64,000 nt of DNA from Methanosarcinaceae archaeon (GCA_020055655.1 JAIPUR010000011.1:1-64000), one strand, 5' to 3'; shown: positions 1 through 64,000, numbered from the stretch's first letter. The notes: generated from the letters alone by a model not told the origin. Made by a program: numbers and translations.

Positions 1-989
1 ATATAACTCTAAATGCGACTAAATCAATAACTGCATTCAGGTTTGAAACACTTGATCCAGCAGTTGTCGGAATAATTAACGAAAAGACAAAAACTGTTGC
101 CTTAAAAGTGCCCTATGGAACAGATATCACAGCGCTTACTCCAACAATAAATCATACAGGAAAAAGCATATCACCGAATATTCGAGTAGAACAAAATTTT
201 ACAAGTCCGATTATTTACACAGTTACAGCTGAAGACAATAGTAGCCAGAATTATACTGCTAGTGTGGATATAGCCCCCGACACAAGAACAACTCTAGCAA
301 CTACCACCAGTGGAGGTGGAGGTGGCGGAGGAGGCGGTGGCAACACTGGAGAAACATACGAAAATATTGCGTTTAAGGATGTAAGCTCAATATTCATAGG
401 AACAGGGAAGATAAATTTTGCATTCAACAGTGAAAGCAATGATATTCGCTACATAAGATTCGAATCATTGAAGAATGCAGGAAAAACAAGTACGACCATT
501 GAAGTATTGCACGATACATCTGCACTTGTCAGCAGTGCACCAAAAGGTATTGTTTACAGAAATATCAATATATGGGTTGGTAAAACGGGTTATGCAACAG
601 AAAGCAATATCTATGGCCCGGTAATTGGATTCAAGGTCAAAAAAGATTGGATCGAAATCCATGAGATTGATGTGGATAGCATCTCACTTAACCGATATGA
701 TGATGGAAAATGGAAACAACTTTCAACCAGCAATACAAACTCTGATGTCAAGAATCTCTATTTTGAAGCCAGAACTGATGGATTCTCATCTTTTGCTATC
801 ACAGGAGAATCAAGTGCTGAGAACAAATTGAATAGCCCATCTGACACACTATTTTCAACTGAGGATGATACATCAAATGTAAATAGTTCAGTAGAAAATA
901 TTACAAACCCAGATAAAACTCTTGATACATTGTCTGGATCTATATGTTTCCTTATATTATCTATAGTCTGCTTCCTTATTCGGAAGTAG
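1..989 (+). CDS. PGF-pre-PGF domain surface protein, 5'-truncated
   Basis: C-terminal part of an exported protein; the reading frame is open from the window edge (codons begin at base 3), so the true start lies outside. In order it shows an immunoglobulin-like segment with the pattern IINEKTKTVALKVPYGTDIT, a run of ten glycines (bases about 313-342), a PGF-pre-PGF domain (bases about 346-807), an acidic Ser/Thr/Asn-rich stretch with N-glycosylation sequons, and a C-terminal hydrophobic segment ending in Arg-Lys. Family knowledge: such proteins are S-layer-associated and membrane-anchored. The tail lacks a clear Pro-Gly-Phe sorting motif. The same linker and domain recur at the end of the next gene, so the two are paralogous in their C-terminal parts. 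Confidence 0.8.
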   Translation, partial: ITLNATKSITAFRFETLDPAVVGIINEKTKTVALKVPYGTDITALTPTINHTGKSISPNIRVEQNFTSPIIYTVTAEDNSSQNYTASVDIAPDTRTTLATTTSGGGGGGGGGGNTGETYENIAFKDVSSIFIGTGKINFAFNSESNDIRYIRFESLKNAGKTSTTIEVLHDTSALVSSAPKGIVYRNINIWVGKTGYATESNIYGPVIGFKVKKDWIEIHEIDVDSISLNRYDDGKWKQLSTSNTNSDVKNLYFEARTDGFSSFAITGESSAENKLNSPSDTLFSTEDDTSNVNSSVENITNPDKTLDTLSGSICFLILSIVCFLIRK

Positions 990-1141
990 TAATTTCTTTT
1001 TTATTTTAAGCACATAATCATAAAATTTATGAATTGGCGTTGTTGATACATATTTGCATAAATATATATTTCATATTACAGTAGGTAAATGTATATTGAA
1101 AATAATAAACTTGCACAATATAAAATCAAGGACGTTGGGTC

Positions 1142-4100
1142 ATGCATATCAAAAACAAACTCCATATCAAGCTAATTTTAGTTCTTGCAATTATTTTAAT
1201 TACTACATTAAACGCTTCAGGAAGATTAGATATCGAAGATAGTGATAGTAAGCTAATTCTACTGAAATCTGGATATATAGATACTAGCAGTACCATAAGA
1301 TCAGATGAGCAAACTGATGAAGCCGCAAATACAAGTTATTCCACCCAATCTGTAATCAGTGCAGAAAAATACTATATTGTACAATTCACTGGGCCCGTAC
1401 AAGAAGAATGGAAGCAGAACATAATTTCAAAAGGCGCTTTAATATTCAGTTATATTCCAAACAATGCATTTGTGTTCAGAATGAATGAAAATGTGATGAT
1501 ACAAGTTCAATCTTTGGAGTTTGTGAATTGGGTTGGAGAATACCATGCATCCTACAAATATGAACAGCAATTGACAAATAATGAAAATATGCATTTATCA
1601 GGAATTGAGCTCGATAATAATAACGTATACCACGTAGTCCTTTTTTCAACAGTGGATAATGAAGGAATAAGTACTTCCATCGGAAATATTGGTGGGACAA
1701 TACTGTCCATATCAGGAAATGTATTGAAAGTACAAATCCCTGAAGATAAAATACCGGAAATTGCTTCTATAAATGGAATCAGTTGGATTGAAAAATATAC
1801 ACATCCAACATTGAACAATAATATAGCTGCAGGTATAGTCAACATAGATACTGTACACAACACTCATGACTTAAACGGCAGTGGACAGATCGTGGCTGTT
1901 TGTGATAGCGGACTTGATACAGGTGTAAATAATAACACGATGCATGCAGACATATATGGAAGAATAATAAACATCACTGACCTTTCAAATGATGGAAGTG
2001 CTGCGGATCAATATGGACATGGAACCCATGTAACTGGATCGGTACTTGGAAATGGTTCCCTTTCTGGTGGAAACTACAGTGGAATGGCACCTGAAGCACA
2101 ACTGGTATTCCAGGCAATTGGTAATGACAGCAATCTTGTATTTTTGCCCGGTAATTTAAATGAAGTGTTCCAGCCAGCATATGACGATGGTGCAAGAATA
2201 CACACCAATAGTTGGGGAAGCTCTTCAACTGGAGAATATACTGTTTATTCACAGCAAGTTGATCAATTCATGTGGAGCCATCCTGACATGCTCATTCTTT
2301 TTTCAGCAGGAAATGATGGAACTGACCAAGACGGAGATGGAGTCATCAATAATGATTCTTTGGGTTCACCAGGAACTGCAAAGAATTGCCTAACCATTGG
2401 TGCTTCAGAGAACTACAGACCTTCCATTAATACTACTTACTATGATCTATCAACCTCATTATTCCCAATAAATCCTATCAAAGACGACTATACAGCTGAT
2501 GATATTGAAGGTATCGTTGCATTTAGTAGCCGAGGACCAACAGATGATGGAAGAATCAAGCCGGATCTTGTTGCACCAGGAACATATATAGCTTCCACAA
2601 GATCAAGCGTGAGCAGTGTTAAACACTGGGGAATAATTGATCCAAACTATATTTACATAGGTGGAACAAGTATGTCCACACCTATTACTGCCGGTTCAGC
2701 CGCTGTTGTCAGACAATATTATACTGATGTTGAAAATATAACTAATCCAAGTGCAGCTCTTTTGAAGGCTACATTGATAAATGGGGCATACGACATAAGT
2801 CCCGGGCAATATGGGACAGGAGCATTCCAGGAAATATCCAACAAACCAGACTATTCACAGGGTTGGGGACGTGTGGATGTCGAGAATTCAATATATCCAC
2901 GTAGTAAAACAATTCAATATTTTGACAGTATACCATTGAATTACAGTGAATCCTGGAATACAAGTTATAATATCCCAAGTTCATCAGAACCATTTAAAGT
3001 GACACTTGTATGGACTGATTATCCTGGAGATGCTGCTGTAGTTCCACAACTGGTAAACAACCTTGATCTAATCGTAACTAACCCCAATGGTACATATTAC
3101 GGAAATGACGGACCAGATGCTATCAACAATGTTGAAGCAGTAGAATTATCGCATACTGTTGCTGGTAATTATACAATAAAAGTAAATGGAACGAATGTTC
3201 CACAGGGTCCTCAGAACTTTTCACTTGTTGTTACCTATGAAGATTCTGATGTATTCCCATATCATAATTCATATACCAACAACAGTACAACTGCTGTTTC
3301 TATTAATCTTACACATACCAATGGTATCAATGTGAGTTCTGTTGCTATGCTAATCGATGAGGCAACAGTAATACATTCCGCCCAAAGCATAGATGGCGGT
3401 TACAAGATAGAGAATCTGACAGCACAACCATACTCTGAAGGATATCATAATGTTTCTGTCAATGCACTGACAAACTTCAGTGAGCAATTGAACCATAGCT
3501 GGACTTTCTATGTTAGTGCTGAGCAAAACATAATAACTATACAAGGACTTCAGGAAAATTCGGTAAAACAGGAAGAAGTCTTTGACATCAATATTAGTAA
3601 CAGAAAATCATGCGACTTCTGGTATAATGTGAATAATGGAACCAATTCCACAGAAGAAGATACATTCTCATTCAATGCTACCTTAAACCTGACTGAAGGA
3701 AACTACAACATAACAGTTTATGCACAGGACATAACAGGATTTATCAATTCCAGCCTTGTGAACTTTACAGTATTTACAAGTCAAGCTGAAATTGATTCAC
3801 CATCATCTGACACAATATATTATCTGCCAAGCAACAGTTTTGCACTGAACGGAACTTGTGGAATTGCGACAAATGTTTCAAGCTTTGTGAACGATGCAAT
3901 TACAAACGCATCCTATCCAGTATCAAATGGAATATTCAATCTCAGTAGTGTTCCACTTGAGAATGGAACAAATACCATTAACATTACGTCAATATTCAAC
4001 AATTCACAGAATGATCATTTCAGCTCCAATACAAGCATTTACTTAAGTCTTGGAGATACCATCAACACCACTGGTAATGATGAAGCAATACTTCAGGTTC

Positions 4101-5422
4101 CAGGAATGGACACAAACATAACCCAGCCTGTACTTGACTTCAATATTACAGGAACATCTGCAAATCCAGGAAATGTTTCTGTTGCCATCATAAGAGGAAG
4201 TGAAGCAGGAAATGGTTCAATTATTACCAGCCCGATAATCAACACCAGAATCCTCAATGAATCAGATGCTGATTACCTGCATCAGTTTGGAATGGATGTA
4301 TCACTAACACTTGGATATGATAACACTCGTGCAAACAATACAGACAAACTTGTGATCGCATATTACAATGACACTGCAGGAGAATGGGTGCCTTATAGAA
4401 GTACTGTAAACACCACTGGAAAAGCAGTAGCTGCAAATATAACTCATCTGGGCACCTACATAACTCTTGAAGATAACACAGCTCCAATAGTAAGTAGCCT
4501 TTCAGGAGCTGCCACTACTTCTTCAGTCACACTAACATGGCAAAATTCAGATGATACTGAATATGTCGAAATTTGGAGAAATGGAGCATTTTTAACTAAC
4601 AGTACACTTTTACAAATTACAGATAACGGACTTTCTCCTAGTGCATCATATGAATACAGTCTCAAAGCTATCGATTATGTTGGAAATATTGGAAACTGGT
4701 CTAACCTAACAGTATCAACCAGCACACAAACTACCACAAGCAGCGGCGGAGGCGGTGGCGGTGGAGGTAACACCGGAGAAGAGTATGAGAATATCTTATT
4801 CAAAGACGTACTCGTAGTCTATGCTGGAAAAGATTCAGCGGTCGAATTCGACTTTGATGATGAAAAGAACGATATTGAATTCATCAAGTATTACTCACTA
4901 AGAAATTCAGGAAAAATTAGCACAACTATTGAGATCCTAAAAGATACTTCAGCACTTGTAGGAACCCCAGCTCCGGAATCAGTATATAGAAACCTGAATA
5001 TATGGCTTGGCAAGACCGGATACGTTAATGACGTAAATCTCAGAGATCCTGTAATCGGATTCAGAGTGAAGAAGGAATGGTTGAGTGAACAAAATATCGA
5101 CCTTAGATCTGTACTCCTTAGAAGGTACAATGAAGGAGCATGGGAAGAGCTTCCAACCACCGGAACAAGAGAAGATGATACGTACTTCTACTTCGAAGCA
5201 AGCACACCTGGATTTTCACCTTTTGCAATAACAGGAATATCACTGAATAAACCAGTGGAAGAAAAGGAAAATGATGATCCCTCCCTGAGCTCAGACGGCA
5301 TAAAGCTCCCTGAGTCAGAGGATGAAGAAAGTGAAGAAAGCGAAAGCATACCACTTATAGGACCTCATTTTACAGTATTAATATTAACAATTGCTGGCAT
5401 TTTGAGAAGACAGCAAAATTAA
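1142..5422 (+). CDS. Secreted subtilisin-like (S8) serine protease with C-terminal PGF-pre-PGF domain
   Basis: Large exported protease of 1,426 residues. A signal peptide (residues about 5-27) is followed by a propeptide-like region and an S8 catalytic domain at about 230-590. The triad is visible: Asp255 in CDSGLDTG, His293 in HGTHVTG, Ser510 in GGTSMSTP, with the oxyanion Asn391 in SAGNDG. Beyond it lie a beta-sandwich convertase-type domain, several Asn/Thr-rich Ig-like domains full of N-glycosylation sequons, a fibronectin-III-like segment (about 1115-1195), an eight-glycine hinge, a PGF-pre-PGF domain (about 1210-1365) and an acidic stalk before a terminal hydrophobic segment ending RRQQN. 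Probably acts at the cell surface. A TATA-like stretch (AAATATATAT) lies in the 150-bp gap upstream. The substrate is unknown. Confidence 0.9.
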   Translation: MHIKNKLHIKLILVLAIILITTLNASGRLDIEDSDSKLILLKSGYIDTSSTIRSDEQTDEAANTSYSTQSVISAEKYYIVQFTGPVQEEWKQNIISKGALIFSYIPNNAFVFRMNENVMIQVQSLEFVNWVGEYHASYKYEQQLTNNENMHLSGIELDNNNVYHVVLFSTVDNEGISTSIGNIGGTILSISGNVLKVQIPEDKIPEIASINGISWIEKYTHPTLNNNIAAGIVNIDTVHNTHDLNGSGQIVAVCDSGLDTGVNNNTMHADIYGRIINITDLSNDGSAADQYGHGTHVTGSVLGNGSLSGGNYSGMAPEAQLVFQAIGNDSNLVFLPGNLNEVFQPAYDDGARIHTNSWGSSSTGEYTVYSQQVDQFMWSHPDMLILFSAGNDGTDQDGDGVINNDSLGSPGTAKNCLTIGASENYRPSINTTYYDLSTSLFPINPIKDDYTADDIEGIVAFSSRGPTDDGRIKPDLVAPGTYIASTRSSVSSVKHWGIIDPNYIYIGGTSMSTPITAGSAAVVRQYYTDVENITNPSAALLKATLINGAYDISPGQYGTGAFQEISNKPDYSQGWGRVDVENSIYPRSKTIQYFDSIPLNYSESWNTSYNIPSSSEPFKVTLVWTDYPGDAAVVPQLVNNLDLIVTNPNGTYYGNDGPDAINNVEAVELSHTVAGNYTIKVNGTNVPQGPQNFSLVVTYEDSDVFPYHNSYTNNSTTAVSINLTHTNGINVSSVAMLIDEATVIHSAQSIDGGYKIENLTAQPYSEGYHNVSVNALTNFSEQLNHSWTFYVSAEQNIITIQGLQENSVKQEEVFDINISNRKSCDFWYNVNNGTNSTEEDTFSFNATLNLTEGNYNITVYAQDITGFINSSLVNFTVFTSQAEIDSPSSDTIYYLPSNSFALNGTCGIATNVSSFVNDAITNASYPVSNGIFNLSSVPLENGTNTINITSIFNNSQNDHFSSNTSIYLSLGDTINTTGNDEAILQVPGMDTNITQPVLDFNITGTSANPGNVSVAIIRGSEAGNGSIITSPIINTRILNESDADYLHQFGMDVSLTLGYDNTRANNTDKLVIAYYNDTAGEWVPYRSTVNTTGKAVAANITHLGTYITLEDNTAPIVSSLSGAATTSSVTLTWQNSDDTEYVEIWRNGAFLTNSTLLQITDNGLSPSASYEYSLKAIDYVGNIGNWSNLTVSTSTQTTTSSGGGGGGGGNTGEEYENILFKDVLVVYAGKDSAVEFDFDDEKNDIEFIKYYSLRNSGKISTTIEILKDTSALVGTPAPESVYRNLNIWLGKTGYVNDVNLRDPVIGFRVKKEWLSEQNIDLRSVLLRRYNEGAWEELPTTGTREDDTYFYFEASTPGFSPFAITGISLNKPVEEKENDDPSLSSDGIKLPESEDEESEESESIPLIGPHFTVLILTIAGILRRQQN

Positions 5423-5461
5423 TATTAAACTGCTAACCTTTAAAGACCGGAGATATTCAAA

Positions 5462-6487
5462 TTGAAAGGAACAGTCCTTGGTATAGAAGGCACTGCATGG
5501 AATCTCAGTGCAGCTATTGTAAATGAGAAAGAAGTTGTTGCAGAAGTTACCGACACATACAGACCAGCAACAGGCGGAATACATCCTCGTGAAGCTGCAC
5601 AGCACCATGCTAAATATGCATCATATGTTGTGAAGAAAGTCCTAAAGGAATCTAAAGAAAAAGGCATTGATCCACAAGAAATAGATGCAATTTCATTTTC
5701 ACAGGGCCCGGGACTTGGTGCATGTCTGCGTACAGTGGCAACAGCAGCTCGTATGCTTGCTATAAGTCTTGATAAGCCACTTATAGGTGTGAACCACTGT
5801 CTTGCACATATTGAAGTAGGCCGTTGGATGACACCTGCAACTGATCCAGTCACACTATATGTTAGCGGGGCGAATTCCCAGGTACTTGCATACAGACGTG
5901 GCAAATACAGAGTATTTGGAGAAACATTGGATATCGGCCTTGGGAATGCATTTGATAAATTCGCAAGGAACGCAGGAATCAGCCATCCCGGTGGTCCGAA
6001 AATAGAAGAGTTGGCCAGGAATTCAACTAATTACGTACCCCTGCCTTATGTTGTAAAAGGAATGGATTTTTCATTCTCGGGTCTTTCAACAGCAGCCAGT
6101 GAGGCACTTAAAAAACACTCCCTTGAAGATGTATGTTATTCACTTCAGGAAACTGCTTTTGCAATGGTGGTGGAGGTTACCGAGCGAGCCCTTGCACATA
6201 CCGGTAAAAATGAAGTTTTGCTTGGTGGTGGAGTCGGAGCTAATATGCGACTTCGGGAAATGCTGGACATAATGTGTGATGAGCGTGGAGCTTCGTTCTA
6301 CGTTCCTGAAAAAAGATTCATGGGAGACAATGGAGCCATGATAGCATATCTTGGGCTTTTGATGCATGATTGCGGAAATGCTATAAAAATAGGAGATTCA
6401 CATGTTGATCCCAATTTCAGACCCGACGACGTTATAGTTAACTGGATCAATGAAGTCTCAGTGGAGGATAAGGATGTACCTTACTAG
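5462..6487 (+). CDS. kae1: tRNA N6-adenosine threonylcarbamoyltransferase Kae1 (KEOPS subunit)
   Basis: Catalytic ASKHA-fold subunit of the KEOPS complex, which transfers threonylcarbamoyl to A37 of ANN-decoding tRNAs. The N-terminal MKGTVLGIEGTAWNLS is typical, as are the metal-binding His pair in NHCLAHIEVG, SFSQGPGLGACLR, the phosphate loop GGGVGAN and the terminal FMGDNGAMIAY. 341 residues is normal for a free-standing Kae1. The start is a TTG with GGAGAT seven bases upstream; no upstream ATG fits. The end overlaps bud32 by 14 bases in another frame, although in many Methanosarcinales the two are one fused protein. Confidence 0.95.
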   Translation: MKGTVLGIEGTAWNLSAAIVNEKEVVAEVTDTYRPATGGIHPREAAQHHAKYASYVVKKVLKESKEKGIDPQEIDAISFSQGPGLGACLRTVATAARMLAISLDKPLIGVNHCLAHIEVGRWMTPATDPVTLYVSGANSQVLAYRRGKYRVFGETLDIGLGNAFDKFARNAGISHPGGPKIEELARNSTNYVPLPYVVKGMDFSFSGLSTAASEALKKHSLEDVCYSLQETAFAMVVEVTERALAHTGKNEVLLGGGVGANMRLREMLDIMCDERGASFYVPEKRFMGDNGAMIAYLGLLMHDCGNAIKIGDSHVDPNFRPDDVIVNWINEVSVEDKDVPY

Positions 6488-7046
6488 TGGAGCTGAGGCT
6501 AGGGTAAGGCTAGAAGGCACCACAATTATCAAGGAAAGAGTGCCAAAGAGATATAGACTCATAGAGCTTGATAACAGAATCAGGAAAGAAAGGACACGAG
6601 CTGAAGCACGCCTTTTATCTGAAGCAAGGCGAGCAGGCATCCCAACTCCTGTAATTTACGATGTTGATAATTATGAAATAAAAATGCAGTACATAGATGG
6701 AACTGCATTAAAGCATGTAATAAATGATAAGCTGAGTGAGAAATTAGGAGAGCTTGTTGGTAAATTGCACATGGCAGAAATTATTCATGGCGACCTTACA
6801 ACATCAAATCTAATGCTTTTTAACAATAAGATCTACATGATAGATTTTGGCCTGGGATTCATAAACTCAGGAGCTGAAGCCAGAGGTGTGGACATACACG
6901 TACTTTTCCAGACATTTATTAGCAGTCATCAAGATCATGAAGCACTTAGCAATTCATTCTGCAAGGGATACAGACAGGTTTTTGCTGAGGCAGATGAAGT
7001 GATTGAAAGAGTTAAGCAAATAGAGAAAAGAGGAAGATATGCGTAA
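6474..7046 (+). CDS. bud32: KEOPS complex kinase/ATPase Bud32
   Basis: Small atypical kinase of the KEOPS complex that regulates Kae1 through its ATPase activity. Visible motifs: GAEARVRLEG (N-lobe start), IIKERVPKRYR, catalytic loop IIHGDLTTSNLML (HGDLTTSN) and the metal-binding DFGLGF. I place the start at the ATG at 6474, which has GGAGG six bases upstream and gives the usual MYLTSGAEA start; an in-frame ATG at 6450 lacks a ribosome binding site and would add eight atypical residues. The 3' end overlaps the next gene by 8 bases, so kae1, bud32 and the pyrophosphatase gene form a tightly coupled operon. Confidence 0.94.
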   Translation: MYLTSGAEARVRLEGTTIIKERVPKRYRLIELDNRIRKERTRAEARLLSEARRAGIPTPVIYDVDNYEIKMQYIDGTALKHVINDKLSEKLGELVGKLHMAEIIHGDLTTSNLMLFNNKIYMIDFGLGFINSGAEARGVDIHVLFQTFISSHQDHEALSNSFCKGYRQVFAEADEVIERVKQIEKRGRYA

Positions 7047-7584
7047 AATTGTTTTTGTCACAGGTAATCAAGGGAAGCTCAAAGAGGTTCAGGAGATATT
7101 GGCCACAAAAGGTATTGAAGTAGTCCAGAACAAAGATGGATATCCGGAATTGCAGGAAGATGAACTTGAGCCAATAGCGGCTTATGGAGCAAAGCTTACG
7201 TCAGAAAAACTTGGAATGCCAGTAATAGTAGATGACTCCGGATTATTTATCAAGGCACTCAATGGTTTCCCAGGGCCTTATTCTGCTTTTGTGGAAAACA
7301 AACTTGGGAATCAAAAAGTGCTGAAGCTCATGGAAAATGAAGAAGACAGAACTGCTACATTCAGATCGGTCATTGGGTTTTGTGAACCTGGAAAAGAACC
7401 ATTGACATTTACAGGTAATGTCCGGGGAAATATTGATTTTGAAGAAAAAGGTAGCGGTGGTTTCGGATACGACCCTGTTTTTGAATATAACGGGAAGACT
7501 TTTGGGGAATGGGGAGATGAAGAAAAAAATAAAGTCTCACACAGAAGACAGGCGCTTGATAAATTCCTTGAATGGTTGCAATAA
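7039..7584 (+). CDS. XTP/dITP diphosphatase (RdgB/HAM1 family)
   Basis: Hydrolyses non-canonical purine triphosphates (XTP, ITP, dITP) to monophosphates, cleaning the nucleotide pool. The N-terminal FVTGNQGKLKEVQEIL is the family signature, followed by VDDSGLFIKALNGFPGPYS and the C-terminal substrate-pocket motifs GGFGYDPVFEY and SHRRQALDKF. 181 residues is the usual length. The ATG overlaps the end of bud32, a gene order known in other archaea. Confidence 0.94.
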   Translation: MRKIVFVTGNQGKLKEVQEILATKGIEVVQNKDGYPELQEDELEPIAAYGAKLTSEKLGMPVIVDDSGLFIKALNGFPGPYSAFVENKLGNQKVLKLMENEEDRTATFRSVIGFCEPGKEPLTFTGNVRGNIDFEEKGSGGFGYDPVFEYNGKTFGEWGDEEKNKVSHRRQALDKFLEWLQ

Positions 7585-7594
7585 GGATGAAATA

Positions 7595-8185
7595 ATTGAA
7601 ATACAACTGGATTCCTTCCTAAGGGATACAAGAGGTATAGACACAATCGCCATGAAAATGGTCTTTTACCTTGCCATCACAGGAACTATTTTACTTCTTG
7701 TTACAGTCTCATGGGGAAACATATCCCCTTATTTTGACAGGAGCAGCACTGATGAACAGATCAAAGATGCTGCCATTGAACTTTTATCAATTCAGAATGG
7801 ATATGCCAGAGATTTGAGGGACAGCGCAGCCATCCAGGGTTCCACATGTACAATTGAGCTTTCACTCTCGGAAAATATAAAATATCTGGCCTTAGGAATT
7901 GATCCTGACCCTGATTCTAATGGAAACTTAACAGATTCTACATGGAAAATGGAAAATAATACTATACTCATCCAATATAGAAATGGGGAAAAAAATCGTT
8001 TTTTAATTAGTGGAGAAGATATCCGATTCAGAAATGGAATTGTTGACCATAACGACAAATGGAATCTGAATTATTCTGAGAAAAATATAGTTCAAGGAAT
8101 AGTTATAGAAGAACCAGTTAATGGAGAATTTGTATTTGAACTAATACAAGATACTAATGGAAAATACACATTATCCCATTTCTAA
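7595..8185 (+). CDS. Pilin-like / archaeal membrane-anchored protein of unknown function
   Basis: Not recognised as a named family. The protein begins with a short charged stretch (SFLRDTRGIDTIAMK) and one N-terminal hydrophobic helix (VFYLAITGTILLLVTVSW), then an extracytoplasmic beta-rich domain of about 150 residues. This layout resembles archaeal type IV pilin-like proteins. No ATG, GTG or TTG fits the likely start. GGATGA (7585-7590), right after the preceding stop codon, points to an ATT at 7595; alternatives are TTG 7568, inside the previous gene, or ATG 7652, which would cut off the charged leader. Co-oriented with and probably co-transcribed with the pyrophosphatase gene. Confidence 0.6.
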   Translation: MEIQLDSFLRDTRGIDTIAMKMVFYLAITGTILLLVTVSWGNISPYFDRSSTDEQIKDAAIELLSIQNGYARDLRDSAAIQGSTCTIELSLSENIKYLALGIDPDPDSNGNLTDSTWKMENNTILIQYRNGEKNRFLISGEDIRFRNGIVDHNDKWNLNYSEKNIVQGIVIEEPVNGEFVFELIQDTNGKYTLSHF

Positions 8186-8239
8186 TTAGATAAAACCAGA
8201 ACTAAAATTGATCAAATAAAAAATAGATGTGGTAAAGTA

Positions 8240-9121
8240 TCAGTATCGCAGAGATACGAACTTTTTATCGAAGTAAGCACCTGGCGTTGTGAAATCGAAT
8301 ATAACAAGTGCACCTGCTTCCGGTCTTACCTGGAAAGATACTTCAGTTCTTGGAGAGAGACCATCATATTCAGAATCATCTACCCCAAATACTTTCCTAA
8401 TATCAACAACTACTTCCATAATATCACCAGTTCTCAATACCGGTTGCGTTGCTTTGAAAGTACTTTGATCGCGTATCCTTACAGGCTCGACTGAGAAATA
8501 CTCAGCAGTTGGCTTGTGCGTATCATCATTTTCATCACTCGTGTCATAACGAACATTAGCCACATGGGCACCATCTGAAAGATAAATAATTAACTGGGAA
8601 AGGTCAACATCTTCACTACCAGGACCTAACGAAACAGATATGTGAAGTTTGCTTATTTCACCGTATTCAAGAGTATCATCTACAGTTATCACACCATTTG
8701 TAGTAGTAGTACCATCATCAACAACAAAATTATATGAACCTGCTGAAGTGAAACGATCTTCATAGTAAGAACCATCCTCTACAGAACTGTTTAACCCATT
8801 TACAGAAACATTAAAATTGCCAGATTCAGATATCCATTCTACCATAGCACCTCGATGGATACTTAAATTTGTAGGAGAGACCACACCATCAGTAACCGTT
8901 ACTGTAGAATATATTCCACGTTCCCCATCAACACGATCAACACGCATATTAGATGCGACTTCTCTTGTGGTTTCCTGTCCGGTCTGTGAAGCTTTTTGCT
9001 GTAAAACACCGGAAGTCTTAATCAATAAAGCGGATGCTACAGCAGCCACTAATACCATTGAAATGAATATGATCAAGGTACCTATACCTACCTGTGCACG
9101 GGTGTCCCTGTGCATTGCCAT
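8240..9121 (-). CDS. Archaellin (archaeal flagellin) with inserted beta-sandwich domain
   Basis: Structural subunit of the archaellum. The class III signal peptide is clear: basic MAMHRDTRA followed by [20 protein letters not shown], processed before the hydrophobic assembly helix. Residues about 35-66 and 152-293 match the normal archaellin body ([11 protein letters not shown], then [20 protein letters not shown] and the C-terminal [15 protein letters not shown]). Between them, residues about 68-148 form an extra domain with a cupredoxin-like pattern ([15 protein letters not shown], then [11 protein letters not shown] and NGVITV) but none of the usual copper ligands. At 293 residues it is about 80 longer than the archaellins I know from relatives. 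No other archaellum genes occur in the window. Confidence 0.9.
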
Positions 9122-9366
9122 CTTCTGATTTGCTTTCGTGCTATTCCCTCATCAAATTGTAGCAATCGTGTAACAGAAATAGATTATAATTGATACTATA
9201 TTAATTCTATTACTAAATATATTTTGAAATTGCTCTAGATATAACAAGACGGAAAACATTCATTTCCGGAAGTTATATGCTATTACTATAATATAACATA
9301 TATAATATATATAATATTCCACTCTTGGTATTCAATTGCGAATAAGATTCAAAAGAAGAACAATTT

Positions 9367-10026
9367 TCAATATTCTTCAATTAATATTGCCCGAGCTGGA
9401 GAAGCATCGCATCCCATTAATTTTAAAGGAAGACAAACGAATTCATAAATTCCTTCTTCAACTCCATTAAGATCCAGATTCTCAATTATACAGATATTAT
9501 TTTTTAAAAGCAAATGATGATTTGGGAGAGCATGATCATATTCAGGATCAATTGAAAGCATATCAATACCAACAGTTTTGAATCCTGAATTGACAAACCA
9601 TTGCCCCAATGTTCCATCGAAAAATATATTTGAACGCTGAGTTTCAGAATCCATCGATAATGATTCGGAACATGATGTTTTAAGCAACAATATAGCAGCT
9701 TTCTCTTTCTCGTGTGCAGCCACTCGTTCTAAATGAGATTCCACAACATTGCCTGAAATCACCCTATTCAGATCACCAAGGTCAAGTACCAGTGCCTTGC
9801 CATAAAAGTTATCAAGTGCTATTGTGTTGATGCTTGCCCCTCCTTCAATAATATGAGATGGGGCATCAATATGCGTACCTGTATGTGTACCCATGCTTAT
9901 TTTTGAAACAGCAAAACCATCATGCACAATAGAAGATGATCCTTTGAACGATGGTATAGGATCCCCGGGACAAATTGGCATATCCGGCGAGATACAAACT
10001 GAAATATCAATTATTCTTTTAGCCAT
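9367..10026 (-). CDS. Cyclase-family metal-dependent hydrolase (kynurenine formamidase-like)
   Basis: Member of the cyclase family (Pfam PF04199, which includes bacterial kynurenine formamidase). The metal-binding signature appears as HTGTHIDAPSHI, preceded by ISPDMPICPGDP and followed by LVLDLGD. 219 residues is normal. In methanogens the substrate is unknown; an amide or lactone hydrolase role is inferred from the family. It lies 24 bases downstream of the PHP-domain gene on the same strand and is probably co-transcribed with it. Confidence 0.85.
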   Translation of the reverse strand: MAKRIIDISVCISPDMPICPGDPIPSFKGSSSIVHDGFAVSKISMGTHTGTHIDAPSHIIEGGASINTIALDNFYGKALVLDLGDLNRVISGNVVESHLERVAAHEKEKAAILLLKTSCSESLSMDSETQRSNIFFDGTLGQWFVNSGFKTVGIDMLSIDPEYDHALPNHHLLLKNNICIIENLDLNGVEEGIYEFVCLPLKLMGCDASPARAILIEEY

Positions 10027-10050
10027 AAAATAGCCTTAAAATAACATAGG

Positions 10051-10692
10051 TCATTCCAGAAAACGAAGAGAATTATTCAGAACTGATTCTGCCTCTGATT
10101 CGGATAGACCTGATCCCATTGCTACTTTTCTTGCAAAATCACTAGTTATAAGATCTCCCGGACTATGAGCATCCGTATCAACTACAAGTGTAGCACCAAG
10201 TTCCATGCCAATCTTAGCCACATATCCATTAGTCCTATTATGCCCATTTCTTGCAGTTATCTCAAGGCAAACATCATTATCAATGGCTTTCTCAACTTCA
10301 TCATCAGTTATAAAACCGGGATGTGCAAGAATGTCAACATCTTCACACTCAACTGCAGCAGCATTTGTACCTGCTATAACTGGTTCATTTATGGTTTCAC
10401 CGTGGACTATAACTACCTCAGCACCCATTTTTTTTGCCATTGATGCCAGAGGTGCGATCTTTCGAGGAGGAACATGAGTTATTTCCACACCTGCAAATAC
10501 AGTTATTTCAAGTTCTTCTTCCAAATACTTAGCTTTCTTGACATTGCTAAGTACATGTTCAACATTGGAATAATCTACGTGGTCGGTAATACCAATGGCT
10601 CTGTAACCATGTACTACAGCTCTTCTTACAAGTTCACTTGGAATCAATTCTCCATCACTGAAGATGGTATGAGTATGCATATCTATCATCAT
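10051..10692 (-). CDS. PHP-domain phosphoesterase, histidinol-phosphatase type
   Basis: PHP-domain metal-dependent phosphoesterase of 213 residues. The N-terminal MIDMHTHTIFSDGELIPSEL carries the first metal-binding HxH, GITDHVDY the next ligands, DILAHPG another, and DTDAHSPGD the last pair. Many archaea annotate this subfamily as histidinol phosphatase, but no histidine genes are nearby, so the substrate is open. First gene of a two-gene minus-strand unit with the cyclase-family gene. Confidence 0.85.
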   Translation of the reverse strand: MMIDMHTHTIFSDGELIPSELVRRAVVHGYRAIGITDHVDYSNVEHVLSNVKKAKYLEEELEITVFAGVEITHVPPRKIAPLASMAKKMGAEVVIVHGETINEPVIAGTNAAAVECEDVDILAHPGFITDDEVEKAIDNDVCLEITARNGHNRTNGYVAKIGMELGATLVVDTDAHSPGDLITSDFARKVAMGSGLSESEAESVLNNSLRFLE

Positions 10693-10811
10693 GACACCTT
10701 ACCAGAAGCCAGTAGCTAATCGTAAAAACAATTAGCATACCTATGCGCTCCAATTACATAAATCAATTCGTAAGAATACAGACTAAAATATAGCAATTGA
10801 GAAAAGAACAC

Positions 10812-11825
10812 TTAAAGACTCTTGTATGCACGGGCAATATTTTTAATCACGCCATCATGCTCTACCGGATACTTATCCATTGTAAAAACTGCTAATGCTG
10901 CGTGATAGGAAGATACTGACTTTTCAATATTCAATTCTTTATCTTCCAGCTTTGAAATTTCGAAATAGGCATTACCAAGATTGTTTTTTACTGTTGCATA
11001 TTCCATTGGATGAGATTCAACTGTAAATACACTTAGGGCATTGTTGTAAGCTATTATTGAATTGTTAATCTCAGCAGCAACATCCTTTCTCCCTGTTTCG
11101 TATTTCGATAATTCCAGATGCACATTCCCCAGATTGTTTTGTACCCCTGCATATTCCGTTGGATAAACGTCCACCCTGAAAACACGTAGAGATTCGTCAT
11201 AAAATTCGATTGATCTTAAAAGGTCACTTGAATTCCCAACGTTATTGCCTCTTTTACGATACGCATTCCCAAGCTTATTGTTCACAGATGCAAAATACAA
11301 GGAGTCACTTGCAATAGAATAATATCCAAGAGATTTCTCGTAAGAGTCTATAGAAAGATCCAGATCATCTGCTTCATAAGTGAGTGCATAAAGTTTCAGA
11401 TAAGAATCGCCAATGTAAGATGAAATTAAAGAATGTTCAGCTGGGTCTTTTTTTTCACTGAAAAACTGCAAAGCCTGATCATAAGCACTCAGGCTATTCC
11501 TGATGTTCACAGAAGCATTTTCATAAAATGATATTTCATAATAAGTCCTCCCACGCTGATAATGATTTATCCCATATTCTTCAGGGTACTCACTTGACGA
11601 TATCATACTGAATACATTATTATAGATAGTCAGTGCTTCATCAAAATTGTTCTGTTTTCGAAATATTCCAGCCTGATGCCATTGTAATTCAATTTCTTCA
11701 AGGGTCTTTTGTTTTTGCATATACCCATTTAGAAAAAAAGAACCTGAACCTACTATAATAATAAATACAAAAAAGAGAGCTACTCGCTCAGATGTTTTTT
11801 TGGGAATAATATTGGGAAATGACAT
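10812..11825 (-). CDS. Membrane-anchored tetratricopeptide repeat protein
   Basis: 337-residue protein with one N-terminal transmembrane helix (residues about 13-31, VALFFVFIIIVGSGSFFL) followed by several TPR units. The repeats show NKLGNAYRKRG, NNLGNVHLELS and NNLGNAYFEIS at about 50-residue spacing, each followed by a helix ending near YDESLRVF / YNNALSVF / YHAALAVF. TPR arrays bind other proteins; no partner can be deduced. It stands alone on the minus strand with AT-rich flanks. Confidence 0.8.
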   Translation of the reverse strand: MSFPNIIPKKTSERVALFFVFIIIVGSGSFFLNGYMQKQKTLEEIELQWHQAGIFRKQNNFDEALTIYNNVFSMISSSEYPEEYGINHYQRGRTYYEISFYENASVNIRNSLSAYDQALQFFSEKKDPAEHSLISSYIGDSYLKLYALTYEADDLDLSIDSYEKSLGYYSIASDSLYFASVNNKLGNAYRKRGNNVGNSSDLLRSIEFYDESLRVFRVDVYPTEYAGVQNNLGNVHLELSKYETGRKDVAAEINNSIIAYNNALSVFTVESHPMEYATVKNNLGNAYFEISKLEDKELNIEKSVSSYHAALAVFTMDKYPVEHDGVIKNIARAYKSL

Positions 11826-11973
11826 TTATTCAAAATACTCCTAAAATAATGGAGATAAATTACTCCAAATATTATTCGAGCAGCAACTTAAGTAAGTACT
11901 TTAGTTAAGTATAAACTAATATAAAAAAGAACGTACTTAAAATAGAAAATATAAAAATATAAAAAAAGAAGTA

Positions 11974-12786
11974 TCAATTAGTGTTCTTTTTAAGAACTTC
12001 TGCAAATGCGAAATTAGGTTTCACATCGGTTATCTTTATATTGACTTTGTCACCAAGCTCAACATCTTTCACAAATACGACAAAGCCATCAACTGTCGCT
12101 ACCCCATCGCCATCCGAGCCAATTTCTGTGATCTCAACATCAAATTTGTTTCCTTTTTTCAATGGAGCAGAAAGGAACTTCTTACCAATGACATATATCT
12201 CAGCACTTTGTGAACGGGAAGCTTTTGGCGAATACGATTTTGTGAATGCAAAATTACGACTCAATTTATGAACAAAGCCATCGAACATATCACCCTGGAA
12301 TACTTTCGCAACAAAGTGACCACCTGGTTTTAAGATCTTTATAGCACATTCAAGAGCGCAAGTGGTAAGATCGATCGACCTTGCATGATCAAGGCTCCAG
12401 TTGCCTGAAAGATTAGGAGCAGCATCACATATCACAACTTCAACACCATCTTCACCTACTTTTTTAAGTATTTTCTCAATTGTCCTTTCAGAAGTCATGT
12501 CACCTTTTATAGTCTCAATACCTTCTATAGGAGCGATACGCTGCAAGTCAACACCAATTATATGACCATCTGTCAGCTGTTTGGCAACCTCTAGCCAACC
12601 ACCTGGTGCAGCTCCAAGATCTACAATTGAATCACCTGGTTTTATAAGTTCATGTTTTTCGTTGATCTGGAAAAGCTTATAGGCTGCCCTTGAACGAAAA
12701 CCATCTTCTTTAGCTTTCCAGTAATAAGTATCCCGCTTACCATCCTTATTTTTCCGGTAATTGCCACCTTTACGAACTCTTGCCAT
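11974..12786 (-). CDS. rlmE: rRNA 2'-O-methyltransferase RlmE/FtsJ family with C-terminal TRAM domain
   Basis: SAM-dependent 2'-O-ribose methyltransferase for 23S rRNA. N-terminal RSRAAYKLFQINEKH, SAM motif I DLGAAPGGW, catalytic Asp in VVICDAAPNLSGNW and catalytic Lys in GGHFVAKVFQG define FtsJ. The last 60 residues (FDVEITEIGSDGDGVATVDG onward) are a TRAM RNA-binding domain, typical of archaeal members. I chose the ATG at 12786 because archaeal homologues begin MAR-x-R; an upstream TTG at 12816, overlapping the previous stop, would add ten unrelated residues. Last gene of the minus-strand trio with the unknown protein and the Vms1-like factor. Confidence 0.92.
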   Translation of the reverse strand: MARVRKGGNYRKNKDGKRDTYYWKAKEDGFRSRAAYKLFQINEKHELIKPGDSIVDLGAAPGGWLEVAKQLTDGHIIGVDLQRIAPIEGIETIKGDMTSERTIEKILKKVGEDGVEVVICDAAPNLSGNWSLDHARSIDLTTCALECAIKILKPGGHFVAKVFQGDMFDGFVHKLSRNFAFTKSYSPKASRSQSAEIYVIGKKFLSAPLKKGNKFDVEITEIGSDGDGVATVDGFVVFVKDVELGDKVNIKITDVKPNFAFAEVLKKNTN

Positions 12787-12812
12787 ATGGACTACCAAAT
12801 AATATCCAAAGC

Positions 12813-13379
12813 TCAAATATCTTGTGCCGACCTCAATTGCTCAATTTTTTTACTTACAAGCTGTAAATCATTGTCCACTGAGCTCATTCCATCTGGAAGC
12901 CAGAAATCAAAATCATAATAGAGATTTAACAGTGTACTATACCTAAATTCTATTTTTGAAAACTCAGATGTATCGATATTTCGATCACTAAATGAATCAA
13001 CTTTCTCATCCAGGTGCTGCACCCTTCTCTTCAGGTTTCTACAGAACCGTTTTGATACGCTGCTAAGATCAATTTCCCTTTTTGATAGTTCAAGAGCATC
13101 TATTACTTCACTCAGTTCAAATGGAATATCAGGAAACGCATTCGGACCTGCTATGTAATAAATATCCTCACTTTGCACAGCATCCTTTACTTCCTCTGAG
13201 CTTATCATTTCCAACACATGCTCATCAACAGACTCATTACACACCTCCTCTATGCATTCAAAAGAGGGAGATTCCTCTTTTTTTGTAAAGTAAAGCTCTT
13301 TTATAACAGATTGGACCTCATCTAAGGTCAAAGCACCCATAGCATCCACAATACCTGAAAGTTCTTCTTTTGTAAGCAT
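12813..13379 (-). CDS. Conserved hypothetical protein in ribosome-associated operon
   Basis: Not recognised. The 188-residue acidic protein begins MLTKEELSGIVDAMGALTLDEV, a helical pattern, and is predicted soluble, with a helical C-terminal half containing a basic segment (SKRFCRNLKRRVQHLDEK). The ATG at 13379 is preferred over the ATG at 13394 because AGGTG lies eight bases before it; the upstream ATG overlaps the stop of the Vms1-like gene and has no ribosome binding site. Position between a peptidyl-tRNA hydrolase-like factor and an rRNA methyltransferase suggests a translation-related role, by context only. Confidence 0.75.
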   Translation of the reverse strand: MLTKEELSGIVDAMGALTLDEVQSVIKELYFTKKEESPSFECIEEVCNESVDEHVLEMISSEEVKDAVQSEDIYYIAGPNAFPDIPFELSEVIDALELSKREIDLSSVSKRFCRNLKRRVQHLDEKVDSFSDRNIDTSEFSKIEFRYSTLLNLYYDFDFWLPDGMSSVDNDLQLVSKKIEQLRSAQDI

Positions 13380-13390
13380 CGAGCCACACC

Positions 13391-14416
13391 TCATAGTTTA
13401 TACCTTCTGGAAAGATATATCTGTTTTAGTACATCTTCTGGTGGATGTTTTTCGATACGAATATCTGCATTTGAGTATAATGTTGGAATGTTCAGGTCAA
13501 TATCCTTGATAATAAGATTTGCAAGGTTCTGATCCCCTCCAATTACCAAATAATCAAATTCCTGTCCTGGATCAGTGATAATATCCCGGAGAGACTCACG
13601 GACCTTCTCTGCATGATGAACGATCTCCTCATCCCGCAGACGCTCGAAACGTCTCTGACTGAAACCTCCTTTTCCATGTTTGGATTTCACATTGCTTCGG
13701 GTAAGATCATGGGAATCCATGTGTTGAGAATCCAGAGAATAGCCCACAAATGACTCACCTGCATGGGCTACTAAAATACAAACGGATAATTCATTTGATA
13801 TTATACTGGATAATTGCTCTGTATTAAAGTTTGACCCCATGTTCCATTTGGACAGTTCAACAGGTAAAGGAGGAATTATGACCTCATTTATTAGATTCTC
13901 ACGGTCATAAAAAAGTACAAAACCATTTTGTGATTCGATCTTTTCTAAAAGGTACAGAGTATTTGCATCAATATAACGGTCCACAGCTTCGTTGGCAAAA
14001 ATACCTGAAATAGAAGCCCCATTGCGAACATACAATGTCAGGAATCTTGCATCTGGAGATCTAATTGAAGACAGAGTTGAAATATAAGCTTGCATTCTGC
14101 CAAGAGAGAGATTATCCACGTAATGGAAAGATAACTGGTCAGAGCATTTCTCTTTGCTTTTTTCAAGTTCATGCTCAAGTGTATTAATACGAGATTCAAA
14201 TGATTTAAGGGATTCTTCTGCATTTTGCTTTGCAGCCACTGCCTTTTTCTCATTTGCAGCAGAGCGTTCCAGTTTAGTGCGACATGCCTTAAGGTCGAGC
14301 TCCAGCTCGACCATATGTGACTGGAATTTATTGACCTGCTCTTCGAGCTTCTCTTTACCAGTATATTTGTTGAATAGAAAACTTACATTTTCAACAACTT
14401 TTTCCTTTTTGACCAT
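13391..14416 (-). CDS. Vms1/Ankzf1-type (VLRF1 domain) peptidyl-tRNA hydrolase-like factor
   Basis: Member of the eRF1-related VLRF1 group, whose eukaryotic members Vms1/ANKZF1 release nascent chains from stalled 60S-tRNA complexes. Residues about 20-95 form a coiled coil rich in Lys and Glu; the domain from about 105 onward has an RNase H-like beginning and the signature HGKGGFSQRRFERLR, in which Gln254 corresponds to the catalytic Gln of the loop. The C-terminal FDYLVIGGDQNLANLII resembles eRF1 domain 2/3 architecture. 341 residues. First gene of a minus-strand operon whose downstream members are an unknown protein and RlmE. Function assigned by family. Confidence 0.85.
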   Translation of the reverse strand: MVKKEKVVENVSFLFNKYTGKEKLEEQVNKFQSHMVELELDLKACRTKLERSAANEKKAVAAKQNAEESLKSFESRINTLEHELEKSKEKCSDQLSFHYVDNLSLGRMQAYISTLSSIRSPDARFLTLYVRNGASISGIFANEAVDRYIDANTLYLLEKIESQNGFVLFYDRENLINEVIIPPLPVELSKWNMGSNFNTEQLSSIISNELSVCILVAHAGESFVGYSLDSQHMDSHDLTRSNVKSKHGKGGFSQRRFERLRDEEIVHHAEKVRESLRDIITDPGQEFDYLVIGGDQNLANLIIKDIDLNIPTLYSNADIRIEKHPPEDVLKQIYLSRRYKL

Positions 14417-14546
14417 TTCATGGAAATAGACACCTACTAAATAAAAAATCTCCCATTCGAACCATGTAACACTACAATGATATAATCAGAAAACTAGAGA
14501 GTATCCAATCAATTGAACAAAAAATAGAAAAGAAAAAAAGAAGAAT

Positions 14547-15129
14547 CAGGCATCCATCGCAAGACGGAAACCTATTGTTCCTGCACCGTCACGTGAATCC
14601 TGTTTGTTACGGGATTGCTGATTCCAGAGCTTTTTCAAAGTTTGTCCAACTTCCACCTCTGACAACTCTAAGTGTACCTTCGCCCTTTTCTATTGCACGG
14701 CCATCTTCATATGAAGTCTGATATCCATCAACACAGCTATCCTCCACATATTCCATGACGTTTCCATGCATGTCATAAAGTTCCATGGGTTTGCGATTTT
14801 TCCACCAACATTTTGCAGCCTGTAATTTGCCTTTTCCTGCCCATTGAGCTTTTCTATAACTTCCTGAACCTCATTCCATGAAACACTTCCCACAGGCTGG
14901 TCCTCACCTTTTGAAGCAGACTGATTGCTATCCATTATTGCTACCCACTGGTTCTGGATTACCCCATACTTGCCTATATATCTATTCTGTTCGAATTTTG
15001 CGGATATTCTTTTTCAAAATATTCGAAAGCATCATTGTTAATGGAGCTATTGGAACTATTATGGAAACAGCCAAATCTCAGATTTATGAATGTAATGAGA
15101 AAGATAAAAAGCATGGAACGAATAACCAT
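14547..15129 (-). pseudogene. Decayed formylglycine-generating-enzyme-like (SUMF1) lipoprotein gene
   Basis: Reading the minus strand from an ATG at 15129 gives a lipoprotein signal peptide (hydrophobic run ending LRFGC) that stops at a TAG after about 52 codons. In other frames follow SUMF1-family fragments: GKYGVIQNQWVAIMDSNQS, QPVGSVSWNEVQEVIEKLNG, then ELYDMHGNVMEYVEDS, LRVVRGGSWTNFEKALESA, and finally DGAGTIGFRLAMDA with a stop at 14547. At least three frameshifts and the missing central part (no LPTEAEWEYA-like block) show it is inactive. The functional ancestor would have been a secreted FGE-like protein. Confidence 0.8.
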
Positions 15130-15234
15130 TAGCTTAAATTTACAAGTAATGTGTATACAGCATAGATAGAACTTTGCTCATCCACCCTCTTTAAATACTA
15201 AAAATCCACTTATCTTATCAAAAAAGGACAAAAT

Positions 15235-16476
15235 ATGCCAGTTATTCCTAATGAACACCCAACTATCTGGATAAAATCCACAAGGTCAGAATCATTGAAA
15301 GGCAAGACCATTGTACTTGCAGTTACAGGCAGCATTGCTGCTGTACGAAGTATTGAGCTTGCACGGGAATTCATACGCAGGGGAGCGGATGTTCATGCAA
15401 TTATAAGCAAAGCTGCCAGAGACATTATCAATCCAATGGCTCTGCATTATGCCACGGGAAACGAAGTCATCACAGATATTACTGGAAAAGTGGAGCATGT
15501 GGAATTCTTTGGAAATATGGGCAGAGCAGACCTTTTGCTCATAGCACCTGCAACGGCTAACACAATTAGCAAAGTAGCATCCGGGATAGATGATACCCCG
15601 GTAACGACTTTTGCCACCACAGCGATAGGAGCAGGCAAACCGGTGATGATAGTGCCTGCAATGCATGAAGATATGTACAATCATCCAGCCCTCCTTGAGA
15701 ACATCGAAAAAGTAAAAGGCTGGAAAATCGATCTTATTGGCCCAAGGATCGAGGAAGGCATAGCTAAGATCGCATCAAATGATGACATAGTACTTGAAGT
15801 GGAAAGAAAAATAGGCGATAACTCACTTTGCGGAAAGAAGATATTAATTACAAGCGGTGCAACTGCTGAGCCAGTCGATCCCATTAGAATTATGACAAAC
15901 AGAGCATCCGGCAGAACTGGAATTGTACTTGCCCTTGAAGCATATCGTAAAGGAGGGGACGTCACTATTGTCCACAGAAATAAGATGGAAACTGGAAATA
16001 TCAAAAATATGTTTGCCGAAAGTGCAGAGCAGATGACAGATGCAGTGCTTAGCGAGCTCAAAAAAGGATACGACCTATTGATAAGTGCTGCTGCAATCTC
16101 TGATTATACCCTTGATACAGCAGGTTCCAAGATAAAATCAGGTCAAGATCTGACAATCTCATTCAAGCCAACACGTAAACTCATAAAGGAATCCAGAAAA
16201 GCATATCCTGAGCTGAAAATAGTTGGATTCAAGGCAGAAGCTGGAATTGAAAAGGATGAGCTTCTGAAAAGAGCAAGGAAAACTCTTGATGACACAGAAC
16301 TCGATATGATAGTGGCAAATGAGGTCAGCGAGAAAGGAATGGGAACTGAGGATAATAATATTCACATAATCCATGCAAATAAGGATGAGACCATGAGTGT
16401 TTCAGGTTCTAAGAGCAAGATCGCAATTGAGCTTATAGATGCTATAGTAAAAATATTCCCTGAGGATAAACATTGA
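15235..16476 (+). CDS. coaBC: Bifunctional phosphopantothenoylcysteine decarboxylase / phosphopantothenate-cysteine ligase
   Basis: Catalyses the two CoA synthesis steps from 4'-phosphopantothenate: cysteine ligation (CoaB) and FMN-dependent decarboxylation (CoaC). The N-terminal flavoprotein half has TGSIAAVRSIELAREF, the family segment LHYATGNEVITDI, LLLIAPATANTISKVASGI and the PAMHEDMYNHP clamp; the C-terminal ligase half (from about residue 198) begins GKKILITSGATAEPVDP and has IMTNRASGRTG and ISAAAISDY. 413 residues is normal. The stop overlaps the start of the pantoate kinase gene, so the two CoA genes are translationally coupled. Confidence 0.95.
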   Translation: MPVIPNEHPTIWIKSTRSESLKGKTIVLAVTGSIAAVRSIELAREFIRRGADVHAIISKAARDIINPMALHYATGNEVITDITGKVEHVEFFGNMGRADLLLIAPATANTISKVASGIDDTPVTTFATTAIGAGKPVMIVPAMHEDMYNHPALLENIEKVKGWKIDLIGPRIEEGIAKIASNDDIVLEVERKIGDNSLCGKKILITSGATAEPVDPIRIMTNRASGRTGIVLALEAYRKGGDVTIVHRNKMETGNIKNMFAESAEQMTDAVLSELKKGYDLLISAAAISDYTLDTAGSKIKSGQDLTISFKPTRKLIKESRKAYPELKIVGFKAEAGIEKDELLKRARKTLDDTELDMIVANEVSEKGMGTEDNNIHIIHANKDETMSVSGSKSKIAIELIDAIVKIFPEDKH

Positions 16477-17369
16477 TTCCCGATGGAATGCAAGGAATTA
16501 TACTTAGTGCAAAAGCATTTGCACCGGCGCATATAACTGGTTTTTTTGAAACACATCAACATAGTAATCCTGTAATGAAAGGTTCTACAGGTTGTGGTAT
16601 TGTGCTCAATTCAGGTGTTGAGACCACAGTTACTATTGGAGAAGATATAAAGAAAACAGATATATCACTCAATGGAAAAGCTGTTTCCGGAAGCACCGTA
16701 GCCACTGTTATTGAAATGATAACGGACATTCCAGTAGCAGTACATTCTCAGGCAAATATACCCGTGGAATGCGGTCTTGGAGCATCAGGTGCCGGTGCCC
16801 TAAGCACATCCTATGCATTGAACGAGGCATTGTCCCTGAATCTCACTGCAAATAAACTAAACGAAATTGCACACGTCGCTGAAGTGAAGAACAGTAGTGG
16901 ACTTGGAGATGTAGCAGCTCAGAACATCGGCGGAATTGCTATCAGGAATTCGCCTGGTGCACCGGATATTGCCAGACATGACCGAATACCATGCCCTGAG
17001 ATAGATGTTTATTGTATTGTTCTTGGAGAGCTTCCAACTGATTCTGTGCTTGGAAATGAAGAAATGGTAGGCAGAATAAATCTAGCTGGAAGAAAAGCTA
17101 TGAATGAACTCATGAAAGCACCCAGCGTAGATAATTTCATGTCATGTTCAAAGACCTTTTGTACAGAAACGGGACTTGCAAATGAAAAAGTCATAGATAT
17201 TATTGAAGCCGTTGAGTCTATAAACGGTATGGCATCACAGGCAATGCTTGGTAATACTGTTTTTGCGATATCCAGTACAGCAACAAAGGAATTGCTCGAG
17301 CACACACTTTCTGAATTTGGAAATGTACTTCATTACAAGACAAATTCTACCACTGTAAGACTCATATGA
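16473..17369 (+). CDS. Pantoate kinase (GHMP family)
   Basis: Archaea-specific enzyme phosphorylating pantoate to 4-phosphopantoate, the first committed step of archaeal CoA synthesis. The GHMP ATP-binding motif is PVECGLGASGAGALS, preceded by KAFAPAHITGFF. 298 residues. The TTG start at 16473, overlapping the coaBC stop, is favoured by GAGGAT at 16462-16467; an ATG at 16488 has no ribosome binding site. The product feeds the phosphopantothenate synthetase encoded at 18416. Confidence 0.92.
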   Translation: MIPDGMQGIILSAKAFAPAHITGFFETHQHSNPVMKGSTGCGIVLNSGVETTVTIGEDIKKTDISLNGKAVSGSTVATVIEMITDIPVAVHSQANIPVECGLGASGAGALSTSYALNEALSLNLTANKLNEIAHVAEVKNSSGLGDVAAQNIGGIAIRNSPGAPDIARHDRIPCPEIDVYCIVLGELPTDSVLGNEEMVGRINLAGRKAMNELMKAPSVDNFMSCSKTFCTETGLANEKVIDIIEAVESINGMASQAMLGNTVFAISSTATKELLEHTLSEFGNVLHYKTNSTTVRLI

Positions 17370-17442
17370 GCGAAAGTCTATTTATGATATATATTGTATA
17401 GCTATTCAGAATTTTTTAATAATTCCAGGAGGAATAAACAAA

Positions 17443-18387
17443 ATGGTAATGGACGACGGATGGGATCCCAAACCACCAAAAGGTGGACCGGATATCCCGA
17501 TAAAAGAAATACCTGAAATATTCACCAAAATATTCAGGTCCCTTGCAATTGTTTTTGTAATACTGATATTGTTTTCAGTAATGTTCGGTTCTCTCTTTGT
17601 TTCTGTTGGAGCAGGAGAAGTAGGAGTAAAGTTCAACCAGTTTGGCGGAGTTGAAGGAGACGAACTTGGCGAAGGTTTGCATATCGTACCTCCATGGGTA
17701 AGTGTGACCAAGTATTCAGTACAAAGTGAAACTTATACCATGAGCTCGAAGACATCCGAAGGTCAGATAGTCGGAGATGACCAGATACAGGCACTTACAC
17801 AGGAAGGTCTGACACTTGGAATGGACATCACAGTCAGATACAGAGTTATTCCGGATTATGCAAGCAACATCCACCAGAAACTTGGTATGAACTATGCTGA
17901 AAAAATCATTCGCCCAACGATAAAATCAGCCATTCGAGAAGAAGTATCCAGTAAGAAAGCTCTTCAGGTATATGGAGAGGAAAGACAACTTGTTGCTGGA
18001 GAAATGCAGGAGAACATGGAAAAATCATTGCAAAAGGACGGTATAATCGTTGAAGAAGTACTTCTCCGAAATGTTGTTTTGCCAACAAGAGTTGCGGAGG
18101 CTATCGAGTCTAAACTCCAGGCTGACCAGGATGCTCAGAGAATGGTGTTCGTGAAGCTGAAAGAAGAACTTGAAGCTGAGAGAAAGATCATTGAAGCCAA
18201 CGGTCATGCAAATGCAACTGTTGCAAGAGCACGTGGTGAGGCTGAAGCATTGGGCATCATCAACGCGGAAATTGCAAAGAATCCGAAGCTTATCAACTAC
18301 AAGTATATTGAGATGCTTCAGGGCCAGGAAATTCAGACAATGATAGTTCCTGCAGACCAGGGATTGATACTGGATACTGGAAATTAA
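17443..18387 (+). CDS. SPFH / Band 7 (prohibitin-like) membrane protein
   Basis: Membrane scaffold protein of 314 residues. A Pro/Gly-rich cytoplasmic N-terminus and one transmembrane helix (residues about 29-50) precede the SPFH domain (VSVGAGEVGVKFNQFGGVEGDELGEG, then a long coiled coil ARARGEAEALGI-type region). Strong ribosome binding site AGGAGG before ATG 17443. Such proteins form oligomeric rings in membranes, often with proteases; here it lies between the CoA genes for pantoate kinase and phosphopantothenate synthetase, with 73- and 28-base gaps. No functional link to CoA is evident. Confidence 0.9.
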   Translation: MVMDDGWDPKPPKGGPDIPIKEIPEIFTKIFRSLAIVFVILILFSVMFGSLFVSVGAGEVGVKFNQFGGVEGDELGEGLHIVPPWVSVTKYSVQSETYTMSSKTSEGQIVGDDQIQALTQEGLTLGMDITVRYRVIPDYASNIHQKLGMNYAEKIIRPTIKSAIREEVSSKKALQVYGEERQLVAGEMQENMEKSLQKDGIIVEEVLLRNVVLPTRVAEAIESKLQADQDAQRMVFVKLKEELEAERKIIEANGHANATVARARGEAEALGIINAEIAKNPKLINYKYIEMLQGQEIQTMIVPADQGLILDTGN

Positions 18388-18415
18388 AAAAATAGATCTG
18401 GAGGAAAATAGATCA

Positions 18416-19177
18416 ATGACAGATATTCCCAAAGACCACCCCCGATATGAATCCCTTATTGCACGGGAAAAAATTGTTGAGGGAATAAAAATGGGAATCA
18501 CAAGCCAGCAGGGACTTGTTGCCCAGGGAAGAGGAGAGTCCTTCGACTACCTGCTTGGGGAAAAGACCACAAGATCAGCAGCCATTGCAGAAAGGGCTGC
18601 TGTGGCTCATATTCTTCTTGCAGAAAATCCTGTTCTTTCAGTAAATGGAAATACAGCAGCGCTAGTGCCTGAAAGTCTTGTAGCTCTTGCAGATATTTCC
18701 GGAGCTACGCTTGAAGTGAACCTTTTTCACCGTACTGCTTCACGCGTACACAAGATCACCCAGCTACTGAAATCCCACGGAGCAGGTAAAGTACTCGGCG
18801 GAAAAGCTGAGAAAAGACTTGATCTGTCCCACGACAGGGCAATAGTTGATCATGAAGGTATCTTCAGTGCCGATGTTGTACTGGTCCCATTGGAAGATGG
18901 TGACAGATGCCAGAAGCTGATGGAAATGGGAAAAACTGTCATTACAATCGATCTTAATCCTCTCTCAAGAACATCACTTTCTGCCACTATTAGTATAGTG
19001 GATAATGTGACAAGAGCATTGCAGAATATGATAGAGTTCACAAAGGATATGAAAGCTGAGAAAGAGGAGAAACTCCTAAGCATCATTGAGGAATACAACA
19101 ACAATATGATTCTTTCAGATACACTTTACAACATTGAAGAAAAGCTTAAAAGCGATGCAAAGAGCAGAGGCATCTAA
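18416..19177 (+). CDS. 4-phosphopantoate--beta-alanine ligase (phosphopantothenate synthetase)
   Basis: Archaeal enzyme joining 4-phosphopantoate and beta-alanine to 4'-phosphopantothenate with ATP (COG1701, formerly DUF137). The start MTDIPKDHPRYESLIAREKI and the block MGITSQQGLVAQGRGESFDYL are signatures, as are NGNTAALVPE and ITIDLNPLSRTS. 253 residues is normal. Strong GGAGG ribosome binding site. With CoaBC and pantoate kinase it gives a set from pantoate to 4'-phosphopantetheine in one gene neighbourhood. Confidence 0.93.
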   Translation: MTDIPKDHPRYESLIAREKIVEGIKMGITSQQGLVAQGRGESFDYLLGEKTTRSAAIAERAAVAHILLAENPVLSVNGNTAALVPESLVALADISGATLEVNLFHRTASRVHKITQLLKSHGAGKVLGGKAEKRLDLSHDRAIVDHEGIFSADVVLVPLEDGDRCQKLMEMGKTVITIDLNPLSRTSLSATISIVDNVTRALQNMIEFTKDMKAEKEEKLLSIIEEYNNNMILSDTLYNIEEKLKSDAKSRGI

Positions 19178-19809
19178 TGGACATCATTGAAAAAACGAAG
19201 ACTTTTGTTGCGGAAGTGCTGGAAGGCGAGCCCAGTAACCATGACATATCACACATAGAACGTGTGGAAAACATGTGTATCCGCATCCAGAGCAATGAAG
19301 GCGGTGATCTGAAAGCGCTACGTCTTGCAGCACTGCTACATGATGTGGGCATAGTCAGGGAGCATGAACAAGGAGGAGACCATGCAGAATACAGTGCTGA
19401 GATAGCACAGGATTTCCTTTCTGAAAATGATATTGATAACGTTCTGATAGATCATGTTGTATCCTGCATTCGGACTCACAGGTTCAGCCGGGGTATGATT
19501 CCTGAATCTATCGAAGGACAAATTCTACAGGATGCGGATAGGATTGATGCCCTGGGTGCTGTGGGGATTTTCAGATCACTGCTTTCAATGGGAGCCTTGC
19601 GAGGATTAAAACATGCTTCGGGCATGATAAAAGAAAGTTCCATGAATGCCTATGCACAAGATCCTTTTGAAGGTTTTGAAGAATATATGGAAAGGAAGCC
19701 TTTTAAGATAATGGATCGTCTGAACACAGATACTTCCAGGGATATTGCAACAGAGAGGCTGAAAATTATGGAAGCTTTCCTTGAACAGCTCAAAAAGGAA
19801 GTTTATTGA
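19177..19809 (+). CDS. HD-domain metal-dependent phosphohydrolase
   Basis: 210-residue HD-superfamily hydrolase. Metal ligands appear in order: His in NHDISHIERV, the HD pair in ALLHDVGIV, and Asp in LQDADRIDALG. The ATG overlaps the stop of the previous gene (TAATG), so it is translationally coupled to phosphopantothenate synthetase. The substrate is unknown; HD proteins act on nucleotides or phosphoesters. RTHRFSRG is typical of this uncharacterised subfamily. Confidence 0.85.
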   Translation: MDIIEKTKTFVAEVLEGEPSNHDISHIERVENMCIRIQSNEGGDLKALRLAALLHDVGIVREHEQGGDHAEYSAEIAQDFLSENDIDNVLIDHVVSCIRTHRFSRGMIPESIEGQILQDADRIDALGAVGIFRSLLSMGALRGLKHASGMIKESSMNAYAQDPFEGFEEYMERKPFKIMDRLNTDTSRDIATERLKIMEAFLEQLKKEVY

Positions 19810-19824
19810 TATTGGAGGGGTTTT

Positions 19825-21159
19825 ATGGCTGATATTTTGATCAAGAACGGTTACATCCTTACTATGGATCCTGATTCAGGAGAAATAAAAAAAGGTGAGG
19901 TTGCCATTGAGAATGGCAGAATTGTCTATGTGGGTCTTTCCTATAATGGCGGAGCAGACAAAATAATAGATGCAAGTGGTTCGGTGGTCATGCCCGGTCT
20001 GGTGAATACCCATAATCATGCAGGAATGACACTTTTAAGAGGTTATGCCGATGATCTGCCACTTGCAGAATGGCTTGAGGATCATATCTGGCCCGTGGAA
20101 GAAAAATTGGGTCCGGAAGAAATCTATGCAGGAGTAAGGCTGGCATGCCTGGAAATGATAAAATCCGGAACAACCTCCTTTGCTGACATGTATATTCATG
20201 AGCATGCAGCTGCCCGTGCAGTTGAGGATTGTGGCATGCGTGCAGCCCTTTCCTATGGTATAATTGATTTTGGAGATCCTCAAAAGGCAGAATCTGCCCT
20301 GTTAAAAGGCAGGAATTTTGTAAATGATTTCAATGGTGCAGCCAATGGGCGCATATCTGCTATGTATGGCCCACATGCCCCTCATACTTGCTCTCAGCAA
20401 TTCCTGCGGGATGTGCGGAAGCAGGCTCGCAAGGATGGTGTAAAAGTTCACATTCATGTGCTTGAAACCGAAAATGAACTGAACCTGATGAAAGAGAAAT
20501 ATGGCAAGTGTTCGGTAAACATGCTTCATGACATTGGTTTTTTAGACAGTGATGTACTTGCTGCTCATTGTATCTGGCTTTCAGAGGGGGATATGGACAT
20601 TTTGGCTGAAAACGGTGTTCATGTGAGCCATGATCCTGTGAGTAATATGAAAATGGCAGCAGGTATAGCACCGGTTCCACAACTGCTTGAAAAGGGAGTG
20701 AATGTGTCCCTGAGTACGGATGGATGTGCTTCAAACAACAATCTTGATATGTTCGGGGTTATGAAAATGACTGCACTCCTCCATAAGGTGAACAGTATGG
20801 ACCTAACTGTCATTGATGCCCGGAAAGTGCTTGAAATGGCCACTGTAAACGGGGCAAAGGCACTTGGAATTGAAGCTGGTATGATTAAAGAGGGCTATTA
20901 TGCCGATTTGATTGTTGTGGATATGAAACATCCACATCTTACTCCATTGTATGATGTTGATTCGCATCTTGTATATTCAGCTCTTGGTAGTGATGTCACC
21001 ACAGTGTTGGTGGACGGGAAAGTGCTCATGGAAAACGGTCAGGTTCTATGTATGGATGAATATGAGATAATGGTGGAAGCTTCTAAAGCTGCGAAAAAAA
21101 CTGACAGTCAGCATCTGATTGATGTTCTGGGCTTGAATGATCCTTCATCAGATCAATAA
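19825..21159 (+). CDS. Amidohydrolase: S-adenosylhomocysteine / 5'-deoxyadenosine / methylthioadenosine deaminase
   Basis: Zinc-dependent deaminase of the MtaD/DadD family, 444 residues. Metal ligands show in NTHNHAGMTLLRGYADDLPL, HIHVLETENE, AAHCIWLSEGD and STDGCASNNNLDM. In Methanocaldococcus a relative (DadD) deaminates 5'-deoxyadenosine and S-adenosylhomocysteine. It could make S-inosylhomocysteine from the SAH formed in the methylation module downstream. GGAGG ribosome binding site 16 bases after the HD gene. Exact substrate not determined by sequence. Confidence 0.9.
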   Translation: MADILIKNGYILTMDPDSGEIKKGEVAIENGRIVYVGLSYNGGADKIIDASGSVVMPGLVNTHNHAGMTLLRGYADDLPLAEWLEDHIWPVEEKLGPEEIYAGVRLACLEMIKSGTTSFADMYIHEHAAARAVEDCGMRAALSYGIIDFGDPQKAESALLKGRNFVNDFNGAANGRISAMYGPHAPHTCSQQFLRDVRKQARKDGVKVHIHVLETENELNLMKEKYGKCSVNMLHDIGFLDSDVLAAHCIWLSEGDMDILAENGVHVSHDPVSNMKMAAGIAPVPQLLEKGVNVSLSTDGCASNNNLDMFGVMKMTALLHKVNSMDLTVIDARKVLEMATVNGAKALGIEAGMIKEGYYADLIVVDMKHPHLTPLYDVDSHLVYSALGSDVTTVLVDGKVLMENGQVLCMDEYEIMVEASKAAKKTDSQHLIDVLGLNDPSSDQ

Positions 21160-21413
21160 TTTTCATATATAATATAGATATTAATATTGAGTGCCTGAAA
21201 ACACAATCATGTAACTCTCTTTCAGTATAGGATCGCAACATCTGTTTAGAAATACATAAAAATAGATCCTACTTATTATTTTTCAATTAAAATATATATT
21301 TGCTTCTTTGTATAATGTGAAAATAATTTAAAACTTCACTTTGAAAACACATATATAGCATGGCGTAGTATTTGATGTCAATCAGTTACGATTACAATTA
21401 TGGTGGAATTATT

Positions 21414-21443
21414 ATGATCGTGGAAAACAATGATTATCGTTGA
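21414..21443 (+). other. Nine-residue upstream ORF resembling the start of ahcY
   Basis: ATG ... TGA encoding MIVENNDYR, preceded by GGTGGA. It resembles the beginning of the AhcY encoded at 22946 (MVTNNDYK), including its upstream GGTGAAAACATGG context. Could be a leader peptide or a relic of a partial duplication of the ahcY start region. Confidence 0.35.
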
Positions 21444-21527
21444 TTCCAAAATTATCCACTATATATAGGAGTGTTACAATGTTGATTTTTGATTCTTGAC
21501 ATTTGATTGTGAATTCAAATGTATGTT

Positions 21528-21627
21528 CGTTCAATCGGACCTTTAACGTATCCGTTCAATCGGACCTTTAAGATATCCGTTCAATCGGACCTTTAACGTA
21601 TCCGTTCAGTCGGACCTTTAAGATAAA
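21528..21627 (+). repeat. Four tandem 25-bp direct repeats upstream of metK
   Basis: Units at 21528-21552, 21553-21577, 21578-21602 and 21603-21627 share the core GTTCAATCGGACCTTTAA (one A-to-G change in the last). Units 1 and 3 end in CGTATC, units 2 and 4 in GATA, so the array is a 50-bp dimer repeated. It ends 14 bases before the metK ATG, just upstream of the ribosome binding site. No spacers, so not CRISPR. Confidence 0.95.
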
Positions 21628-21641
21628 ACAGGAGTGATAAG

Positions 21642-22841
21642 ATGAGCAAACTTAAAAATGACCACGTATTTACTTCAGAAGCGGTAGGTGCAGGACATCC
21701 AGATAAGATATGCGATCAGGTGTCTGATGCAGTTCTGGATGCATGTCTGGAAGCTGATTCTAACAGTCGTGTGGCATGTGAAACACTTGTAGCCCATGAC
21801 CTTGTAGTAAATGCAGGTGAAATTACTTGTAAAGGCATGGAAAAGATTGATACAGAGAATATAGCACGTGAAGTTATCCGTGATATAGGATATGATAATA
21901 AGGACCTCCTATTCTGGGATAAATCTTTTGAATACATATCAAAAATACACGAACAATCCCCTGATATTTCTATGGGAGTTACCGAAGGTGCAGGGTTATA
22001 TGAAGAACAGGGTGCAGGAGACCAAGGTATGATGTTTGGTTATGCTACCAATGAAACAGATGAATATATGCCTGCTCCGATTGCATTTAGCCACAGGTTA
22101 CTCCGGTATCTGGATACTATCCGCCAGGAAGGGACTGTATCCTATTTAAGACCGGATGCCAAATCACAGGTTTCAGTGAAATATATAAATGGAAAACCTG
22201 ACCACATAACAGCTGTAGTAATATCACAGCAAACTGATGATGTACCACTAGACACAATTCGTAAGGACATGGTAGAGCATATCAATAAGGTCCTTGAGCC
22301 AACCGGCATGTTGAGGTCAGATACCGAGTATTATATAAACCCAACAGGAGGATTCGTTCTAGGAGGTCCCTATGCAGATGCAGGACTTACCGGACGTAAG
22401 ATCATCGTAGATACTTATGGAGGAGTAGGCAGCCACGGAGGAGGAGCTTTCTCAGGTAAAGATCCGTCCAAGGTTGATCGTTCAGCAGCATACTATGCAA
22501 GATATGTAGCCAAAAACATAGTTGCAGCAGGTCTTGCCGATAAATGTGAAATCCAGGTAGCTTATGCCATTGGTGTCGCAAAGCCTCTCAGTATCAATGT
22601 TGATACCTATGGCACAGGTGTAATAGAAGACCAGGAAATCCAGGATGTTCTGGAATCTGGTGAGATATTTGATTTCAGACCTGCAGCCCTGATAGATGAT
22701 CTGAATTTACTCCATCCTAAAGGTTGGTCATACAGACAGGCATCTTCGTATGGTCATTTTGGAAGGAACATTTTCCCCTGGGAACAACTTGACAAGGTGG
22801 ATAGCCTCAAAGCAAAGTTCCATCTCGATGGCATAAAATGA
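21642..22841 (+). CDS. metK: S-adenosylmethionine synthetase, bacterial type
   Basis: Makes SAM from methionine and ATP. The protein is of the bacterial/eukaryotic MetK family, not the archaeal methionine adenosyltransferase: [36 protein letters not shown] and [22 protein letters not shown] are all present. 399 residues is typical of bacteria. It opens a cassette with ahcY, two glycine-betaine methyltransferases and a PfkB kinase, so it probably supplies SAM for betaine synthesis. Presence in an archaeon implies gene transfer from bacteria. Ribosome binding site GGAGTGAT. Confidence 0.96.
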
Positions 22842-22945
22842 TCTTGACTAGATCAAATAGTCGCTGTTTAGATTGGAATTAAAGATTTAGAAGTATACTT
22901 AGAATATTAGCATTGCTAAGAAGATGACTAATTATTGGTGAAAAC

Positions 22946-24352
22946 ATGGTTACAAATAATGATTACAAAGTTAAAGATATTGGACTTGCTGAAGCAGGTC
23001 GCAAGCAGTTAAATATAGCTGAACAGGAAATGCCCGGTCTTATGGCCACACGTGAAAAGTACGGGCCTACGAAACCACTTAAAGGAGCACGCATAAGCGG
23101 CAGTCTTCACATGACAGTTCAAACTGCAGTTCTTATTGAAACACTGGTTGAACTAGGTGCAGATGTACGCTGGGCATCATGCAATATATTCTCAACACAG
23201 GATGAAGCAGCAGCTGCAATAGCAGAAACAGGTGTTCCGGTTTTTGCATGGAAGGGTGAAACACTTGATGATTACTGGTGGTGCACCAAAAAGGCATTGA
23301 CCTGGCCAGATGGTAAAGGTCCAAATCTCATTGTGGATGATGGTGGAGATGCAACCCTGATGATGCATCGTGGGTATGCAGTAGAAGATGACCCCTCTAT
23401 CCTTGATGAACCTACAGACAACAAGGAACTTATAGCCCAGAACGAAGTGCTTAAAAAAGCCCTGAAAGAAGACCCTCAATTCTGGCATAAAGCGGTTGCT
23501 GATTGGAAGGGTGTGTCCGAGGAAACAACTACCGGTGTGCACAGATTGTATCACTGGGAGAGGAAGGGCGAACTTCTTACACCTGCTATCAATGTCAATG
23601 ACTCTGTAACCAAGAGTAAATTTGATAATGTCTACGGATGCAGAGAATCCCTTGTAGATGCCATAAAGCGTGGTACTGATGTGATGATTGCAGGTAAGGT
23701 TGCAGTAGTTTGTGGTTATGGTGATGTCGGTAAAGGCTCAGCAGCAGCACTGGCTAACCACAAGGCAAGAGTGATTGTTACAGAAAGCGACCCGATCTGC
23801 GCACTTCAGGCATTGATGGAAGGCTTTGATGTTATGACTGTTGAGGATGCACTGCCCTATGGTGACATTTATGTGACCACAACAGGAAACTGTGATGTCC
23901 TTACAACCGAACACATGTCTAACATGAAAGACCAGGCAATTGTCTGCAATATAGGCCATTTTGACAATGAGATCCAGGTTGATGCACTTAACAATATGGA
24001 TACTGTTAAAAGGATCAACATCAAGCCACAAGTAGATGAATACCAGTTCCCTGATGGGCATTCTATATATGTTCTGGCAGAAGGTAGACTTGTCAACCTA
24101 GGTCTTGCAACAGGCCACCCGAGTTTTGTAATGTCAAACAGTTTCACAAACCAGACACTCGCGCAGATCGACCTCTGGGAGAGTCCAAAGGAAATTGGCG
24201 TTTATCGATTGTCAAAAGTACTGGATGAAGAGGTTGCAAAGTTGCACCTCGAAAAACTTGGTGCTAAATTGACCGAAATGTCACAAGAACAGGCTGAATA
24301 CATCGGTGTCCCTGTTGGTGGACCTTACAAACCAGAACATTACCGATACTGA
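22946..24352 (+). CDS. ahcY: Adenosylhomocysteinase, bacterial long type
   Basis: Splits S-adenosylhomocysteine to adenosine and homocysteine, relieving product inhibition of methyltransferases. 468 residues, with the extra segment (about residues 148-190) typical of proteobacterial/eukaryotic enzymes, unlike the 411-residue archaeal form at 27554. NAD-binding [25 protein letters not shown]-like [27 protein letters not shown] and the terminal PYKPEHYRY are clear. Second gene of the betaine cassette, 104 bases after metK. Confidence 0.96.
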
Positions 24353-24377
24353 ATAATTAAATTATGGATTTTTAGAT

Positions 24378-24401
24378 AAGGGCTCCCTGGAGTGGGCCCT
24401 T
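24378..24401 (+). terminator. Hairpin between ahcY and gsmt
   Basis: AAGGGC and GCCCTT pair around a short loop in the gap after ahcY; only a weak T-rich stretch follows, so it may be a partial terminator or an mRNA-stability element separating the SAM genes from the methyltransferase genes. Confidence 0.5.
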
Positions 24402-24512
24402 CATTAATTTCACTTAATCTATTCTGGATTCATGAATGCATGAGCCAGGCGAATAGAAACAATCGACTGTATTTGTAAATATACTAGATTAAATAACAAT
24501 AGGAGGATCTAC

Positions 24513-25310
24513 ATGAACCAAGTAGAAGAAGAAGAACAGGATTTTGGAGAAAATCCAATCGAAGTTAGGGAATCGGACCATTATGAGGAAGAGTATGTTC
24601 CTGGATTTGTTGACAAATGGGACGAACTCATCGATTGGGAAAGCCGTGCTAAGAGCGAAGGAGATACTATTATAAACATCCTGAAAGAGAAAGGTGTTGA
24701 GAAAATACTCGATGTGGCAACAGGCACCGGATTTAATTCTGTTCGTTTACTTCAGGAAGGTTTTGATGTCGTAAGTTCAGATGGCAGTGCCGAGATGCTT
24801 ACCAAGGCCTTTGATAATGCCCGTGATCATGGATATTTGATGAGGACCGTTCAGGCTGATTGGAGATGGATGAATAAAGATATCCATGAAAAATTCGATG
24901 CTATTGTATGTCTGGGCAATTCATTTACACATCTTTTCGATGAAGGCGATCGCAGAAAAGCATTGGCTGAGTTCTATACGCTGCTGAAACATGATGGCAT
25001 ATTGCTTCTTGACCAGCGCAACTATGATGCCATACTGGACGAGGGTTATTCCAGCAAGCATACCCATTATTACTGTGGAGATTCGGTATCAGTCTATCCA
25101 GAACATGTTGATGAAGGTCTTGCCCGTTTCAAATATGAATTCTCGGATGGTTCAGTCTACAATCTGAATATGTTCCCCTTGAGAAAAGATTACACCAGTC
25201 AACTTCTGTATGAAGTTGGTTTCCAGGAAGTAAACACCCTTGGAGATTTTAAAGAAACATACAAAGAAGATGAACCTGATTTCTTCCTTCATGTTGCAGA
25301 AAAAAATTAA
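24513..25310 (+). CDS. gsmt: Glycine/sarcosine N-methyltransferase (GSMT)
   Basis: SAM-dependent enzyme methylating glycine to sarcosine and dimethylglycine, the first two steps of de novo betaine synthesis. Signatures: YVPGFVDKWDELIDWESRA, SAM motif DVATGTGFNSVRLL, TVQADWRWMNKDIH, VCLGNSFTHLF and LDQRNYDAILD. 265 residues, as in GSMT of halophilic methanogens and Halorhodospira. The acidic N-terminus (Glu-rich) fits a salt-adapted protein. Strong GGAGG ribosome binding site; followed after 23 bases by sdmt. Confidence 0.95.
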   Translation: MNQVEEEEQDFGENPIEVRESDHYEEEYVPGFVDKWDELIDWESRAKSEGDTIINILKEKGVEKILDVATGTGFNSVRLLQEGFDVVSSDGSAEMLTKAFDNARDHGYLMRTVQADWRWMNKDIHEKFDAIVCLGNSFTHLFDEGDRRKALAEFYTLLKHDGILLLDQRNYDAILDEGYSSKHTHYYCGDSVSVYPEHVDEGLARFKYEFSDGSVYNLNMFPLRKDYTSQLLYEVGFQEVNTLGDFKETYKEDEPDFFLHVAEKN

Positions 25311-25333
25311 AAATAAGGGAAGATGAAATCAAC

Positions 25334-26170
25334 ATGTCCGAAAACCAAAAAACAGCAGTAGATAAAGCACAGGAATATTACAATAGCGATGACGCCGACA
25401 ATTTTTACTTTACCATCTGGGGCGGCGAGGATATCCATATAGGTCTTTATAATTCAGAAGATGAACCAATATTTGATGCCAGTCGACGTACGATTGAAAG
25501 GATGGCTTCAAAAATAAGCAATCTGGATAAAGATAGTAAAATTCTGGATATAGGGGCCGGCTATGGTGGAGCTGCCAGGTATCTGGCCAAAAAATATGGG
25601 TGTCAGGTAGTTGCTCTTAATTTGAGTGAAGTAGAAAATGAACGCGACCGAAAAATGAATGAGGACCAGAGTCTCGACCACCTTATAACAGTTGTGGAGG
25701 GTAGCTTTGAAGAAATTCCCTATCCCGATTTCTCTTTCGATGTGGTATGGTCCCAGGATGCAATCCTCCATAGTGGCAATCGTGAACAGGTTATCAAAGA
25801 AGTTGCTCGTGTCTTAAAAAGTGGCGGAGATTTTGTATTTACCGATCCGATGCAGACTGACGATTGTCCGGAAGGAGTCTTGCAACCAATACTGGACCGT
25901 ATCCATTTAGAAACCCTCGGATCACCCGGATTTTATAGAGAATCTGCCAAAAAATATGGTATGAAGGAAATTGGATTTGAGGAACATGCTTCTCAGCTGC
26001 CGCTCCATTATGGAAGGATTTTGAAAGAAACTGAGAATCAGGAAGATGAGCTCTCCGGAGTAGTCAGCCAGAGCTACATCAATAATATGAAACAGGGCCT
26101 CAATCACTGGGTAAACGGTGGTAATAACGGACACCTTACCTGGGGCATATTCCAGTTACGTAAAGAATAA
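25334..26170 (+). CDS. sdmt: Sarcosine/dimethylglycine N-methyltransferase (SDMT)
   Basis: Completes betaine synthesis by methylating sarcosine and dimethylglycine to glycine betaine, an osmoprotectant. Signatures: QEYYNSDDADNFYFTIWGGE, DIHIGLY, SAM motif LDIGAGYGGAARYLA and WSQDAILHSGNR. 278 residues is normal. Lies directly after gsmt, co-transcribed. A T-rich run after AATAATTGGAATTATT (26167-26195) may end some transcripts. Confidence 0.95.
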   Translation: MSENQKTAVDKAQEYYNSDDADNFYFTIWGGEDIHIGLYNSEDEPIFDASRRTIERMASKISNLDKDSKILDIGAGYGGAARYLAKKYGCQVVALNLSEVENERDRKMNEDQSLDHLITVVEGSFEEIPYPDFSFDVVWSQDAILHSGNREQVIKEVARVLKSGGDFVFTDPMQTDDCPEGVLQPILDRIHLETLGSPGFYRESAKKYGMKEIGFEEHASQLPLHYGRILKETENQEDELSGVVSQSYINNMKQGLNHWVNGGNNGHLTWGIFQLRKE

Positions 26171-26248
26171 TTGGAATTATTACCTTTTTTTATTTTCATA
26201 TAGATAGTCTATAATTCAAACTAGAGTCATAATTTAGGAGTATATATA

Positions 26249-27184
26249 ATGGACAAAGCTTTAATTTGTGGATCTTTTGCTTTTGATAATATCATGGTTT
26301 TTAATGACCAGTTCAAGAATCATATTTTGCCGGATAAAGTGCATATATTAAATGTATCATTCCTTGTACCTGAAATGCGTCGTGAGTTTGGAGGTTGTGC
26401 GGGAAACATAGCCTATAATCTCAAGTTACTTGGTGGTAACCCCCTCCCAATGGGGACAGTTGGTACAGATTTTGATAAATATGCGAAATGGATGGATGAG
26501 AAGGATATCAACCGGGAACATGTGAATGTGGTTGATGACACATTTACAGCACAGGCTTTCATTACAACAGATATGGATGACAATCAGATAACTGCCTTCC
26601 ATCCCGGAGCAATGAATTATTCCCATAATCATTCAGTACTTGAAGTAAGTGATCTTGCAATGGGCATAGTATCACCGGACGGCAGAGAAGGTATGATCCA
26701 GCACGCCCAGGAATTTGCGAATGCGGGTATACCCTTCATTTTTGATCCCGGTCAGGGACTGCCCATGTTCGATGGTGATGAATTGATGAAATTCATAGAG
26801 CAGGCTACCTGGTTGACAGTTAATGACTATGAGTGGCAATTGATCCAAGAGAGGACGGGCAAGAGCCAAGAGGAGATCTCTACAAAGCTCAAAGCTCTTA
26901 TAGTTACAAAAGGTTCGGAAGGTTCATTGATCTATACAGACGGTGAGGCTATCAAAATTCCTGCTGCTAAACCAGCTTCTTTGCAGGATCCCACAGGTTG
27001 TGGGGATGCATATCGTGCTGGCTTGCTCTATGGTCTAACAAATGACCTGGATTGGGAAACCACAGGAAGGATTGCATCTTTGATGGGTGCTATAAAAATT
27101 GAACATCAGGGCACCCAAAACCATCACTTTAAGCTAGCGGATTTCAAGAAACGTTTCAAAGAAGCCTTCGGTACGGTCTTTTAA
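26249..27184 (+). CDS. PfkB-family kinase, probable adenosine kinase
   Basis: Ribokinase-family sugar/nucleoside kinase, 311 residues. The substrate-binding GGCAGNIAYNLKLLG and the ATP/catalytic signature DPTGCGDAYRAGLLYG (catalytic Asp) are clear. In this cassette the expected substrate is the adenosine released by AhcY, returned to AMP; this is inferred from context, as the family also phosphorylates sugars. It has its own GGAG ribosome binding site and a TATA-like sequence in the 78-base gap, and ends before a strong terminator. Confidence 0.88.
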   Translation: MDKALICGSFAFDNIMVFNDQFKNHILPDKVHILNVSFLVPEMRREFGGCAGNIAYNLKLLGGNPLPMGTVGTDFDKYAKWMDEKDINREHVNVVDDTFTAQAFITTDMDDNQITAFHPGAMNYSHNHSVLEVSDLAMGIVSPDGREGMIQHAQEFANAGIPFIFDPGQGLPMFDGDELMKFIEQATWLTVNDYEWQLIQERTGKSQEEISTKLKALIVTKGSEGSLIYTDGEAIKIPAAKPASLQDPTGCGDAYRAGLLYGLTNDLDWETTGRIASLMGAIKIEHQGTQNHHFKLADFKKRFKEAFGTVF

Positions 27185-27553
27185 ACAAATAGGACAGATC
27201 CCAGGTGGAAGAAGTTCTGGTGTATTACACCATAATTTCTTCTTTTTTGTTTATTTTTAGTTGTTTAAATTTGTATTGATAGGGTTGCTTATCTTGCAAT
27301 TACACATCCAAATGAATTGAGAATTTTGAGGTTATTTGCATTTTTTGCTTAATTTACAAGTGCGGGTTTTAATATTGCAATCTGTCGTGAGATTTATGAT
27401 TGCATTAATAAGGTTTAAGTATATTACAGACAAAACATATTCATTCATCAGTTTTTCCCCAAACATTGCCGGTGTTTTCCATTGTGTGGGATTATGGAGA
27501 ATTAGAAATTGTAAGTAGTTTTTCTATAGAGTCATTATCAAATGAGGTATTGT
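27185..27553 (+). other. Intergenic region before the second ahcY
   Basis: 369 bases: a terminator at 27208-27262, then AT-rich DNA with no recognisable gene. No clear riboswitch or repeat seen. Confidence 0.6.
27208..27262 (+). terminator. Intrinsic-type terminator ending the betaine cassette
   Basis: TGGTGT-ATT-ACACCA forms a perfect six-pair stem, extended outward by AAGAA/TTCTT, followed by TTTTTTGTTTATTTTT. It closes the metK-to-kinase unit. Confidence 0.8.
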
Positions 27554-28789
27554 ATGATCGATGAGCAAATTATTGAATCTGGCGAACAAAAGATCGAGTG
27601 GGTCCGCAATCATATGCCAGTTCTTGCAAATATAAGGAAACAATTTGAGAAGGAAAAACCATTACAGGGTCATAAAGTTGGAATGGCATTACACGTAGAA
27701 GCAAAGACCGCAGCACTTGTAGAAACGCTTGCTATTGGTGGCGCTGAAATTGCTATTACAGGTTGTAATCCCCTAAGCACACAGGATGATGTCTCAATGG
27801 CTTTAGACAGCCGTGACAATATCAACTGCTATGCAAAGTATGACTGCTGCACCGAGGAATACTATGAGGCAATTGACAAGGTGCTTGATCTTGAACCAGA
27901 CATCACCATCGATGATGGTGCTGACCTTATATTCAAGATCCATACAGAAAGACCTGAGATGATCCCCGGCGTTCTCGGTGCTTGTGAAGAAACCACCACT
28001 GGAATTCATAGATTGGTAGCAATGGAACGTGATGGTGCACTTAAGATGCCGGTCATCGCAGTTAACGACGCAATGACAAAGTTCATGTTTGACAATCGAT
28101 ATGGAACCGGACAGTCATCATGGGATGGAATTATGAGAACCACAAACCTTCTTGTCGCTGGTAAGAATGTAGTTATCGGTGGATATGGATGGTGTGGCAA
28201 GGGTGCTTCAATGAGGGGAAGCGGACTTGGTGGAAATGTAATAATCACCGAGATTGATCCGATCAGAGCACTGGAAGCACGTATGGATGGTTTCCAGGTC
28301 ATGACCATGAAAGAAGCTGCAAAGATCGGAGACATATTCCTCACAACTACAGGCAACAGAGATATTTTGTCAAAAGAACACTTTGAAGTTATCAAAGATG
28401 GTGCAATTCTTGCAAACTCCGGACACTTCAATGTGGAGATCAACCTGGATGACCTCAGGAGTATGGCTTCATCTGTACGCACGGTAAGGAACAACATTGA
28501 AGAATACAAGATTGGAGAGAAGAAAGTATACGTACTTGCAGACGGCAGACTGGTAAATCTTGCAGCTGGTGACGGACATCCTGCAGAAGTAATGGATATG
28601 AGCTTCGCAAATCAGGCGCTTTGTGTCAGACACATTGCAGAGAACAAACTTGTAGCCGGAGTACATCCTGTACCTCATGAAATAGACATAGGAATAGCAA
28701 AGATCAAGCTTCATTCAATGGGAATTACTATTGATGAGCTTTCCAGTGAGCAAACTGAGTACATGTCTGGATGGGAACACGGAACATAA
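27554..28789 (+). CDS. ahcY: Adenosylhomocysteinase, archaeal type
   Basis: Second S-adenosylhomocysteine hydrolase, 411 residues, of the shorter archaeal type: MALHVEAKTAALVETLAIGGAE, CEETTTGIHRLVAMERDG, NDAMTKFMFDNRYGTGQS and the NAD motif GYGWCGKGASMR. Probably the housekeeping enzyme (archaeal members may act on S-inosylhomocysteine). The ATG at 27554 is preferred over 27542 because GAGGT lies just before it. It stands alone, after the terminator of the betaine cassette and before a poly-T stretch. Confidence 0.94.
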   Translation: MIDEQIIESGEQKIEWVRNHMPVLANIRKQFEKEKPLQGHKVGMALHVEAKTAALVETLAIGGAEIAITGCNPLSTQDDVSMALDSRDNINCYAKYDCCTEEYYEAIDKVLDLEPDITIDDGADLIFKIHTERPEMIPGVLGACEETTTGIHRLVAMERDGALKMPVIAVNDAMTKFMFDNRYGTGQSSWDGIMRTTNLLVAGKNVVIGGYGWCGKGASMRGSGLGGNVIITEIDPIRALEARMDGFQVMTMKEAAKIGDIFLTTTGNRDILSKEHFEVIKDGAILANSGHFNVEINLDDLRSMASSVRTVRNNIEEYKIGEKKVYVLADGRLVNLAAGDGHPAEVMDMSFANQALCVRHIAENKLVAGVHPVPHEIDIGIAKIKLHSMGITIDELSSEQTEYMSGWEHGT

Positions 28790-28797
28790 ACCAGACA

Positions 28798-28821
28798 TAT
28801 CTTTTTCTTTTTTTCTCTTTA
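28798..28821 (+). terminator. Poly-T terminator after archaeal ahcY
   Basis: A T-rich run (TCTTTTTCTTTTTTTCTCTTT) directly follows the stop region, typical of archaeal transcription termination without a strong hairpin. Confidence 0.55.
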
Positions 28822-28986
28822 TGATAACATTCAAATAGACTGATGTACCAACTTCCAAAAAAGCCAAATTTATCATATATAAAGATTGTTTTATGGTCGG
28901 TTGTAAAAAGGTACAGTAAAATTATGAAAAACAAATATAAAATATAAAGCTGAATTTTAAATGACAAATATTGTATCAAAGTAAGA

Positions 28987-29027
28987 GCCATCAAAACCTA
29001 TATATACAATAAGTGCATTTTGATGGC
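28987..29027 (+). promoter_or_regulatory. RNA polymerase operon promoter bracketed by a perfect inverted repeat
   Basis: GCCATCAAAA (28987-28996) and TTTTGATGGC (29018-29027) are perfect inverted copies. Between them lies CTATATATAC (28998-29007), a TATA box; transcription would start about 25 bases on, at or near the right half. A repressor on this site would block TBP and the start site. First genes downstream are tRNA-Lys and rpoH. Confidence 0.8.
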
Positions 29028-29085
29028 GCTACACCAAAGTCAAGCGAACGTGCAGCAACATAAGCAAATAGACATCAACCACCGA

Positions 29086-29162
29086 GGGCTCGTAGCTCAG
29101 TCAGGCAGAGCGTCTGGCTTTTAACCAGACGGCCTAGGGTTCAAATCCCTACGAGCTCGCCA
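29086..29162 (+). tRNA. tRNA-Lys (anticodon TTT)
   Basis: Full cloverleaf: acceptor GGGCTCG/CGAGCTC (one G-T pair), D arm GCTC/GAGC, anticodon stem TCTGG/CCAGA with loop CTTTTAA, T arm TAGGG/CCCTA with TTCAAAT, discriminator G, and an encoded CCA. No intron. It lies in the leader of the RNA polymerase operon, 51 bases before rpoH. Confidence 0.97.
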
Positions 29163-29213
29163 TTATATTTTGCATAGGTGTTCACGTTCATACTTTTTCA
29201 GGGAGGATACACA

Positions 29214-29450
29214 GTGAGAAAATTCAGCCTGCTCGACCACGAGCTTATCCCGAAACATGAAATTATGTCGGAAGATGAATTAAAATCTGTTTTAAATCAA
29301 TATAAGATCGGGAAAGAACAGCTTCCAAAGATTAAAGATGATGATCCAATCATTCAGGAAATCGGGGCACAAGTGGGAGAAGTTGTTAAAATTACCCGAA
29401 ACAGCCAGACTGCTGGCGAAGCTTACTACTATCGACTTGTTATCATGTGA
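29214..29450 (+). CDS. rpoH: DNA-directed RNA polymerase subunit H (Rpo5)
   Basis: Small RNAP subunit homologous to the C-terminal domain of eukaryotic RPB5. FSLLDHELIPKHEIMSEDEL and DPIIQEIGAQVGEVVKITRNSQTAG-type ending (split here) are diagnostic. 78 residues. The start is GTG at 29214 with GGGAGG ten bases upstream; an in-frame upstream ATG at 29178 has none. First protein gene of the operon. Confidence 0.96.
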   Translation: MRKFSLLDHELIPKHEIMSEDELKSVLNQYKIGKEQLPKIKDDDPIIQEIGAQVGEVVKITRNSQTAGEAYYYRLVIM

Positions 29451-29531
29451 AATTGTGGTTGATTTCACAAGATAAAATGACTATCATGACTTTTTTGCAA
29501 TACCATCAAATTATACAAAGAGGGTGCTATC

Positions 29532-31184
29532 ATAGCGTTAAGTAAAGGACAAATACCAAATTCGTTCTTCACAAAAGATAAGATCGTACAGCATCATATC
29601 GATTCTTATAACAAGTTCCTGGAAACCGGACTTCAGAAGATCATAGACGAACAACAGATCATAGAGACTGATCTAGAAGACACCTACATCAAATTGGGAA
29701 AAATACGAGTTGAGAACCCCGTCGTTAAGGAAGCGGACGGAGCCATTGAAAACCTGTACCCTAATGAAGCAAGGTTGAGAAATCTTTCATATTCTGCACC
29801 ACTTTATCTCCAGATGAGTGTTGTCGAAGGTGATGAGGAAAGTGAACCACAGGAAGGAAAGATCGGACAGCTTCCGGTGATGATCAAATCCAACATATGC
29901 AACCTTACCAACATCACTGATGAGGAAATGGTCAAATTCGGAGAAGATCCGCTTGACCCAGGAGGATATTTCACAATCAACGGCACAGAGCGTGTGGTTA
30001 TGACCCTTGAGGATCTTGCACCGAACAAAATACTAACAGAGTTCGGAGCAAGGTACGGAGACACAATAGAAGTTGCAAAGGTATTCTCACAAAGAAGAGG
30101 ATACAGGGCACTTGTTGTTGTAGAAAGAGGAAGAAAATCATTGCTTGAAGTATCATTCCCATCAATTTCTGGCCGTATTAATTTTACAACCATCATGAGA
30201 GCATTGGGAATCGAAACTGACGAAGATCTGGTCAAGATCGTCTCAAGTGATCCCGAAATTATGAAATTCATGTTCGAGAACCTCGAAGAAGCTGAAGTTG
30301 ACAACATGGAAGATGGCATGGAAAAGATCGGTGCAAGAGTTGCCGCAGGACAGGCAAGAGATTACCAGATCAAGCGTGCCAACTATGTAATTGACAGATA
30401 CCTTTTACCACATCTTGGAAATGAACCTGCTGACAGAGTAGCAAAGGCAAACTTCATTGGAAGAATGGCAGAATCCTGTTTTGAACTGGCACTTGGAAGA
30501 AGAACACCGGATGATAAGGACCACTACTCAAACAAGCGTTTAAAGCTCACAGGCGACCTTATGGAAGACCTGTTCAGAGTTGCATTTAACAGACTTTCAC
30601 GTGATGTGAAATACCAGCTCGAAAGAGCTAACATGAGAAACCGTGAGTTGAACGTCGTTACACTTGTAAGAGCAGACGTACTCACAGACAGATTACAGCA
30701 CCCACTGGCGACAGGAAACTGGGTAGGTGGAAGAACAGGAGTATCACAACTGCTTGACAGGACCGATTACATCTCAACACTGTCCCACCTTAGACGTGTC
30801 ATATCTCCATTGTCAAGAGCACAGCCTCATTTCGAAGCCCGTGACCTGCACCCGACACAGTGGGGAAGATTATGCCCATCAGAAACTCCTGAAGGTCCTA
30901 ATTGTGGTCTTGTGAAGAACTTCGCCCAGATGGTGGAACTTTCCACAGGTACGGACGACATAGCTGGCATGAAGAATGCATTGTTCGACCTAGGTGTAAC
31001 ACCTGCTAAATTGTATTCTGCAGCAAAGATCGTAACAGATTATGACATAGAACTGGACGATTATGTGGAGGAACTAGAAACCACACCGCCAGTTGTGGCA
31101 GATAAAACAAAAGCAGAACCAATTGGATATACGAACTATTCAGGGACACTGTATGATGGTTTAGGAGGCGATCAGGATGACTGA
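29532..31184 (+). CDS. rpoB2: DNA-directed RNA polymerase subunit B'' (Rpo2N)
   Basis: N-terminal half of the RNAP beta-type subunit, split as in other methanogens. Conserved text runs from [20 protein letters not shown] through [12 protein letters not shown] and THPLATGNW-like [18 protein letters not shown] to [23 protein letters not shown]. About 550 residues. The frame is open from the stop at 29487 and no ATG, GTG or TTG occurs before the conserved TTG at 29694, which would delete 54 conserved residues. GAGGGTG at 29520-29526 points to an ATA at 29532 as start. The end overlaps rpoB1. Confidence 0.92.
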
Positions 31185-32991
31185 AGCTAAAGTATTCTTG
31201 AACGGAGAATTCGTTGGAACCCATGAAGACCCCGCTGAACTCGTTCAAAGCATAAGGCAACAACGAAGAAAGGGAATTATTTCTAATCAGATCAACGTAA
31301 CCCTTAACGAAGATATTCACGAAATAATAATTAGCTCTGATATAGGCCGTGCAAGAAGAGCACTTATTATTGTAGAGGATGGCAAAGCATTGCTTAGCCA
31401 GGAAGAAGAAGAACTGGCCAGTGAGAAGAAATTATCCTATGAAGAAATTATCAAGGATGGAAAGATAGAATTCCTTGACTCTGAAGAAGAAGAGAATGCG
31501 TTTATTGCACTTCACAGAGAGGATATCACAGAAGACCATACACACATGGAGATCAATCCAGGACTTATGCTCGGTATTTGTACAGGAATGGTACCTTATC
31601 CGGAACATAATGCATCCCCACGTAACACAATGGGTGCAGCAATGGTCAAGCAGTGTATCGGTGTTTCAACTTCTAACCTCAAATTAAGACCAGACACCCG
31701 TGCACATCTTTTACACTACCCACAAAAAGCAATGGTCAGAACACAAACATGTGAAGCCATAGATTTTGATGACAGGCCAGCAGGACAGAATTTCGTTGTA
31801 GCTGTAATGTCCTACGAGGGACACAATATTGAAGATGCACTGGTCTTCAACAAGGGCTCTATCGAGAGAGGACTTGGAAGAAGCCATTTCCTGAGAACAT
31901 TTGAGGGTGAAGAAAGAAGATATCCCGGTGGACAGGAAGACAAATTCGAGATACCTGACTCAGAATTCAGAGGAGCACGTAGCCCTGAGTCTTATGCAAA
32001 TCTTGATGTTGACGGTCTGGTAAATCCGGAAACTGTTGTCGGACCAAATGATGTACTTATTGGTAAGACCAGTCCACCTCGTTTCCTTGAAGAACAATCC
32101 GATTTCGGAATTACTGTGGAACAGCGCAGAGAAAGTGCAATTACCATGCGTTCCAATGAAAAGGGAGTTGTAGACACCGTTCTTCTTACAGAGTCAATTA
32201 ACGGATCCCGCCTTACAAAAGTAAAGATCAGAGATCAGAGAATCCCCGAAATTGGCGATAAGTTCGCATCGAGGCATGGACAGAAGGGAGTTATCGGACT
32301 TATTGTACCATATAACGACATGCCATTCACCCAGAGTGGAACAGTGCCGGACCTTGTGATCAATCCCCACGCAATCCCATCTCGTATGACAGTCGGTCAC
32401 GTGCTTGAGATGATCGGAGGAAAGATCGGTTCCATGGAAGGAAGACGCATTAACGCTACCGCATTCTCCGGAGAAAACGAGGACGACCTTCGTGCTGAAT
32501 TAAAGGCACAGGGATTCGCACATACAGGAAAGGAAGTTTTTTTTGATGGTGTAACAGGCAAGAAGATCCAGGCAGATGTGTTTGTAGGAGTTATCCTTTA
32601 CCAGAAACTGCACCACATGGTCGCATCAAAGATGCATGCAAGATCCCGTGGACCAGTGCAGGTACTTACCCGCCAGCCAACCGAAGGTCGTGCCCGTGAA
32701 GGTGGCCTGCGTTTCGGAGAAATGGAGCGTGATGTGCTTATCGGACATGGTGCAGCAATGACATTGAAGGAAAGATTACTGGATGAATCTGACAAGGTAG
32801 TAGAACTTGTGTGCGGCCATTGTGGAATGGTAGCTACATTAGACAGAAAGAGAAACGTCAGGTATTGCGCAAACTGTGGCGCTGAGACCGACATCCACCC
32901 TGTTGAGATGAGTTACGCGTTCAAATTATTGCTTGATGAAATTAAGTCTCTCGGAGTAGCTCCAAGACTGAAGCTCGAAGATGCGGTATGA
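31177..32991 (+). CDS. rpoB1: DNA-directed RNA polymerase subunit B' (Rpo2C)
   Basis: C-terminal half of the beta-type subunit, 604 residues. Motifs: [33 protein letters not shown] (switch/active-site lysines), [24 protein letters not shown]-region, [13 protein letters not shown] and a C-terminal zinc site CGHCGMVAT...CANCG. Starts eight bases before the end of rpoB2 with GGAGGCGAT, so it is translationally coupled. Confidence 0.97.
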
Positions 32992-33002
32992 GGTGATACA
33001 AA

Positions 33003-35645
33003 ATGAAGGAAATACCATCTATTCCAAAAAGAGTCGGTGCTATCAAATTTGGTTTGCTGTCACCACGAGAAGTTAGGAAGATGAGTGTAACTGCAGTTAT
33101 TACTGCAGATACTTACGATGATGACGGATACCCAATTGACATGGGACTTATGGATCTGAGACTCGGTGTTATTGACCCAGGTCTTAAGTGCAAGACATGT
33201 GGTAGCCGTGCAGGAGAATGCCCAGGACACTTTGGACACATCGAACTCGTTGCTCCGACGATACACGTAGGGTTTAACAGAACCATACGCAAATTACTCC
33301 GCTCAGTATGCCACAATTGTAGCAGACTTCTTCTTGCATCTGAGAAGAAGGCAGAGTTCCTCCAGCAGATCGGAAGCACAAAAGATATGGGACACATGCC
33401 TGATGACGTCATCAATGATGTTTTCAAGGAAGCACGCAAGACAAAAGTATGCCCATACTGTAATGCAGAGCAGAAAGAAGTCAAAGTCGAGAAGCCAACG
33501 GATTACATAGAGGATGGACACAAACTCTCCCCTACCGAAATAAGAGATAGGTTCGAGAGCATCCCTGATGAAGATGTTAGAGTACTTGGAATGGACCCCG
33601 ACAGTGCAAGACCAGAATGGATGGTCCTTACAGTACTGCCGGTCCCACCTGTAACAGTCAGACCTTCCATCACACTTGAATCAGGTCAGCGTAGTGAAGA
33701 TGACCTTACTCACAAGCTTGTAGATATTATACGTATTAACCAGAGATTCCAGGAGAACAGGGATGCTGGTGCACCACAGCTTATCATAGAGGACCTTTGG
33801 GAACTCTTACAGTACCATGCCACCACTTTCTTCGACAATGAAGTATCAGGCGTACCACCTGCCAGACACAGATCAGGCAGGCCACTGAAAACCCTGACAC
33901 AGCGTTTGAAAGGGAAGGAAGGAAGATTCAGAGGAAGTCTGTCCGGTAAGCGTGTGAACTTCTCAGCACGTACGGTAGTTTCACCTGATCCAAACATCAG
34001 TATCAATGAAGTTGGTGTGCCTTTTGCTATTGCAAAGCACATGACCATACCTGTAAGAGTTACCAGCAGAAATCTGGAAATGCTCCGTATGTATGTTGGT
34101 CGTGGAAATGAGGTACACCCTGGTGCCAATTACGCAATACGTGATGATGGAAGACGCATCAGAGTTACTGAACTGAATAAGGAAGAACTTGCTGAAAAGG
34201 TAGAAGTGGGTTGGACAATTGAAAGACAACTTATAGATGGTGATATTGTACTCTTCAACAGGCAGCCTTCACTCCACAAGATGAGTATCATGGCTCACAG
34301 AATAAAGGTACTGCCATTCAAGACATTCAGACTCAATCCTGCTGTATGTCCACCATACAATGCGGATTTTGATGGTGATGAAATGAACATGCACGTACTT
34401 CAGACCGAAGAATCAAGGGCTGAAGCGAGCATATTGATGCAGGTACAGGAAAATATCCTCTCACCACGTTTCGGTGGACCGATCATTGGTGGTATACACG
34501 ACCATATTTCAGGACTTTTCTTACTTACAAGGAATGAGAATTCAATAACCAAGAATGCTGCTCTGGAACTGCTCAGAAAATCTGAGGTCAGAGAACTTCC
34601 GGAACCATCCAGCTATTCAGAAGATGGAGAACCACTCTGGAATGGAAAACAGATCTTCAGCCAGATCCTGCCAAAAGGACTTCACCTTGAATTCCCTGCT
34701 CAGGTATGTTTCAAATGTGAAACATGCAAAAAGAAAGACTGCGAATACAATGCATATGTTGTCATCGAAGATGGAGAAATGATACAGGGTACCATTGATG
34801 AACAGTCAATTGGTGCTTTCAAAGGTAAGATCCTCGATAAGATGGTAAAGGAATATGGTAGTGAAGCGGGTGCACAATTCGTGGACGATTTCACAAGACT
34901 TGCAATTCGCGGAGTCATGAAGACCGGACTTAGTTTCGGTATTAGTGATGAAGATATACCAAAGACTGCAAAGATGCAGATAGGCAACCTCCTTAATGAA
35001 GCGGAAGCAAGTGTTGGCAGACTTATCGATGCTTATGAAGCAAAGGAACTTGAAGCACTTCCAGGACGTACCCTTGAAGAAACAATTGAAATGAAGATCA
35101 TGCAGGAACTGGGTAAGGCAAGGGACCAGACCGGTAACATTGCAGGTATGCAGCTTGGCCTTGAGAACTCTGCAGTAGTCATGGCAAAGTCAGGCGCAAG
35201 AGGATCTATGTTGAACCTTACCCAAATGGCAGCTTGTGTCGGACAGCAGGCAGTTCGTGGAGAAAGGATCAGAAGAGGATATGCAGGAAGGACACTCCCG
35301 CACTTTGACAGAGGTGACCTGGGTGCAGATGCCCACGGTTTCGTAAAAGCAAGCTATAAGAGTGGACTTAATCCGACCGAATACTTCTTCCACGCAATTG
35401 GTGGTCGTGAAGGTCTTGTAGATACTGCAGTACGTACATCACAATCAGGCTACCTCCAGAGGAGACTTGTTAATGCGCTGCAGGATCTTGAAGTCCAATA
35501 CGACGGATCGGTTCGTGAAACTCGAGGGGTCGTTGTTCAATTCAAGTATGGTGAAGACGGTATCGACTCTACAAAGAGTGATTATAGTAAACCTGAAGCT
35601 ATACACAGAATAGTTAAAATGGTCACCGGAAAGGAGGTGAATTAG
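33003..35645 (+). CDS. rpoA1: DNA-directed RNA polymerase subunit A' (Rpo1N)
   Basis: N-terminal part of the largest RNAP subunit, 880 residues. Zinc sites [17 protein letters not shown] and CHNCSRLL...CPYC; catalytic metal loop [12 protein letters not shown] with Asp455, Asp457 and Asp459; [20 protein letters not shown] and [16 protein letters not shown] of the bridge/trigger region. GAGGTGAT ribosome binding site. Directly followed by rpoA2. Confidence 0.98.
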
Positions 35646-35646
35646 A

Positions 35647-36789
35647 ATGGCTATCAGCGAAGCTACTATTGATTCAATGATTGCAAATCTGGACATACCT
35701 ACAAGTATGCTGGAAACCCTCAGGGAAGATGCTATAAAAGTAGGCGTCAGCAAAAAAGAACTTGAGGACATCATCGCAAAAGTGAATGAAAATTACGAAT
35801 ATGCATGCGTAGAGCCTTGTGAAGCTGTGGGTGTTGTTTCAGCACAATCCATAGGCGAACCGGGTACTCAGATGACCATGCGTACTTTCCACTATGCAGG
35901 TGTTGCTGAAATTAACGTAACACTTGGTTTGCCACGTCTTATTGAGATCGTGGATGCAAGAAAACAGCCAAGCACTCCAATGATGACTATTGCATTGGAA
36001 GAAGAATATGCAACTGACAGGGATAAAGCCCGTCATCTTGCATGGGAAATTGAAGCAACCCACATAGAGCACCTTGCAGATGTTACAACTGATCTTGCAA
36101 ATATGCACCTTATCATTGATCTGCATGAGAAGACCCTGAAATACAGGTCACTCACAGCAGATGAGATTGCAGATAAGCTTAGAGAAGAAATGGATGTTAT
36201 GGTAACGATTTCTAACGATATTCAAAACCAGATCATCCTCACACCAAACGCACCTTCATACAGGGAACTATTACAACTTGCCAAAAAGATACACAATGTT
36301 ACCCTGAAAGGAATTGAAGGGATTAAGAGAGTTGTAATCAGAAAAGATGGTGATGAATACACCCTCTATACTGAAGGATCACAACTTAAGAACGTTTTGC
36401 AGATAGAAGGTGTGGACACAACAAGAACTTACACCAATAACATTGGTGAGATCTATGAGGTGTTCGGCATCGAAGCTGCAAGAAACGGAATAATCACAGA
36501 AGCAAACAATACCCTCGCAGAGCAGGGGCTTACAGTAGATATCAGACACATTATGCTTGTATCTGACATCATGTGCTCTGATGGAGAAGTTAAGCAGATC
36601 GGCAGACACGGTATCTCCGGAGAGAAAGCAAGTGTATTTGCACGTGCGGCTTTCGAAGTTACTGTTAACCACTTGCTTGATGCTGGTATGCGCGGAGACT
36701 ATGACAAGTTGAATGGTGTCACAGAAAATATCATCGTAGGACAGCCAATTAAGCTGGGAACAGGCGATGTACACCTGATATCTAAATGA
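35647..36789 (+). CDS. rpoA2: DNA-directed RNA polymerase subunit A'' (Rpo1C)
   Basis: C-terminal part of the largest subunit, 380 residues. Trigger-loop region [20 protein letters not shown] and [23 protein letters not shown]-type segment (split), then [17 protein letters not shown] and [24 protein letters not shown]. Starts one base after the rpoA1 stop with GGAGGTGA overlapping it. Confidence 0.98.
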
Positions 36790-36877
36790 TTTTTCAGTGA
36801 CAACCAGAAACTTCATATAAGGATTCAGGTATTAAACATAAATCTCAAACTGATATATTATAAATGAGTTGATCTAA

Positions 36878-37165
36878 ATGGATATTAATATTGACAAAGC
36901 ACTGATCAAAGTAATCAGGACCGGAGAGGTCATTATAGGTTCAAACCGGACTATTGATGCTGCTATGAAAAATGAAGCTAAGATGATAGTACTTGCTACA
37001 AATTGCCCTGCAGATATCAGAGCAAAGATAGAAAGCACAGACATACCAATTCTCAACTACCCAGGTACTGGCACCGAACTTGGCCCAGCTTGTGGTAAAC
37101 CATTCATGATTGCAGCAATAGCCATCATCGACAATGGCGAATCAGACATACTGGCTGCAGCTTAA
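36878..37165 (+). CDS. rpl30e: Ribosomal protein L30e
   Basis: Large-subunit ribosomal protein of the L7Ae/L30e RNA-binding fold, 95 residues. [21 protein letters not shown] and [19 protein letters not shown] are diagnostic. In euryarchaeotes it commonly lies between the RNAP genes and nusA, as here. GAGTTGATC before the ATG is the ribosome binding site. Confidence 0.95.
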
Positions 37166-37179
37166 AGGAGTTGCATTAT

Positions 37180-37605
37180 TTGAGCGAGATCACATTATCC
37201 ACTGAAGGAATCAGATACATTGCCCTGTTTGAGAATATGACAGGAGCAACTGTTAAAGACTGTATTATCGACGATGATCGTGTAATATATGTCGTTAAAG
37301 CAGGAGATATGGGAGCAGCTATCGGAAGAAATGGCGACCACATCAATCGTGTGAAAAAAGCAGTTGATAAAGACATCGATCTCGTTGAATATGCGGATTC
37401 TTCGGAAGAATTTGTAAAGAATGCATTCAGTCCGGTATCCGTCAGATCAGTTAATGTTACTAGCAAGAACAACAAGCGATTAGCTTATGTAGAAGTATCC
37501 AATAAGGACAAGGGACTTGCCATAGGTAAAAATGGAAAAAATATTGAGAAAGTAAAGCTTGTTGCAAAAAGGCACCACGATATTGATGACGTGATATTGC
37601 AGTAA
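37180..37605 (+). CDS. nusA: Transcription termination/antitermination factor NusA, archaeal short form
   Basis: Archaeal NusA of 141 residues, consisting of two KH RNA-binding domains and lacking the bacterial N-terminal and S1 domains. GDMGAAIGRNGDHINRVKKAV and KDKGLAIGKNGKNIEKVKLV carry the two GxxG loops. I chose TTG 37180 because GGAG lies nine bases upstream and the homologous start reads MSEITLS; the TTG at 37171 is too close to it. Confidence 0.94.
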   Translation: MSEITLSTEGIRYIALFENMTGATVKDCIIDDDRVIYVVKAGDMGAAIGRNGDHINRVKKAVDKDIDLVEYADSSEEFVKNAFSPVSVRSVNVTSKNNKRLAYVEVSNKDKGLAIGKNGKNIEKVKLVAKRHHDIDDVILQ

Positions 37606-37653
37606 CAATTAAAATTATAACATTCACCAAGGAAAATAATGGAGATATAATTC

Positions 37654-38082
37654 ATGCCAAATGGAAAATACGCAGCCCATACACTAAAAAATCGGCGCCA
37701 GGATGCGCGATGGAAGGATTCACGCTACAACAGACGTACACTCGGATTGAACATTAAAGCTGATCCTCTCAGCGGTGCTCCTCAGGGAAGGGGTATTGTG
37801 CTTGAGAAAGTAGGAATCGAAGCAAAACAGCCAAACTCTGCCATCAGGAAATGTGTCAGAATACAGTTGATCAAGAACGGCCGTCAGGCAACAGCTTTCT
37901 GTCCAGGTGACGGAGCTATCAACTTTATTGATGAACACGATGAAGTTACAGTAGAAAGAATCGGGGGGCGCATGGGTGGTGCAATGGGTGATATTCCCGG
38001 AGTACGTTTTAAGGTCACAGCTGTGAACAATGTATCCCTAAGGGAAATGGTCATTGGCCGTAAAGAGAAACCAAGGAGATAA
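37654..38082 (+). CDS. rps12: Ribosomal protein S12
   Basis: Small-subunit decoding-centre protein (uS12), 142 residues, archaeal/eukaryal type: [39 protein letters not shown] and [18 protein letters not shown]. Begins the S12-S7-EF2-EF1A-S10 (str-like) block. Confidence 0.97.
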
Positions 38083-38088
38083 TCATAT

Positions 38089-38649
38089 ATGTACAAATTA
38101 TTCGGTAAATGGGATTTCTCAGAAGTGGAGATCACCGATCTTGGAATCAAAAGATACGTCAATATTGATCCTGTGATCATCCCCCACACTAATGGAAAGC
38201 ATGCAAGACAGCAATTCAACAAGTCCGACCTCTGTATCGTAGAACGTCTTGTTAATAGCATGATGAGAAACGATCGGAACACAGGAAAGAAACAGCTTGC
38301 AATGCGTGTTGTTGACGATGCATTTGACATCATAAATCAAAAGACAGACCAGAACCCAATACAGGTGCTTATATCTGCAATATCATATGCAGGACCAAGG
38401 GAAGAAGTTGTCAGATTAAAGTACGGTGGAATATCCGTACCAAAGGCAGTAGACACTGCACCACAGAGAAGAGTTGACACCGCATTAAGATATATCACAA
38501 TGGGTGCAAACCAGGCATCATTCAAGACAAAGAAGAGTGCAGCAAGCTGCCTTGCAGCAGAACTAATTGCAGCTTCAAATCGTGATGCAAAATGTTTCTC
38601 TATTAACAAGAAGGACTCAAAAGAAAGAGTTGCTAAGGCAGCACGTTAA
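38089..38649 (+). CDS. rps7: Ribosomal protein S7
   Basis: Small-subunit head assembly protein (uS7), 186 residues. [37 protein letters not shown] and [16 protein letters not shown] are characteristic. Six bases after rps12. Confidence 0.97.
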
Positions 38650-38690
38650 TCAAGTCCCTGCAGTTCGTAAATAAGGATTAGGTAGTTAAT

Positions 38691-40889
38691 ATGGCTAAAG
38701 ACAAAATGGTTGACCGTGTCGCAGGCATCATGAGTCAACCAAAGATGATACGCAACATAGGCATTGTTGCGCACATTGATCACGGAAAGACAACTTTATC
38801 AGATAACCTTCTTGCAGGCGCTGGCATGCTCTCAAAAGAGCTTGCCGGTAACGCATGCTGGACCGACTCTGATGAGGAAGAGCAAGAAAGAGGTATTACC
38901 ATTGACTCCGCAAACGTTTCAATGGTCCACGAGTACGATGGCAAAGAATATCTCATCAACCTTATTGATACACCAGGGCACGTAGACTTTGGTGGTGACG
39001 TTACTCGCGCAATGCGTGCTGTGGACGGTGCTGTTGTAGTTATTGATGCTGTAGAAGGTACAATGCCACAGACAGAAACTGTTCTCAGACAGGCATTGAA
39101 AGAGCACGTCAAGCCAGTTCTTTTCATCAACAAAGTTGACCGTCTCATCAATGAGTTGCAGGTCGACGGACAGGAAATGCAGATCAGACTCGGAAAACTT
39201 ATCGACCACGTGAACAAGCTCATCAAAGGTATGAACGAAGAGCGCTACAAGGCAGGATGGAAAGTTGATGCAGCAGAAGGTACTGTAGCTTTCGGTTCAG
39301 CATTGTACAACTGGGCTATCAGTGTACCAACGATGCAGAAGACCGGTGTCACATTCCAGCAGATCTATGATTACAATAAAGCTGAAGATGAAGAGAGCAT
39401 AAAGGAACTTGCAGAAAAGTGCCCGCTTCATGAAGTTCTCAATGACATGGTAATCAGGTTCCTTCCATCCCCACTTGAAGCACAGGAAGGCAGAATTGGT
39501 GCGATATGGCACGGTGACAAGGAATCCGAGATTGCTGAATCAATGTACAGTGCAAACCCTAACGGCGATCTTGCGTTCATGGTAACAGATATCGCAATGG
39601 ACCCACATGCTGGTGAAGTAGCAACCGGAAGGTTGTTCAGTGGATCACTCAAACGTGGTACAGAAGTCTATGTATCTGGCACATCGAATACTAACAGAAT
39701 TCAGCAGGTCGGTGTTTTCATGGGTCCAAAGAGACTTGAAGTGGAAAATATCCCAGCAGGAAACATTGCAGCTGTAACAGGACTCAGAGATGCTATTGTC
39801 GGTTCAACCGTAACAACTCTCGAAGGCATGGAAGCTTTCGAAAGCATTACTCACGCAAGTGAGCCAGTAGTTACTGTTGCTGTTGAAGCTAAGCACATGA
39901 AGGACCTTCCAAAGCTTGTTGAAGTATTGAGACAGGTTGCAAAGGAAGACCCAACACTTAAGATCACACTCGACGAAGAAACTGGCGAGCACTTGATGGC
40001 TGGTATGGGTGAACTCCACCTTGAGGTCATTGCACACAGGATCGAGCGTGATAAGGGTGTCGAGATAACGACCACACCACCTCTGGTAGTATACCGTGAG
40101 ACCATCCGTAACAGCGCTGGACCAGTGGAAGGTAAGTCACCAAACAGACACAACAGATTCTACGTCGAAGTTGAACCTCTTGAGCAGGAAGTAAGAGACC
40201 TTATCAAAGCTGGCGAGATATCAATGCGTATGCCTGAAGTTGAGCGCAGAGAAAAGCTTATGGCAGCAGGCCTTAGCAAAGAAGAAGCTAAAGGTATCGC
40301 AGATATATTTGAGAGCAATGTTTACATAGATGTCACAAAGGGTATCCAGCACCTTAATGAAACCATGGAACTTATCCTTGAAGGATTCCAGGAAGTAATG
40401 AAGGCAGGACCTCTTTCAAAAGAGCCATGTATGGGCATAAAAGTTAAACTTGTTGATGCAAAGTTACACGAAGATGCTGTCCACAGAGGACCAGCTCAGG
40501 TAATTCCTGCATCCAGACAGGGTATCCAGGCAGCAATGCTCATGGCAGACGACACACTTCTTGAACCATACCAGAAAGTATTCATCCAGGTTCCACAAAA
40601 CAACATGGGTGGTGCAACCAAGGAGATCCAGGGACGCCGTGGTGTCATCATAGACATGACAGCCGAAGGTGACATGACAATTATTGAGTCAAGAGCACCT
40701 GTATCTGAGCTCTTCGGATTTGCAGGTGACATCAGATCAGCAACTGAAGGTCGCGCTATGTGGAGTACCGAGTTTGCAGGATTTGACACACTTCCGGCTA
40801 ACATGACAACAGAAGTTGTTAGTGGCATCAGAGAAAGAAAGGGACTTAAGAAGGAACTCCCACAAGCATCTGACTACATGAGTATGTAA
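38691..40889 (+). CDS. fusA: Translation elongation factor EF-2
   Basis: Translocase GTPase, 732 residues, archaeal aEF-2. G motifs: [15 protein letters not shown] (P-loop), [21 protein letters not shown] and NKVDRL. Diphthamide site region near the C-terminus: [19 protein letters not shown], where His is the modified residue in archaea and eukaryotes. Confidence 0.97.
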
Positions 40890-40896
40890 AGTGGAT

Positions 40897-40919
40897 TTTT
40901 GCGGCAAAATGCTGCAAAA
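40897..40919 (+). terminator. Hairpin between fusA and tuf
   Basis: TTTTGCGGCA and TGCTGCAAAA form a ten-pair stem (one G-T) with an AAA loop, eight bases after fusA; no T-run follows, so it may be a processing or partial-termination element. Confidence 0.5.
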
Positions 40920-40978
40920 CCCCCATTTCGTCAGAAAGGTTTAAACGTAAAAAGACCTATTATGGCAAATCAAACTGA

Positions 40979-40989
40979 TATATTTAAAA
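40979..40989 (+). promoter_or_regulatory. Internal TATA box for tuf
   Basis: ATATTTAAAAT lies 23-33 bases before the tuf ATG, suggesting extra transcription of tuf and rps10 from an internal promoter with a very short leader. Confidence 0.4.
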
Positions 40990-41011
40990 TTTAACTAAAG
41001 GAGATATGAAA

Positions 41012-42280
41012 ATGGCAGCTGAGAAACCACACATGAACTTAGCAGTTATCGGTCACATTGACCACGGCAAATCAACACTTGTCGGAAGATTAATGTTCGA
41101 AACTGGAGCAATACCTGCTCACTTGATAGAGAAATATAAAGCAGAAGCAAAAGAAAAAGGAAAAGAATCCTTTGCATTTGCTTGGGTAATGGACTCACTT
41201 AAGGAAGAGCGTGAAAGAGGTATCACAATCGATATCGCTCACAAGAGATTCGACACAGACAAATTCTACTACACAATTGTAGACTGTCCAGGCCACCGTG
41301 ACTTCGTCAAGAACATGATCACCGGTGCATCCCAGGCAGACGCAGCTATCCTTGTAGTAGCAGCACCTGATGGTGTAATGGCTCAGACAAAGGAGCACGT
41401 ATTCCTTTCAAGAACACTTGGTATCAACCAGCTCATCATTGCAGTTAACAAGATGGACGCAGCAGACTACAGCGAAGAAAGATACAATGCTGTCAAGGAA
41501 GAAGTCTCACAGCTCCTCGGTATGGTTGGATTCAAAGCATCCGAAGTTCCATTCATCCCAACCTCAGCATTTGAGGGCGATAACATGCAGGCACCAAGTC
41601 CAAACACACCTTGGTACAAAGGCCCATCCGTTCTTGAGGCACTCAACGCAATCAAGGAACCAGAAAAGCCAGACACACTTCCACTCCGAATCCCAATCCA
41701 GGATGCATACACCATCTCCGGTATCGGAACTGTACCTGTAGGCAGAGTTGAGACCGGAATTATGAAGAAGGGGCAGAATGTAACATTCATGCCAAGTAAC
41801 TCAACCGGTGAAGTAAAGTCCATTGAAATGCACCACGAGGAACAGCCACAAGCAGGCCCTGGTGACAACATTGGATGGAGTGTAAGAGGTGTAGGTAAGT
41901 CAGACGTCAGAAGAGGAGATGTTTGTGGACCAGCAGATAAGCCACCTTCCGTAGCTGACGAATTTACAGCACAGATCGTTGTACTCCAGCACCCATCCGC
42001 AGTCACAGTCGGATACACACCAGTATTCCACTGCCACACCGCGCAGACCGCATGTACTCTCATGTCCATCGACAAGAAGCTTGATCCTAAATCAGGCCAG
42101 GTCAAGGAAGAGAACCCAACCTTCATTAAGGCTGGAGATGCAGCAATTGTAACAATCAAGCCAACCAGACCAATGGTAATTGAGCCAATCAAGGAAATTC
42201 CACAGCTCGGTAGATTCGCTATCCGTGATATGGGAATGACCATCGCTGCTGGCATGTGCATGAGTGTCAAACAGAAATAA
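41012..42280 (+). CDS. tuf: Translation elongation factor EF-1A
   Basis: GTPase delivering aminoacyl-tRNA to the ribosome, 422 residues. G motifs [39 protein letters not shown] and NKMDAADY. The ATG at 41012 is used: AAGGAGAT lies at a proper eight-base distance, whereas ATG 41006 directly abuts it. Confidence 0.98.
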
Positions 42281-42304
42281 GACACTCCCATTTCCATTTT
42301 TTAG

Positions 42305-42628
<324 letters not shown>

Positions 42629-42634
42629 GAAAGC

Positions 42635-42660
42635 ATAGTTATTGATCACACAATAACTAT
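42635..42660 (+). terminator. Terminator hairpin after rps10
   Basis: ATAGTTATTG and CAATAACTAT form a perfect ten-pair stem with a six-base loop, just after rps10 and between convergent genes; the sequence beyond is T-rich. Confidence 0.7.
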
Positions 42661-42762
42661 CACCTTATCTTGTTACAGATAAAACTGTAGCTACTTACCT
42701 TCTTCTAATTTCTTTTTTATAAATATCATATAACTACGTTGAAATGAAATATTGGAAAAATC

Positions 42763-44460
42763 CTATCGAAGATTATCCACGAGTACTGCATCCAGCTCGA
42801 TAACGAAATTTGAACCTTTTGGAGAATTATCTTCTACCCATACCTTACCACCATATCGATCAATTGTTTTCCTGACAATAAACATGCCAAAGCCGGTATG
42901 ACCTGTTTCCCCATATTTGAAACCTTCATCAAAAACACGCGGTTTAACATCCTCTGGAATTCCAATCCCATCATCTGCAAATTCAATTCTACAAACATTA
43001 TCATCTTGCATAATACTAACATCTATTTGGCTGGATCTGCCATGGACTATAGCGTTGCTTATGATATTGTCAACAACAGAATTAAATGCTGCATCTGCCT
43101 TTATGAGACAGTCACCATTGACAGATGAAGATACATCATACTTTCCAAGCGAATTTAAGACAAGATCTTTAACATTAAAAAAATCAAGGTCTTCATTCGG
43201 CGATGTTGTCAAATCGAGATCATGCATGTTCCTTATTAGTGAAACACCTTTATCAGCAGCTTTTTTTGCCATGATGATAAATTGTACATCGTCAGAATTT
43301 GAATACATATCAAGTGCTGAGGTAACAATTTGCAAGCTATTGGCGATATCATGCCTCAAAATACGATTTGTAGTTCGAAGCATATCAGCAATTTCCACAT
43401 ACTTTTTCCTGGACTCTGATATCTCCTGGTAACGTCTGATACTTAATAATGTAAGACTGGATGCCTTTGCTATATCAAGAGCAATGCTAAGATATTCTTC
43501 CATATGCTCAGGATGGGCAATATCAGAAACCTCCACCATACCCAATAAACCATCCGTGGTAGAAATCTTTACACAAAAGCTATTTCCTTTATTGAAGGTT
43601 AAATAATTAGCATCAGAATTTCTGAACGAGTTAATTAATTCCTCACCCATAAAAGATGATTTATAAATATCATCAACATCCTCAACTAAAGAATGATACA
43701 ATACAGACTTAGGTGCGAACATTAGTTCATATAACTTACAAATGGAAGCTACTGCATCAGAAGTATTTGAAACATCCGCCATTTTTCTAATAAAATCAAG
43801 TGACATAGCATATGATGCTGCTTTCTTATTTGATTCTCTCAATAAAGATTGCTTTTTTTCAACACTCCAAAGCAAAATTATATTTTCAAGGGCCAATGAA
43901 AAATGATCCATATTGACATTTAGTATTTCAAATGGAAGGCCAGTGAACTTTGAAAACTCAGCCACTTTCCCATATACATCAACATAAAAGCCCGTATCCA
44001 CAACAAGAATTGAAGAATAATTTTGAGAAAAGAATGATTGTGGTTCCACACCATAAACACTAAAATCCAGAATATTTTCCCGCCAATTATCCACCCAGGA
44101 AGATAAGACGATAAAATCACATGCTTCTAAATTCTCTTTCAGAATATCAAAGCCAACAAACATCCCACAGACATTTTCAACTGTATGAATGCTCACAGAG
44201 CCTGTAAAATCATTTTTAAGCATTTGTTGAGGATAGGATCCTTCAAACAGAATCAAGATATCATTGTCACAATTCATTCCAGCTATAATTTCAGGGATCG
44301 TTTCGGAATTCGAGCTCATCGACGACTCAGAAGAATAAAATAAAGATTTTATGCCCTTAAATCGATCATCTCGGAAAACATACTCCACTTCACGTGTTAT
44401 GAATTCAGGCAAGAAAAAGTACATATCATATATCATTGGAACCTCAAAGATATTTTCCAA
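42763..44460 (-). CDS. DUF1638-GAF-histidine kinase, candidate corrinoid-linked sensor
   Basis: 565-residue soluble sensor kinase. Residues about 65-200 resemble DUF1638, a domain normally found as separate proteins beside methanol/methylamine methyltransferase genes (DNDILILFEGSYP, FIVLSSWVDNWRENIL, VVDTGFYVDVYGKVAEF). A GAF-like region spans about 215-355. The H-box is ILRHDIANSLQIV with His370, followed by N-box DNIISNAIVHG, G1 DDGIGIPED and G2 GFGMFIVRKTI. No transmembrane helix. Overlaps the end of the MtaA-like gene by 17 bases, so they are co-translated. No response regulator lies in the window. Confidence 0.85.
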   Translation of the reverse strand: MENIFEVPMIYDMYFFLPEFITREVEYVFRDDRFKGIKSLFYSSESSMSSNSETIPEIIAGMNCDNDILILFEGSYPQQMLKNDFTGSVSIHTVENVCGMFVGFDILKENLEACDFIVLSSWVDNWRENILDFSVYGVEPQSFFSQNYSSILVVDTGFYVDVYGKVAEFSKFTGLPFEILNVNMDHFSLALENIILLWSVEKKQSLLRESNKKAASYAMSLDFIRKMADVSNTSDAVASICKLYELMFAPKSVLYHSLVEDVDDIYKSSFMGEELINSFRNSDANYLTFNKGNSFCVKISTTDGLLGMVEVSDIAHPEHMEEYLSIALDIAKASSLTLLSIRRYQEISESRKKYVEIADMLRTTNRILRHDIANSLQIVTSALDMYSNSDDVQFIIMAKKAADKGVSLIRNMHDLDLTTSPNEDLDFFNVKDLVLNSLGKYDVSSSVNGDCLIKADAAFNSVVDNIISNAIVHGRSSQIDVSIMQDDNVCRIEFADDGIGIPEDVKPRVFDEGFKYGETGHTGFGMFIVRKTIDRYGGKVWVEDNSPKGSNFVIELDAVLVDNLR

Positions 44461-45475
44461 ATTTTCGAACTGAATTCGAAATACTCAGCAGTACATCCTC
44501 TGAAACCTGATAAGGAATTTCACCGTGGTTATCCGACATGATATAACCTCCGCCTTTTGCAGCTTTTTCTATGGCATCTTTGACTTTTGATTCAGCATCC
44601 TGTTGAGTCCAGCGTATCATCTCAATACCATTCAGATTTCCAAGAACAGACATCTTTCCAGCACATGCTGACTTAACTTCCGCCAGATCTTCCAGCACAC
44701 TGGTACAAACGACCGCTGATCCGGTTTCTGCAATATCATCAATAATAGGCAGACATCTTCCTGAAGCCATATGAGTTGCAACTGGTGCCTTTATCTCTGA
44801 AATAGTCTTTTGGGCAACTTTAAAACCGGTTTTCCTGTAAAGTTCAGGAGGGATTATAGTTGAAGAAGAAACAGGATCGAAATAGCAAATCACCGTTGCA
44901 CCGGCTTGCACTTGAAGGTTAGCCCACTGCACACTGAATTTTTTGTTGACCTTCATTAACTCGCTAAAAATGTCAGGCTCACCGTAGATCAGGTCAAGAT
45001 ATTCACCAAATCCCATTTGCATAACAGGAAGAGAGAACGGAGACATTACAACACCTACAATTGGAATATCCTCCCCAGCATGCTCTTTTAGTATCCTTGT
45101 AGTTTCAAGGACCATACCCATCCCGGAGGATTCAAGCACATCCGGTGCTTCTAGTGAGAGAACATCACCAAAATCATCAATAATTGGTCTGCCAGAATTT
45201 GGAGGGGCATTATCAAAATAAATAGACTCACTCCCCCACGCTTCAAGTTCCAGAGCAGCATAATAGAATGGATAAAGACAATCGTGTTTGTATTTTTGCT
45301 GCATAGACAACTGAGCATTAGCAACAAGTTCAGGTTTTGAAAAATATTCTTTAATTGACACATGGGACTCTTTGGCACCATAGATGGTCAACATATGGAA
45401 AAGTGGAACCCTATCAGGCTCTTTAAAGCTCAGAGCTGCAAGCACACGCTCCATTGAAGTCATTTCATCACTCAT
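44444..45475 (-). CDS. MtaA/uroporphyrinogen-decarboxylase-family methyltransferase-like protein
   Basis: 343-residue TIM-barrel protein of the UroD/MtaA family. True methylcobamide:CoM methyltransferases bind zinc through His-x-Cys and a later Cys. Here the first motif reads THMASGRCL (His235, Ala237 in place of Cys) and the later site reads SDNHGEIP (His317), so the usual zinc ligands are replaced. MERVLAALSFKEPDRVP and VLGNLNGIEM are family features. It overlaps the corrinoid protein gene (ATGA) and the kinase gene, forming one operon. A regulatory or altered catalytic role is inferred. Confidence 0.85.
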   Translation of the reverse strand: MSDEMTSMERVLAALSFKEPDRVPLFHMLTIYGAKESHVSIKEYFSKPELVANAQLSMQQKYKHDCLYPFYYAALELEAWGSESIYFDNAPPNSGRPIIDDFGDVLSLEAPDVLESSGMGMVLETTRILKEHAGEDIPIVGVVMSPFSLPVMQMGFGEYLDLIYGEPDIFSELMKVNKKFSVQWANLQVQAGATVICYFDPVSSSTIIPPELYRKTGFKVAQKTISEIKAPVATHMASGRCLPIIDDIAETGSAVVCTSVLEDLAEVKSACAGKMSVLGNLNGIEMIRWTQQDAESKVKDAIEKAAKGGGYIMSDNHGEIPYQVSEDVLLSISNSVRKFGKYL

Positions 45476-46113
45476 TCAACCACCCCCGTTAATTCATATA
45501 CTTTGGACAGTGCCTCTGTTGCATCAAGTGCCATGGCATCTGCACCCACTTGCTTCCATAACTCATCATCAAACAAAAACGGAGCACCACCTACTATGAT
45601 ATTGGTGCTGATTCCAGTTTCATTAAAACAATTTCGTAAACTTTTAACTTCATAAGCAAAGTTGAGCATCAGGGTTGAAACCAGCAAAACTTCAATAGCA
45701 TCTTTTACAACATTAGTAGCAAGCTCATCTACTGGTATTGCACCATAATCAAAAATACTAAATCCACTCGCCTTCAGACATGAAGCAACTATCTGTTTTC
45801 CAAGCATATGTTGGTCACCCAGGGTTGCAACACCCAGCACGGGCATATCCCTTCTTTTTGGACTTTCAGGCGGAAGAATCGAATTTACTATTTCTTCACA
45901 TATATTGCTGGCCATGTACTCCTGAGACAAAGCAATGCTACCGACTTCCCATTCCTTACCTATATTTTCAAGTGCAGGCATCATTATTTGCTGAATTAAC
46001 TGAAAAGCATTGTCTCCAGTAAATTCATCTTGTATCAGCCGTTTTGCAGCAACCTTGTTCAAAGAAAGCAAGTATTGTTTGAATTGTGAAGATAAAGTAG
46101 TATATAGAACCAT
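45472..46113 (-). CDS. Corrinoid (B12-binding) protein, MtaC-like, with cobalt-ligand His
   Basis: 213-residue two-domain corrinoid protein: a helical cap (residues about 1-88, with IMMPALENIGKEWEVGSIALSQEY) and a Rossmann B12-binding domain with LGDQHMLGKQ, matching DxHxxG; His102 would coordinate cobalt in the base-off form. Further motifs: LLVSTLMLNFAYEV and IIVGGAPFLFDDELW. Translation is coupled to the MtaA-like gene. Likely partner of that protein and the kinase. Confidence 0.9.
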   Translation of the reverse strand: MVLYTTLSSQFKQYLLSLNKVAAKRLIQDEFTGDNAFQLIQQIMMPALENIGKEWEVGSIALSQEYMASNICEEIVNSILPPESPKRRDMPVLGVATLGDQHMLGKQIVASCLKASGFSIFDYGAIPVDELATNVVKDAIEVLLVSTLMLNFAYEVKSLRNCFNETGISTNIIVGGAPFLFDDELWKQVGADAMALDATEALSKVYELTGVVE

Positions 46114-46306
46114 AAATTATACCCTTGATATATATAATAAATTTAAGCTGCTTCAATAAAAAGATAACTATTGAATAGCCATTAGAATCTGAATTTCTTG
46201 AATATTTATTAGATGTTTAAAATTAATAAACACTCAAATAAAAGTTCAATTAGATAAATTATTAAGAAGCTGAAGTATCTGGACAATGTACAACAATTTA
46301 CTATTA

Positions 46307-46945
46307 TTAGGATTCAATAATTACATCATAAACTCTGAACATTACTTCTGTTGCGTCAGCGGCCATTGAATCAGCACCTAATTTTTTCCACAGAGTATCA
46401 TCAAGTAAAAATGGAGCGCCACCAGCTATTATTTTAGTGCTGATACCTTCTTCGCTAAAACGATCCTTCAGATCTTTAACCTTATAAGCAAAATCAGGCA
46501 TTCTGGTTGAAGTCAGAACGATATCAATTCCATCCTCCTGCACTTTACTTACAACATCCTCCACAAGCATATTTCCGTAATCAAATATATTGAATCCAGC
46601 TGCTTTCATAAATGAGATTACAATTTGCTTACCAAGCAGGAACTCATCTCCCAGTGTTGTGATGGCCGACGTTGGCATAGCTTTTCTTTCAGGGCTTTGA
46701 AGAGGGAGTATTGAGTTTACAATTTCTTCACATGCATTGTTAGCCTTGAGTTCATGAGATAAAGGGATTGTACCATCTTTCCAGCTTAACTCTATGCTCC
46801 TGAGAGCAGGCATGATTATTTCGCGGATTAATTGAATAGCATTGTTTCCGGTAAACTCATTTTGTACCATTTTGTTTGCAGATTCTTTATCCATAGAAAG
46901 TAAGTGTTGCTCAAATTGTAAAGATAAAGCATTTTTTGTGACCAT
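46307..46945 (-). CDS. Corrinoid-protein paralogue lacking the cobalt-ligand His
   Basis: 212-residue paralogue of the protein encoded at 45472, closely similar throughout (QFEQHLLSMDKE, EFTGNNAIQLI, CEEIVNSILP, IAGGAPFLLDDTLW). The DxHxxG motif reads GDEFLLGKQ: Phe102 takes the place of the His that binds cobalt. The codon is TTC, two base changes from a His codon. Start placed at ATG 46945, which aligns with the paralogue's start and has GGGGGT upstream; ATG 46966 would add seven residues. A 193-base AT-rich gap separates the two genes. Confidence 0.88.
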   Translation of the reverse strand: MVTKNALSLQFEQHLLSMDKESANKMVQNEFTGNNAIQLIREIIMPALRSIELSWKDGTIPLSHELKANNACEEIVNSILPLQSPERKAMPTSAITTLGDEFLLGKQIVISFMKAAGFNIFDYGNMLVEDVVSKVQEDGIDIVLTSTRMPDFAYKVKDLKDRFSEEGISTKIIAGGAPFLLDDTLWKKLGADSMAADATEVMFRVYDVIIES

Positions 46946-47033
46946 TGTGTTATTTACCCCCGCCATTGATAGAAGATAAATTCGGAACTATTTCAATATA
47001 TAGATAACTACATTGACTCAATGTTAGATACTA

Positions 47034-47771
47034 TTAGGAAACATCACCACAAACAGCGCAATCATCTCTTTTAGATATCCTGAGAGATTCTGATTCGGTA
47101 GAGAGACCATCCCATATCAATAATTTATTTGTCATTAATTTGCCAATACCAAGAATGTATTTTATCACTTCATTTGCCTGCATCATAGCAACTATACCAG
47201 CCGTAACACCAACAACCGGAAAAAGCTCGCTTTTTGGAGGACTTGGAAAAATGCAATTCATGCAGGGAGTTTTACCTGGAATTATAGTTGTAAGCTGACC
47301 ATTGAAGCCGCTTATTGCTCCATGAAAAAGAGGTATCTTCTTTTTGTGGGCAACAAGGTTTAAAAGATAACGGATCGGATAATTATCCATTGCATCTACT
47401 ATCAGGTCTGCATCACCCACCAGATCAAAAACATTGGATTCATCAATTGTAGTAGAAACGACCTCTATATTGACTTCTGAGTTTATTGCAGATAGTTTTT
47501 CTTCTGCTGAAAGTACTTTTTCTTTCCCCACATCCTTTTCCCAATGTAACACCTGGCGATTGAGATTGCTTGTATCAACTACGTCTTTATCTACAAGCTT
47601 GATAGAGCCGATTCCTGCAACTGCCAAATATAATGCCACAGGACAACCTAGTCCCCCTGCACCAGCAATAAATACCCGGGAACTTTTCAGTTTTTCCTGA
47701 CCATCTTCACCAAAAAGCATGGTCTGCCGTGCATAGCGTTCCAACTCATCCTCACTTAGCATATAGCTCAC
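47034..47771 (-). CDS. ThiF/MoeB/HesA-type E1-like adenylyltransferase
   Basis: Activates the C-terminal Gly-Gly of a ubiquitin-like sulfur carrier with ATP. 245 residues: RYARQTMLFGEDGQEKL, nucleotide motif GAGGLGCPVALYLAVAGIG, DTSNLNRQVLHWEKDVG, DNYPIRYLLN, and zinc Cys pairs CMNC and CAVC. Lies 43 bases downstream of a ThiS/MoaD-like gene ending in Gly-Gly, its likely substrate. Could serve thiamine, molybdopterin or tRNA sulfur transfer, or protein SAMPylation. Confidence 0.92.
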   Translation of the reverse strand: MSYMLSEDELERYARQTMLFGEDGQEKLKSSRVFIAGAGGLGCPVALYLAVAGIGSIKLVDKDVVDTSNLNRQVLHWEKDVGKEKVLSAEEKLSAINSEVNIEVVSTTIDESNVFDLVGDADLIVDAMDNYPIRYLLNLVAHKKKIPLFHGAISGFNGQLTTIIPGKTPCMNCIFPSPPKSELFPVVGVTAGIVAMMQANEVIKYILGIGKLMTNKLLIWDGLSTESESLRISKRDDCAVCGDVS

Positions 47772-47814
47772 TTGATCAACAAGACAGAAAAGCTTAATCC
47801 TCTAAAAACAGAAC

Positions 47815-48009
47815 TTAGCCACCAAAGACAACCTGAATTATCCGAATTTCATCATCATCCTCAAGAATACAGTCTTCAGGGATAACTTCTGAATTCCTTA
47901 CCACAAGAACTTCACTCATACTTATATCCAGATCATCTAACAAGACTTCCAGTAAAATGGAATCAACACTTTTACCTTTGAGCTCACCATCTGGCATTGT
48001 AATTTTCAT
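47815..48009 (-). CDS. ThiS/MoaD/SAMP-like ubiquitin-fold sulfur carrier
   Basis: 64-residue beta-grasp protein ending in VVFGG, the Gly-Gly tail adenylated by the adjacent ThiF-like enzyme. MKITMPDGELKG start and EVIPEDCILEDDDEIRII (the conserved pre-tail region) fit the family. First gene of the minus-strand pair. Confidence 0.88.
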   Translation of the reverse strand: MKITMPDGELKGKSVDSILLEVLLDDLDISMSEVLVVRNSEVIPEDCILEDDDEIRIIQVVFGG

Positions 48010-48373
48010 AGTGCTACCTTAACTTAGCTACAGTTGCGCCAGATATAAGATTAACGCCGTTAACAGCTGATGAGACTTAAATAAAGCCATGAAATAGAAA
48101 ATAGTACATAAAATGCAAGTATATAGGATCAATAGATAATTAAACACTACGTAAACCATTTGCCAATATCTTATCAGGAAGAAACACCAGGATTACCTAC
48201 GGTGTGGGCCACCATACATTTAGAGCTCTTATTCCCTCAATTGCTTAAATTGCTCTTTTTTACTTCGCTGTCCCACACCCATAACCCCACCAGGTTTATC
48301 TTGAAAGCAGATCCATATCTGCATCAAATTAATCTTTAATAAAAGATATCAATCAGCAGTCAATATCATTAAT
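48010..48373 (+). other. Intergenic region with a possible structured RNA
   Basis: 364 bases between the ThiS-like gene and tRNA-Arg with no protein gene. It holds GGTGTGGG (48201-48208) and CCCACACC (48272-48279), a perfect eight-pair stem enclosing a second hairpin AGAGC...GCTCT (48222-48256) followed by TTTTTT. Could be a small RNA or a terminator; not matched to a known family. Confidence 0.45.
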
Positions 48374-48445
48374 GGGCCTGTAGTGTAGTGGATATCACTT
48401 TAGCCTCCGGAGCTTAGAACCCGGGTTCGATTCCCGACAGGCCCG
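48374..48445 (+). tRNA. tRNA-Arg (anticodon CCG)
   Basis: Acceptor GGGCCTG/CAGGCCC is perfect, anticodon loop CTCCGGA gives CCG, T loop TTCGATT. One T-T mismatch in the anticodon stem and one C-A at the outer T-stem pair. No CCA is encoded (discriminator G followed by TAA). No intron. Confidence 0.92.
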
Positions 48446-48482
48446 TAATTATTGTTCTAAATAGATTCAGCTAGTGCTTAAA

Positions 48483-48630
48483 CAAGCAAAATCTGGCATT
48501 GAAGAGTAATCTGCAGCTGTTGAAGAGCAAAGTGAGTCCATGCAGGAATTTGCAAAAAGTTCACTTAAACTTCCAGCATGGCTTCCTAATTCAGGAGATT
48601 GTTTCAAACTATATTGGAAAATAAACTTAG
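48483..48630 (+). pseudogene. Remnant of a methyl-accepting chemotaxis protein 3' end
   Basis: One frame reads QAKSGIEE, a stop, then SAAVEEQSESMQEFAKSS, matching the MCP signalling-tail pattern (VEEQSASMQEVASS). The next frame continues with SMAS and LFQT, where an intact protein would end with a Leu/Phe-Lys tail. Only this tail is visible, with a stop and a frameshift, so it is a relic. Confidence 0.6.
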
Positions 48631-48745
48631 AAGAAATATTTGCCTCTAATTTTCTTATTTTAATTCAATAAAACATTCCCAATTGTTGCGTCATCTACAA
48701 AAATATAGCTTAACTTAAAATCAATGAGCTCTTTTGGGCAATAGT

Positions 48746-49045
48746 ATGAGTAAACGAGCTGGAATGAAAGGTAAACGGGATGAAGATAATTCAAACCCAA
48801 AGACTAACAGGAAAATTGCACTGATCCTGGGAATAATACTTGTACTGGCAGGCATTGCAGGAGTTTTCATTAATGAAGATGAAGATGACCAATCTGTTTC
48901 AGATAATGAAGTAGCAATCTATACCCCGGATGAGCCTGAATATGAAATTGAAGAAATGTCATTTACAAAAAACAGTGAGCAAAAGTCATTGCCTGCTATA
49001 GATGAAAGTGGATACAATGTGCTAATGGAAAAAAATCTTAGATGA
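48746..49045 (+). CDS. Small single-helix membrane protein of unknown function
   Basis: Not recognised. 99 residues: a basic N-terminus (SKRAGMKGKRDEDNSNPKTNRK), one transmembrane helix (IALILGIILVLAGIAGVFI) and an acidic C-terminal half. ATG 48746 is preferred over the TTG at 48734. No clear ribosome binding site. Orphan, between a relic and an oppositely oriented small gene. Confidence 0.6.
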   Translation: MSKRAGMKGKRDEDNSNPKTNRKIALILGIILVLAGIAGVFINEDEDDQSVSDNEVAIYTPDEPEYEIEEMSFTKNSEQKSLPAIDESGYNVLMEKNLR

Positions 49046-49109
49046 GAATTAAGTTGATGTTCAAGTAGCATCAACAAAAAAAGTAAAATGTAAATTGAGA
49101 ATCGAATCC

Positions 49110-49259
49110 TCATTTTGTAGATGTGCGTATGAAAGCCTGCCCACAGGGTGAATAAAATCCCTCTTCTTCCCTCCTTACGGAAGATTCATCGTAAGCGGTG
49201 AATGCTCTTAGTCGTGTACTATACTCATCTATTTGCTCAAGTTTTGGTCCTGTAACCAT
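49110..49259 (-). CDS. 49-residue small protein of unknown function
   Basis: Starts at an ATG at 49259 with GAGGGA eight bases upstream and a TATA-like ATATTATAAAAT region about 50 bases further. The product begins MVTGPKLEQIDEYSTRLRA and ends GQAFIRTSTK; it is soluble, charged and has one Cys in YSPCGQ. The combination of promoter-like sequence, ribosome binding site and full ORF supports a real gene, but no family is recognised. Confidence 0.6.
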   Translation of the reverse strand: MVTGPKLEQIDEYSTRLRAFTAYDESSVRREEEGFYSPCGQAFIRTSTK

Positions 49260-49455
49260 AATATTCCCTCTGGAAAGATCTATTATCCAAAAAACCTTAC
49301 CAATTTTATAATATAATATTATAATATATAAAAATATGTATCATTGATCCAGAAAAACTAAATTCCCATAAAATACCTAATAATAAATACACAGCACATG
49401 ATAAAGTAAAAATCAATGACTTGACTAATAACTTCCATAATATGAGTTGATCTAG

Positions 49456-50157
49456 ATGGATAAATCAAAATTAAGAGGCGTTATTTTTGACATGGATAAT
49501 ACCCTTTTTGATTTTGTTGAAGCAAAAATGATCGCTTGCACAAGTGTTGTGAGACATATAAATGCGGGCGATCCTGAGGAATTGTTTAGCTATTTCCGCA
49601 GGGACAAATACGGGTTTGAAAACCTGGAAAACATAAGTGATTACCTGAATCACTATAATTTGTATTCACGAGAGGTATTTATTCAGTGTTGCGGCATCTA
49701 CAGAAGAGAGAAGGTCAATAATATCAAATTGTACCCTGAAGTTAGAAACACGATGTTGAAGCTTAAAAATATGGGATTGATACTTGGATTACTTACTGAT
49801 GCAGATATGGATAACACAGTATCCAGAATAAAAAAAGTAAGATTATGCAACTATTTTAAATCCTTTTTCACACATGATATAACAGGAGAAAAAAAGCCGT
49901 CTCATATTCCATTTAACTATGCATTGAATTCAATGAACTTGCATCCCCATGAAACCCTTTTTGTAGGCGACAGTTTGAGAAGGGATATTATGCCTTCAAA
50001 GCAAATTGGAATGACCACAGCCTATGCCAAATATGGGGACAAGAATTCTTCCAGAGATAGAGTTCAAACCGACGAGCCTGATTTTGTACTGAATGATTTT
50101 AAACATATAATTGATATTATACTGACAGAAAATGAACCTGAACAAGAAAGAATATGA
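49456..50157 (+). CDS. HAD-superfamily hydrolase (phosphoglycolate-phosphatase-like)
   Basis: 233-residue haloacid-dehalogenase-type phosphatase. Motif I FDMDNTLFD with nucleophile and acid Asp, motif II LLTDAD, and motif III/IV GEKKPSHIPF and FVGDSLRRDI. Cap domain C1. GAGTTGATC ribosome binding site. Its end overlaps the start of the geranylgeranyl reductase gene by 26 bases. Substrate unknown. Confidence 0.88.
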   Translation: MDKSKLRGVIFDMDNTLFDFVEAKMIACTSVVRHINAGDPEELFSYFRRDKYGFENLENISDYLNHYNLYSREVFIQCCGIYRREKVNNIKLYPEVRNTMLKLKNMGLILGLLTDADMDNTVSRIKKVRLCNYFKSFFTHDITGEKKPSHIPFNYALNSMNLHPHETLFVGDSLRRDIMPSKQIGMTTAYAKYGDKNSSRDRVQTDEPDFVLNDFKHIIDIILTENEPEQERI

Positions 50158-51343
50158 TGTTGTTGTTGTGGGTGCCGGACCTATTGGTTCTACAGCTGCA
50201 AGATACGCTGCAAAGAACGGGGCTTCCGTACTCATGGTAGAGGACCATGGATCCATAGGTTCACCTGTAGGATGTACAGGGCTTTTAAGCACAAGAGCAT
50301 TGTCAGAATGTGATGTGGAGCCATCCGAAACTTTTGTGCTTAACAAAGTACGAGGTGCTTTTGTACACCCCATGAATGGAGAAGAACTTCCAATTGACGG
50401 AAAAGAGACAAAAGCATATGTTGTTTCCAGAAAGATCTTTGACCGCACCCTTGCAAATATGGCAGCAAAGGAAGGTGTCGAAATATCACTCAAGACAAGA
50501 GCTACAGGTATTGAGAAAAACATCAGAGAACAATATGTTCAGATAACCCAGGAAGGGGTTGAGCGAAAGATACGAACAAAGGTGATTATCGCTGCTGATG
50601 GAGTGCGTAGTAATATCGCAAAAATAGCGGGCCTTGGCCAGGTTGATAAAGTACTTTCAGGAATACAGATAGAAGGAGCGTACCAATCCCATGATACAGA
50701 TTTTGTAGAGTTGTTTGTAGGCTCACAGGCTCCAGGATTCTTTGCATGGACAGTACCTGTAAGTGAAGAGATATCGCGAATAGGGATTGCCATTGATGCA
50801 GGGCAGAAATCTGCTCAGGAATGTCTTGAGAATCTCCTAAAAACAAACAAACATCTGTCTTCCCGCTATAATGGTGGAAATCTTGACATTGTAATGGGAG
50901 GAATACCAATTGGACCCCTTGATAATACGTACTCTGACGGAGTGCTCATAGTAGGTGATGCTGCCGGACAGGTTAAACCTACATCAGGCGGGGGCATATA
51001 TACCGGTGCAATATGTGCTAAAATCGCCGGAGAAGTTGCTGCCATGGCTGCATTGGAAAATGATACAACTGCTATGCGTCTTTCTGAATATGATCGAAGG
51101 TGGCGTGCTGAGATTGGAAAAGAACTTGCATTGGGAATGAGAATTCACAAATTCATCGGTGGACTGAAGGACGAGGAGATGGATGAGCTTATTAATTCCA
51201 TGAATGAACCTCAGATACTTGATACAATTACCATATATGGAGATATGGACCATCCATCAATTCTTATAAAAAAACTATTGAACCCTGCAAATTCCAGAAG
51301 TCTATTCAGAATATTCCGGGCATTTGCAAAATCAGTACTATGA
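50132..51343 (+). CDS. Geranylgeranyl reductase family (archaeal lipid saturation)
   Basis: FAD-dependent reductase of 403 residues that saturates geranylgeranyl groups of archaeal membrane lipids, or a close relative. FAD-binding YDVVVVGAGPIGSTAARYA, the family motif PVGCTGLLS, IIAADGVRSNIAKIAGL and GDAAGQVKPTSGGGIYTG are all present. Co-expressed with the HAD protein through overlapping ends. Confidence 0.92.
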   Translation: MNLNKKEYDVVVVGAGPIGSTAARYAAKNGASVLMVEDHGSIGSPVGCTGLLSTRALSECDVEPSETFVLNKVRGAFVHPMNGEELPIDGKETKAYVVSRKIFDRTLANMAAKEGVEISLKTRATGIEKNIREQYVQITQEGVERKIRTKVIIAADGVRSNIAKIAGLGQVDKVLSGIQIEGAYQSHDTDFVELFVGSQAPGFFAWTVPVSEEISRIGIAIDAGQKSAQECLENLLKTNKHLSSRYNGGNLDIVMGGIPIGPLDNTYSDGVLIVGDAAGQVKPTSGGGIYTGAICAKIAGEVAAMAALENDTTAMRLSEYDRRWRAEIGKELALGMRIHKFIGGLKDEEMDELINSMNEPQILDTITIYGDMDHPSILIKKLLNPANSRSLFRIFRAFAKSVL

Positions 51344-51358
51344 CCTGATGTGAAATTA

Positions 51359-51871
51359 TCAGTAAATACTGACACCTTTTACAGAATCCAGCGCCAGAAG
51401 TTCTTCAACTATGCTTCCCGGAACCTTAGAATCGGTAATTATGGTCAATCTCGGTTCGCTTGTGAAGAATGGATCATCGGAAACAGCTTGCCTGATGCTT
51501 ATATTATGATCTGTGACAACTGTGGATACTTTAGACAGTATGCCTGTACTTGTTGCGTTGTCGGGTGTAATGATTATAACACCAAGACCCAATAAAGGAG
51601 CCACTTCAGGAAGGAATGGAATAGATTGCACATTCTGGAATATCTTTCTTAGAAGCTCATCGGAAATTATTGTTTCCGTGGTGGAATCCACGACTCTGCG
51701 GTCCACACCGGCTTCTTTGGCAAGCTGAGTATGTGCTATCTCGATCTTACCGGAAGTTACTTTTCCGTCATCATTGACCTGAAAACCACGCTCGAAAAGA
51801 ACTCTCAGGACCTTTTGCTGAGCAGGATGCTTTTCAAATTTTTGAAGTAGTACACTCCACATATACATCAT
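51359..51871 (-). CDS. ACT-domain regulator of amino acid metabolism (COG2061 type)
   Basis: 170-residue archaeal regulator: an N-terminal winged-helix-like part (EKHPAQQKVLRVLFERGF, IAHTQLAKEAGVDRRVVDST) and a C-terminal ACT domain (VSTVVTDHNISIRQAVSDDP) that would bind an amino acid. Convergent with the reductase gene, leaving 15 bases. The start may be the ATG at 51862, giving the usual MWSVLLQKFEKHPAQQKV, or 51871. Confidence 0.88.
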   Translation of the reverse strand: MMYMWSVLLQKFEKHPAQQKVLRVLFERGFQVNDDGKVTSGKIEIAHTQLAKEAGVDRRVVDSTTETIISDELLRKIFQNVQSIPFLPEVAPLLGLGVIIITPDNATSTGILSKVSTVVTDHNISIRQAVSDDPFFTSEPRLTIITDSKVPGSIVEELLALDSVKGVSIY

Positions 51872-52019
51872 GTAACCATTTCAAAATATAAAGATTTACG
51901 GTTCTGCTTCCCATCTTAGAAAAAATCAGTAGCACCTTAAATACCAAACAAAGAAAAGCATTTTAAGGATTAAAGCATCTAGTAAATACACAATAATTAT
52001 CATTTAGCTAATAACTTAC

Positions 52020-52093
52020 CCGAAATAGGGCATGGCGCGTTTAGATATCAGAATGCTTTAACCTTTCTAGGATGAAATCAGCGCATTTCGGGA
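52020..52093 (+). promoter_or_regulatory. Structured leader upstream of the synthase gene
   Basis: CCCGAAAT (52020-52027) and ATTTCGGG (52086-52093) are perfect complements, and GCGC inside each arm pairs as well, giving a 12-pair stem with one bulge and a 50-base apical region. It ends 26 bases before the ATG at 52120, near the GGAGGATAT ribosome binding site. Candidate cis-regulatory RNA; no known riboswitch recognised. Confidence 0.5.
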
Positions 52094-52119
52094 TATTATA
52101 AATCCAAGGAGGATATGGA

Positions 52120-53469
52120 ATGAAAGAGTATAGAGATTATGATGACCTTCCAAAGATCAAGTTACCACTGGATCAGGAGGTATCTATTAGTGACAGTACA
52201 ATACGTGATGGGGCACAGATGCCTGGAATTGTAATGAAAAGCAGCCACAAGATCCAGATCTATGAATATTTACACCAGATCGGAATTGAGAAACTGGAAT
52301 CCTTCGTTTATAATGAGAGAGATAGAAAAGCCATTAAGTTGATGCTGGACAGAGGATATGAATTCCCTGAAGTGACTGGTTGGGCAAGGGCTAATCCAAA
52401 AGATATCGACACAGTACTCAGTGTTGACGGAATTGAGGAAACTGGGATATTGATGTCTGTTTCCGACCCACATATTTTTGATAAGATGGGACTTGAAAGC
52501 CGTGAAGCTGCAGAAGAGAAATACCTTACTGCGCTCCAGTATGCAGTGGATCATGGTCTTAGGACCAGGGCACATATTGAGGACATGACGCGTGCCGACA
52601 ATTATGGATTTGTGTATCCTCTTGTGGAAAAGATACTTGATATCGACCCGGAATGTACCATCAGGATATGTGACACCATTGGATTCGGAGTTCCATTTTC
52701 AAGTGTGGATGAACCATTTGGAATACCTGCAATTACTAAATACCTTATCGATGAACTGGGTGCAAAGAACATTGAAACACACTGCCATGACGACTTTGGC
52801 CTTGCTGTTGCAAACTCCCTTGCAGGATACTGGTATGGAGCTAACTGGTCAAATGTAACTTTCCTTGGAATTGGTGAGAGAGCAGGTAATGCAGAAATGG
52901 AAAAGCTTCTTCTTTTCCTTTCAAGGCGTATTGAAGGATTTGACAAGTATAAACTTGATTCCATCATCGAATTCTCAAACTTCATGCAGAAAGAGATTGG
53001 TATAAGAGTACCAAGAAATAAATCTGTAGTAGGTAAGAATGTATTTGCTCATGAATCGGGAATCCATGCAGCAGGGGTGCTGAAAAACCCATTTACTTAC
53101 GAACCTTACCCACCTGAAGTTGTTGGCGGAGACAGGATATTCCTTGTGGGAGATTCATCCGGCATAGAAGTCCTCAGATACAAGGTCCAGGATGCATTGA
53201 ACGAATTGATGGAAGTGAACATAGAGATTGGCAAGAACGACAAGCGCCTCAGAGCTATCCAGGATGATATACAAAAATTGTACAATTCAGAGAAAAGAGT
53301 TTCATGTATTTCCGACGAAGAGATAATGGCCTATGTCAAAAAATATTTTTTCTTTCAAAAAATCGTAGAGAAGCAAATGAACCGCCCTGTGGAAGAAGAT
53401 GAACGCAGTGAAGACATACCTCAAGGGCCAGAATATGCAAAAGTTCGTATGCATGATACTGTAGAATAA
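52120..53469 (+). CDS. Homocitrate / isopropylmalate synthase family; candidate Re-citrate synthase
   Basis: 449-residue DRE-TIM acyltransferase. DSTIRDGAQMPGIVMKSSHK carries the catalytic Asp-Arg-Glu/Asp set, HCHDDFGLAVANSLAGYW the metal His pair, and GERAGNAEMEKLL the family block. Condenses acetyl-CoA with a 2-oxoacid. The subfamily (IDTVLSVDGIEETGILMSVSD, NKSVVGKNVFAHESGIHAAG) resembles proteins proposed to be Re-citrate synthases, and isocitrate dehydrogenase is encoded nearby, but homocitrate or citramalate synthesis is also possible. Strong GGAGG ribosome binding site. Confidence 0.8.
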   Translation: MKEYRDYDDLPKIKLPLDQEVSISDSTIRDGAQMPGIVMKSSHKIQIYEYLHQIGIEKLESFVYNERDRKAIKLMLDRGYEFPEVTGWARANPKDIDTVLSVDGIEETGILMSVSDPHIFDKMGLESREAAEEKYLTALQYAVDHGLRTRAHIEDMTRADNYGFVYPLVEKILDIDPECTIRICDTIGFGVPFSSVDEPFGIPAITKYLIDELGAKNIETHCHDDFGLAVANSLAGYWYGANWSNVTFLGIGERAGNAEMEKLLLFLSRRIEGFDKYKLDSIIEFSNFMQKEIGIRVPRNKSVVGKNVFAHESGIHAAGVLKNPFTYEPYPPEVVGGDRIFLVGDSSGIEVLRYKVQDALNELMEVNIEIGKNDKRLRAIQDDIQKLYNSEKRVSCISDEEIMAYVKKYFFFQKIVEKQMNRPVEEDERSEDIPQGPEYAKVRMHDTVE

Positions 53470-53501
53470 AAATATACACGAGACTTAGTCTGAAATTGAG
53501 A

Positions 53502-53528
53502 TGGTGGTTTATCCACCACAGTTCTTTT
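53502..53528 (+). terminator. Terminator after the synthase gene
   Basis: TGGTGG and CCACCA pair around TTTAT, followed by CAGTTCTTTTTT. Confidence 0.75.
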
Positions 53529-53770
53529 TTATTCAGGAATAATTCCTTCATTCCATAGCTTATTTCAACACATCTGCGATTAGCTCTTGCAGATCACAGT
53601 TATAAACTAAAGAGAGACCAATAGAGATTAAGTGGTCTGATGCCAAAAGTCTAGAAGAGAGAAATCCACATCACGAAAACTGACGGTTTCATGATAGAAG
53701 ACACATCTGCACCCCAACCCAAACATAAACGGAAGCTTTAGCTCCCTGATCACATTGCTTTTTAGATACT

Positions 53771-53800
53771 AAAAAGCCCCGGGAGAAACCGGGGCTTTCC
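53771..53800 (-). terminator. Bacterial-style intrinsic terminator of the isocitrate dehydrogenase gene
   Basis: On the minus strand AAAGCCCCGG-TTTCTC-CCGGGGCTTTTT: a GC-rich ten-pair stem with six-base loop and T-run, 20 bases after the icd stop. Its GC-richness stands out from the AT-rich surroundings. Confidence 0.9.
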
Positions 53801-53819
53801 TTTTGTTCCCACAATAAAA

Positions 53820-56066
<2,247 letters not shown>

Positions 56067-56223
56067 TTAATAACATTTTATCGAATCGAAGCCTTTATTC
56101 TATATAAAGAGAAATTGCTTTATAAACGACTACATAATATATATGTCATACCCAGCAACAATCAACTTAAATTTTAAATGTTAGTCCAGTAGCATTTTAG
56201 ATAATAATAGCATATACCAAAGT

Positions 56224-57066
56224 ATGATACCAAAAATTCCAATTACAGATGAACACATGCACATCGATCCACGTGCAAAGGGACTCAAAGCAGTTAAGGA
56301 GTTCCAGAATACTGGTGGAACACATATTTTTCTTGTCATGAAACCAAGCTGGACAATTGGAGTGAATGTTAGCAAGGCAGAGGATCACATTAAGGTTTTT
56401 GAAGAAACAATTGACATCTCCCGACAGATCAATGAAACGGGAGTTACATCTTTTCCGGTCCTTGGCGTGCATCCGGCAGAGCTAACAAAGCTTACGGAAA
56501 ACATGGAGCTGAAAAAAGCTGTTGATATAATGAAAGGCGGACTTGATATCGCTGCCAGATATGTGGAACGCGGACATGCAGTGGGACTTAAGAGTGGAAG
56601 GCCACACTACCCGGTCAGTGAAGATGTATGGGATGCCTCCAATGAGATAATGGAATATGCATTCACACATGCAGCAGACCTTGATTGCGCCATCCAGTTA
56701 CATACGGAAAGCGTGGAAGAACCAGAGCTTGTAGACATAGCAGAGCGTGCTAAAAGAACAGGCATCAAAATGCAGCGTGTCGTAAAACATTACGCACCAC
56801 CACTTGTGAATGTATGTGAAAAACTTGGAATTATGCCAGGTGTCCTTGCAGGAAAAGGAGTCATTGAAGAAGCGCTGGAGCAGGGAACACGCTTTATGCT
56901 TGAGACTGATTACATTGACGATGTGGACAGGCCGGGAGCTGTACTTGGACCTAAAACAATTCCTCGTAAAACCCTCAAGCTTGTTGAACAATATGGAGAA
57001 GAACCTTTCTGGAAGATCCATAAGAAAAATCCTGAAATGGTCTACGATGTGGACATTGAACTATAG
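56224..57066 (+). CDS. TatD-like metal-dependent hydrolase
   Basis: 280-residue amidohydrolase-fold protein of the TatD/COG1099 group. Metal-binding ITDEHMHIDPRAKG, GVHPAEL, IQLHTES, VVKHYAPPL and the last Asp in LETDYIDD. Substrate unknown. Little or no ribosome binding site, so the mRNA may be leaderless. Divergent from icd and convergent with glycerate kinase. Confidence 0.85.
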   Translation: MIPKIPITDEHMHIDPRAKGLKAVKEFQNTGGTHIFLVMKPSWTIGVNVSKAEDHIKVFEETIDISRQINETGVTSFPVLGVHPAELTKLTENMELKKAVDIMKGGLDIAARYVERGHAVGLKSGRPHYPVSEDVWDASNEIMEYAFTHAADLDCAIQLHTESVEEPELVDIAERAKRTGIKMQRVVKHYAPPLVNVCEKLGIMPGVLAGKGVIEEALEQGTRFMLETDYIDDVDRPGAVLGPKTIPRKTLKLVEQYGEEPFWKIHKKNPEMVYDVDIEL

Positions 57067-57080
57067 TCAAATATCTGGCA

Positions 57081-58400
57081 TTATGCAATAAGCAGCATAT
57101 AGATATCCATAACATTCGTACCTGTTGGACCTGTTATTAAAAGATCGTTTATTTCTTTGAAGTATGAATTGGAATTATTGTTCCGAAGCATAATACGGGC
57201 ATCCAAACCGATCTCTTTTCCATCTTTTAGAGTTTCGCCATCAGCGAAAGCACCAGATGCATCTGATTCACCATCATTACCATCAGTAGCTGCCGAAAGC
57301 ATTAGAACACCCCGAATACCTGTGGCTTCTATGCCAAATGATAAGGCCAGTTCCTGGCAACGGCCTCCTTTGCCTGTTCCATTTATGGTCACGGTCGTTT
57401 CACCACCGGCAAGGATACAGGCAGGAAGAGGAATTGGACCACCTTTTGACCGTTCTTCCTTTGCTATTGAAGAAAATACCTTCGCAATTTCTCTGGCCTC
57501 ACCCACAAGCGAAGATGTCAATATCAATGTGTTATACCCAAATTCTGAAGCTTTTGATCCAGCCTTACTTAAGGCAAGTGAATTGTTGCCCACAAGATAA
57601 TGAAAAGCTTTCTCAAATATAGGAGCGGAAGATTTAGGGGTCTCTTCACATATACCATCCAGGCCGTCTTCGATCAAACCCTGGACCGCAGGAGAGATTT
57701 TTAATTCATACCTATTGACTATTTCCTGGAAATCCCCGAAAGTAGAACTATCAGGCAGAGTTGGACCAGAAGCGACCACATTAAGAGAATCACCTACCAC
57801 ATCAGACAGGATCAAACTTATTGATTCTGAAGGATAGGAAAGTTTAGCCAGACCTCCGCCTTTAACTGCAGAAAGATGTTTTCTTACTGTATTCAGTTCT
57901 TCTATAGTTGCCCCGGATCTGAGGAGATCATCAGTCAGTTTTACAATATCTGACACCGAGATATCTTTACGTGGAAGAGTAAGTAAAGCCGAGCCCCCGC
58001 CTGAGATTAAAAATACTACAAGGTCATTCTTTCCACTTTTTTCGAGCATATCACGTACTTTTATTCCAGCTATTACTCCATTTTCATCAGGTAGCGGATG
58101 ACCTGCTTCAAGCACATCAACGTTGTTTAAAGTACCACCAAAACCATATTTTGTGATCACAATACCATCGGAAATATGATCAGCCAAAATAGAATCGATA
58201 GCCTGAGCCATTGGAACTGCAGCTTTACCAAATGCTATCAGATTAATATTTTCATAAGAGGAAAGATCGTAGGTTCGGCCATCGATCAATAGAACATTAT
58301 TTTTGCGGGATACTGCATTAAAAATACATGAAGAGGAGTCTACAGCAGATAGAGCACTTTGATATATCTCAGACGCATCAGATCTTAATTTTTCACGCAT
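57081..58400 (-). CDS. gckA: Glycerate 2-kinase (GckA/MOFRL family)
   Basis: Phosphorylates glycerate to 2-phosphoglycerate. 439 residues: GHPLPDENGVIAG, FLISGGGSALLTLP, the hallmark INGTGKGGRCQELALSFG and AATDGNDGESDASGAFAD near the C-terminus. Convergent with the TatD-like gene. Its product would enter glycolysis, near the pyruvate kinase encoded downstream. Confidence 0.93.
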   Translation of the reverse strand: MREKLRSDASEIYQSALSAVDSSSCIFNAVSRKNNVLLIDGRTYDLSSYENINLIAFGKAAVPMAQAIDSILADHISDGIVITKYGFGGTLNNVDVLEAGHPLPDENGVIAGIKVRDMLEKSGKNDLVVFLISGGGSALLTLPRKDISVSDIVKLTDDLLRSGATIEELNTVRKHLSAVKGGGLAKLSYPSESISLILSDVVGDSLNVVASGPTLPDSSTFGDFQEIVNRYELKISPAVQGLIEDGLDGICEETPKSSAPIFEKAFHYLVGNNSLALSKAGSKASEFGYNTLILTSSLVGEAREIAKVFSSIAKEERSKGGPIPLPACILAGGETTVTINGTGKGGRCQELALSFGIEATGIRGVLMLSAATDGNDGESDASGAFADGETLKDGKEIGLDARIMLRNNNSNSYFKEINDLLITGPTGTNVMDIYMLLIA

Positions 58401-58490
58401 TGTTTATCCAGCATTACTTCCAGAGCAAACACATATCATTAAATTAAAAAATATAAGGCTAAGATAATGAAAAGCCTTTTCAATTCTAAT

Positions 58491-58673
58491 TTATTCTTCA
58501 GGGATCAAGATCCATGCAAGAATATATAGAAGCAAACCAGTACCAAAGCCGAAAATAGATAATGCCCATAAAAGCCTGACTATAACCGGATCTATGCCCA
58601 GATAATCGCCAAGTCCGCCACATACACCAGCAATCAATCTGTTATTTTTAGATCTTCTTAATTGTTTATCCAT
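58491..58673 (-). CDS. PspC-domain membrane protein
   Basis: 60-residue protein with the PspC pattern: KNNRLIAGVCGGLGDYLGID followed by VIVRLLWAL and a hydrophobic helix GFGTGLLLYILAWILI. ATG 58673 has AGTGAT upstream; longer starts add unrelated residues. Relatives respond to membrane stress. Confidence 0.9.
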   Translation of the reverse strand: MDKQLRRSKNNRLIAGVCGGLGDYLGIDPVIVRLLWALSIFGFGTGLLLYILAWILIPEE

Positions 58674-58778
58674 ATTTATCACTTTATTATATGTATGCAT
58701 ATTAATACAATCTTGTTGCAATTGATTTTATTTGCTATTAATCTTTTGTGCAATAACCAAATTACAGATCTTTTGATT

Positions 58779-59135
58779 TTAGAGTTGACACATTTTACAA
58801 TCTGAGCTTCCACATTCCGGATTATCAAACTGCCATTTTAGGCCCCAGTTCTTGATCCTGTCGATAATATTGAGAAACTCCTCTCCGCTTTCAGTGAGAG
58901 AATATTGTGATTTAACAGGTACAGAGGATTTGTCCACTTCCTTTTTAACAAGACCCTGCTTTTCCAGTTCTTTAAGTCTGATGGAAAGGGTTTTGGGAGT
59001 AACATCTTCCAGCTTGTTCTTCAGCTCATTAAACCTCGTGGTTTTCTCTTCACCTTTATACAACTCAAGAAGAATACAAAGTGCCCATTTTTTACCTATA
59101 ATATCGACCGTTTTATAGATGGTACAATCTTTCAT
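58779..59135 (-). CDS. HxlR-family winged-helix regulator
   Basis: 118-residue MarR/HxlR-type transcription factor: KDCTIYKTVDIIGKKWALCIL, RFNELKNKLEDVTPKTLSIRLKELE (recognition helix) and YSLTESGEEF. Cysteines near the N-terminus (Cys4) and a C-terminal CGSSDCKMCQL suggest redox or metal sensing. The ATG at 59135 is preferred; upstream codons belong to the intergenic region. Divergent from the sulfite-reductase-like operon, which it likely controls. Confidence 0.9.
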   Translation of the reverse strand: MKDCTIYKTVDIIGKKWALCILLELYKGEEKTTRFNELKNKLEDVTPKTLSIRLKELEKQGLVKKEVDKSSVPVKSQYSLTESGEEFLNIIDRIKNWGLKWQFDNPECGSSDCKMCQL

Positions 59136-59227
59136 AGTATCAGTTTGGAAACTAACCAATATATAAGTTAGTATCAATAATATATCACTTGTATCAAATT
59201 AGTTTTTTCAAACGTGGAGGAAAGAAT
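59136..59227. promoter_or_regulatory. Divergent promoter with repeated operator-like motifs
   Basis: Between the HxlR gene and the redox operon lie an inverted repeat ACTAAC (59151-59156) / GTTAGT (59167-59172) around TATATAA, and three direct GTATCA copies (59137-59142, 59171-59176, 59191-59196). Likely binding sites of the HxlR regulator. Confidence 0.55.
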
Positions 59228-59887
59228 ATGGCAAAAGACTTACTAGAAAAGGGAGCAATTCTGCAGAGAGATCAGGAAACATATGCAATTGCACCACATT
59301 TACCTGGTGGAATTGTTGACGCTGCAACACTTAGCAAAATCGCAGAAGTTGCCACAAAATACGAAGCTGCAACATTAAAAGTAACCTCATCCCAGAGAGT
59401 TGCTATTGTAGGATTAAAAGAAGAAGACATAGACAGTGCATGGGAAGAACTTGGTATCAAGCCAGGTGCTGCGATCGGACTTTGTGTAAGAAGTGTAAAG
59501 ATCTGCCCAGGTACAACATTCTGTAAACGCGGACAGCAAGATGCTGTAGGCCTTGGTCTTAAGCTCGATGAGAAATATCACGGAATGGAACTTCCATGCA
59601 AATTCAAGATGGCTATTTCTGGATGTATGAACTCATGCTCAGAACCAGCAGTTAAGGACATCGGAATCATGGGTGCTCCAAAAGGATACACTGTGATGGT
59701 TGGTGGAAATGCAGCAATCAAACCAAGACTTGCTGATGTCATTGCAGATGAACTGGATGAAAATGAAGTAATGGAACTTACCGACAAGATCATCAATTTC
59801 ACCAAGAAGAACGGTTCAAAGCACCGCCTTGGAAGAGTCATCAATGAGATGGGTCTTGACAAGTTCAAAAAAGAGATCGGATTATAA
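59228..59887 (+). CDS. Small siroheme sulfite-reductase-like protein (Dsr-LP type)
   Basis: 219-residue sulfite/nitrite reductase half-fold protein. A ferredoxin-like half (LPGGIVDAATLSKIAEVA, LKVTSSQRVAIVGL) precedes the siroheme-[4Fe-4S] motif KICPGTTFCKRG...SGCMNSCSEP (C-x5-C...C-x3-C). Many methanogens have such small proteins whose role is uncertain; they do not equal full sulfite reductase. ATG 59228 has GGAGG nine bases upstream. First gene of the redox cluster. Confidence 0.93.
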   Translation: MAKDLLEKGAILQRDQETYAIAPHLPGGIVDAATLSKIAEVATKYEAATLKVTSSQRVAIVGLKEEDIDSAWEELGIKPGAAIGLCVRSVKICPGTTFCKRGQQDAVGLGLKLDEKYHGMELPCKFKMAISGCMNSCSEPAVKDIGIMGAPKGYTVMVGGNAAIKPRLADVIADELDENEVMELTDKIINFTKKNGSKHRLGRVINEMGLDKFKKEIGL

Positions 59888-59949
59888 ACAAAATTATTTT
59901 TGATAAGGGGACATTCCCCTTCTTATTTTAGAAAAACGGAGTTGATACT

Positions 59950-60291
59950 ATCGGAGATGTTGAAGAAATTACCAGGATAGCTGTTGTAAGATGTGATGTC
60001 GTATCTGAAGCATGTCCGGGTATCGGCTGTTTTAAAGCATTCAATAAAAGAACCGTACAATTCAAAGATTACGATGAGAATACCGAAATGATAGCATTCT
60101 TCACATGTGGAGGATGTTCAGGTCGCAGAGTTTACCGCCTGGTGAAGTCACTGAAAAAACACGATGCTGATATAGTCCACTTAAGCTCCTGCATGCAAAT
60201 GCAAAACTATCCAAAATGTCCTCACATTGACGAAATAAAGAAAACGATAACTGATGCGGGGATGGAAATTGTTGAAGGAACCCATCATTAA
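59950..60291 (+). CDS. CGGC-domain protein (metal/redox)
   Basis: About 113 residues. [20 protein letters not shown] with a Cys pair, then [15 protein letters not shown] (the CGGC motif) and [18 protein letters not shown], all Cys likely ligands. Role unknown; family suggests metal handling or sulfur chemistry. No ATG, GTG or TTG lies in frame between the stop at 59929 and ATG 60088, yet the conserved region begins well before; GGAGTTGAT at 59938-59946 suggests ATC 59950 as start. Confidence 0.82.
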
Positions 60292-60311
60292 AAACAACAG
60301 GAGATAAAAAT

Positions 60312-60680
60312 ATGGCTCAAAGAATGATAGTTAAAATTGACGAAGAGAAGTGTACAGGATGTGGAAAATGTGTATCTCCCTGTGCTGAAGGTGCAATACA
60401 GATCATCGATGGCAAGGCAAAGGTCGTTGCTGAAGAACTCTGTGATGGAATGGGATTCTGTCTTGGTGTCTGCCCGGAAGATGCTATTACAATAGAGAAA
60501 AGAGAAGCTGTACCTTTTGACCTTCGAAAAGCAGAAGCTCAGCCAAAGACAACTGATGTTTCTATCAAGTGTTTCAGCTGCGGTTGCGGAGAAGATAAAG
60601 GATACCTCATGCCAATGAGACATAAAATGGAAAGTCTCTGGGTTTGTACACGCTGCCTTCCACGCCTGATACACGGATGA
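60312..60680 (+). CDS. Ferredoxin-type iron-sulfur protein with C-terminal Cys-rich tail
   Basis: 122 residues. First cluster site [11 protein letters not shown]; second [12 protein letters not shown], in which Met replaces the second Cys, a pattern known in some ferredoxin-like proteins. The tail has CFSCGCG and VCTRC, a possible extra cluster or zinc site. Strong GGAGAT ribosome binding site. An electron carrier for the sulfite-reductase-like protein is inferred from position. Confidence 0.9.
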
Positions 60681-60687
60681 ATTAACA

Positions 60688-61668
60688 ATGCCACTCAATA
60701 TCGAACTAAGAGATGTCGTAGATCATCTCTGCGACTATACGTTTAATTTCCACTGGCATGAACAGGCTCTGGACCCTGATTCGGTGATACCCTCACAAAA
60801 AGGAACGGAATATAGTTATAGGGATCTTGTAAATGCATTGAAGAAAGGAGATTTCGTGCACATCAAGGGTGATGTGGGTAAGAACTTTGCGTATAGCTTC
60901 GGAGCTGATCTGGAACATTTTGGCGGAAGTGGAGATATTGAAAGGGCAGGTAGAATAATTGTTGATGGTAATTTAGGTCCTGAAGCTGCAATGGGAATGG
61001 TCTCAGGAGCAATATATGTTGCAGGCAGGATTGCAGAGCCATTGGGGAATATTGTTGAAGTGATATCTGACATGGAATCTTACAGAAAATTCCGCTCAAT
61101 TACAGACATTGTATGCAATGGACTTGGAAATGATACATTGCTTGGAAACAAGTTAAATGAAAAAGAAAGAACAATGGTGATAGATGACGGAATAATTCGT
61201 GGAACGATTGCTGCACGCTGCAATAAATTCTTCAAGATCACTGTAAACGGCGATGTATACAATGGAACAGGAGTGCTCATGCGAGACGGTACTGTCATTG
61301 TAAATGGAAATGCAGGTATGAACACAGGAGCCCATTTAGACGGCGGCACTGTAGTTATCCATGGAAATACAGGAGAGTTTGCAGGTGCTTATATGAAAAA
61401 TGGCACACTGGCATTTATTAATGCTAAAGGACATATTGGCGCTGAAATGACCGGAGGCATAATTTACTCCAAGAATAAGGTCAAAGCTAATCCACCAATT
61501 GAAAAAAGCAGAATGAAAGGTGAAGATAGTACACTGATCAGGAAGCTTATGGATGTTGGACGCGTTGAATCAATGATCTACAATAAATACGAGATTGGAG
61601 AAGAAAAAGATAAATATGCAGAGGTCCGTATGCGTGACGGTTCAGTAATTATGAGAAAGCTAGATTAG
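60688..61668 (+). CDS. GXGXG-repeat protein (glutamate-synthase C-terminal / FwdC-like)
   Basis: 326-residue protein. The middle consists of a right-handed beta-helix with repeated G-x-G-x-G strands (GTVIVNGNAGMNTGAHLDGG, GTVVIHGNTGEFAGAYMKNG, GHIGAEMTGG), as in the glutamate synthase alpha-subunit end and formylmethanofuran dehydrogenase subunit C. It lacks the catalytic parts of either. Seven bases after the ferredoxin gene; last gene of the operon. Confidence 0.88.
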   Translation: MPLNIELRDVVDHLCDYTFNFHWHEQALDPDSVIPSQKGTEYSYRDLVNALKKGDFVHIKGDVGKNFAYSFGADLEHFGGSGDIERAGRIIVDGNLGPEAAMGMVSGAIYVAGRIAEPLGNIVEVISDMESYRKFRSITDIVCNGLGNDTLLGNKLNEKERTMVIDDGIIRGTIAARCNKFFKITVNGDVYNGTGVLMRDGTVIVNGNAGMNTGAHLDGGTVVIHGNTGEFAGAYMKNGTLAFINAKGHIGAEMTGGIIYSKNKVKANPPIEKSRMKGEDSTLIRKLMDVGRVESMIYNKYEIGEEKDKYAEVRMRDGSVIMRKLD

Positions 61669-61723
61669 GCTTTCCCATAAGCAATTTCATTATAAGTTCT
61701 ATTTTGCTTAATTCTATTTAGCT

Positions 61724-63163
61724 CTATTTTATTTCCAGGAATTTTAGCATATTTGTACCACCAGCCCTTCCGTGTCCGGTGGACTGCCCACGCGTTAATA
61801 TGACCATGTCTCCCTTTTGGGCTACTCCCATATCTTTCAGAAAATCTACAGAGTTGCATTCCCAATTCTCGACATCCACATCCACGTATATAGGATATAC
61901 TGCATACTGCAAAGCAAGCCGCTCACATGTTTCAGGATAACGACTGAATGCGAATATCCACTTATCAGGCCTAAAGCGGGAAATACTTCGCGGAGTTTTT
62001 CCAGATACGGTTGGAGTTACCACGAATTTTATAGGAAGAGACCAGAGTGCATCATTCACCTGCATGGAGATCATATCCTCCACATCAGGATGACGCTTAT
62101 TGATGGCTTTTTTCATGAGCTCGAGGCCAATCGTGGATTTGCCTCTCCATATTTCAGTTTCCTTAGCTATTTTTGCCATCATCTTTACAGTTTCAATGGG
62201 ATACTTACCCACTGCAGTCTCTGCTGAAAGCATCACAGCATCCGTACCATCTATAATAGCATTTGCAACATCTGTGGCTTCAGCTCTTGTAGGACGGATA
62301 TTCTCTATCATGGATTCAAGCATCTGGGTTGCGGTTATTACAGGCGTACATGCGATGTTAGCCTTGTGAATTATCTCTTTTTGAACAATTGGGACTTCCT
62401 GTATGGGTATTTCCACACCGAGATCTCCTCTGGCTATCATTACTGCATCGGTTTCCTGCAATATGGAATCAATGTTATTAACTGCCCTCTCGCGCTCGAT
62501 CTTTGAAACAATGAAAACTTCTTTTCCTTTATCTGCTGCGTAATCCCTTACCTGGATAATATCTTCTTTTGACTCAATAAAAGATAAGCAGAATATATCA
62601 AGTCCTACCTCAAGTCCAAAATCAACGATCTCCAGATCCCTTCCGGTTATAGGATTTATGAATATTTTAGAACCAGGAAGATTCAGGCCTTTGTTAGAGT
62701 ATAATGGACCACCTATAATGACATCACAAAAAACATCTTCTCCTTCGATATCATTGCACTGGAGCTGAATGAAACCGTCATTAAGATAAATTGATTTGTC
62801 AACTGACAGACTATCTGCAAGCTGATGATAATGAACGGGGATCAATGAATCTGTACTGTCAACATGTCTTGGTGTAAGAAGTACATTCTGACCTTTTTCC
62901 AGGATCATTGGTTCATCTTTGATAGTCCCGATCCTGATCTTAGGTCCTGGCAAGTCAGCCATGATAGCAACCACCATATCAAGCTCAGCAGAAACATCAC
63001 GAATTCTCTTGATTACTTCACGGTGATGTTCCAGATCACCATGGGAAAAATTCAGTCTGGCAACATTCATGCCACTGATGATCAGCTCTTTTAATACTTC
63101 CTCTGAGGAGGACGCAGGGCCAATCGTACATACTATCTTGGTTTTATGGTCTGGTAATTGCAT
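61724..63163 (-). CDS. pyk: Pyruvate kinase
   Basis: Converts phosphoenolpyruvate and ADP to pyruvate and ATP. 479 residues. KTKIVCTIGPASSSEEVLKEL, MNVARLNFSHGDLEHH, the active-site Lys region VSKIERERAVNNID, GDLGVEIPIQEVP and ATQMLESMIENIRPTRAEATDVANA are diagnostic. ATG 63163 has GGTGGG upstream; the upstream start at 63220 adds 19 unrelated residues. Confidence 0.96.
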   Translation of the reverse strand: MQLPDHKTKIVCTIGPASSSEEVLKELIISGMNVARLNFSHGDLEHHREVIKRIRDVSAELDMVVAIMADLPGPKIRIGTIKDEPMILEKGQNVLLTPRHVDSTDSLIPVHYHQLADSLSVDKSIYLNDGFIQLQCNDIEGEDVFCDVIIGGPLYSNKGLNLPGSKIFINPITGRDLEIVDFGLEVGLDIFCLSFIESKEDIIQVRDYAADKGKEVFIVSKIERERAVNNIDSILQETDAVMIARGDLGVEIPIQEVPIVQKEIIHKANIACTPVITATQMLESMIENIRPTRAEATDVANAIIDGTDAVMLSAETAVGKYPIETVKMMAKIAKETEIWRGKSTIGLELMKKAINKRHPDVEDMISMQVNDALWSLPIKFVVTPTVSGKTPRSISRFRPDKWIFAFSRYPETCERLALQYAVYPIYVDVDVENWECNSVDFLKDMGVAQKGDMVILTRGQSTGHGRAGGTNMLKFLEIK

Positions 63164-63319
63164 TTTCCCACCGGATAATACATTCAACCTTTTTCCTAAT
63201 ATAATTATGGAACTGCTCAAAAAATGCCATTCTTTGCAGTATATAAGCGGTTTTATATGCGGTTGAACTCAAAAAGGTTAATATAGATATAACTTGAAAA
63301 TAATTAAAGGGGTTTAATA

Positions 63320-64000
63320 ATGACAAATATAAAAAATGAACTCACAGATAATCAAAAACAGGAGCTTTCTGATATTTTTGGTCATGGTGTTAATTTCAGG
63401 GAGAGGGAAAGGAAATTCTATACCCATGATGTGGGAGCATTACCCTCACTTGTGAAAGGAATGCTTGGAAACACTACACCTGCTGCTGTTGTTAAAGTGA
63501 AAGATGAAGAAAAAGCCATAGAGCTTGTTAATTTTGCACGTAAGCATAAGATACCCATTGTACCAAGAGCCGGGGCATCTTCCGGATATGGAGGAATTAT
63601 CCCCACTAATGGTGGAATAATTGCTGATGTAACTCCCATGAAGGAGATCATCAGTGTTGATAAAGAGAATATGAAGGCCACCGTTGGTGCTGGAATTATA
63701 TGGTACCATCTTGAAACAAAACTTAACGAACAAGACCTTGCAGTCCAGGCAGTTCCTTCAAGTGCACTTTCTGCAACTGTTGGTGGCTGGCTTGCACAGA
63801 ATGGTATAGGTCATGGAAGTTATGAATACGGCTGGTCCCAGGATACAATGGAATCAGCAAGGGTTGTTCTGCCAAACGGAGATGTGAAGGATATATCAGG
63901 AAAAGAACTTGATAAGATAATCGGCACCATGGGAACCACCGGCATAATCACGCAAGTCACCCTGAATCTGCGCAAATATGAGAAAACTGCTGCCATTTCT
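63320..64000 (+). CDS. GlcD-type FAD-binding oxidoreductase, 3'-truncated by window end
   Basis: Open frame from ATG 63320 (GGGG upstream) with no stop before base 64000, so at least 227 residues of a longer protein. The PCMH-type FAD domain is clear: IPIVPRAGASSGYGGIIPTNG, VGAGIIWYHLE, SALSATVGGWLAQNGIGHGS and VVLPNGDV. Family members oxidise glycolate, D-lactate or similar 2-hydroxyacids. Divergent from pyk, whose product pyruvate would be the oxidation product of lactate. Substrate not decidable here. Confidence 0.88.
   Translation, partial: MTNIKNELTDNQKQELSDIFGHGVNFRERERKFYTHDVGALPSLVKGMLGNTTPAAVVKVKDEEKAIELVNFARKHKIPIVPRAGASSGYGGIIPTNGGIIADVTPMKEIISVDKENMKATVGAGIIWYHLETKLNEQDLAVQAVPSSALSATVGGWLAQNGIGHGSYEYGWSQDTMESARVVLPNGDVKDISGKELDKIIGTMGTTGIITQVTLNLRKYEKTAAIS

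Follow-up and report, generated by a model that had tools for sequence, protein, structure and literature searches.

A candidate corrinoid-linked sensory module with an altered MtaA-fold protein in methanogens and bacteria

Introduction

What brings corrinoid proteins, a protein with the fold of the methyltransferase MtaA and a histidine kinase together in one run of genes? The question is raised by a minus-strand locus in a 64,000-nucleotide stretch of DNA from a Methanosarcinaceae archaeon (GCA_020055655.1, JAIPUR010000011.1:1-64000; hereafter the window). A sequence-only reading had proposed that methyl-group or corrinoid status is read out here by the kinase. Most known examples of B12-based sensing are light receptors, RNA switches or transcription factors. 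Full-text searches of open-licence papers, as well as family libraries, gave no description of a module of this kind, and it is likely new. We put the probability that the corrinoid protein CorH, the MtaA/UroD-fold protein (MtaA-like protein) and the DUF1638-GAF histidine kinase make up a single sensory module at roughly two in three. If so, a corrinoid protein and a methyltransferase-fold protein that together serve as input to kinases and diguanylate cyclases would represent a new way of sensing one-carbon compounds or redox state.

Results and discussion

Layout of the locus

To judge by the names of its closest relatives, the host is a Methanolobus-like archaeon within the Methanosarcinaceae. 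All four open reading frames of the run (42763-46966) are real, and their order of transcription is CorF, CorH, MtaA-like protein and histidine kinase. CorF (46307..46966, minus strand; start ATG 46966 or 46945) matches the Pfam families B12-binding and B12-binding_2 and lies 193 bp upstream of CorH (45472..46113, minus strand), each of the two genes being preceded by one TATA-like stretch. Promoter and terminator scans with bacterial models, which are not applicable to archaea, gave no excess over shuffled sequences. The gene for the MtaA-like protein (44444..45475, minus strand) overlaps that for CorH by 4 bp. Three of the four genes had been thought to overlap, and this holds for the CorH/MtaA-like pair but probably not for the kinase. 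The kinase frame is open to TTG 44460, and only if this codon were the start would a 17-bp overlap with the MtaA-like gene result. The ATG at 44436 lies 7 nt past the preceding stop and follows a GAGG sequence resembling a ribosome-binding site; all 17 aligned orthologues have a Met at this position. Given this spacing and the invariant Met, the kinase gene (42763..44436, minus strand) probably starts at ATG 44436 and does not overlap its neighbour.

Conservation of three of the four genes

The conserved unit comprises three genes, encoding CorH, the MtaA-like protein and the kinase. Orthologues of the MtaA-like protein (55-71% identity) were found in 16 of 59 other genomes, 13 from the same genus plus three other genera, and the host genome carries a second copy of the trio whose MtaA-like protein is 62% identical to that of the window. 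The boundary of the orthologous group is sharp, with E values dropping from 1e-128 for the orthologues to 1e-27 for the next matches. In every orthologous locus, and in the second copy in the same genome, the MtaA-like gene is immediately preceded by a corrinoid gene and immediately followed by a kinase gene of one and the same family, the exceptions in detail being an interrupted kinase gene in one genome (G002) and a divergent N-terminal part of the kinase in another (G033).

A scan of 84,980 species genomes, which used the alignment of the MtaA-like family alone as query and was thus blind to linkage, yielded 264 relatives of this protein. The best 80 of these come from Methanosarcinaceae and Methanomicrobiales among the archaea and from about ten bacterial phyla, including Desulfobacterota, Nitrospirota, Chloroflexota, Pseudomonadota, Bacteroidota, Riflebacteria, Planctomycetota, Verrucomicrobiota and others. 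A corrinoid gene adjoins the MtaA-like gene in all 80 of these best loci, mostly directly upstream; it is fused in a Brocadia locus (L129), follows the MtaA-like gene in two Electrothrix species and is in pieces in L084. A gene resembling the kinase input follows the MtaA-like gene in 77 of the best 80, the other three lying on contigs that end soon after. The order corrinoid protein, MtaA-like protein, DUF1638 sensor is kept in most of these 80 archaeal and bacterial loci, and since it recurs across phyla, linkage of the trio by chance is excluded. The pairwise distances of the three proteins are correlated as well (r 0.71, 0.73 and 0.78; none of 2000 permutations gave values as high). In the tree of the MtaA-like protein, members from Methanomicrobiales sit among bacteria, which suggests horizontal transfer, with paralogues or binning errors as alternative explanations.

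The corrinoid proteins

CorH, assigned by Pfam, NCBIfam and an alignment of 99 sequences, has the B12-binding_2 cap and the B12-binding Rossmann domain of the corrinoid superfamily and, as had been recognized from the sequence, retains the cobalt-ligand His, with DxHxxG present as DQHMLG and His102 encoded at 45808-45810. This His is kept in 98 of the 99 aligned corrinoid family sequences. The sole member without it is CorF, where DEFLLG stands in place of DQHMLG and the His is replaced by Phe at 46640-46642, confirming the paralogue lacking the cobalt His that the sequence-only reading had described. The cap motif of CorF is likewise broken at Q, Y and M, with Q-x-Y-M changed to H-x-L-K. With the cobalt His absent and the cap motif broken, CorF is probably an apo paralogue. 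The sequence-only reading had named a lack of conserved gene order in relatives as a refuting result; the order is conserved for the last three genes, so that the signalling idea survives this check, but not for CorF, which was not found in any relative whose orthologous locus was inspected and occurs only in this species. As a species-specific duplicate that has lost both motifs, CorF was rejected as a member of the core system; by its sequence it is an accessory, private duplicate.

CorH shares the two-domain B12 fold and the DxHxxG motif with MtbC, MttC, MtmC and MtaC, but falls far below all family cut-offs (70.8 bits against a cut-off of 215.3 for TIGR02370), and its cap reads W55...LSQxYM rather than being of the F...LP type. 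Its best single-sequence match among solved structures is 8j2y (E 1.5e-13), a protein annotated as GGDEF that has a domain of the B12-binding type. This match favours a light receptor, in which CorH would carry adenosyl- or methylcobamide and light would cleave the Co-C bond to signal to the kinase or GGDEF protein. The light signature of B12 photoreceptors consists of GxxW, EH and the lower-ligand His (PMC11796333), and the first and last of these are kept in the CorH family, also in favour of a light receptor. The EH, however, is replaced by [V/E/I]-Tyr, with Tyr66 in 96 of the 99 corrinoid sequences and EY in the window CorH, so that CorH does not carry the CarH-type signature, and a simple CarH-type photoreceptor was marked down on this account. 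Like CarH-type and B12-GGDEF photoreceptors (5c8a, 8j2y), the trio would use a corrinoid domain for signalling, with a GxxW cap and in some cases GGDEF outputs. Unlike them, it has the corrinoid domain on a separate protein and always includes an MtaA-fold partner, for which CarH-type sensors have no need. Many carriers, judging from record titles, were sampled in dark sediment or groundwater, and on balance a light receptor appears quite improbable.

The MtaA-like protein

The MtaA-like protein belongs to the UroD fold (PF01208, E 5.8e-55). Its structure model (pLDDT 93.5) is a UroD TIM barrel that superimposes on MtaA (4ay8) with Z 40.5 and rmsd 2.3 over 333 residues. With MtaA, MtbA and CmuA (4ay7/4ay8) it has in common this barrel, a corrinoid partner and the first zinc-ligand His. 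It differs from them in its linkage to signalling genes, in scoring below the MtaA/CmuA family cut-offs (126.9 vs 235.4 bits for TIGR01463, 98.3 vs 400 for NF040654), in forming with its family one fully supported clade apart from MtaA, and in the zinc motif itself. In an alignment with two MtaA-family proteins from the host genome, the HxC...C of MtaA reads HMA...NHG, with His235 (44771-44773) kept and the Cys residues replaced by Ala237 (44765-44767) and His317 (44525-44527); the altered zinc ligands noticed earlier are thus a change from HxC...C to HxA...H. Across 98 family sequences this pattern is close to invariant (His235 in 96, Ala237 in 95, His317 in 97), and such strict conservation points to a working active site different from the CoM-thiol site of MtaA. 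In a profile alignment, the second-position His of HxA...H falls on the LGHG region of true UroD.

The MtaA-fold protein may methylate CorH from a specific compound, the kinase then reading methylated versus demethylated CorH; this is a chemical version of the favoured reading, and the one that the sequence-only reading had in mind. The pairing of an MtaA fold with a corrinoid protein argues for such a methyl-donor sensor, as do the place of DUF1638 in the genetics of B12 methyl transfer and reactivation and the host itself, which belongs to a lineage of methylotrophic methanogens and has eight DUF1638 matches in its genome. Against it stand the loss of the zinc Cys ligands of MtaA and the distribution of the reductive reactivase domain RACo_C_ter. 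Of 25 carrier genomes, 14 gave a match to this domain and 11 did not, several of the latter being incomplete bins. Not all carriers thus offer obvious support for a conventional methyl-transfer cycle through Co(I), and the standard methyl-transfer reading is weakened, as the known route of repair for accidental Co(II) would be missing in those 11. Many carriers, judging from their taxonomy, are also not known as users of methyl-corrinoid chemistry. Sensing of a methyl donor is a tentative proposal, plausible but with the odds somewhat against it.

The kinase and its output variants

The third gene encodes a sensor histidine kinase consisting of a DUF1638-like alpha/beta N-terminal domain (43891..44436), a GAF domain with long flanking helices (43426..43848), an H-box and a HATPase_c catalytic domain (42787..43083; PF02518, E 3.4e-21), all on the minus strand. 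The H-box (ILRHDIANSLQ) is intact, with the phospho-acceptor His370 at 43351..43353, and His370, Asp371 and Asn374 are invariant in 17 orthologues; the protein thus has both the H-box His and the HATPase domain of histidine kinases. The resemblance of the N-terminal region to DUF1638 (PF07796) that had been pointed out earlier is near the cut-off in the window protein (26.5 bits in the protein scan against a cut-off of 27; 28.9 in the genome search), while orthologues reach up to 41 bits and 47 of 64 bacterial and archaeal third genes match at E<=0.001. Because the orthologues and most bacterial homologues pass the cut-off, the domain is, on these scores, real in the window kinase too. It has the TP(G/M)W and DTG motifs of stand-alone DUF1638 proteins and differs from these in being fused, across the trios, to GAF and a kinase or to GGDEF; two of the three Cys positions kept in most bacterial copies are missing from the window domain. 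The model of the input region (pLDDT 89.7) predicts the alpha/beta DUF1638 domain followed by GAF, the latter matching 4y2f (Z 14.7, rmsd 2.8 over 131) and 3ibj (Z 15.3, rmsd 2.7 over 138). Matches from Foldseek and VIA are GAF structures and bear on the GAF part, not on the DUF1638 part.

In bacteria, DUF1638 falls with the genes of B12-dependent methionine synthesis and reactivation (PMC5764234, PMC12478193), and DUF1638 mutants of one bacterium group with those of B12-dependent methionine synthase and its reactivation (PMC5764234). A domain that recognizes a corrinoid protein, possibly by direct binding, fits these observations. The outputs attached to it vary. Third genes end in a histidine kinase, end in GGDEF or stand alone, with HATPase in 39 of 64 and GGDEF in 7 of 64, and several are short and have the GAF part only. 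In 16 of 74, the alignment with the window kinase begins only at the GAF part, and DUF1638 as a universal reader or coupler was rejected since about one-fifth of the third genes lack it.

As a methanogen sensor kinase, the window protein can be compared with MsmS and RdmS of Methanosarcina acetivorans. These two are haem/redox-linked, MsmS being a haem sensor associated with methyl-sulfide methyltransferases. They lack the H-box, in contrast to the window kinase, in which a Pfam scan found no MEDS or PAS match. MsmS and RdmS, discussed as a separate sensor-kinase type, lend some support to a redox or oxygen sensor at this locus as well. In such a sensor, redox potential would be reported by whether CorH is in the Co(I) or the Co(II) state, perhaps together with a metal in HxA...H, and the MtaA-fold protein would be a non-catalytic lid. 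No reactivation would be needed, and the carriers include Electrothrix, Beggiatoa relatives, magnetotactic lineages and Methylobacter, whose habitats lie at oxic-anoxic interfaces. A strictly conserved active site in a partner with an enzyme fold nevertheless exceeds the needs of a lid, and we regard redox sensing as unlikely, if worth keeping in mind.

Signalling surroundings

Outside Methanosarcinaceae, 36 of 71 loci have another kinase or a response regulator immediately next to the trio, and the frequency of such genes falls with distance. No kinase was found within ~1.5 kb in nine control loci, metabolic or of other UroD-family members. Together with the conserved order of the trio and the swapping of outputs between histidine kinase and GGDEF, these neighbours support the signalling part of the original proposal.

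The same data weigh on a more conventional possibility, a catabolic methyltransferase pair in which CorH and the MtaA-like protein are metabolic enzymes and the kinase merely regulates their expression. Pairs of corrinoid and MtaA-like genes without a kinase do occur in relatives (L018, L019, L154), and the host genome has several MtaA paralogues, both in line with a metabolic role. Such a role would, however, leave the three-way linkage and correlated divergence across phyla, the swapping of outputs to GGDEF and the many carriers without a reactivase match to be accounted for, and no metabolic gene family recurs next to the bacterial trios. A purely catabolic pair is very unlikely.

Proposed mechanism

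The combined results suggest a model of the sensory module. CorH would carry a cobamide held by His102. Its MtaA-fold partner, with the active site rebuilt to HxA...H, would cover the corrinoid as MtaA does and set or sense its upper-face state; transfer of a methyl or another small group, or binding of a small molecule, is the most likely way. The third protein may then dock onto the CorH/MtaA-like pair through its DUF1638-GAF region and relay this state along its long helices to the kinase part. Bacterial trios are predicted to use the same input to drive GGDEF domains or separately encoded kinases. Candidate stimuli are a methyl donor, redox state, a ligand or light, and among these a methyl donor is most likely as a single reading. 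The fuller picture, a horizontally spread organometallic sensor in which a corrinoid and an altered MtaA fold convert methyl or upper-face state into two-component or c-di-GMP signals in methanogens and about ten bacterial phyla, is put forward at slightly less than even odds.

If the model is correct, it would provide a role for the orphan domain DUF1638 and for many proteins that present annotation would call uroporphyrinogen decarboxylase, in the genomes of sulfate reducers, cable bacteria, magnetotactic bacteria, methanotrophs and methanogens. Cultured hosts of the trio include Methanolobus profundi, M. psychrotolerans and Desulfonema magnum, which makes the module directly testable.

In the archaeal version, the kinase would autophosphorylate at His370 and signal to a response regulator. 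None lies beside the window copy of the kinase, nor was a cognate one identified in the window; in the host genome, 16 receiver domains pass the cut-off and there are 10 FilR1-type regulators. One FilR1-type gene lies ~2.4 kb upstream of the second copy of the trio.

Variants of the trio

The third proteins encoded at L094:8002-8781, L098:7896-8729 and L115:8040-8756, three of the loci extracted around MtaA-like homologues, stand alone and lack DUF1638, and the universal element of the third protein is therefore the GAF part, not DUF1638. All three carry a C-terminal tail of the CxxCKKIRDDKGYWNQ...CxxC type, which is possibly a zinc domain. In one Candidatus Brocadia genome, the corrinoid protein and the MtaA-like protein are encoded by a single fused gene (L129:1285-2985), a hint that the two proteins act together.

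Of 13 relatives from the same genus, 8 have a further histidine kinase after the trio (at L022:4478-5914 and at the equivalent place in L023-L026 and L030-L032), and the L022 kinase, where the type was scanned, is of the MASE3 membrane-sensor type. No such additional histidine kinase follows the trio copy in the window. Contig C15 of the same genome carries the complete trio a second time (L021:5455-8833). Upstream of this copy lie a gene for a DUF2254 membrane protein and, at L021:2227-3033, one for a FilR1-type regulator. In the relative G002, a short stop-containing insertion splits the DUF1638 part of the trio kinase (L028:5518-7405) from the GAF part, and comparable apparent breaks are seen in the kinase of L079, the MtaA-like protein of L117 and the corrinoid protein of L145.

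Other genes in the window

The minus strand of the window also encodes a full-length monomeric isocitrate dehydrogenase (53820-56045; PF03971, 1298 bits), a form of the enzyme that is more familiar in bacteria, and a VLRF1/bacterial-type archaeo-eukaryotic release factor-like protein (13391-14416; PF18859, E 1.9e-17), here hosted by an archaeon.
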